Shown here: positions 1-33,074 of the stretch, one piece after another
How positions within the stretch are numbered: position 1 is the stretch's first letter
How the letters are laid out: each line of letters starts with the position of its first letter
Source: Thermoplasmatales archaeon
GTDB lineage: Archaea; Thermoplasmatota; Thermoplasmata; Thermoplasmatales; Thermoplasmataceae
Assembly (NCBI GenBank): GCA_026127925.1
Contig: JAJSLM010000012.1
Location: 1-33,074 of the forward strand
Reading direction: 5' to 3'
Length of the DNA stretch: 33,074 bases
Translations under genes and position numbers: made by a program
Notes under the pieces: model-generated
Databases searched by the model: none
What the model was told of the DNA's origin: nothing
The model's input: only the letters and a program-made list of their open reading frames with translations

Positions 1-52
1 GCAGGAGTTTCAAAAAACCCCCTCTGGACTCCCCCTTATATCTATATCGTAG

Positions 53-256
53 TATATTATCTCTCTTATAACTGTACAAATAATAAAGGGAGCACATCAG
101 GGTGAAAGGCCATATTCTGTCATCAAGACAATATTCCATGGTGGTCATGTCTTCGTTACCACTATCCCAAGGGTAAGGGTCAAGAACATGTTCATGTGTC
201 TTGGACACAACCTCATGTGCATGATAAGGATGAAAAAGAATGGGATGATAGCGTGA
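53..256 (+). pseudogene. C-terminal remnant of a DDE transposase
   Basis: An open frame ending in TGA at 254-256 reads like the end of an IS4/IS5-type DDE transposase. It has a GERPYSVIK segment, then GGHVFVTT and RVKNMFMCLGHNL, the pattern of the last strand and helix of that fold. The frame is closed by a TAG at 50-52 and I see no continuation upstream within the window, so only about 60 C-terminal residues remain and the catalytic residues are absent. It is therefore a dead fragment. The exact IS family is uncertain. No inverted end was found downstream. Confidence 0.6.
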
Positions 257-462
257 GCTATGGAAATTCAATGAAGAATGGATGAAAAGAATGGGAAATT
301 AAGAGATAAAGTAACCATTTCCGACTGCATCGACCATGAATTCGCTGTAATTTCCTTGAAAGATCAATCAAGAGTGAAAATTAATATGTTGTTAGAAATT
401 GTCTGTTGAAGAAGGCGTAAGGATATAAGAATGCTTATAGTGCTAAAATCAATATCACACCT
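257..462. other. Non-coding stretch upstream of the alpha-mannosidase
   Basis: No convincing gene is visible between the transposase remnant and the mannosidase. A-T rich hexamers around 422-440 (atataag, ttatag) lie roughly 25-35 bases before the ATG at 463 and could be the TATA box of a leaderless or short-leader transcript. This promoter call is weak. The stretch may be flank left by the decayed insertion element. Confidence 0.35.
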
Positions 463-3459
463 ATGCAGGATGAATTGCAGACAAAAATTCTAAGAAAATT
501 GAGTGATATTATTTCAATGAGTTATACTTTCATAAAAATAATAGACTATATCAACATTAATGATCGAAAGATCAAATTACCCTTTACAATGAGAGTTGAT
601 CCAAGAGATAACATAAACATAAAGATCAACGTATTCTTTCCCCAATTAGATAGTGATGAAAGATACCTTTTGTTTATCGATATGACTGGCATTGGGGTAG
701 TATCAACAGATGACATTGAGGATCAAACTATAGATCCTGGGCATAAGTTCATATTCTTAAGGAATAAAGTAGAAAATATAGAGATCAATGCAAGTTCCAC
801 TTCATTCTTTGGAAGTAGTATGTGGAATTTCACTGTAAGTAGAGTGATAATTTCAAAAATAAACTGGAAAAAGTTTTCTTATGCTTTATATTTGAAAAAT
901 GTCGTAAAGTATTATATTTACCGCAACGATGAAATAGCACTTGAGAAGATACTAGACAGCCTTTATTCTGTGCATGAGACACCAAATATATTGCAGATAG
1001 CAGCAGCGAGTATAATGGGTCATAACACCTATGGCGATTACGAGCAACTTGTTGATTTCTATTCGATTCCAATAAGTGATGCTTCTTTGGCAGACTTAAA
1101 ATTTGGAACTTATAAGTTAGAATCTCTTGAGAAAGTTTCAGATCAAGTGATACAATCTATGGATGGGGACATATATCTTATGGGTCATTGCCACATTGAT
1201 GCGGCTTGGCTGTGGCCGTACAGCGAAACTAGAAAGAAAGTTAAACGCTCTTTCTTGAATACTCTTAAGTTGTACAGAGAGGGATATTCTTTTGTCTATG
1301 CCCAAAGCTCAGCTTTATATTATAAGTGGATAGAAGATCAAAATAAAGTGTTATTCGATGAAATAAAACATGCTGTGGCAAATGGAATGTGGTTGCCCGT
1401 TGGTGGAATGTGGGTTGAATCGGACACAAATTTGGTTTTAGGTGAATCACTTGCAAGGCAGTTCCTATTTGGACAGGATTATTTCAGGGAAAAGTTTGGC
1501 AGATATTCAAGAATAGGATGGTTACCAGACACATTTGGCTTTAGTGCTCAACTACCCCAAATTATGGCTGAAAGTCATATAGAAGTTTTTATTACTCACA
1601 AGTTAAGATGGAATGATACCACATATTTTCCTTATAATTTTTTCGTGTGGACGGGTATAGATGGTACATATATTCCAAGCATATTGGTGAATGAAACATA
1701 TAATGGAAATATGGAATATGACCAAATAGCTAGAGAAATATCAGGTCTTAAAAAAATGGGAAAACCGTATGTGTATCCTTATGGGTATGGCGATGGTGGA
1801 GGAGGTCCAAATGTTGAGATGATTGAACTCATGCAGTTTCTACCAAACTTAGTAAAGGGAACACATCAGCTGTTCTCAGAGGGCGATTTCTTGAAAGACG
1901 TGAAACACGCTTCTGAAAGTTCTGAAAAAGTTGCTGGTGAGCTTTATGTCGAGAATCACAGAGGAACTTATACAACAAACAATAAGATCAAGAAGAAAGT
2001 TTCTCAGTTAGAAGATCTACTTATTTCTGCTGATTTTGTTTCGTCCGTAGGTGTTTTGAAAGGATCTAAATGCGAACCGAATGCGCTAAGGAAAGAATGG
2101 GAAACTTTGCTCACAGCGGAATTTCATGACGTTATTCCCGGATCGGCTAACTACTTTGCATACTTAGAGGCTTTTGCTGATCTGGACAATGCTATTGCAG
2201 AAACTTTGAAGTATATAGAGGAGAAAATGACCGATATTTGTGAAAAATACAACTTATCAGCGGGTTATGTGGTCTTAAATCAGAGTCAGTACCAACTTAA
2301 TACATTTCTTGATCTCTCAAAAAACGCTATAAATCTTGAGGCAAAACGTACAGATTCATATGGATATATTCAAGCAGAGCCTTTCTGCGTAACTGTAGAG
2401 AGAGAGCTGACCGAAATTGTGAACCCATGTATTAATGATGTCCCATTCAAAGTTGAACAGACAGATAGATATATTCACGTGACTACGAAGATTTATGATT
2501 TTTGGCTTAATCTAGATGGGTCCTTTAAAATTGATAATGATGGTAAAAATATAATTCATAACGCTGCTACAGAGATTATGGAAGACTTACCAGCTAAATT
2601 TGATGCCTGGAATATAGATTATGATACCCTGGAAAAGAGGCGAATTCTAAACAAAGGAAAGTGCAATATTATGTACGAGGATGAAGGCTCATTTTTGATC
2701 TTGAAATCTAACGTTACTTACGAAGACGGTTCTACAATAATACAAAAATTTATACTAAATTCCTTAAATAAAGTTGTGGAAGTAGAGAACAACATTAAGC
2801 TTTCGAACAGGGAAAAACTGGTTAAAACGTTCTTTAATTCTAGCGTTATGACAAAACGCTTAATCTGTGAAATACCATTTGGGGTTATTGAACGAGATTT
2901 TGAAGGAGCATTAAATAATCCGAAATTCGAATTCCCCGCACTTCGTTTTGTAAACTGGTCAGATGCTAGCAATGGTTTTTCCTTGGTGTCCAGAGACTTA
3001 CATGGATATAGCTTCGTCAACGGAGAGCTAGGAATAACCTTAGCGAAGATCCCGTTGTATCCAAACCCATTTTCTGATATTGAGGGAGTCGTTAACACAT
3101 TCTATATCCTGTTGGATAAGGACTATAAAGAGGTTTTCAAGCAATGTAATTTCATATTCCATCCACCAATCATCTATCAGTCTAAGAACAAAAAAGGGCG
3201 TTCTTCTAAGGAAAAATTATTTCCGGTAGAGGAGACCGGCGTAGAAATAGAAGCAATTAAACCTGCAAAGTCAAATGATGGCCTTATTGTGAGATCCTAT
3301 GCGTTTAACAAACCGGCTAAACTCAAATTTAATTTCGCCACTATATCAGACATTTATAAAACAGACATTACTGAAGATACGTATTCTGAAAAGCTGAATG
3401 GCGATATAGATTATAATAAATTTGAAATTAAGACCTTATTCTTGCGAGTAAAGGATTAG
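463..3459 (+). CDS. Alpha-mannosidase, glycoside hydrolase family 38
   Basis: This 998-residue protein is a retaining, zinc-dependent alpha-mannosidase of GH38, a size typical of the class II enzymes found in archaea and bacteria. The catalytic (beta/alpha) domain starts near residue 235. GHCHIDAAWLWPY gives zinc ligands His244 and Asp246, WLPDTFGFS gives the nucleophile Asp356, and EFHDVIPGS gives zinc ligand His555. The beta-sandwich part follows from about 640 to the end. There is no signal peptide, so it probably acts in the cytoplasm. The frame upstream is closed by TAA at 418-420 and has no other start. It converges on a sugar ABC transporter operon across 35 bases, which suggests that imported mannosides are its substrate. 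Linkage specificity cannot be read from the sequence. Confidence 0.93.
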   Translation: MQDELQTKILRKLSDIISMSYTFIKIIDYININDRKIKLPFTMRVDPRDNINIKINVFFPQLDSDERYLLFIDMTGIGVVSTDDIEDQTIDPGHKFIFLRNKVENIEINASSTSFFGSSMWNFTVSRVIISKINWKKFSYALYLKNVVKYYIYRNDEIALEKILDSLYSVHETPNILQIAAASIMGHNTYGDYEQLVDFYSIPISDASLADLKFGTYKLESLEKVSDQVIQSMDGDIYLMGHCHIDAAWLWPYSETRKKVKRSFLNTLKLYREGYSFVYAQSSALYYKWIEDQNKVLFDEIKHAVANGMWLPVGGMWVESDTNLVLGESLARQFLFGQDYFREKFGRYSRIGWLPDTFGFSAQLPQIMAESHIEVFITHKLRWNDTTYFPYNFFVWTGIDGTYIPSILVNETYNGNMEYDQIAREISGLKKMGKPYVYPYGYGDGGGGPNVEMIELMQFLPNLVKGTHQLFSEGDFLKDVKHASESSEKVAGELYVENHRGTYTTNNKIKKKVSQLEDLLISADFVSSVGVLKGSKCEPNALRKEWETLLTAEFHDVIPGSANYFAYLEAFADLDNAIAETLKYIEEKMTDICEKYNLSAGYVVLNQSQYQLNTFLDLSKNAINLEAKRTDSYGYIQAEPFCVTVERELTEIVNPCINDVPFKVEQTDRYIHVTTKIYDFWLNLDGSFKIDNDGKNIIHNAATEIMEDLPAKFDAWNIDYDTLEKRRILNKGKCNIMYEDEGSFLILKSNVTYEDGSTIIQKFILNSLNKVVEVENNIKLSNREKLVKTFFNSSVMTKRLICEIPFGVIERDFEGALNNPKFEFPALRFVNWSDASNGFSLVSRDLHGYSFVNGELGITLAKIPLYPNPFSDIEGVVNTFYILLDKDYKEVFKQCNFIFHPPIIYQSKNKKGRSSKEKLFPVEETGVEIEAIKPAKSNDGLIVRSYAFNKPAKLKFNFATISDIYKTDITEDTYSEKLNGDIDYNKFEIKTLFLRVKD

Positions 3460-3494
3460 GCTTGTCTTTCGCCGAGACTATCAAAATAAAATCG

Positions 3495-3977
3495 TTAATA
3501 GATTACAGTCGGTGGAATGTTTCCAACTAGATGGATCGATAACACACCAGAAAATAATAAAATATTACTATACACAATAATATTTAAACTAGCACAAGAA
3601 GAGACTGTTGAACCAACAAAATTACCTTGACCTGAGCCATTAAAATAATAATTATTGTACTTAAAAAAAAACTGATTTACACGAAAATGTGGAGTGGTAA
3701 TGTAGATAAATTTTAATGAAACGTTAGTGGGAAAATTAAAAGAAATACTGAAAGGATTTGAAGAGTAAACCTTACTGACAGTAATATTCCAAATCGTAGC
3801 AGAATTGGATACATTCACATATCCAAGCGACACACCCGTAATATCATAAAGTACGTTGGATGACTTCTGGCTTTGCGGTATATCTACAATAGTGGGGATA
3901 ACGATGGATAATACTAAAACCGTAGACACCAGCAAAATAATAATAATTCTTATTTTCCTATTTTTAAATTTTGTCAT
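3495..3977 (-). CDS. Small membrane-anchored surface protein of unknown function
   Basis: A 160-residue protein with a basic N-terminus and one strong hydrophobic segment (about residues 9-31), then an extracytoplasmic portion rich in Asn, Ser, Tyr and Phe with several N-x-S/T sites that could be N-glycosylated. I do not recognise a family. Its ATG overlaps the TGA of the transporter ATPase by four bases (ATGA), so it is translationally coupled as the last gene of the sugar ABC operon. An accessory role at the cell surface in sugar capture is inference from position only. Base composition is more A-T rich than the ATPase gene. Confidence 0.7.
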   Translation of the reverse strand: MTKFKNRKIRIIIILLVSTVLVLSIVIPTIVDIPQSQKSSNVLYDITGVSLGYVNVSNSATIWNITVSKVYSSNPFSISFNFPTNVSLKFIYITTPHFRVNQFFFKYNNYYFNGSGQGNFVGSTVSSCASLNIIVYSNILLFSGVLSIHLVGNIPPTVIY

Positions 3978-5035
3978 AGATTATCAATTCTAGACCCGTT
4001 ATTGTCAAAAATATAAATTTCAGAAAAAGGCACGTAGACAACCATTTCCTTGGATAATTCTACTTTTTTGGGAGTATCGGTTCTTATGCGAATTTCCTTG
4101 CCGCTATTTGTATTCGCGACAATCAATGTGTATGCCCCAAGTGCTTCGATAGCCTTCGGTGTTATTTTTATAGCTATATCGCCATCCCTATGCTTATCCA
4201 TTGCGAAACTTTCAGGTCGTATGCCAACGGTTATTTCTTTTAATTCATTTGAGTGATTGCTTATTATTAAATCCTCACTGTAGTACTTGTCACTCCTTTT
4301 TTCAAGATCGAAGAAATTAATAACAGGCTCACCAAGAAAAGCGGCCACGTATTCATTTGTTGGTTTCTTGTATATTTCCATCGGGCTTCCGGTTTGCTCA
4401 AGTTTACCGTTATGAAGTATAGCAATATGATCGCCTAGCGACATTGCTTCTTGCTGGTCGTGAGTGACATATATGAATGTTTTTCCAAGATTTTGCTGTA
4501 TCAACTTAAGTTCTATCCTTATTTGGCTTCTGATCTTTGCGTCTAGGTTTGAAAGCGGTTCGTCTAAAAGAAAAATGGACGGATCTCTTACAAGAGCCCT
4601 GCCCAGGGCCACTCTCTGAGCCTGCCCTCCAGACAATTCTCGCGGGTACCTGGTCAAGAGCTCATTCAAACCTAATAAGTCTGCCACCTCATTAACCTTC
4701 TTAATGATGCTTTCCTTTGAGAAATGCCTCATTTTTAGTGGAAACGCCATATTATTAAATACAGTCATATGTGGATAAAGTGCATAGTCTTGAAAAACCA
4801 TAGCGACTCCTCTTTGCATGGGTCCAAGAGCGTTTACGTTGTTTCCATCAAACAAGATATCTCCAGAAGATGCTTTTTCAAGGCCAGAAATTATATTTAG
4901 AGTTGTAGATTTACCTGAACCAGACGCACCTAATAAAATAAAGAATTCCTTGTCTTTCGCAAATAAATTCAAATTATCTAGCACAACTGTATTAGAAAAT
5001 TTTTTTATGATTTTACTTAGTTCTACGGATACCAT
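3974..5035 (-). CDS. Sugar ABC transporter ATP-binding protein (MalK/UgpC/MsmX type)
   Basis: A 353-residue cytoplasmic ATPase that powers a carbohydrate importer. Walker A GASGSGKST is at 36-44, the Q-loop glutamine at 82, the signature LSGGQ at 134-138, Walker B FLLDEP at 155-160 and the switch histidine at 192. A C-terminal regulatory/TOBE domain follows from about 235, with the VGIRPE motif typical of CUT1 sugar importers. It begins four bases after the upstream permease stop, behind a good Shine-Dalgarno-like AAGGGGTGAG, as expected for an internal operon gene. CUT1 systems carry di- and oligosaccharides or polyols. The neighbouring GH38 enzyme points to mannosides. Confidence 0.95.
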   Translation of the reverse strand: MVSVELSKIIKKFSNTVVLDNLNLFAKDKEFFILLGASGSGKSTTLNIISGLEKASSGDILFDGNNVNALGPMQRGVAMVFQDYALYPHMTVFNNMAFPLKMRHFSKESIIKKVNEVADLLGLNELLTRYPRELSGGQAQRVALGRALVRDPSIFLLDEPLSNLDAKIRSQIRIELKLIQQNLGKTFIYVTHDQQEAMSLGDHIAILHNGKLEQTGSPMEIYKKPTNEYVAAFLGEPVINFFDLEKRSDKYYSEDLIISNHSNELKEITVGIRPESFAMDKHRDGDIAIKITPKAIEALGAYTLIVANTNSGKEIRIRTDTPKKVELSKEMVVYVPFSEIYIFDNNGSRIDNL

Positions 5036-5039
5036 AATC

Positions 5040-5849
5040 TCACCCCTTCACTCCACCTATAGAGAATGCCTTAATAAGATATTTCTGCGCAAAAATATAA
5101 AGGATCAAAGTGGGAATAGTATATATCACTGAAGCCGCTGCCAATTCATTGTATTTAACTGAGTATGCGCCAAAATAACTATATATATAAACGGAAATCG
5201 GAAAGAGATGTTGTGACGACAATAGGATATATGGCACATAAAAATTTCCCCAATTTGTTATGAAATCCAATAAAATCAGAACCGCTATGGAGGGAAACGC
5301 CATGGGTAAAAAAACATTAAAGATGGATTGAAGAGGTGAAGCTCCATCTATTATGGCCGCCTTCTCAATGGACTTTGGGATTTGGTCAAAAGAATTTTTC
5401 AACAGCCATACAGTTATAGGAAGATTCAAAACCCCAAGAAATAATATTACACCAAACTGGGTATTATAAAGCACGGTTTTTATGTAAAAAACGTAAGTTG
5501 GTATCAACAAAGAAAAAACTGGGAATCCAGTGAAGAACAATATCGTGAGTAAAATGGCTATCCTACCCGGGAATCTACGTCTAGAGAATACATACGCGGC
5601 TAATATAGAAAATGCTATAGAAAATGCCATGCCGCCTAGTGACTGAATCAACCCATTGATTATAGCTAATCTAAAATAGTACACATGAAAAATATCGGAA
5701 TAGGCAATTAGTGTAAAATGGCCAAAGTCACCGAAACCTATATTGCTAACAGATGAAAATCCCTCTTCGAAAACCCAAACAAAAGGGATTATAAATAAAA
5801 TCGCAATTATCGTTAAAACGATATAAGACCCCAAACTTGTAACTTTCAT
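5040..5849 (-). CDS. Sugar ABC transporter permease (MalG-like)
   Basis: A 269-residue inner component of the sugar importer with six predicted membrane helices, the first at about residues 8-28. The cytoplasmic EAA loop that docks on the ATPase is clear: EKAAIIDGASPLQSIFN followed by VFLP. The length and the position of the EAA loop near the middle match the shorter MalG-type partner. It starts four bases after the stop of the MalF-like permease and is followed directly by the ATPase gene, so the stoichiometry is probably coordinated by coupled translation. Substrate is not readable from the sequence. Confidence 0.93.
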   Translation of the reverse strand: MKVTSLGSYIVLTIIAILFIIPFVWVFEEGFSSVSNIGFGDFGHFTLIAYSDIFHVYYFRLAIINGLIQSLGGMAFSIAFSILAAYVFSRRRFPGRIAILLTILFFTGFPVFSLLIPTYVFYIKTVLYNTQFGVILFLGVLNLPITVWLLKNSFDQIPKSIEKAAIIDGASPLQSIFNVFLPMAFPSIAVLILLDFITNWGNFYVPYILLSSQHLFPISVYIYSYFGAYSVKYNELAAASVIYTIPTLILYIFAQKYLIKAFSIGGVKG

Positions 5850-5853
5850 GTTC

Positions 5854-6765
5854 CTAACCTTGAACCTTTACAAACCGTAAATACAGAAGAGACATCACCA
5901 CACCCATAAGTATTATTATCACCCCGATTGCATTGGCAAGACCTATGCTGAAAAGAGAGAATGCCGTGTGATATTGATAGATAGTTAACAGGTCAGTGAC
6001 ATTAGCTGGACCACCGTCTGTCAAAACATAGATCATAGTGAACGTTCCCAAGGTCCACAACGTTATCAGTATCAGGTCAGTAAGAATTGTGTCTTTCATC
6101 ATAGGAAATATAATTCTAAAAAAACGCGAGAATGGATTAGCCCCATCAACAATTGTGGCTTTTATAATGGAGGGACTGATATTTTTAAGGCTTGAAGTAA
6201 AAAGAAGAACAGAAAAACCCAAGCCTAACCATATATTGGCAAATATAATCACATAAAGAGCACTGCTTCTCGAGAGGAAATCTATAGGTGTACCTCCAAA
6301 ACGAGTTATAATGAAATTTAAGAAACCAGCAGGGATATAACTAACAGTACTATACCACGTAATGCCTGCCACAACTTGAGGTGTAGCCCAAGCCATTAAT
6401 ATTATTAGTGTAATTATCGTGGCAAAAAGCTTTTTTGTTCCATTCAGCACATAAGCAAGTATAGAACCCAAAAACATTTGCCCAACTACCCCCGACAAAA
6501 TCAAAAATACAATTGTCACAGTTATTGATTGTATAAAAACGGAACTTTTAAATAGAGTTGCATAGTTTGATATACTAACGTAAGCAAATTCACTAATATT
6601 GTACAAAGAAATATTCGTAAAAGAATAATAAAATGAAAGTATCAAAGGATAAATGAAGAATATACTCAAATAGACAAAAGTAGGAACAAGCGCAATAAAG
6701 GGAAAAATATCTAAATGACCCCTACCTATACTCGTTTTATTACTTACTTCTGTCAAGATCCCCAA
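5854..6765 (-). CDS. Sugar ABC transporter permease (MalF-like), TTG start
   Basis: A 303-residue permease with a first membrane helix near residues 25-47 and five more to the end. The EAA loop reads ATIVDGANPFSRFFRIIFP, the docking site for the ATPase. The start is a TTG at 6763-6765 behind a purine-rich AAAGAGAG, 13 bases after the binding-protein stop. The only upstream ATG (6777-6779) is out of frame and stops quickly, so a TTG start is my best reading, which is uncommon for this window. It pairs with the MalG-like protein to form the membrane channel. Confidence 0.92.
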   Translation of the reverse strand: MGILTEVSNKTSIGRGHLDIFPFIALVPTFVYLSIFFIYPLILSFYYSFTNISLYNISEFAYVSISNYATLFKSSVFIQSITVTIVFLILSGVVGQMFLGSILAYVLNGTKKLFATIITLIILMAWATPQVVAGITWYSTVSYIPAGFLNFIITRFGGTPIDFLSRSSALYVIIFANIWLGLGFSVLLFTSSLKNISPSIIKATIVDGANPFSRFFRIIFPMMKDTILTDLILITLWTLGTFTMIYVLTDGGPANVTDLLTIYQYHTAFSLFSIGLANAIGVIIILMGVVMSLLYLRFVKVQG

Positions 6766-6778
6766 CTACTCTCTTTCA

Positions 6779-8311
6779 TTACCTTCCAATTCTTGGTACA
6801 AGTAGGTACATATTGTTATAGTAGTTTGTTGATGATAGACTTTCGAAATTCAGGATATGCTGAATTGAATTGGTAGGTTCATAGGTTGTTAGTGACGGCC
6901 CTACAGTAGGACCGTATACGCTTTGAACCTGTGAAGCCCCAAGAGCACCTACCAAAGTGGAATCATACGTAGATAGTGCTTGACTTACAGATTTACCAGC
7001 GACAACGACATCACTCATTGCTGCTTGTAACGCATCCGATACCGTCGGATACGCTGCAACTGGTGGTCTATAATTTCCATAAGCCAAAATGTTTGTAAAG
7101 AACGTGTCCAAAGACGGATCCGCAGGCATCAACTTGCTAAATTGTGGGTTAGAAACCGCATTAGTTGTTGTTGGAAGTCCTCCTGCAAGCGCTCCACCAG
7201 GAAGGTTTATGGCAATTTGATTGGTGGTGTTGTCTAATGCCGACATGAACGAATAAACTAGGGACTTATTAGATACTCCATTATACATGGCCCAGCCCCA
7301 CCCACCTACCATGGAACTGTAGTTAGGACTTTGACCAAATTCTGTCGGTATTTTCGCAACTCCAATATATTTTGAGAAGTTCGATATATAATGTGCAGAT
7401 CCTGATGCCCATTGATAGCCAAACATCCAACTTCCGTCAATAGCTATGCCCAGTTTCCCCTCTTGCATATATTGCCCAGTTGTTATATACGGAGTTGTGC
7501 TCAAATCAACGGAAGCTAAATGATCTGTTACAAAAATTGTTTTGTAAAAGTGTAATGTTGCGTTTAATCCAGGATTAAATCCATACCATTTTGAACTTGT
7601 AAAGTTGTAGAGCCCCCAACCGGTTCCATAAAGTAATCCTTCAAATCCAGTGAATGTTGAAGCTTCGTCGCCTCTAGTATCAGTATATACATTCATAGGG
7701 ATAAATCCAGAAATAGATGAACCCAATTTTGATTGAAGGGTTTGAGCTGTGGTTATAATATCAGTCCAGTTGGCCGGCTGCCAAGGCAAAGCTATCCCAG
7801 CTTCCTTAAACAACGTCATGTTATAATATATAAGTGTATCTGTAACTTGAGCGGGCAGTCCATATAGAGTGCTATTTATGGTCATTTGACCAAGTGCCGA
7901 AGGAAAATACAATGATCTCTCTGAACTATTCAAATAACTATTGAGAGGTGAAAGAACATGATCTGATGCATAAGTGGCTGTATAAAACATGTCCTCTAAC
8001 ATTACACTAGGCGCAGTAGACGGACTCGAAGTCATCAGGTCAAGTTTTGTGTAATAATTCCCTTCGCTACTCGCGTCAAAGGGACCGACAAAAGATATCT
8101 TAACGCCTGGATGAGCTCTTTGCCAAGCAGCTGTAGAGTTATTTATGAAATTTTCCCATTTGGCTGCCGACGCACCATATATTGGGGCAGCTATACTAAT
8201 AGTTTCTACTTTTTTTGTCGTGGGATGATAGTACAGACCAAAATAAACACCTAACCCCGCCACAACAACAACGATTACAACAATTATTGCAATTATTCCT
8301 GTTTTATTCAT
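6779..8311 (-). CDS. Extracellular sugar-binding protein of the ABC transporter
   Basis: A 510-residue family 1 solute-binding protein that captures the sugar outside the cell and delivers it to the two permeases. A single N-terminal hydrophobic segment at about residues 5-27 lacks a lipobox cysteine, so it is likely an uncleaved membrane anchor, as common in acidophilic archaea. The mature part shows family features: an early ISIAAPIYG strand, KLDLM, GLPAQVTDTLIYYN, and IAIDGSWMFGYQW followed by VGGWGWAMY. It is the first gene of the operon. A TATA box lies at 8341-8350, about 30 bases upstream. Confidence 0.92.
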   Translation of the reverse strand: MNKTGIIAIIVVIVVVVAGLGVYFGLYYHPTTKKVETISIAAPIYGASAAKWENFINNSTAAWQRAHPGVKISFVGPFDASSEGNYYTKLDLMTSSPSTAPSVMLEDMFYTATYASDHVLSPLNSYLNSSERSLYFPSALGQMTINSTLYGLPAQVTDTLIYYNMTLFKEAGIALPWQPANWTDIITTAQTLQSKLGSSISGFIPMNVYTDTRGDEASTFTGFEGLLYGTGWGLYNFTSSKWYGFNPGLNATLHFYKTIFVTDHLASVDLSTTPYITTGQYMQEGKLGIAIDGSWMFGYQWASGSAHYISNFSKYIGVAKIPTEFGQSPNYSSMVGGWGWAMYNGVSNKSLVYSFMSALDNTTNQIAINLPGGALAGGLPTTTNAVSNPQFSKLMPADPSLDTFFTNILAYGNYRPPVAAYPTVSDALQAAMSDVVVAGKSVSQALSTYDSTLVGALGASQVQSVYGPTVGPSLTTYEPTNSIQHILNFESLSSTNYYNNMYLLVPRIGR

Positions 8312-8339
8312 GCGACCACTTCGATAGGATTCAAATCTA

Positions 8340-8351
8340 GATATTTAAACT
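8340..8351 (-). promoter_or_regulatory. TATA box of the sugar ABC operon
   Basis: On the minus strand the sequence reads GTTTAAATAT, preceded by a purine-rich stretch that could serve as BRE. Its centre is about 34 bases upstream of the ATG at 8311, giving a predicted start site near 8320 and a leader of about ten bases. Confidence 0.55.
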
Positions 8352-8511
8352 TTCTCTAAAAATAACACTTTTAGTAGTATTTTGCAATATCTTGTTTGTC
8401 ATATACGAAGATCAGAAGTGTTTTTTTACAATAGGTAAAATACCAATATGCGGGCATCTTGCTATATTTAACTTAAAACAACAAATAGCAAAAGAAGAAG
8501 ATAAGTTGATT

Positions 8512-9882
8512 TCATTCGATGTTTTCCAGTTGATCAAGGCCGAAATTACCGCTTCGAATCTGATTTTTCAGCATTTTCTTAAAACCTCTGTTTCCCTTTA
8601 ATGCTTTAAGGTTGTTCTTCATGGACTTAAACTCACGAAGTAACGTACGAATATCTGCCTCACTTTTTCCGGATCCGCGGGCAACTCTAGCTATTCTTTT
8701 TGCGTTGATCTCATCCGGGTGTTCCAGTTCGTAATAGGTCATGGAATCCAGAATTACCCTATAGTTCTCAAGTTTGGATTGCGCGGAATCTATATCAACA
8801 GATTCGAGCTGCTTTGAACCGGGCATTTTTGACAATGGAAGAGCGTTAAACATTCTCTTAATTATGCCTGGTTGGGCAAACTTTTCCCATAAGTCGTACA
8901 TGTCCTTTAAGTTAAATTTCCCGGACATCAACTTGGACATGGATTCTTCTGCTTCCTCCTCGGTTATGTTTGTCTCTTTGAATGTTTCAAGGAGGGTTTC
9001 GAGATCGCCAAGGCCAAGCAATCTTGAAAGAAATTTCTTAGCGTCAAATATCTCGAGGTCTTCGAGGTGCTCACCTGTGCCAATAAAGTATACAGGGGAA
9101 TGAATGGTCGCGACAGCACTCAGCGCGCCGCCACCCTTTCCCGTCCCATCCATCTTAGTTATTATCACGCCAGTTATCCCTACAGCTTCATTTATTGCAG
9201 AAGCTTGTGGACCAGCCTGTTGACCTATCGTCGCATCTATCACTAGTAATACTTCATCAGGGTTAATAGACTTCTTTAGATCCCGGATCTCCTCAATGAG
9301 TTCATTGTCTAGAGAGTCTCTACCACTCGTGTCTATGATTTTTACTTTTAGATCCTTTAGGGACTCAAGACCCGCTTTAACTATCTTTACCGGATTCTTA
9401 TCATTGCGTTCTCCGTAGAACTGGATATTCAGCGACCTTGCAATCTGTTCCAGCTGATCGTAGGCCGCGGGTCTGTGAACATCGGCTGCTATTACTCCTA
9501 CGCTAAGGCCTTTTTTATGAAAAAACCTTGAAAGTTTGCCTGCTGACGTCGTTTTGCCTTGACCATAAAGGCCGACAAGCATTATCGTCTGTGGCTTGAG
9601 TTTCAATGTCGAATTCTCGCCTAGTATTTTCAGGAGCTCCTCATAAATAATCTTTATAACAAAGTCCTGCTGAGGCATTCCTGCAGGTGATTTTTCCTCG
9701 TTAACTCTCTTCACCAAAGTGCTAGTGAGTTCTAGAACAAGCTTTACGTTCACATCTGCCTTGAGAAGAGCTCTCTGAATGTCACGGATGATCTCGTCGA
9801 TCATCTGCTTATCGACGTAACTCGAATTAGATATCTTCCTTATGGTCTCCCTGAGGGAGCTCCCGAGACCTTCTAGAACCAT
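8512..9882 (-). CDS. srp54: Signal recognition particle GTPase SRP54
   Basis: A 456-residue SRP54, which binds signal sequences on the ribosome and delivers them to the membrane with the FtsY receptor. The N domain spans about 1-95. The G domain has P-loop GLYGQGKTT at 104-112, DVHRPAA at 134-140, DTSGR at 184-188 and TKMD at 242-245. The methionine-containing M domain runs from about 300 and includes the RNA-binding RIARGSG-like segment (RIARVARGSGKS). The G3 motif has Ser where Ala is usual (DTSGR). It starts 15 bases after the TFS stop behind AGGGGAT, so the two genes form an operon. Confidence 0.96.
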   Translation of the reverse strand: MVLEGLGSSLRETIRKISNSSYVDKQMIDEIIRDIQRALLKADVNVKLVLELTSTLVKRVNEEKSPAGMPQQDFVIKIIYEELLKILGENSTLKLKPQTIMLVGLYGQGKTTSAGKLSRFFHKKGLSVGVIAADVHRPAAYDQLEQIARSLNIQFYGERNDKNPVKIVKAGLESLKDLKVKIIDTSGRDSLDNELIEEIRDLKKSINPDEVLLVIDATIGQQAGPQASAINEAVGITGVIITKMDGTGKGGGALSAVATIHSPVYFIGTGEHLEDLEIFDAKKFLSRLLGLGDLETLLETFKETNITEEEAEESMSKLMSGKFNLKDMYDLWEKFAQPGIIKRMFNALPLSKMPGSKQLESVDIDSAQSKLENYRVILDSMTYYELEHPDEINAKRIARVARGSGKSEADIRTLLREFKSMKNNLKALKGNRGFKKMLKNQIRSGNFGLDQLENIE

Positions 9883-9897
9883 GTTCTATCCCCTATT

Positions 9898-10203
9898 TCA
9901 GTATTCACGCCACCTATATCCACAAGATTCACAAGTATAAAATTTTGTTTCCGGCTCATCTGCAGAACGAGTCTGCTTAAGGAGATAATAAGCGCCTCTG
10001 TGCCCACACTTTGGGCAGACCGCATCAGAATCAAGAGGTTCTGCACTTTTCTCCTCGCGAATCAATATGACTTCTTTGTGCGAACTCTTGCTCACTATTT
10101 GCCCGGAATTCCCGTTTGGAACATCCTCCGTGTATCCGCAACTTCCACATACAAGTTTGTTACCTGAACGTGTCATAAGTGAACCACATTTTGGGCAAAA
10201 CAT
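9898..10203 (-). CDS. tfs: Transcription factor S (TFS), RNA cleavage factor
   Basis: A 101-residue protein with two zinc ribbons that rescues arrested RNA polymerase by stimulating transcript cleavage, related to TFIIS and RpoM. The N-terminal ribbon uses Cys3, Cys6, Cys19 and Cys22. The C-terminal ribbon uses Cys63, Cys66, Cys91 and Cys94, with the catalytic acidic pair Asp82-Glu83 (RSADEPET) intact. The frame stays open upstream, but the ATG at 10203 gives the canonical MFCPKCG start and lies about 27 bases from a TATA box. It leads the operon with SRP54. Confidence 0.94.
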   Translation of the reverse strand: MFCPKCGSLMTRSGNKLVCGSCGYTEDVPNGNSGQIVSKSSHKEVILIREEKSAEPLDSDAVCPKCGHRGAYYLLKQTRSADEPETKFYTCESCGYRWREY

Positions 10204-10225
10204 AGGATAAAAGGAATACTTGATT

Positions 10226-10235
10226 GTATAAATAC
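10226..10235 (-). promoter_or_regulatory. TATA box of the TFS-SRP54 operon
   Basis: The minus strand reads TATTTATA, centred about 27 bases upstream of the TFS ATG. The predicted transcription start falls within a few bases of the ATG, so the mRNA is probably leaderless. This supports the shorter TFS start. Confidence 0.6.
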
Positions 10236-10334
10236 ATTGACAGTCCAAGGATTTAATCCAGATTGTACACAAACAGAAGACAGAGTTGCTGCCTACAAAT
10301 AATTTTAATGATCTGGGTTATGTTTAAACGCATA

Positions 10335-11243
10335 ATGGATATTCCAAATCCAATGCCGAGTGATCAAGATAAGAGATTTCTTCTTCAGTGCCTGAATAAA
10401 GCTAAGAATGTGAAATACGACATTGATGCATCTGATTACGTGGTTCTTAGAGAAACACACGCTAACTTAGTGCTCCTAATCGACAAGGAATATGTTTTCA
10501 AATTTCAGAAAGACACTGAAAACTCAAAAAGACTGGAGATGGAGATCAACTTATCGAAAATACTGAGCGATTCTCCGATATCCATTCCAAACTATATCTT
10601 CACAAATCAGGATAACAATGAGAAATTTGGTGGGTATATGTTTATCAAAGGAGAACCGATTAGCGAAAGAAAAAGTCTGTCAAAGATAATGCTTAAACAA
10701 TTAGTGGATATTCTAAATTATCTCCATAAGAAAGAATATAATGAGATTAAAGGATCAGGGATTAATTTCTACACACCGCTATCCTGGAAAATACAGTTTG
10801 AAGATTTAATGAACAACGTCAAGCAAAATGTATTTCCATTATTGGATAAAGAGCTCCAAAAATTAATAGAAAGTGAATTTGAGAATTTTCTCCAAAAAAA
10901 CTACGAATTTGAACCGTCACTTGTTCACGGAGATCTGTACAAGGATAATGTTTTAGTTCTTGGAGATAAAATATCTGCAATCATAGACTGGGGATATGCA
11001 TCATTTGGGGATCCTGCTATAGATATAGCTGCGATAGCCGTTGATTTTCCAAACGAAGCGGCCCGGATAGTTGAGTCCTTAGATTACCGACTCGACGATG
11101 ATGCGAGCACTAGGATTGAATTTTACATCAGAACTGAACCTCTTTTTGAGATCATGGATGGACGCTTAATGAACAATTCCAGCTTAATTCGTTCTGGTTT
11201 AGAAAGACTCAGGACCTCTCTCTATAGGCGATTCGTTCTATAA
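10335..11243 (+). CDS. Aminoglycoside phosphotransferase-fold kinase, substrate unknown
   Basis: A 302-residue protein of the APH / choline kinase-like fold. The catalytic loop is HGDLYKDN and the metal-binding motif is IDWGYASFGDPAIDIA, both complete. The N-lobe includes VFKFQKDT, a likely nucleotide-binding lysine strand. These kinases phosphorylate small hydroxylated molecules (sugars, amino sugars, antibiotics, choline). Nothing here fixes the substrate, and a role in drug resistance should not be assumed. I chose ATG 10335 because an A-T rich box at about 10298-10310 sits 25-30 bases upstream. In-frame ATGs at 10263 and 10320 are less likely. It is divergent from TFS. Confidence 0.85.
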   Translation: MDIPNPMPSDQDKRFLLQCLNKAKNVKYDIDASDYVVLRETHANLVLLIDKEYVFKFQKDTENSKRLEMEINLSKILSDSPISIPNYIFTNQDNNEKFGGYMFIKGEPISERKSLSKIMLKQLVDILNYLHKKEYNEIKGSGINFYTPLSWKIQFEDLMNNVKQNVFPLLDKELQKLIESEFENFLQKNYEFEPSLVHGDLYKDNVLVLGDKISAIIDWGYASFGDPAIDIAAIAVDFPNEAARIVESLDYRLDDDASTRIEFYIRTEPLFEIMDGRLMNNSSLIRSGLERLRTSLYRRFVL

Positions 11244-11412
11244 GAAATCTCTTCTTAAATTTGTTCTTTCTTATAATTAAACTTCTCCAATGATGTGTGT
11301 GTTCAATTAAGTAGATGATCGGGCGATCTTTAAATGACAGATCAATTCTGAAAATATTAGGCCGGTCTATGAAAGAGTGTAATCTATTTATTGGGGTGTT
11401 CTATTATTTCTT

Positions 11413-11826
11413 ATGGCTGGCTACGATGAGAACAAGATTCCAGAGATTTTAAGGAATAGCAAGACTGTTGCAGTTGTTGGGATATCTGATAAGGCGGATA
11501 GAGATAGCTTCAGAGTCGCTACGTACCTGAGAAAGAATGGGTTTGATATCATTCCAGTGAATCCGGCTATTGCGGAATGGGAAGGTTTAAAATCGTACCC
11601 GAATTTAGCCAGTATTCCTAAAAATAAGAACATTGATATTGTAGACATATTCAGAAAACCCGAAGTCGTGCCAAAAATTGTGGAAGAAGGTCTTGAAATA
11701 CACCCTAAGGTGATATGGATGCAGGAGGGAGTAATCAACGGCAATGGTGCTAGGCTTGCGAAGGAAAATGGGATTCTTGTTGTTATGGATCGGTGCATGA
11801 TGAAAGAGCACAGCAGGCTAAAATAA
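11413..11826 (+). CDS. CoA-binding domain protein (YccU-like)
   Basis: A 137-residue stand-alone Rossmann-type CoA-binding protein, the family related to the N-terminal part of succinyl-CoA synthetase. Typical signatures are TVAVVGISDKADRDSFRVA near the start, IIPVNPAI, IDIVDIFRKPE and VIWMQEGVING, then VVMDRCMMKEH near the end. Length is normal for the family. Its cellular role is not established; binding CoA or a related nucleotide is the family expectation. A TATA-like tctatttatt at about 11383-11392 lies 25 bases before the ATG. It precedes the tRNA-Ser gene on the same strand. Confidence 0.9.
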   Translation: MAGYDENKIPEILRNSKTVAVVGISDKADRDSFRVATYLRKNGFDIIPVNPAIAEWEGLKSYPNLASIPKNKNIDIVDIFRKPEVVPKIVEEGLEIHPKVIWMQEGVINGNGARLAKENGILVVMDRCMMKEHSRLK

Positions 11827-11877
11827 AAGCTTGCGCCTAAATTTAAATATAAATTATAGCATTCTCCGAGAGATTTT

Positions 11878-11960
11878 GCCGGGGTAGCCTAGCCAGGTAA
11901 GGCGATAGATCCGAAATCTATTGCTCTTGTAGCTCGGGAGTTCAAATCTCCCTCCCGGCG
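11878..11960 (+). tRNA. tRNA-Ser (anticodon CGA) with C at position 33
   Basis: A complete type II tRNA. The acceptor GCCGGGG pairs with TCCCGGC (one G-U) and has discriminator G73. The D arm is GCCT/AGGC. The anticodon stem ATAGA/TCTAT is perfect, with loop TCCGAAA. There is a variable arm (GCT/AGC stem), T stem GGGAG/CTCCC and loop TTCAAAT. The anticodon is CGA at 11912-11914, reading UCG. The base before it, position 33 (11911), is C instead of the nearly universal U. CCA is not encoded. A TATA box (TTTAAATATA, 11842-11851) lies about 30 bases upstream. Confidence 0.93.
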
Positions 11961-11981
11961 TCTAAATTATGTAACCCCGTT

Positions 11982-12008
11982 TTACAATATTGTAATTCCT
12001 TTTTTTTT
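11982..12008 (+). terminator. Palindrome plus T-tract after tRNA-Ser(CGA)
   Basis: A perfect 14-base palindrome TTACAATATTGTAA (11982-11995) is followed by a run of about ten T residues (11999-12008). The T-run alone would act as an archaeal terminator. It lies 22-48 bases after the tRNA 3' end. Confidence 0.6.
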
Positions 12009-12091
12009 CATGGCGAAAAATGAGCCATGTTGAAATCTTCCGATATTACAACTTAAACGCAGTTAAGGCTAAATATTTCTATTATCGGAAG
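12009..12091. repeat. Nested inverted repeats between two tRNA-Ser genes
   Basis: Right after the T-tract, CATGGC (12009-12014) pairs with GCCATG (12024-12029) across a 9-base loop. Then CTTCCGATA (12037-12045) pairs perfectly with TATCGGAAG (12083-12091). Inside that arm pair, CTTAA and TTAAG (about 12052-12067) form a further hairpin. The arrangement could be a small structured RNA or a double-stranded DNA recognition site. I do not recognise a family. Confidence 0.45.
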
Positions 12092-12134
12092 GGGCTGTGT
12101 AAAATTAAATATCCTGAACAGATAGCGGAACGAA

Positions 12135-12218
12135 GCTGGGATAGCCTAGCCTGGTAGGGCGCAGGTCTGGAAAACCTGTTCTCTTTGTAGATCGGGAGTT
12201 CAAATCTCCCTCCCAGCG
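12135..12218 (+). tRNA. tRNA-Ser (anticodon GGA)
   Basis: A complete type II tRNA. Acceptor GCTGGGA pairs with TCCCAGC, discriminator is G73, D arm GCCT/GGGC, anticodon stem CAGGT/ACCTG, loop CTGGAAA with the normal U33. The variable arm has a TCT/AGA stem, and the T stem and loop are identical to those of the upstream tRNA-Ser(CGA). The anticodon GGA (12169-12171) reads UCC and UCU. CCA is not encoded. A TATA-like aaattaaatat at about 12102-12112 lies 25 bases upstream, so it has its own promoter. Confidence 0.95.
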
Positions 12219-12252
12219 TGACATAATTCGTCAAACTTATTTGATAGGGGTT

Positions 12253-12756
12253 TCATTTTATATTCTTAATATAAAAAATAAACTCCTCTGAACTTTCTGT
12301 TTCAGACACATATCTGTCAATGCCAAAGCCATCTATGATGTCTAACGATTCTTTCAGAGCGTTTTTCCTTGCCTCTTCTGCAAGAACTGGCCACCTGTTA
12401 AAAATTGATTTTTCCTCGCTGGAATTATGCTCTTCAACCGTTTTGTAATACAATGGCAACCTCAACTCAAAATTACTGTTTCCTGAAGACAGCCATTTCT
12501 TCAAATTATCGCCAAGTGTCTTTATTAGTTTGTGATCTGCTTTAATTCTATCTACCGTTTTCTTGAAAGATTCCCTATCTTCCCATTCGAATTCAGTTAT
12601 TGTAGGGAAGAATACCCTTTCTTCAACCTGAACATGACAGTCATCTATGAAAGTAGCAAAATCGATAAAAATTTCAGTGTTCTTTCCTGGAATATTCCAG
12701 TGCCCTTTTGATCTTATTGCCAGGTGATCAAGCATAAGCAATTCGGCTAGGTCCAT
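12253..12756 (-). CDS. Hemerythrin-like (HHE) domain protein
   Basis: A 167-residue four-helix bundle protein of the hemerythrin HHE family, expected to bind a di-iron centre. Candidate ligands in the usual order are His11 (LDHLAI), His41 and Glu45 (HVQVEERVFFP), His75 (ADHKLIK), and His110 with Glu114 (EEHNSSEEKS). Proteins of this type sense or buffer oxygen, nitric oxide or iron. Which applies here is unknown. It is a free-standing gene converging on tRNA-Ser(GGA), 34 bases away. A TATA-like GTAAATAG lies about 28 bases upstream of the ATG. Confidence 0.85.
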   Translation of the reverse strand: MDLAELLMLDHLAIRSKGHWNIPGKNTEIFIDFATFIDDCHVQVEERVFFPTITEFEWEDRESFKKTVDRIKADHKLIKTLGDNLKKWLSSGNSNFELRLPLYYKTVEEHNSSEEKSIFNRWPVLAEEARKNALKESLDIIDGFGIDRYVSETESSEEFIFYIKNIK

Positions 12757-12853
12757 AAAACTTTATTCTGACCTTCTATTTACGAATTCGGGATAAGTCA
12801 AACAACACACGCTGAAACTTATAATGACAAACATCGAATGTTACATAAAATGT

Positions 12854-13024
12854 TCACTTTTCTCGTGAGTCGTCTATGCTTAGGAATTTTTGATATTCGT
12901 AATCATCCATTTCCATTATGAATGCCCCTTCATATCCACAGTTTAGGCATTTATAGTGACCCGTTACAAAAAAATAAGAGGAAAGAATTTCGTCGGATTT
13001 ACAATTCGGACATACTTTATGCAC
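12854..13024 (-). CDS. Small zinc-ribbon protein, 56 residues, GTG start
   Basis: A short minus-strand gene. It starts with GTG at 13022-13024 and reads HKVCPNCKSDEI, then YKCLNCGYEGAF, then an acidic tail MEMDDYEYQKF ending in TGA at 12854-12856. The two CxxC pairs (Cys5, Cys8, Cys26, Cys29) form one complete zinc ribbon. The upstream frame stays open to 13103 but contains no ATG. A TATA-like TTAATTAG lies about 25 bases before the GTG, so a leaderless GTG start is likely. Similar small ribbons are common in archaea as unassigned nucleic-acid or protein-binding proteins. Function unknown. Confidence 0.7.
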   Translation of the reverse strand: MHKVCPNCKSDEILSSYFFVTGHYKCLNCGYEGAFIMEMDDYEYQKFLSIDDSREK

Positions 13025-13171
13025 GGTAATATAGTACTTTCCACTAATTAAGGTTAAGCAAACACGACATGCTATAGCTGTAGTGCAAACAGCTATTGGT
13101 TATTTAGCTCACACCATTTTCTAGCTCCCTAGAAACGCAAACGCTATATCATGTTATGCATAGCTATTACA

Positions 13172-14137
13172 ATGGCAATGCTGCCTTCGTTGAAAGAATC
13201 CGATGTTTCGCCGTACATATCATTTTCACGAAAGGAGTGGAGCGCACTCAGAAATTCTACACCGATGACTGTTTCAGAGGAGGACTTAAAAGAGATCAGA
13301 GGAATCAATGAAAATATTTCTACCAGTGAGGTTGAAGACGTTTTTCTCCCACTTTCAAGATTGCTTCAGATGTACTATCAGGCTCAGGTCAATCTATACA
13401 TTGCTAGAAGGACGTTCCTGGAGGAACCTACAAGCAGAGTTCCGTATGTTATAGGTATTGCCGGTAGCGTTGCGGTTGGAAAAAGCACGATTGGACGTTT
13501 GCTGAAAGTACTAATATCGAGATGGCCAAGCAAGCCCAAGGTAGATCTCATAACAACAGACGGCTTTCTATTTCCCAATGCCGTACTCGAGAAAAAAAAC
13601 CTAATGGAAAGAAAGGGCTTCCCCGAGAGTTATGATATAAAGAGTCTTATCACTTTTCTTTATGAACTGAAATCTGGAAGAACAAATCTGAAGATTCCAG
13701 TATACTCGCATTTGACTTATGATATAATGCCAAATGAATTAATTGAAGTCGACTCTCCAGACATAGTTATTCTGGAAGGCTTAAACGTGTTGCAGACGCG
13801 TACGACATTAAGAACAAAAAATGTTCCGGAACTCATAGTTTCGGATTTCTTCGACTTTTCTATATACATTGACGCAGAAGAACTCGCTATCAAAAAATGG
13901 TTCCTGGATAGGTTCATGGTTTTGCGTAAGACAGCATTCACGGACCCTAGATCATATTTCAGAAAATTGGCCGAGGTTCCAGAGAATGAAGCACTGAAGA
14001 TAGGTGGAGAAATTTGGGATCGAATTAACGGTGTTAACCTCACTGAAAATATAGCCCCAACAAAGTACCATGCTCATCTTATCCTCGTAAAGGGCGCAGA
14101 CCACTGCATTACTCAGATCCATATGAGGAAGATCTAA
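13172..14137 (+). CDS. coaA: Pantothenate kinase, bacterial type I (CoaA) family
   Basis: Phosphorylates pantothenate at the first step of CoA synthesis. The 321-residue protein has the type I CoaA layout: an N-terminal helical part (PYISFSRKEW), P-loop GSVAVGKS at 98-105, the DGF motif in LITTDGFLFPN, KGFPESYD, VPVYSH-like IPVYSHLTYDI, and DIVILEGLNVLQ. Most archaea use pantoate kinase instead. A distant type I homologue is known in the Thermoplasmatales (Picrophilus torridus). I chose ATG 13172 because gctatatc at 13143-13150 is a TATA box about 25 bases upstream; ATG 13151 would lie upstream of that transcription start. The Dam-like methylase follows after 33 bases. Confidence 0.92.
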   Translation: MAMLPSLKESDVSPYISFSRKEWSALRNSTPMTVSEEDLKEIRGINENISTSEVEDVFLPLSRLLQMYYQAQVNLYIARRTFLEEPTSRVPYVIGIAGSVAVGKSTIGRLLKVLISRWPSKPKVDLITTDGFLFPNAVLEKKNLMERKGFPESYDIKSLITFLYELKSGRTNLKIPVYSHLTYDIMPNELIEVDSPDIVILEGLNVLQTRTTLRTKNVPELIVSDFFDFSIYIDAEELAIKKWFLDRFMVLRKTAFTDPRSYFRKLAEVPENEALKIGGEIWDRINGVNLTENIAPTKYHAHLILVKGADHCITQIHMRKI

Positions 14138-14170
14138 CTGACGATCACATGAGGCGAAAAAGGAAAATCT

Positions 14171-15040
14171 ATGGATAGCACTAGAGGACAAATAGGAAGT
14201 GAATATTCCCAGTATATTATTGAACCAATAATCAAATGGGCGGGGGGAAAGAGACAGATCATTGACAAGCTTCTCTATTACATGCCACAGAAATGGAATA
14301 CATACTTTGAGCCTTTTTTGGGAGGCGGTGCACTGGTCTCCAAACTTTATGGAATGAACAGGCTAAAGACTGCTATTCTATCAGATAGAAATTTTGACAT
14401 ATACAACCTTTTTAATGAAATAAAAAACAACCCTGAAGAACTCATAAAAGGATTAGAAGATCTTAACTATAGAAACTCAAAAGAGAGTTATTATGAGGCA
14501 AGGGATGAATTCAACTCTATCGACCGGACACCAAACCTGCGTAGGGCTGTTATTTTCATTTACCTTAACAGACACGCATTCAATGGCCTATATCGACTGA
14601 ATTCGAAAGGACAGTTCAATGTGCCTTTTGGCAGGTATACAAATCCGCATTTACCTTCTTCGAATCTTGTATACGCTTGGTTTTCTCTCCTTAAGAATGT
14701 GGATTTAAGGCTATGTGATTTTCAATCTGCTACCAAATATGCAAATGCTGGAGATTTTGTTTACTTTGACCCGCCATATACTCCGATCTCAAAATCATCG
14801 AATTTCACGACCTACATAGACGGGGGATTTTCCTGGACAGATCAGGTAAGACTTGCTGAGGAAGCAAGACGCCTAGATTCTCTAGGAGTACGATTCATGC
14901 TTAGTAACTCTGACACTGAAGAAACCAGAGAATTATATTCTTCGTTCAATGTTCACGGGATTAAGGCTTCCAGATTGATAAATTCTAAAGCTGAAAGGAG
15001 ACGGGGTGCCAGTGAAATTATTGTAACAAATTATGCATAA
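14171..15040 (+). CDS. DNA adenine-N6 methyltransferase, Dam/D12 class
   Basis: A 289-residue methylase that transfers a methyl group from S-adenosylmethionine to adenine in DNA. KWAGGKRQI sits at about 22-30, the AdoMet motif FEPFLGGGAL at 46-55, and the catalytic motif DPPYTP at 200-205. A central recognition domain includes RHAFNGLYRLNSKGQFNVPFG, the pattern seen in Dam and DpnII-type enzymes that modify GATC. No restriction endonuclease gene is next to it, so it looks like an orphan methylase. It probably shares a transcript with coaA. GATC as target is a family-based guess. Confidence 0.92.
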   Translation: MDSTRGQIGSEYSQYIIEPIIKWAGGKRQIIDKLLYYMPQKWNTYFEPFLGGGALVSKLYGMNRLKTAILSDRNFDIYNLFNEIKNNPEELIKGLEDLNYRNSKESYYEARDEFNSIDRTPNLRRAVIFIYLNRHAFNGLYRLNSKGQFNVPFGRYTNPHLPSSNLVYAWFSLLKNVDLRLCDFQSATKYANAGDFVYFDPPYTPISKSSNFTTYIDGGFSWTDQVRLAEEARRLDSLGVRFMLSNSDTEETRELYSSFNVHGIKASRLINSKAERRRGASEIIVTNYA

Positions 15041-15047
15041 ATCTGCA

Positions 15048-15263
15048 TCATGGAACATTAATGTCCAGAATCTTCTTGCGCGATCGCAATCCAGTTACAA
15101 TCTTAACTTTGCTTGAGGGGACAGAATAATATTTTGCAATCTGCTTTATCACGTCCCTATTTGCTCTGTTGTCCTCAAAGGGTTGTTTTGTGAAGACATG
15201 GATATTATCGCCTTCCTTTTCCACACTTTCATTTCCGCGACTGACAAGAACCATCACACGCAT
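15048..15263 (-). CDS. DUF167 / YggU family protein
   Basis: A 71-residue protein of the YggU/DUF167 family, small alpha/beta proteins of unknown function found across archaea and bacteria. Family features are the V-K-Q-P-F-E-like run (HVFTKQPFEDNRANRDVI), then KYYSVPSSKVKIVTGLRSRKK, the conserved K-x-x-I-x-x-G segment with a basic end. The frame remains open 29 codons upstream, but ATG 15263 gives the normal domain length. It converges with the methylase, 7 bases between stops. A T-rich box at about 15283-15290 could be its promoter. Confidence 0.85.
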   Translation of the reverse strand: MRVMVLVSRGNESVEKEGDNIHVFTKQPFEDNRANRDVIKQIAKYYSVPSSKVKIVTGLRSRKKILDINVP

Positions 15264-15399
15264 TAAGATGAAATTAATGACTGAGTAAAAAGGTTTCAGT
15301 ATGTTGTTCAAAAGGACATTCTCTTTAGGTCCGGAAGTTGCTTTGCCCAAAAAGCGAAAGATACGCCTCTTTTATTGTAGGATTTTTTTGAGAATAAAT

Positions 15400-15404
15400 A
15401 AGTA
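15400..15404. repeat. Left copy of a 5-bp target-site duplication (AAGTA)
   Basis: AAGTA directly abuts the left inverted repeat of the insertion sequence and recurs at 17025-17029 directly after the right one. A shared following A allows a 6-bp reading. Confidence 0.75.
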
Positions 15405-17024
15405 ACCTGAACTTCCTTCAATTTAACCCATAGGTATCATGTCCCTGAACAGATCGATGATCTTTTCTACTTTCCTTGGAACTGCTGCAAAGTATTCTGT
15501 CCCGCTCTTTTCAACGATCCTCTCCATCTTTGACAGCTCGAAGATTGTCTCGTTTACCGACATCTTTCCCAGTAAACCATGATCCTTCAGCACCTTCAGG
15601 ATTCTGAATCTCACCCTCAAAGCGAGAAAGACAATAAAGAAGAATCCCTTCACCTTCTCATTGTCCCTGAGATAGGTCTTGTCTGATTCCAGATCACCCT
15701 TCATTGTGTCGAATACCTGTTCAACCTCCTCTCTGGACTTGTACTGTTCATATATTTCAGAAGGACTTCGATCAAGATCGGATATTATTGCAAATACTCC
15801 AAGACGACTCTTCTTATCCTGAAAATATTCCATGTCCTTTCGTGCAGAGGCGACACCCCTCAGTATCGTCGATTCCTCCTCCGCTCTCATCATGGGGTCC
15901 TGGAACATGTATACATATCCCAGTCTTGACGATCTTCTGGAAGCCTGGATTGGCCTTCCGTTGTAGATGAATGCTGAATCGAATTTCACATTATCCGGAA
16001 CGATGGTGGAATTCCTTCTGAGAGGGACGATGTAGTGCATCTTCAGCTTTCTCAGATCCTTGACGATGGATTCAGAGAAGAGGCCCCGATCCATGATGAA
16101 TCCGATATCCTGGTCATGAAAACGGTCTATGAAATATTTCAGCGATTTTATGTCCCTCACCGATCCGTAAAATACATCCACCGCCACCGGTACCCATGAC
16201 TTAACGGAGAACGCCATTATCACCGTGACCTGATTCTCATGTTCGTCATCGGGATTGTATCCCTTCTCTGCAAGCTTCAGGTTTTTCGAGTATGATATTA
16301 TCGCTGTCATGTCGTAAAAGATCAGGCCGCCAGGTTCCATGATCTTCCGGAACATACCGTAGAGATCGGGAAAATGGCTCCCTACGTATCCCAGGACGGT
16401 CGACAAATCATCGGGATCGAGGTTCGGCTTCATCGTCCTCGATATGTAGAGCTTCTGGAATCTTGAGGAAACGAGCCTCAATGGCATGGGATCGATCGCC
16501 TTCACGATCGCCATTGCAATGATCTGATCACGGTAAAGATGCTTCTCCATTATCGTATACATATCCTGGCAGAGATTCCATACAAGCTGTGAGTTGCCGT
16601 ACTCATAGACCATGGTTGAGGAAAAGATCTTCTTTAGCCTCTTTGATATGAATGTTCCGTTCTCATGTATCGTTCCCATGAGGACGGTCTTCTTCACAGG
16701 CTTCTTTTTCTTCTTGTCCCAGACACCCCTTGCAACATAAATGTAATATTTTCCACTTATCACCTTCAGTTCAAGCTTCTTTCCCTGTTCGCTCTTCATT
16801 TCCAGGTACGTTTTCCTAACCGCATCCGGTACGTGGTCAATCACAGCCATATGTGTTATGATATGTGTTAATACTATTTACATCTTTTCATTGGAATTGG
16901 CTGAAATAAGAGACTGGCGATGAGATGTACAGATTCTACAGTAGAAATGCAGAATGTGAATAAATGCCTTATAACACGGATTCAGCAGAATAAAAAATAT
17001 GTGTTAAAGTGAAAGAGTTCAGGT
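15405..17024 (-). mobile_element. Complete IS1634-type insertion sequence, 1620 bp
   Basis: The element contains one full-length DDE transposase on the minus strand and is bounded by imperfect terminal inverted repeats of 27-28 bases. Left (15405-15432) begins ACCTGAACTTCCTTCA. Right, read inward from 17024 (16998-17024), begins ACCTGAACTCTTTCAC. The two match at about 24 positions with one gap. Flanking AAGTA duplications mark the insertion. The transposase stop lies inside the left repeat. Intact ends, duplication and reading frame suggest recent insertion. Family assignment rests on the transposase and the element size. Confidence 0.85.
15423..16850 (-). CDS. IS1634/IS4-type DDE transposase
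   Basis: A 475-residue transposase that cuts and joins the element ends. The catalytic triad fits Asp180 (LIFYDMT), Asp254 (FIMDRG) and Glu377 within the Y-R-E-K signature Y370, R373, E377, K384. The long insertion between the second D and the E is normal for the family. No frameshift or stop interrupts it. The gene is visibly richer in G and C than its neighbours, with many GATC sites, which supports arrival from elsewhere. About 170 non-coding bases lie between its ATG and the right inverted repeat. Confidence 0.93.
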   Translation of the reverse strand: MAVIDHVPDAVRKTYLEMKSEQGKKLELKVISGKYYIYVARGVWDKKKKKPVKKTVLMGTIHENGTFISKRLKKIFSSTMVYEYGNSQLVWNLCQDMYTIMEKHLYRDQIIAMAIVKAIDPMPLRLVSSRFQKLYISRTMKPNLDPDDLSTVLGYVGSHFPDLYGMFRKIMEPGGLIFYDMTAIISYSKNLKLAEKGYNPDDEHENQVTVIMAFSVKSWVPVAVDVFYGSVRDIKSLKYFIDRFHDQDIGFIMDRGLFSESIVKDLRKLKMHYIVPLRRNSTIVPDNVKFDSAFIYNGRPIQASRRSSRLGYVYMFQDPMMRAEEESTILRGVASARKDMEYFQDKKSRLGVFAIISDLDRSPSEIYEQYKSREEVEQVFDTMKGDLESDKTYLRDNEKVKGFFFIVFLALRVRFRILKVLKDHGLLGKMSVNETIFELSKMERIVEKSGTEYFAAVPRKVEKIIDLFRDMIPMG

Positions 17025-17029
17025 AAGTA
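17025..17029. repeat. Right copy of the 5-bp target-site duplication (AAGTA)
   Basis: Matches 15400-15404 and abuts the right inverted repeat. Bases 17030-17198 hold no gene I can see. A TATA box (ttttaatatat, 17174-17184) there belongs to the decayed kinase downstream. Confidence 0.75.
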
Positions 17030-17198
17030 ATTCAAAGTTTTGCACAGAGAAGTTGTGGTTGAATCTGGATTTTCATCGCCAATCATCAATAATGAAAGTA
17101 CCTAAGAGTGATATCGCCCAGTATTCCACACACACTTTTCCGCCTTTTCTGACGGTGGTCTCGGCAAAGATTATTTTAATATATCGAAAAGATAGTTC

Positions 17199-17845
17199 AT
17201 GATGATTCTGTCTGTTGATGGGGGAGCAACAAAAACATGTGCTATACTTTACGATGACGAAGAGAATCTATTTGCGTCTTCGGGCATTGCAGGACCCTCA
17301 CATTTCGTTTCTGTGAGGCCGGATGTTTCGGAGAGAAATATCAGGGAAGCGATGAACGAAACTATTCTAGATGGAGATGAAAGGATCGACAATGTAGACA
17401 GCGTGATCTTTGGCATAGCTGGGGCAGGAGATTCTGTTGAAACGACTGCACATGGAGAAAAAATTGTTAAAAGAGTATTAGGAGAAAAGAGATTTGTCCT
17501 AAACAATGACGGTTATGCCGCATACAGGATGAGCAATTTATTCCAGGACGGTGTGATGTTTGCTCCTGGAACAGGGAGTGTAGGGTTCTATCAGAAGCGA
17601 GAAGAATTAAACAGGATTGCAGGTTGGGAGTGATTTGCCGGAGATGAAGGTTCCGCATCCTGGATTGCGAGGAGAGCTATCACTTTAGCAGAGGGGCAGA
17701 AAGACGGTTAATTGCAGGAGATACGCTTGTCCACCTCATAGAAGAGTACTTCGGGAATAACTTTAGGGAGGCAATAGGACGCATAGAAATAGATCACGAC
17801 AAACGGAATATATCTCTTCTGGCGCAAAGAGTTTCGCAGTTAATT
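17199..17845 (+). pseudogene. Broken BadF/BadG/BcrA-type kinase (N-acetylglucosamine kinase-like)
   Basis: The first 144 residues read as an ASKHA sugar-kinase N-terminus: DGGATKTCAIL phosphate-1 motif, VIFGIAGAGD, LNNDGYAAY, and FAPGTGSVGF. A TGA at 17631-17633 then interrupts the conserved GWE-x-FAGDEGSASWIARRA segment, which continues in the same frame. A second lesion, a shift near the GGGG/AAA runs at 17691-17702, moves the match to another frame (LVHLIEEYFGNNFREAIG, ISLLAQRVSQL). Homology ends near 17841-17850, where an IS607 fragment starts on the other strand. The C-terminal half is missing. The family phosphorylates amino sugars; this copy should be inactive. Confidence 0.85.
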
Positions 17846-18011
17846 ACAGTTTTTCTCTTTACATCCTTATTGAGAATCTTATAAACATCCTCATCACTGT
17901 AATTATACATCCCATTCGGCATTACAGTATACCTTATCTTTCCAGTCTTTGCATATACATGCAGTGTTATTCGTGATATCCTTAGCAGGCTCATACCTCA
18001 TTTGCCTTCAT
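17845..18011 (-). pseudogene. N-terminal fragment of an IS607-type serine recombinase (TnpA)
   Basis: On the minus strand an ATG at 18009-18011 gives MKANEV, then a one-base shift, then SLLRISRITLHVYAKTGKIR, VMPNGMYNYSDEDVYKIL and KRKTVI. This is the MerR-like winged helix that begins IS607 family recombinases. Homology stops just where the catalytic YARVS segment should begin, at the junction with the broken kinase. The recombinase therefore has a frameshift and lost its catalytic domain. A TATA-rich promoter remains upstream (18020-18050). No TnpB partner is visible. Confidence 0.75.
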
Positions 18012-18090
18012 GGTTAATATTATAATATGGCACTATAATATAAATTTATCATTTTTATTAACTATATAGTCGTGGCTTATATGCAACCGT

Positions 18091-19821
18091 TCATTTCTTC
18101 AGCATCCTTAGAGCTTTGCTGAGATCGAATGTGTTCACGACACGATCGGATTCAAGCCAGCCCCTCCTCGCGGTTCCAATCCCGTACTTCAGGACGTTGT
18201 AATGTGATATATTGTGTGCATCAGAGTCTATTGCATAATTAACCTTGAATTTTGATGTTAGCATTATGTCTGTATCCTTAAGATCAAGCCTGGTCGGAAA
18301 CGCGTTAATTTCTAATATCACCTTATTCGCTTCCGCTGATTCAGCAACCTTCTCCAGATCGATCTGAAAAGGTGGACGTTCATTTATCAGTCGGCCCGTT
18401 GGGTGGCCCAGTATATTTACATATCCTGAATCCAGGGCAGTTATTGCTCTCTTTGTCATCTCGTCTTTGCTCATGTTGAAATTAGAATGAACGGATGCGA
18501 CAACGCATTCCATCTCTCTTAGCGTTTTGTTCTCGAGATCAAGGGACCCATCTTTCAGTATATCAACCTCTGCGCCTTTCAGCACATGAAAATCCTTTCC
18601 CAATTCTTCATTTAATCTATCGACCTTGGAAAAATAGTCGGCAAACCTTGCCTCATCCATACCTCGTGCAACCTTGAGGCTCTTTGTATGATTTGTTGTT
18701 GCTATGTACTCGAGGCCGTATTTCCTTGCATATTCAACCATTTCTTCAAGTGTGTTTGACCCGTCAGTGTCTTTCGTATGAGTATGAAGATCACCCCTTA
18801 AGCTCGAGTATTGGATAAGATTTGGCAATTTGTGCTTCATGGCCAGTTCTATTTCTCCTCTATTCTCCCTCATTTCGGGAGGAATCCAGTCCATACCCAG
18901 TTTATTATACAATTCTTGCTCGTCCACACCAGAGACCATCTTCCCGGTACGGTCATAGAGTCCATATTCGTTGAGTTTGTAACCGTTGTCGATTGCAACT
19001 TTCCTTACCTGAATATTGTGATCCTTGCTTCCCGTGAAGTACTGCATTGCGGCTCCAAATCTACCTGGCTCAATAACACGGAGATCGCATGTTGTTCCTA
19101 TCTTCAAATATACCGTTGTTTTTGATGGCCCCTTGACAACTGTCCTCTCGACGTCCTCCAACCCTGTAAAGAAATCCATTATCTCGCTGCTGCTCGTGCC
19201 GATGGCCAGTATGTCTATGTCACCGATCGTATCCCGCATCCTTCGGGTTGAGCCAGCTATTTCTACCTTATCCGCCAGACCACTTTTCCTGAGCCTTTCC
19301 GCAATGGATTGTGCAACTGGAAGTGCCTCAGATAGCAGAAGGCGACCTTTGCTTGATTCTAACTGTTTTACCCCTTTGTCCAGAAGTTCTTCGCTTTTCA
19401 CGCCAAATCCAGGAAGCTTGCTTATCTCGTGCTTGGAAATCGCATCCTTAAGATCAGCTAGATTCTTTATTCCTAGATCCTTGTAGAGGGAAAGAGCAGT
19501 CTTAGTGCCTAGACCCTCTATCTTCGTGAGCTCTTTGAAATCTATCGGATACTTTTCCTTGTATTCTTCGTATTTGGAAATTTTTCCTGTTGTGAGATAT
19601 TCCTCAATCTTTTCAGCAATAGCTTTTCCGATACCAGGGATCTCCATTAGAGCTTTCACCCCACCTTTCTTGTAAATTTCGGCGATATCTTCCTGCAGAG
19701 AATCTAGGATGGCAGCAACTTTCTGATATGCTCTGGTTTTGAATCTCGCATTTTCCGATTCCTCAAGACTCTCAAAGGATGCCATATCAGCAAAGATGTC
19801 GGCAAGTTCCTTGTTTTTCAT
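18091..19821 (-). CDS. polX: Family X DNA polymerase with PHP domain (PolX)
   Basis: A 576-residue repair polymerase for short gap filling, with a C-terminal PHP phosphoesterase likely to act as 3'-5' exonuclease or end-cleaning nuclease. Helix-hairpin-helix segments occur near 60-75 and 100-110 (IPGIGKAIAEKI, IEGLGTKTAL). The polymerase active site is GSTRRMRDTIGDIDIL with Asp201 and Asp203, and the third Asp246 is in CDLRVIEP. The PHP domain starts at about 343 (DLHTHTKDTDGS; His346, His348) and ends with SDAH. The usual TDH reads TNH here (Asn377-His378). I prefer ATG 19821 over GTG 19830, since a TATA box at 19846-19855 places transcription start near 19825. Downstream of Bax1. Confidence 0.93.
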   Translation of the reverse strand: MKNKELADIFADMASFESLEESENARFKTRAYQKVAAILDSLQEDIAEIYKKGGVKALMEIPGIGKAIAEKIEEYLTTGKISKYEEYKEKYPIDFKELTKIEGLGTKTALSLYKDLGIKNLADLKDAISKHEISKLPGFGVKSEELLDKGVKQLESSKGRLLLSEALPVAQSIAERLRKSGLADKVEIAGSTRRMRDTIGDIDILAIGTSSSEIMDFFTGLEDVERTVVKGPSKTTVYLKIGTTCDLRVIEPGRFGAAMQYFTGSKDHNIQVRKVAIDNGYKLNEYGLYDRTGKMVSGVDEQELYNKLGMDWIPPEMRENRGEIELAMKHKLPNLIQYSSLRGDLHTHTKDTDGSNTLEEMVEYARKYGLEYIATTNHTKSLKVARGMDEARFADYFSKVDRLNEELGKDFHVLKGAEVDILKDGSLDLENKTLREMECVVASVHSNFNMSKDEMTKRAITALDSGYVNILGHPTGRLINERPPFQIDLEKVAESAEANKVILEINAFPTRLDLKDTDIMLTSKFKVNYAIDSDAHNISHYNVLKYGIGTARRGWLESDRVVNTFDLSKALRMLKK

Positions 19822-19919
19822 TTTTATCACAAACCACTCTTTACAGTATAAATCTGAGAGGAGTATTTAATGATGCATCGTCTTGCTTCCCTGGTGCATA
19901 AAAGATTGAAAATGGATGC

Positions 19920-21227
19920 CTATTCAGGAACTATTGTGGGCTCAAGCGTCCTCCACTCGATCCGGTATCCTAAAGCCCTCAGGAATTTTTCGGGATCAAA
20001 ACCTTTTGCACGGATAATGTCCATCACTGCGTTGAAATCTGAAATTATCGGCTCAATTTCTTTCCGGATATCCTCAACCTGTCTCTTACCAAGTTCCGGC
20101 ACTTCCTTTTGCAGTTCCGTTTCGTCACGTACAGGATATACTTCCGGTTCTATCTGGTCCGAAAAAAGTGCATCCCATGGTATATCCCCAGAAAAGCACG
20201 TCAGGCCCTTTTTCTTCTTTTCTCCCCTCTCCAGGCCGTAGATAAATAGTGATTTCTTTTCGTGCAGGTCCAGGTATTCTTTTAACTCAACGTCGGAATC
20301 ATGGTATATCAGCCTTGAAACAAAGAGAAGAATTTCCTCTCCTTTCCTTGAGATGATATAATCAGGAAAAATAAAGCGGCCACCGACTGATATTGGATTC
20401 GCTACGGAAGCGTAATTTGGCAGGATAAGAGGTTCATCCTGCGAGAAGTCCGGGAACATTTCTGAACTCGCGTAGGACAGAAACATTTTGAATTTCCCAT
20501 CGCTTTTCTCGTCCTTGAACTCAACGTCTGCTTCAAGCCTCCAGCCTTTGAATCGTAAAAGTACATGGAGCAGCTGAGCTATCCTCCCCCCGTATCTATG
20601 CGTATTCTCGTTTACTGATGCAGGACCGCTTACGTAAATTGATTCCAAACTTTCCTTTTCCTGATTAACACTGAACAGCAGTCCAAGCCTGCGTATCCTC
20701 TTTATCAATTGTCCCCAATCTTCTATCCCGGAAACCAGGACTCCAATCGACTTTGCAAGCAGTGTTTCAGCCTGTTCCAGATTATAGAGCTTTGACGCAT
20801 TTTCAAATGACATTTTTGGAATTTCTGATATTATCTGCTCCCCTTCTTTGTCTGCATAGAGAGAATCTTCAATCTGTTTTGGAGTGACGTTAAACTCCTT
20901 AGCAATGGCATTCAGTTTCTCAGCCCGCTCTTCTGGTGACGGAATTCCATTCGGGAACCTGAGAAAGATCTCATTCCTCAGTTCAGAAGGTTCGATTGCT
21001 GTGAGTCTCTCGCTCTTTGCAAGTCTGAAGATTACCTCGGAAAGGCCCCTTATGACCTTGTTATACTGTACCTTTAGTTCGACCTCCTTGAGATCGTGCT
21101 CTATGTCGTGCTTTCTCCTTCCTATATTCTTCCGAAAGCATTCCATGACCAGTATGTAGTATTCCTCGGCATCGTCGCCTAAAAATATGGGAGATATGGT
21201 CTTCTTCTTCCGATCACGCCTCACCAT
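19920..21227 (-). CDS. bax1: Bax1 nuclease (DUF790), XPB partner
   Basis: A 435-residue protein of the DUF790 family, shown in Thermoplasma acidophilum and other archaea to be a structure-specific endonuclease working with XPB in nucleotide excision repair. Family pattern: a long helical N-terminal part, GPASVNENTHRYGGRIAQLLH, WRLEADV, then a PD-(D/E)xK-like core beginning IFPDYIISRKGEEILL. The start ATG 21227 lies inside the XPB gene (overlap 14 bases), so translation is coupled. In the core, the acidic residue I would expect in the second strand is not obvious (EEILLFVS). This may be a misalignment or a real change. Confidence 0.88.
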   Translation of the reverse strand: MVRRDRKKKTISPIFLGDDAEEYYILVMECFRKNIGRRKHDIEHDLKEVELKVQYNKVIRGLSEVIFRLAKSERLTAIEPSELRNEIFLRFPNGIPSPEERAEKLNAIAKEFNVTPKQIEDSLYADKEGEQIISEIPKMSFENASKLYNLEQAETLLAKSIGVLVSGIEDWGQLIKRIRRLGLLFSVNQEKESLESIYVSGPASVNENTHRYGGRIAQLLHVLLRFKGWRLEADVEFKDEKSDGKFKMFLSYASSEMFPDFSQDEPLILPNYASVANPISVGGRFIFPDYIISRKGEEILLFVSRLIYHDSDVELKEYLDLHEKKSLFIYGLERGEKKKKGLTCFSGDIPWDALFSDQIEPEVYPVRDETELQKEVPELGKRQVEDIRKEIEPIISDFNAVMDIIRAKGFDPEKFLRALGYRIEWRTLEPTIVPE

Positions 21228-22617
21228 CAGACATTCTGTTGGGAACACCCCTTCTCCGCCTCCTGCTTGTTGATTTTTCCCCAGTTCCAGAGGTTATGAG
21301 TTCATACATTATGGCATTCTTTCCAGCCGCCGGCCTGATAATTCTTCCGAGCCTCTGCCTGAACTGCCTTGTGCTGCCTGAACCACTTATTACAACCGCT
21401 ACAGATGCATCCGGGACATCTACCCCTTCGTCAAGGATACGACTTGTTGCAATCTTTGTTATTTTTCCGTCGCGGAAAAGATCGAGGTACTTCTTCCTTT
21501 CCGGTCCCGGTGTCAAATAGGTCATGGCAGGTATGAGAAATTCCTTTGACACCATATAAGCTGTTTCGGTATCCTCCGTAAAGATGAACATCTTGTCATC
21601 CCTGTGCTTCGACATGACATAACGAACAAAGTCGATCTTTGCCCTTGCACTGAACGCTATCTCCCTCGAACGCCGCCAGGCGAGGAGAGCTTCCCTGCCC
21701 TCCCTGTTCCATGACTGCATTATGAATCGCTGGAAGTCAAAAGTACCTTTCAGTTTAACGTGATATCTCCTAAGATATGACAGGAAAATTTCCCTGTTTC
21801 TGTTATACTCGGCCTCTTCCTCATCCGTTAGTTCGACAGGTATGCGTATGATTTCGAAACCGGAGAGAAAATCTGTTAGCTCCTCATAGCCCATCTCGAA
21901 CATCTTTCCACCCATGTAGGGGACGAGAAGTTCATGAAGACCGTCCGCGCGCTCATAAGTGGCTGTGAGACCGAGCCTTTCAGGCGCCGTGTACATTTTA
22001 GCAATCTCGCTAAATTTTTCCGAAGCCATGTGATGAACTTCATCCGCAATTAACAGATCGAATCTATTTCCTATCTTTTCAGCAAGGAGGTATGCAGAAT
22101 CATAGGTCGACACAGTTATAGGTTGGATATCCTTCTCGTCTCCTCCAAGCTGCCCAATATGCATGTTGAAGGCCTTTTCTATATTCTCTCTCCATTGCTG
22201 TATCAACTCAATAGTCGGCGCAACTATTATCGCACTTTTCTTGTTGCGAAGTATCGCTTCAAGGCCGATGTGTGTTTTACCTGCGGCGGTTGGAAGCACA
22301 ACTATGCCTCTCCTTCCATTTTTTTCCCATTCTGAAATAGCTTCTTCCTGATACTTTCTTAGCTTGAAGGAGCCGGAAACATTCAATGGAGGATTTTTTG
22401 CCATCACGTTGTCGACAAGATTCGGCAAAATTCTCTTCAATTCTGAATAAAAATAACCCATGCAACGATATTTGTTTACGCGCTCATCCCATCTTACTTC
22501 GGTGGGTAATTGAATATCCTTCGGCCATTCGCCCAAAAGAATTGTGCCCTTGTCAAACTCAGCAATCAAAGAATGGTCTCCCCCATAAATATGGGTTCGT
22601 ATACAATTCTCAGTCAT
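21214..22617 (-). CDS. xpb: XPB-type DNA helicase (nucleotide excision repair)
   Basis: A 467-residue superfamily 2 helicase that opens DNA around damage. An N-terminal damage-recognition-like region runs from 1 to about 85. Walker A is LPTAAGKT (108-115), motif II DEVH (192-195), motif III LGLTATYERAD (215-225), and motif VI QRLGRIIRP near 440. The RED motif typical of XPB reads RAD here (223-225). The thumb region follows. It overlaps bax1 by 14 bases, forming the known XPB-Bax1 operon. PolX lies next downstream with its own promoter, giving a repair cluster. Confidence 0.94.
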   Translation of the reverse strand: MTENCIRTHIYGGDHSLIAEFDKGTILLGEWPKDIQLPTEVRWDERVNKYRCMGYFYSELKRILPNLVDNVMAKNPPLNVSGSFKLRKYQEEAISEWEKNGRRGIVVLPTAAGKTHIGLEAILRNKKSAIIVAPTIELIQQWRENIEKAFNMHIGQLGGDEKDIQPITVSTYDSAYLLAEKIGNRFDLLIADEVHHMASEKFSEIAKMYTAPERLGLTATYERADGLHELLVPYMGGKMFEMGYEELTDFLSGFEIIRIPVELTDEEEAEYNRNREIFLSYLRRYHVKLKGTFDFQRFIMQSWNREGREALLAWRRSREIAFSARAKIDFVRYVMSKHRDDKMFIFTEDTETAYMVSKEFLIPAMTYLTPGPERKKYLDLFRDGKITKIATSRILDEGVDVPDASVAVVISGSGSTRQFRQRLGRIIRPAAGKNAIMYELITSGTGEKSTSRRRRRGVPNRMSDGEA

Positions 22618-22748
22618 AATCTTATCGCGAAGTTCGGCCTAAATTGTTTCGCTGTCGCTGAATGTATAAAGAATGAAACGAATCCTAAAACTATTATCAG
22701 AAAAAGGTGATATAAGTTTACTAAAATTGAAGGAAATAAGAAATTTAC

Positions 22749-23135
22749 TTAGGAGGTAATGGACTTTAGTTGACCAATAAGTTCTGTCTCAACATGATCG
22801 GTCCAGAGAATCTCAGGAACGTCCACTACAAGGAATAGCTCGCTCAACATAATGGTTTCAATAGCTGCTACACCTAAGTTCTGCAGTAATTTTCCAACGC
22901 CCACACTAACATTTAGCCTTCCCCCTTCATTCTTAAAAGTGAATGTCAGAGCACGATCTGCAGCAATAATATCTCTCAAAATTCCAGCCTTTTGGGCCTG
23001 AAGTACCCCCTGATCATTTTGAACATTGCTTTGGACCTTCCACTGTTTATTTTTTAATTGCTCTTCGAAAGCAGACACTATGTCACTCAGTTGCTTTGAT
23101 GTTTCCAGTTCTATGTCTTTTTTGAATATTTCCAT
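22749..23135 (-). CDS. Conserved protein of unknown function, 128 residues
   Basis: No signal peptide. After a charged helical start (EIFKKDIELETSKQLSDIV) it has alternating strands: KWKVQ-type, VLQAQKAGILRDIIAADRALTFTF, then GGRLNVSVGVGKLLQNLGVAAIETI and LFLVVDVPEILW. A Q-A-x-K-x-G-x-L-R-x-x-x-x-A-D-R-A pattern followed by a G-x-G turn recurs in uncharacterised bacterial and archaeal proteins, sometimes beside zinc ribbons. I cannot name a function. The moderately hydrophobic 80-110 segment could contact a membrane. A short inverted repeat (CAGTA/TACTG, about 23153-23169) sits upstream in its promoter region. Confidence 0.75.
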   Translation of the reverse strand: MEIFKKDIELETSKQLSDIVSAFEEQLKNKQWKVQSNVQNDQGVLQAQKAGILRDIIAADRALTFTFKNEGGRLNVSVGVGKLLQNLGVAAIETIMLSELFLVVDVPEILWTDHVETELIGQLKSITS

Positions 23136-23339
23136 GAGGCTTCATGGAATTCATACAGTATAATCTTTACTGTTTTATTTGTTTCTGACGATATTCTTCC
23201 TTACACCGGTGTATTTTCAGGGAAAATTTCAGATTATAGTCTTAATGCCTGAGAACCGATAATCGTTTTGCGGATTTATGCATACGCCTGCAAGAGACCT
23301 TACGAGGATCTATTTCTACCTCGTTGCATGAGAGTGACA

Positions 23340-24665
23340 TTAATGCAATTTATCCAATTGAGCTTTTGCTGAGTTTACGACGTAAACATTCTTGACCGTG
23401 CCAGAATATTCGGAATTATCTAAAATTCCATGCATTGCTTTGCTGATTATGGACATAACTACATAAGAAATGGTGAACACGAATACGACGACAACCACGA
23501 TTCCCAGAACTTCGATACCAAGCGTTCTGAGTGCAGCTACGCCTCCGCCAAAAATAAAACCGTTCGGGAGGACAGAATTTCCAGAGAACACGGCGTAAGT
23601 GTGCTGTGTGAAGAATGGAATCATGATGACGCCAAATATACCTCCGGTCATGTGTGATGAAAGTAGCCCAACAGGGTCGCTTAACCACTTTCTACCGGAG
23701 AAATATATGTCTGCAAATACGTATAATGGCCCACTTAGAATCCCGAGAGTAAACGCACTTAATGGACTGACGAAACCTGCAAGAGGTGTGATAACTATAA
23801 GCCCCATTATTATCCCATTTACCGCGTTAAGTACTCCTCCAGTGTCTTTCCTTAGAATATAGCTGGTTGCCAATACAGAAATCATTCCTGTAAATCCTGA
23901 AATAAGAACAACGGAAACCACTATAAGTGTGTCAAAATTGAATGCAAGTGTGTTGCCCGGATCGAAACCTACCCATCCGATTATGAGAAGAAGGATAGCT
24001 AGTGCCAAGAATCCATGATTTAGTCTGAAAGACTCCTTTGGGCTTTCCTTCAGGCCTTTCCACCTTTCTTCCTGCCATATCCTGACTAGTATTGCAAGGC
24101 CTGCTATACCTGCAGCACCATGCACAACAAGCCCTCCGGCGAAATCCCTCATACCCAACAAGTAGAGCCATCCCGTTGGATTCCAGATCCATGCCGCCGG
24201 AAGATTAAATATCAGTACAAAATATACAACTGAAAATGCTACGAAGGCGGCCATTTTTACCTTACGAAGAAGCACAACAGAAACAAGGGCTAATGTAACT
24301 GAAGCCGATGTTGCCTCAAGCATAAAATAAGATACGGCCCATAGATCGGCGCCAAAATACTTTGAAGACATTGACCACCAAACCGTGGAAAATATCGTTG
24401 CAGGAGATCCGAACGATCCCAGAAAAAAGCCCGGTTTGTAAAAAGGATTCCCGATTATTCCTCCGATCGTTGGAGCAAACGCTGTATTGAAACCTACTAT
24501 GGCCATGACGATGAATGATATTCCCGTTATGAGAATAGACTTGTAGAGACTCCTCTTCATTTTTAATCCGAGTTCCCCAATTTCAAGAAAGCCTACTGCA
24601 ATCGTCATTAAGAATATGAGCAGTGATGCAAAAAGAACCCAAAAGTTGTTGAGAAGGTTAACCAT
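23340..24665 (-). CDS. amt: Ammonium transporter (Amt family)
   Basis: A 441-residue channel-like transporter for ammonium with eleven predicted membrane helices. The twin pore histidines are present: His182 in DFAGGLVVHGAAG and His338 in DPVGLLSSHMTGG. Other family marks are GWVGFDPGNTLAFN, AVNGIIMGLIVITPLAGFVSP and a cytoplasmic tail. The first helix starts near residue 8 without a cleavable signal. No GlnK/PII gene is adjacent, unlike many amt loci. A TATA box ATTTAAAATA at 24690-24699 (minus strand) lies about 29 bases from the ATG. Confidence 0.93.
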   Translation of the reverse strand: MVNLLNNFWVLFASLLIFLMTIAVGFLEIGELGLKMKRSLYKSILITGISFIVMAIVGFNTAFAPTIGGIIGNPFYKPGFFLGSFGSPATIFSTVWWSMSSKYFGADLWAVSYFMLEATSASVTLALVSVVLLRKVKMAAFVAFSVVYFVLIFNLPAAWIWNPTGWLYLLGMRDFAGGLVVHGAAGIAGLAILVRIWQEERWKGLKESPKESFRLNHGFLALAILLLIIGWVGFDPGNTLAFNFDTLIVVSVVLISGFTGMISVLATSYILRKDTGGVLNAVNGIIMGLIVITPLAGFVSPLSAFTLGILSGPLYVFADIYFSGRKWLSDPVGLLSSHMTGGIFGVIMIPFFTQHTYAVFSGNSVLPNGFIFGGGVAALRTLGIEVLGIVVVVVFVFTISYVVMSIISKAMHGILDNSEYSGTVKNVYVVNSAKAQLDKLH

Positions 24666-25033
24666 TTTGACTCTCAGGTATCCTTAGACTGTATTTTAAA
24701 TGATGCTAAAAAAGAACAAAATTCGGCATATTGACGATGATTAGCACGTGTCATTATCATATATTCGTCATTCTGTCGACATACATTCCTTTAACATTAT
24801 ACAGAAGAATGCAAATTCTGGCCCAAAATTGATTTGAACACGCCTCGTTTTAATTTAATTAACTACGGAATACGAATCTCATTGTGCGTAAGAAACGGTT
24901 AATTAATATCGATACTGATTAATATTGCAAAAAAATGGTAAAATGGAGAATTTTAAGATAAAGCCACATGCATTTTGTTCAACTTAGAATTTAAAAACCC
25001 ACCCTTTAAATATGATTTTAAACTCATTCTTTT
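24666..25033. promoter_or_regulatory. Divergent promoter region between amt and an unknown gene
   Basis: No gene seen. TATA boxes face both ways: 24690-24699 for amt (-) and tttaaatatg at 25006-25015 for the + strand gene. The middle (24855-24935) is very A-T rich, with repeated TTAATTAA-like words (tttaatttaattaac, ggttaattaatatcg, gattaatatt) that could bind a regulator. No clean operator can be defined. Confidence 0.45.
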
Positions 25034-25408
25034 ATGGAAAAGGGACTTGAGATAGATTTTCAATTACAGTCGGAAAATGAGGATGTAAGAATTGTTGAAG
25101 CGCTTGCCGCCATCACAACATATGACCTGAAAGACAAGATAGAATTGGATTACAGAATTTTTCATGTAAGACTGGGAGAACACAGGTTTTACAGGATTCT
25201 TTTTGCTGGGAAAAGTGTAAACAAACTGCATCCTCATAACCTGAAGACAATAAAAGAATACTTTGATGATTTGGCCAAACATGGAGCAATCGAACTCATT
25301 AACAAATATAACAAACTTCTAAAGGAAAAAGCCACTGTACAGCGTCCTATAAAGGAAATTGAAGAGGAATACGATCTCTGGCAGGATCCGATATGGCAAT
25401 ATATCTGA
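25034..25408 (+). CDS. Unknown soluble protein, 124 residues
   Basis: I do not recognise a family. The protein is charged and lacks signal or membrane segments. It starts with strands (GLEIDFQLQ, VRIVEALAAITTY, IELDYRIFHVRLGEHRFYRILFAG) and ends in long helices rich in Lys and Glu (KTIKEYFDDLAKHGAIELINKYNKLLKEK) with an aromatic tail DLWQDPIWQYI. Codon use resembles its neighbours and a TATA box sits about 23 bases before the ATG, so the gene looks real and probably leaderless. It converges on the alcohol dehydrogenase. Confidence 0.7.
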   Translation: MEKGLEIDFQLQSENEDVRIVEALAAITTYDLKDKIELDYRIFHVRLGEHRFYRILFAGKSVNKLHPHNLKTIKEYFDDLAKHGAIELINKYNKLLKEKATVQRPIKEIEEEYDLWQDPIWQYI

Positions 25409-25496
25409 TTAGCTGATCTCTTTCTGTATTTCTCTTGTTCTTTCCAGTGATTTACTGTATCTATAATTTAAGCGGAGCAATTCGGACAAAAATTTT

Positions 25497-26498
25497 TCAA
25501 GGAATTAGCACGGCTCTTCCCATAATTTTGCCATTCTTTAGTTCCGTCAGAACTTCGTTTGCTTCGCTGAGTTTTCTTTCATGGATCATGGATTCAAGAT
25601 TGTGCTCAGATGCCATCTTAAGAACGGCTCTGGTTTCCTTTCTCAATCCGCTTGCAACGCTTGTAATATTCTTTTCCCACATAAAGTCTCCAAACGGAAC
25701 ATCTATTTTATCCATTACCGCCGGGATAACTACCGTTTTCCCAGTCTTCACTGAGGATACCGCATCCTTTACCAGCGAGCTGTTTGGTGCAAAAACAATA
25801 GATCCATCATATTTGCCTTCGGGACGATCTGTTATCTCGCTGGCGCCAGCCTTCTCGGCTACTTCTCTGTGCCCTTTGGTTATTGCCACAGCATGAGCGC
25901 CAGTAGCTTCTATCATCTGTATTGCATAAAACGCAAGTCCTCCGATCCCAAATACCGCAATCCTATCTCCCATCGATGGGGCAATCCTTTTGACTGCGGA
26001 ATAGGCGGTTATGCCTGCACAGAACAATGGCGCGGCTTCGGAACTCTTAACTCCGTCAGGAATTTGAGAAACATAGGCAGCATCGAGCGCTGCATATTCG
26101 GCGTAGCCACCCTTAACGTTAATACCAGATACCAGCGCATTTGGACATAAATTTTCGTGCCCTGAAATACATTGATCGCAAGTGCCGCAAGCCGAATAAA
26201 ACCAGCCTATGCCGACCCTATCTCCCGGACTTAAATTACTCTTTGATTCAACGACCTCCCCCACAATCTCGTGACCTGGTATCATAGGAAACAAATCTCC
26301 AGGCAATTGAAAATCGCCCTCAATTATGTGCAGATCACTATGACATACTCCATTAGCCAGCACTTTTACGATCACTTTACCTTCCCCTATTTCAGGATAT
26401 CTATAATCTGAATATTTCAACGGCTTTTTCTCTATTTTTTCTGGTTTCTCCAGTAGCATCGCTTTCATACTTTCAAATTTCACAATCTTATCTAACAT
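25497..26498 (-). CDS. Zinc-dependent alcohol dehydrogenase (MDR family)
   Basis: A 333-residue NAD(P)-dependent dehydrogenase interconverting alcohols and aldehydes or ketones. Catalytic zinc ligands are Cys52 (GVCHSDLH), the GHE motif at 75-77 with His76, and a cysteine in APLFCAGITAY. The structural zinc site is Cys104, Cys107, Cys110 and Cys118 (YSACGTCDQC...ENLC). The Rossmann motif is GIGGLAFYA. I chose ATG 26498 because a purine-rich stretch (AAGAAGAAAAAG) precedes it and a TATA box at 26532-26541 fits. ATG 26468 is the alternative. It is divergent from the Mrp gene. Substrate range unknown. Confidence 0.92.
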   Translation of the reverse strand: MLDKIVKFESMKAMLLEKPEKIEKKPLKYSDYRYPEIGEGKVIVKVLANGVCHSDLHIIEGDFQLPGDLFPMIPGHEIVGEVVESKSNLSPGDRVGIGWFYSACGTCDQCISGHENLCPNALVSGINVKGGYAEYAALDAAYVSQIPDGVKSSEAAPLFCAGITAYSAVKRIAPSMGDRIAVFGIGGLAFYAIQMIEATGAHAVAITKGHREVAEKAGASEITDRPEGKYDGSIVFAPNSSLVKDAVSSVKTGKTVVIPAVMDKIDVPFGDFMWEKNITSVASGLRKETRAVLKMASEHNLESMIHERKLSEANEVLTELKNGKIMGRAVLIP

Positions 26499-26525
26499 TA
26501 CCACTTTTTCTTCTTCTTTCTTGTG

Positions 26526-26545
26526 GTCAAGGATAAAATAGCCTC
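26526..26545. promoter_or_regulatory. Shared A-T box between adh and mrp
   Basis: ggataaaatagcc can serve as a TATA box in both directions: about 25 bases before the + strand ATG at 26562 and about 37 bases before the minus-strand ATG at 26498. The two genes may compete for, or share, the promoter. Confidence 0.4.
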
Positions 26546-26561
26546 TTGCAATATCATAAAC

Positions 26562-27410
26562 ATGCCTACAGGAACTATTAAAATGAATACACCGCCCCCT
26601 ACTCCCGTAATTGGGCCGCCACCGAAGTCCACAAAGTATGTTGGAGTAAAGCACACTATTATGGTAATGAGTGGAAAAGGAGGAGTGGGAAAATCTACGG
26701 TTTCGGTTAACCTGGCAGTTGCTCTTGCCAAAAAATTCAAGGTCGGATTAATTGATGTGGATATCAACGGACCGGACGATCCCATGCTTCTCGGCGTCTC
26801 CGGGAAAGATGTCGAAGTAAAAGGTACCCAGATTCTTCCGGTCAAGACCCCATTCGGTGTTGATGTAATATCCATGGGCTTCATGCTTCCAAGCGATGAT
26901 ACAGCCATAATATGGAGAGGAGCTCTCAGGCACAAAGCCATACAGCAGTTTCTGGAAGAAGTCCAGTGGGAGGGTTATGACTACATGGTGCTTGACATGC
27001 CCCCAGGAACAGGGGATGAGCCACTCTCAATATCTCAGCTCGTGCCGAAGGTTGACGGGGTCATAATTGTGGTCACACCACAGGACGTTGCTCTTCTTGA
27101 TGCCAGAAAAGCCATAGATTTCTGCAAAAAGGTTGAGATGAAAGTCCTTGGTATCGTTGAAAACATGAGCGGTTTTGTTTGCCCGCACTGTGGAGAGACC
27201 ACTTACATATTCAAGAAAGGGGGTGGAGAAGAAGCCGCAAAAAAATACGGTGTCCCGTTCCTTGGCAGGATACCGTTCTCAATGGAAATCGTCGAAGGTA
27301 CCGACAGTGGCGTTCCGAGCGCATCACTCAATGATACCGTATCTGCTATATTCACGGATATAGCTGATAAGGTCGCCCAATACGTAGATGCCATGCCTTC
27401 ACTTAAGTAG
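26562..27410 (+). CDS. Mrp/NBP35 family ATPase, iron-sulfur cluster carrier
   Basis: A 282-residue P-loop ATPase that assembles and carries iron-sulfur clusters to target proteins. A proline-rich N-terminus (about 1-25) is followed by the deviant Walker A SGKGGVGKST at 37-46 with its signature lysine, then DVDINGPDDP and DMPPGTGDEP. The cluster-binding CPHC is at Cys207 and Cys210 (SGFVCPHCGETT). There is no N-terminal four-cysteine motif as in Nbp35. ATG 26562 fits the TATA box; the upstream in-frame start at 26523 would precede the promoter. A hairpin terminator follows. Confidence 0.92.
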   Translation: MPTGTIKMNTPPPTPVIGPPPKSTKYVGVKHTIMVMSGKGGVGKSTVSVNLAVALAKKFKVGLIDVDINGPDDPMLLGVSGKDVEVKGTQILPVKTPFGVDVISMGFMLPSDDTAIIWRGALRHKAIQQFLEEVQWEGYDYMVLDMPPGTGDEPLSISQLVPKVDGVIIVVTPQDVALLDARKAIDFCKKVEMKVLGIVENMSGFVCPHCGETTYIFKKGGGEEAAKKYGVPFLGRIPFSMEIVEGTDSGVPSASLNDTVSAIFTDIADKVAQYVDAMPSLK

Positions 27411-27457
27411 ACATTATTACAAGCCTATTGTAAAAGCAGGGCATCTTACTGGACGCT

Positions 27458-27484
27458 ACCCTCTTCGGGGGTCTTGTTTTATTT
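27458..27484 (+). terminator. GC hairpin and T-rich tail after mrp
   Basis: ACCCTC (27458-27463) pairs with GGGGGT (27467-27472) around TTC, followed by cttgttttattt. It lies 48 bases after the Mrp stop, and this intrinsic-style shape fits the end of that transcript. Confidence 0.6.
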
Positions 27485-27737
27485 CAAATTAGACATGCCT
27501 TGCAAGGCCTAGTTAAATGCACTTACTTCTATGTTGTAGCATTACCAATTCCTTTATTTGTTAAAATGATGAGCGTAGTTGCACAGACTCTTGTAAAGGG
27601 TTGCGACGTAAAATGAATCTCATCAGTAGATAGACGATCTGGAGACCGCCTCTTCAGATGAACTTAACGCTCAGTACGTTCCCTATTAGGGACCGAGAAA
27701 AATATGCGTAGTGATGATTTAGGTCGTGAGTATGGAT
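27485..27737. other. Gene-free stretch with a small palindrome
   Basis: No convincing coding frame in either direction. TCCCTA-T-TAGGGA (27680-27692) is a perfect inverted repeat that might be an operator. Base composition resembles decayed coding sequence, but I could not match it to any gene or mobile element. Confidence 0.35.
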
Positions 27738-28091
27738 CTATCTTGTAACCAACAGTGCAATATCAAGCAAGAATGGGATAATAAAAAGAGATCCAATGTC
27801 GACAATAAAGAGGCAAATCAAAATAAAGGAGATGACAAAAATGATACCGCTAAAGACCAAGTTAATATGTTTATCATAAATTCGGCTTACCGGGATAATG
27901 GTCAATATCAAACCCAAAGACAAAATCATAGCCTCATCATAAATGGTGTACGGCAACGTTGTGGCAAAAGGGGTAGCGATACACGAATAAACAGTAAATA
28001 CAAGTATCATAACCAGAGTAACTATGGAAAGGGTTTTTACAGGATCACGTCTTGTTGATGTTCTGTGATCTAACTGATCGATCATATCCAT
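27738..28091 (-). CDS. Small membrane protein of unknown function
   Basis: A protein of about 117 residues with three to four hydrophobic helices: LSIVTLVMILVFTVYSCI, MILSLGLILTIIPV, and two close segments INLVFSGIIFVISFILICLFI and LFIIPFLLDIALL. Its basic N-terminus DHRTSTRRD suggests a cytoplasmic start. An A-T box at about 28113-28122 puts transcription start near 28092, favouring ATG 28091 over the in-frame ATG 28100. It follows the 478-residue exported protein on the same strand and is the first of three small membrane proteins in this island. No family recognised. An immunity or export partner role is inference. Confidence 0.6.
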   Translation of the reverse strand: MDMIDQLDHRTSTRRDPVKTLSIVTLVMILVFTVYSCIATPFATTLPYTIYDEAMILSLGLILTIIPVSRIYDKHINLVFSGIIFVISFILICLFIVDIGSLFIIPFLLDIALLVTR

Positions 28092-28220
28092 AATTAGCAT
28101 GGAGTATTGCTATTAATATATTTTGATTCTAATCTGTAAACCAAAAACGCAAAAATAAAAATATTGCAAAGAGGGTTGTTAAACAGGATTTTTTACCCTA
28201 CGTTATGATGGAATATTGAC

Positions 28221-29657
28221 TCACCAATACTCCCACTGTGTTGAATAATACACACCAGAAACAAGACCATTGTAGTTCGAGTTAAACCAGCACACAGCGG
28301 AGGATCCAGATGTTGTCCATGATCCGCCTGGATTATAGGTTAATGTGAAATGATCCTGGAGGATTATTTTCTCGCTGTAAAGTTCCGCAGAACCACTTCC
28401 GCAACCCCCATAGAAAGTATTCTTCTGTGTAACTAGATTAATCTTTTCGTTCATGGTTATGGCAGCGGTATTAGTGCTTCCCGTTCCTGCCATCAGTATC
28501 CACATCCCGTTAGACGAGAAACCATTAGAATATGGATTATTCGCACTGGTCTGAGAATAAGAAAATGACCAAAGATAATCCTTCTCGGGTTCAGGTGTAC
28601 CCTGTTCCGAATGCGTTGTGCTTTTAATTGCCATACTTCCAGATGGTAATCGAGGCGGTGTTATCCAACCACTCGTGCCGGTTGGCGAATAGCCTACCGA
28701 AGAATAGAAATAAGAGTTGTAGCTGATATGCGACCATGGGGACCATGGTTCGTTCCACCCATCAAGGTAGGAGTTATAGCTGCTTATGTAGTTTATATTC
28801 GATGTCTCGTTTTCTATGTATCCGTCATTGTTTACAATAGTACTGCTTGGAGTGTAACTTTCCCAACCCATAGTTAATATCGGTATTTTCATTTTCCCTG
28901 GCATCGAATTGACTGGTGTCATCTTGTCTCCGACAAATATACCTAGGTCATAGCGGTAAGTTCCGTTAGAATTGCTCATCCCCATTATCTCGCCAGTTGC
29001 GAATGTCCATCCTTTAAAAGATGGATTACCCTCGACACGTATTATCGGATCACAACTTTCATTAGGAACTGAAGAGAATTTATTAAAAACTGAAGACACC
29101 CTGCCAAGAAAACTTATAGTTGATTCATTTATCGGCGCTAGAGCAAAAAAGTGAGTGTTACCATTTGCAGCGATCATAGTGTTTACACCATTAGGTGGAA
29201 CGCCATGCATGACAAGTACTTTGGAGTGAAATTCGTTTGCCCAGGACACTCCGAGGAGATCGGACACAGCAGAGTTATATCCTCCTGTTAGGACAAATAT
29301 GAGATCCCCTCTTGCAAACAAAGAACCTATTGTGCTTACAAGATTTGTGGCCAAACTCGATGATTGTGAAACATATGGCCAGACAATGAAGATTATAGAA
29401 TCGTTGCCTGTATTCTGCAGGCCCATTACAGAAGTTTGGTGAATGTCAGCGCCGGGAACTCTTAAATCTGTGAGCGTTCTCTGCATACCTGCCGGGCCAA
29501 CAAGATAGAGAGGGATACCGGAAGGATATGAGATCTGAACTGGGAGAGAATCGTGCGAAGAACCTGAACTTTGATTATAATAATGTATGCTAATGAAACC
29601 AGACAGGATGATTACAACTACAAATGATATCCCAAAAAGTCTAGTCTTTTTGCTCAT
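28221..29657 (-). CDS. Large exported or surface protein, family not recognised
   Basis: A 478-residue protein with an N-terminal signal anchor (basic SKKTR, then about 18 hydrophobic residues) and a long Ser, Asn, Tyr, Gly-rich exterior part. Residues 45-200 alternate strands and helices (IPLYLVGPAG, DSIIFIVWPYVS, DLIFVLTGGYNSAVSDLLG, KVLVMHGVPPNG). The last third is beta-rich with aromatic and Gly repeats and two cysteines, ending GVYYSTQWEYW. ATG 29657 is chosen because a TATA box (gatatatattt, 29676-29686) lies 25 bases upstream. A decayed copy of its C-terminus occurs at 30584-30731, so the gene was duplicated. Function unknown; a secreted effector or adhesin is possible. Confidence 0.75.
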   Translation of the reverse strand: MSKKTRLFGISFVVVIILSGFISIHYYNQSSGSSHDSLPVQISYPSGIPLYLVGPAGMQRTLTDLRVPGADIHQTSVMGLQNTGNDSIIFIVWPYVSQSSSLATNLVSTIGSLFARGDLIFVLTGGYNSAVSDLLGVSWANEFHSKVLVMHGVPPNGVNTMIAANGNTHFFALAPINESTISFLGRVSSVFNKFSSVPNESCDPIIRVEGNPSFKGWTFATGEIMGMSNSNGTYRYDLGIFVGDKMTPVNSMPGKMKIPILTMGWESYTPSSTIVNNDGYIENETSNINYISSYNSYLDGWNEPWSPWSHISYNSYFYSSVGYSPTGTSGWITPPRLPSGSMAIKSTTHSEQGTPEPEKDYLWSFSYSQTSANNPYSNGFSSNGMWILMAGTGSTNTAAITMNEKINLVTQKNTFYGGCGSGSAELYSEKIILQDHFTLTYNPGGSWTTSGSSAVCWFNSNYNGLVSGVYYSTQWEYW

Positions 29658-29882
29658 ATTAATCAAATCAAACTCAGATATATATTTGTTGTGCAAAAAA
29701 ATAGCTGCTAATGATCGGGAGAGAAAATGGCAAAGCAAATTGAACTAAAAGGTAAACCAAGAAGGAGAATGATAATCCGCTTGATAAAATGGCAGAGAAT
29801 AAACGCATAAACAAAAAGTGGCTAATGCTCTTGAAGGCTACTATTTATTCTTTCGTTCCTTATAAGTTCGTTCAACCAATTC

Positions 29883-30317
29883 TCAAGGAGATACTTTCTT
29901 AAGTTGTTCTCGAATAATTTCGTTTATGTGGAGCCGTTGGTATGTATATGCTAGGGCAATGGATTTCTTCAGTGATACATTGTATTGAGATCTCAGATAT
30001 CTTCTGAATAATTCATACGTGGCCATGTTTAGTACCGCCCAAGATATTACGACTGAAGAAGAAACATTATCATAATATAAACCAAAGTACCCCTGAGTAA
30101 ACAGCATTAAAAGTAATAGGACAGGGTAGAATATATCAAGTAATAGAATAAATCTATAGTAAATTCTGTTTATCACCGTTAATTTTGCATCTGGTTCGTG
30201 ATTGAAAAACTTTAATGTTTTCATATTGTAATAAAACATAGTTATGTCGGCAATGAGAAATAAAGTCAAATATTCTAAGCCTCTAGGAATTATGTCTACC
30301 ACCTCTAACAGGTACAC
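29883..30317 (-). CDS. Small membrane protein of unknown function, GTG start
   Basis: A 144-residue protein with helices at about 14-32, 55-72 and 82-100, and a long basic amphipathic tail (RRYLRSQYNVSLKKSI...REQLKKVSP). The start is GTG at 30315-30317, directly after an in-frame TGA, and three bases beyond the stop of the small peptide frame at 30321. The two are therefore likely coupled. No family recognised. By its size, membrane nature and place behind a small secreted peptide it could be an immunity or processing partner. That is inference. Confidence 0.6.
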   Translation of the reverse strand: MYLLEVVDIIPRGLEYLTLFLIADITMFYYNMKTLKFFNHEPDAKLTVINRIYYRFILLLDIFYPVLLLLMLFTQGYFGLYYDNVSSSVVISWAVLNMATYELFRRYLRSQYNVSLKKSIALAYTYQRLHINEIIREQLKKVSP

Positions 30318-30320
30318 TCA

Positions 30321-30450
30321 TTATGAATTACCAATCCAATTCTCCCAGTTCGACGGTGAACTAATATAATTGTACTGATCATTTCCAAAGACCTTCTATC
30401 ATCACAGCCGCAATGACAATTACTTCCAAAACTTTTACCTTTTTATTCAT
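30321..30450 (-). pseudogene. Small secreted peptide gene with a probable frameshift
   Basis: ATG 30450 starts MNKKVKVLEVIVIAAVMIE, a compact signal-peptide-like sequence, but the frame stops at 30379-30381 after 23 residues. One base away the next frame continues smoothly (GNDQYNYISSPSNWENW) to TAA at 30321-30323. Joined, they would give about 42 residues: signal segment plus a polar, Trp- and Asn-rich tail. The TATA box atatatat (30468-30478) sits 25 bases upstream. It is either a recently broken gene, a sequencing error, or a 23-residue peptide with chance downstream similarity to coding sequence. Confidence 0.45.
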
Positions 30451-30465
30451 GTTAAATGAAGTACA

Positions 30466-30560
30466 TTCATATATATATCGTAGTTTGAGCAACTAGGCAT
30501 TCCAATAAAAAAATGAAAACGTAAAAAATGGTCCGTTCAACCGGACTTCGAAACTTTACC
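30466..30560 (-). repeat. Promoter-terminator block B, matches the block at 32598-32700
   Basis: Reading the + strand, an A-T TATA run is followed by GTTTGAGCAACTAGGCA (30483-30499), an A-rich tract, then GTCCG-ttcaac-CGGAC (30531-30546). The same order with the identical 17-mer occurs at 32598-32700. On the minus strand it reads as the terminator of one gene followed by the promoter of the next. Identity by eye is roughly three quarters over about 80 bases. Confidence 0.75.
30503..30546 (-). terminator. Hairpin terminator behind the decayed gene copy
   Basis: On the minus strand a five-base stem GTCCG/CGGAC is followed by a T-rich tract (complement of 30503-30528). It lies about 40 bases beyond the fossil stop codon at 30584-30586. 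Confidence 0.55.
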
Positions 30561-30583
30561 TTGTACTATTGTAGCCCTTGGAA

Positions 30584-30731
30584 TTACCAGTACCCCGAAC
30601 ATGTTAAAAAATAAGTTCTAGAAACAAGACAGTTGAAGGTGGAGTTTAACTTACGCAAAGCAAAAATCCGGATGTTGACAATAATCCTTCAGATTATATC
30701 TCAACGTGAAGTGATCCAATAGGACTATCTC
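30584..30731 (-). pseudogene. Decayed C-terminal copy of the 478-residue exported protein
   Basis: Minus-strand translation in shifting frames matches the end of the gene at 28221-29657. EIVLLDHFTLRYNL corresponds to EKIILQDHFTLTYNP, STSG to TTSG, LNSTFNCLVS to FNSNYNGLVS, and the ending LVSRTYFLTCSGYW to LVSGVYYSTQWEYW with the stop in register. At least two frameshifts separate these pieces. A faint further match (SNGFAS against SNGFSS) near 30841-30861 suggests the fossil extends upstream. It proves a duplication of this gene within the island. Confidence 0.8.
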
Positions 30732-31236
30732 TTAAGAAGGACCTACTATCGAAGAATCGAAGGACCTGTTATAGCACATATACGAAATTTTTCGCTATGT
30801 GCGCGGTGGAAAACAACAGAACTGCAAAATTAACTATGAAAGAAGCAAATCCATTACTGTCTCCTAGAGTACAATTACGCTCTCCTGTTTTCACTCCGTA
30901 TGTTGTTCTCGCTTCTCACGGCTTACGTTATATACACATTCTCAATCGTTCAATCAGAGCTCTAGAGTTATCCGGATGTGAGTATGATGCGCCTCTATGT
31001 GGATCGTTGGGAGTCGAAAATTCACGCACCATTATGCAATAGATATCTAAATTTTCAATGTTTTCAGAAAAAATTTTATGGAATGTGATACTCAATATAT
31101 TTGATACTATTTATAGAAACAACGATATCAGGAATATTTGCCAATTGTTTTGCAAATGAAATAATAGCAGATAAACGCAATAGGTGGGATGAAATATGAT
31201 TAATGCCATCCTGCAGCAATACCGTCTGTAAAGCCG
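30732..31236. other. Gene-free stretch, probably eroded coding sequence
   Basis: Apart from the possible fossil near 30841-30861, I see no credible gene. An 81-codon + strand frame at 30797-31042 has no family pattern or promoter. At 31200-31245 the minus strand contains a clean short frame ending IVDGFTDGIAAGWH and a stop, which overlaps the end of the membrane protein gene in another frame. Confidence 0.4.
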
Positions 31237-31632
31237 TCAACTATTATGTTGTGGAATATGTTTTGATAACATTACCATAAGCACACCTGATACCACTATA
31301 ATAAGAAATACTTGAACTATTACAACTGTAACCATAACCTTAAAACCGTTCAAATAAAGATATACTTCTACCTCTGACAACATTACAAGGAATACAGCTA
31401 GCAGAGTGACGATGTTTATAAAATTTGAAAATCCATATCCTTCCTTCTTTCCACCTAGATAACCTAGCGAATATATAAGCCCGCCCAAGAAAACCACAAT
31501 CAATAAGGCGAATAGAATAATACTTTGTATATTTAAGTCCCTAACTACAATAAGCAGAGACATAAGCATAGAAATACTCGCGAGGGCCCCTATGGTCGTA
31601 TAAATTTTATTAAATTTCTTGGTACTTTTCAT
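31237..31632 (-). CDS. Small four-helix membrane protein paired with the cysteine-tailed precursor
   Basis: A 131-residue protein made almost wholly of four membrane helices: ISMLMSLLIVV, IILFALLIVVFLGGLIYSLGYLGG, NIVTLLAVFLVMLSEVEVYLYL and VMVTVVIVQVFLIIVVSGVLMVML. I chose ATG 31632, which has a Shine-Dalgarno-like AGAGGG (31639-31644) and lies 10 bases beyond the upstream stop. ATG 31653 would overlap that gene by 11 bases. Tight coupling says it works with the exported protein, for example in immunity or export. A frame shifted by one base would extend its C-terminus by about 16 residues. No family recognised. Confidence 0.7.
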   Translation of the reverse strand: MKSTKKFNKIYTTIGALASISMLMSLLIVVRDLNIQSIILFALLIVVFLGGLIYSLGYLGGKKEGYGFSNFINIVTLLAVFLVMLSEVEVYLYLNGFKVMVTVVIVQVFLIIVVSGVLMVMLSKHIPQHNS

Positions 31633-31642
31633 GTTGTTCCCT

Positions 31643-32581
31643 CTAGCAGGCATAATTTATGGCAATCACCTCAACAATAGGTAGTGCATTAACTGCTAAA
31701 AAGAAGAGGGCACAGGGTATACCAAAACCAATGCCCGTAAAGCATGCGACAGCGTCACTAACCAACCCGACGCCTGCAAGTCCCAAGGAAGCGAGTTCTG
31801 CTATACATGCAGCCAGACTACCGTCAACAAGGTATAAGGCAGTGATATCAACTTTTTGTCTTAGAATATGATCTGGCGTAATTTTTATAAAAGAGTTCAA
31901 AGATTGCGCAATGAGCAGGTAATAAATACCAAGTGTTGCTAATGTTTCGTTTCCGCTTACCAGATATTTCACCGAGAGTGAAGTTATACCAGACTGTATG
32001 CCTACGAGCTGCCCATATAAGTTAGAACTAAAATCTGTGATCAGTACGTCCCCCAAGTGCAAATCTTCTGTTAAATATGGCTGAAATGCGATTGCCATAA
32101 TGGATAACCTTCGATCGCTGTGTTGTGGGCCCAGGTTAATTAGCACATCCGTCATTTTCAAGCCAAAGAAGGTATTATTTGCAGTATATGTCAGAGTTTG
32201 CATGGTATAGTTCCCTATTTTTCCGTAGCTATATGACAATCTCACCCCGAACTTATGGTACTCCTTAACCCCAAAAATTTGAATTAATTGATTGGATACT
32301 GACACTTGATTTACACCGTTACTGTTGTTGCTCCCTAGATTGGGGCTACTAAGATGACCCCATTTAGAAACGATGTACTCACCAATAAAATTTGTCTGCC
32401 CAACTTTTACACTTGTGAGTCCATTTCCGTTCTCAATTAAATTTGCTACAGCGTTTTGCCCAACCGGAGAAGCAGGATTTACCCCGAACATCCCACTCGA
32501 AGACACGCTAAAAGCAAATATTGCCATTCCAATGACCACGTAAAGTGCTATACGTTTAAAACCTTTATTTTTTCTACCCAT
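31643..32581 (-). CDS. Exported precursor with a four-cysteine hydrophobic tail, candidate archaeocin
   Basis: A 312-residue protein. Residues 1-30 form a signal peptide (basic GRKNKGFKR, hydrophobic LYVVIGMAIFAFSV, small residues). A polar middle of about 220 residues has many N-x-S/T sites. The last 55 residues are strikingly different: Gly/Ala-rich, hydrophobic, and holding the only four cysteines of the protein, the last being the final residue (AAC, VAC, IPC, YAC). This layout resembles halocin C8 precursors, where a Cys-rich C-terminal peptide is released and the preceding domain gives immunity. No similarity search was possible, so the role is inference. ATG 32581 fits the TATA run at 32600-32620. 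Confidence 0.7.
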   Translation of the reverse strand: MGRKNKGFKRIALYVVIGMAIFAFSVSSSGMFGVNPASPVGQNAVANLIENGNGLTSVKVGQTNFIGEYIVSKWGHLSSPNLGSNNSNGVNQVSVSNQLIQIFGVKEYHKFGVRLSYSYGKIGNYTMQTLTYTANNTFFGLKMTDVLINLGPQHSDRRLSIMAIAFQPYLTEDLHLGDVLITDFSSNLYGQLVGIQSGITSLSVKYLVSGNETLATLGIYYLLIAQSLNSFIKITPDHILRQKVDITALYLVDGSLAACIAELASLGLAGVGLVSDAVACFTGIGFGIPCALFFLAVNALPIVEVIAINYAC

Positions 32582-32597
32582 ATGAATCAAAATGCTT

Positions 32598-32700
32598 TCA
32601 TATATATATATATATATATTGCGGTTTGAGCAACTAGGCAGTCAAATAATAAAAAAATAAAAACGCACAAAAGGGTTCGTTCAACCAGATTCCGTAATTT
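32598..32700 (-). repeat. Promoter-terminator block A between 23S rRNA and the candidate archaeocin gene
   Basis: Contains an alternating A-T TATA run (32600-32619), the 17-mer GTTTGAGCAACTAGGCA (32624-32640) shared exactly with block B, an A-rich tract, and a GGTT-cgttc-AACC stem (32674-32686). On the minus strand the stem plus T-tract ends the rRNA transcript, and the TATA box then starts the precursor gene. Confidence 0.7.
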
Positions 32701-32704
32701 TAGC

Positions 32705-33074
32705 ATGGATTGTAGTTTCGGCCGATTAGTGACTGTGGACTTAATGCCTCGCCGAAGCTTGGCACTTACATCCCAGTTCTATCAAACTCCTCATCTAGGA
32801 GAGGCCTGATAACGATGTCTATTTTCAGGGACGACTTCAAGCTTAGATGCTTTCAGCTTTTATTCGAGTATGACGTGGCTACCCGGCATTGCCTTGCCAG
32901 ACAACCGGTAAACCAGAAGTCACGAACCCCCGTTCCTCTCGTACTAAAGGCTCCTGCCCTTCAGACATCGGACATTCCCACGGAGAAGCAACCCTACTGT
33001 CTCGCGACGTAGTGAACCCATCTCAGGATTCCTTTTAATGGGCGAACAGCCCCACCCTTGGCACCTTGTTCAGC
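32705..33074 (-). rRNA. 23S ribosomal RNA, 3' part
   Basis: The reverse complement reads as the last 370 bases or so of 23S rRNA, including the sarcin-ricin loop core AGTACGAGAGGAAC (32932-32945) and the closing CACTAATCGGCCG near 32719-32731. The gene continues beyond the right edge. The 3' boundary is estimated to within about ten bases. No 5S rRNA or tRNA follows; a protein gene does. Unlinked rRNA genes are known from Thermoplasma and relatives. Confidence 0.95.

Follow-up and report, generated by a model that had tools for sequence, protein, structure and literature searches.

The window (the whole 33,074-nucleotide stretch of DNA that was analyzed, from a Thermoplasmatales archaeon) contains a pair of genes that is probably a module for a peptide bacteriocin (archaeocin). 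It would belong to a polymorphic family of toxins and immunity proteins in Thermoplasmata that switches tails by recombination. We put the probability of this reading at roughly 0.75. The observations behind it are the anatomy of the genes, their conservation, the covariation of the tail with the predicted immunity gene, the boundaries of repeats, the turnover of cassette arrays between syntenic loci, and the occurrence of immunity genes without a toxin. A more specific proposal, which we favor by a small margin over its negation, is that the family represents a kind of archaeal weapon that was previously undescribed. In such a polymorphic peptide bacteriocin, the hydrophobic warhead, closed by disulfides, would be exchanged as a unit with the polytopic membrane protein that confers matching immunity, and the exchange would run through a carrier repeat of ~190 bp in the silent cassette arrays of wall-less acidophiles such as Ferroplasma.

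The precursor gene, P0001 (31643..32581, minus strand, as are all features of the pair), encodes 312 amino acids from its ATG and has three parts: a signal/anchor segment, a carrier, and a C-terminal hydrophobic tail that bears the cysteines. Residues 1-30 (32492..32581) are basic (GRKNKGFKR) and then hydrophobic, resembling a signal or anchor, and were modeled as a helix from residue 4 to 29. The carrier consists of a family-conserved, beta-rich region (residues about 60-168; 32078..32404), placed by alignment and by AF2 models of low to moderate confidence, and a conserved helical core (residues 177-253; 31823..32053), defined by alignment and repeat comparison, whose Ferroplasma counterpart is a ~190-bp repeat. 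The hypervariable tail (residues 254-312; 31646..31822) is the predicted released peptide; alignment and AF2 indicate a helical hairpin (256-281 and 288-311). The only cysteines of P0001 are Cys259 (codon 31805..31807), Cys279 (31745..31747), Cys288 (31718..31720), and Cys312 (31646..31648), all within the last 54 residues, and Cys312 is the final residue. Cys259 and Cys312 would form an outer disulfide and Cys279 and Cys288 an inner one, a nested pairing that would fit the modeled antiparallel hairpin.

The second gene, P0002 (31237..31632), was recognized as an ORF with four to five hydrophobic segments in 131 amino acids and is the predicted immunity gene. Its ATG at 31632 is 10 nt from the TAG stop of P0001 and follows a Shine-Dalgarno-like GAGGG (31639..31643); an alternative start at 31653 would give a 138-aa ORF overlapping the P0001 stop. 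The putatively exported protein with a four-cysteine tail and a coupled membrane gene described in an earlier note on this DNA is thereby confirmed. That note had also proposed structure prediction of the tail: a helical hairpin appeared in the AF2 models of both P0001 and a Ferroplasma copy, which agreed on the signal helix, beta region, and helical core as well, at pLDDT values (50 for P0001 and 67 for the Ferroplasma copy, with its deeper alignment) that are weak in both cases. Comparison of P0001 with the PDB, by sequence and by fold, gave nothing meaningful, and neither P0001 nor P0002 matched Pfam or NCBIfam above cut-off.

The four-cysteine tail and the downstream membrane gene are conserved in relatives. 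Among 200 related genomes, copies 70% identical to that of the window were found in two genomes of another genus (one of them Thermoplasmata archaeon DS4.bin88), and because these keep all four cysteines and the downstream ORF, the combination is more than chance. Several genera of the window's family also have distant copies (20-40% identity); one of these genera, g10, is taken as Ferroplasma. An iterated HMM search found ~50 copies or cassettes in Ferroplasma, including F. acidiphilum Y-T (precursor gene at 1628141-1629121), and in other Thermoplasmata. A profile search added two members from a different family of the class (f15), G146 and G261, in each of which a hydrophobic tail with cysteine is directly followed by a membrane ORF; G261 (L134) shares the four-cysteine plan of P0001, and its membrane ORF, of 130 aa, is 17 nt downstream. 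Weak matches, among them ABC permeases in Thermoplasma, were inspected and dropped as relatives. The genome of the window has a single copy of the precursor family. In one relative, G045 (L034 6587-7999), PKD domains are fused ahead of the carrier, the only Pfam or NCBIfam domain in any relative's precursor; therefore the export or display part itself can be exchanged.

The tails vary extensively, with the exception of the outer cysteines. In the family alignment, a conserved carrier gives way abruptly to unrelated tails past the invariant residues T247 and D253. Across distant relatives, C312 is invariant and C259 is more than 90% conserved; the earlier note would have been contradicted by homologues whose tail cysteines vary, and this is the reverse of what we found. 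The inner pair is lineage-specific: both cysteines are kept in G042 and G029, and the arrangement is similar in G261. The tails of 47 cassettes had 45-75 residues (median 61), 25% Gly+Ala, a mean hydropathy of 1.37, and a mean net charge of –1.7. Exactly two cysteines were present in 39 of the 47, and cysteines lay near both ends of the tail in 41.

A membrane protein gene directly follows nearly every tail, and its type matches that of the tail. An ORF with 2-5 TM segments directly followed 46 of 48 cassettes compared with 9 of 311 control genes from the same loci, where the ORF had to encode 60-165 aa with at least two hydrophobic segments and lie no more than 40 nt away. (A count of 46/47 comes from a cassette set already filtered for the downstream ORF, and 46/48 is the fair figure.) When only intact full-length precursors were counted, all 16 had the ORF. 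The downstream partners in G042 and G029 are 50-56% identical to P0002. Similarity among tails was correlated with similarity among downstream proteins (Mantel r of 0.72, 0 of 2000 permutations), where the cassettes are non-independent, so that permutation counts are not exact probabilities, and linked neighbors partly co-vary by descent. With the window and its close relatives left out, the correlation held when the carrier was controlled for (partial r of 0.69, 0 of 5000), and that between carrier and downstream protein was only 0.12. Linkage alone is insufficient for the covariation of tail and membrane protein because carrier and tail are parts of one gene and so are linked as well.

These properties could also belong to a surface protein, in which the tail hairpin ties the beta domain to the membrane of the producer itself, the downstream protein is an assembly partner, and the variation comes from co-evolving partners or from self/non-self recognition. 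In the models, the tail is two hydrophobic helices of ~25 residues that could equally be a membrane anchor; a small membrane partner that co-varies with the tail would be expected of such a protein, and PKD domains, present in one relative, are typical of surface proteins. The VARTIG loci of Thermococcales are laid out similarly: a secreted protein with a hypervariable C-terminus is followed by matching small membrane proteins, and self/non-self recognition has been proposed for these Ig-domain proteins of more than 1000 aa that are exchanged between strains (PMC8416519). The likeness to VARTIG is one of layout only, as VARTIG has neither cassette arrays nor a toxin-like tail. In the family described here, it is the buried hairpin that is hypervariable and the exposed carrier that is conserved, opposite to the pattern of a recognition protein, and an anchor does not need a cysteine at both ends. 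Together with the orphan cassettes and leftover membrane genes described below, this makes a surface protein improbable, although it is the alternative we take most seriously.

Full-length genes in two genera are accompanied by arrays of orphan cassettes. In g10 (Ferroplasma) and in its sister genus g18, orphan cassettes, which are truncated copies, are found downstream of the full-length gene in the same orientation. Within a genome, the repeats common to full-length genes and orphan cassettes were mostly 140-330 bp, and within a tandem array they were mostly 83-99% identical. The shared DNA ended at the start of the tail (median 1 nt, IQR –11 to +15; a few trivial 100% self-overlaps are included, and the picture is unchanged by them). 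Carriers were more alike within genomes than between them (mean z of 35.8 versus 20.9), whereas for tails the two values hardly differed (4.6 versus 3.6). Orphan cassettes have no N-terminal domain to be anchored, which argues against a surface protein.

The contents of the arrays differ between syntenic loci. G073 and G051 have flanks that are 82-85% identical around different cassettes, and the match stops at the tail boundary. In G059 and G064, flanks that are 94-96% identical surround arrays of 4 kb and 0.8 kb with different contents. Judged from the sequences, recombination via the carrier repeat that deleted or replaced a tail with its immunity gene would give such differences. Tail switching is thus seen in relatives and not for the window's own locus; orphan cassettes were absent from the window's genome when it was searched.

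Orphan cassettes also bear on whether the pair acts inside the cell. A two-gene unit of small proteins with a patchy distribution could be an intracellular toxin-antitoxin or phage-defense pair and not a secreted weapon. P0001 has a signal segment and an N-rich carrier of the extracellular type, the orphan cassettes lack the export part, there is no Pfam or NCBIfam match, and a search of viral contigs found no relatives of the precursor. We consider an intracellular role very unlikely.

The membrane genes persist where the toxin is broken or missing. Precursors are interrupted by a stop in G051, an insertion in G026, and a frameshift in g18. Frame-shifted tails in G039, G064, and G069 still precede a membrane ORF, which is intact in G039 and G069 and truncated in G064. 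In G026, a 2.65-kb insertion with a transposase-like ORF (L038 8238-10891) splits the precursor between the signal segment and the carrier, as judged against a 97% identical F. acidiphilum locus, and both the tail and the membrane ORF are intact. F. acidiphilum also has a stand-alone relative of P0002 (38% identical; L146 3409-3852, minus strand; F. acidiphilum, 46.4 kb) near cytochrome bd genes; no tail was found in the ~300 bp upstream of it, and no counterpart was detected in the sister genome, G026. The predicted role of this gene is protection from the window's peptide. That membrane genes remain beside broken tails or alone is a further point against a surface protein and its assembly partner.

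In the g18 precursors, an oligo-A run (A6 or A8) is changed by +1, which separates the signal segment from the remainder of an otherwise open gene (L044 6277-6480, L045 5600-5760, L092 5180-5480, and L093 6440-6720). The change occurs at several loci in two species and may reflect phase variation, transcript slippage, or a defect that has spread.

P0001 does not appear to belong to the halocin C8 family (TIGR04449). A divergent family member with the carrier as immunity domain would have the same order of parts (signal, carrier, cysteine-bearing C-terminal peptide), its exported precursor would likewise have ~300 aa and end in a hydrophobic peptide, and true C8-like proteins occur in the same archaeal order. 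We rejected membership: the TIGR04449 profile matched Haloferax volcanii, used as a control, and gave no match to P0001 at E<=10 or anywhere in the window's genome; comparison of the tails with C8 sequences gave an hhalign probability of 0.5%. There are two or four cysteines here compared with about 10 in C8, tails are swapped, and a separate membrane gene tracks the tail type. The immunity function would thus reside in a separate gene, and its covariation suggests something other than C8-type immunity from the precursor's own N-terminal part. We regard membership in the halocin C8 family as highly improbable and as the least likely of the alternatives. The proposal in the earlier note of an archaeocin precursor with membrane immunity gains from the covariation, the arrays, and the orphan immunity genes; its likening to halocin C8 survives as an analogy of layout.

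The statement in the same note that nothing of this kind was described in Thermoplasmatales needs qualifying, as above-cutoff TIGR04449 matches exist there as a different family. These C8-like proteins (L108-L111, L113, L114, L116, and L118-L120) have ~205-230 aa, a tail with about ten or more cysteines, and a carrier unrelated to that of the present family. Near-identical C8-like sequences across different genera and families suggest transfer.

By sequence-level criteria, the family, with its orphan cassettes and putative toxin, behaves like a polymorphic toxin system. It has a conserved export and carrier part with an exchangeable C-terminal tail, a directly downstream gene of predicted immunity function that matches the tail type (the 46/48 and Mantel r of 0.72 above), and, in g10 and g18, orphan cassettes that share repeat DNA with the main gene. 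The CDI, Rhs, and MafB toxins likewise combine a conserved part for export with a variable C-terminal tail; the cognate gene comes immediately after the toxin gene, orphan cassettes with a shared repeat are present downstream, and there too immunity outlives a broken toxin. Archaeal polymorphic toxin systems were reportedly surveyed by Makarova et al. 2019 (mBio 10:e00715-19), and the present family may already be among the candidates of that survey. Unlike CDI, Rhs, and MafB, whose warheads are nucleases or other enzymes, the putative warhead here is a hydrophobic, Cys-closed peptide of ~60 residues, the precursor is only ~300 aa, immunity would fall to a polytopic membrane protein, and no delivery machine was seen.

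Pore-forming colicins have a hydrophobic helical hairpin, and their immunity proteins are polytopic proteins of the inner membrane. The present pair is analogous in both respects; it differs in having no sequence relation to colicins, no receptor or translocation domains, and a much smaller active part. To our knowledge, neither the sulfolobicins nor the SSV9 viral toxin B310/C108 is a cassette system. Compared by description only, both resemble the present family in having a signal-bearing toxin, and in SSV9 a membrane protein gene also lies downstream (PMC8628083).

Based on these comparisons, we propose that the N-terminal signal would export the 312-aa precursor, with the conserved beta-plus-helical carrier holding the peptide, and that the C-terminal ~58 residues would be cleaved and released, or presented, as the active part. 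This part would be a hydrophobic, Gly/Ala-rich helical hairpin with its open end closed by Cys259-Cys312 and its turn by Cys279-Cys288. It would kill related cells via membrane damage, probably by a pore-type mechanism, and the polytopic protein in the producer's membrane would neutralize only its own tail type. Orphan tail-immunity cassettes in Ferroplasma and the sister genus bear a ~190-bp copy of the carrier end, and homologous recombination through this repeat would set a new tail and immunity gene behind the export part.

If correct, tens of genes annotated as hypothetical become a predicted system, and the strategy of orphan cassettes, as used by large bacterial polymorphic toxins, would also serve small hydrophobic peptides. 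The family would provide matched sets of toxin/immunity pairs for studying how membrane immunity proteins recognize peptides, and with such cassettes in cultured Ferroplasma, antagonism between archaea could be tested directly in organisms of acid mine drainage. No bacteriocin family named for Thermoplasmatales was found in the accessible open literature. A search of the 'E-plasma' genome with antiSMASH and BACTIBASE found no bacteriocin, although its authors suspected that bacteriocins matter there (PMC10354927).

The position of the window's pair suggests that it is a moved module. The pair is just past the 3' end of the 23S rRNA gene (32706), between two imperfect direct repeats found by repeat search and alignment. 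The proximal copy (32603..32716) is directly upstream of the precursor gene and takes in the final ~10 nt of the 23S rRNA gene together with its 3' flank; the distal copy (30462..30572), 77-83% identical to it, is on the other side of the pair and could mark an insertion boundary. The arrangement resembles the insertion of a 2.1-kb module beside the 23S rRNA gene with duplication of the flank. The 70% identical copies in relatives are away from rRNA genes, and therefore the location of the window's pair, unlike theirs, suggests movement.

A second secreted protein is encoded elsewhere in the window. This 505-aa protein (28221-29738, minus strand) was considered as part of the system and dropped, as it had no relatives in 75 genomes. 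It is followed by a 120-aa multi-helix membrane ORF (27738-28100, minus strand), and the two are perhaps another pair of secreted protein and membrane partner.
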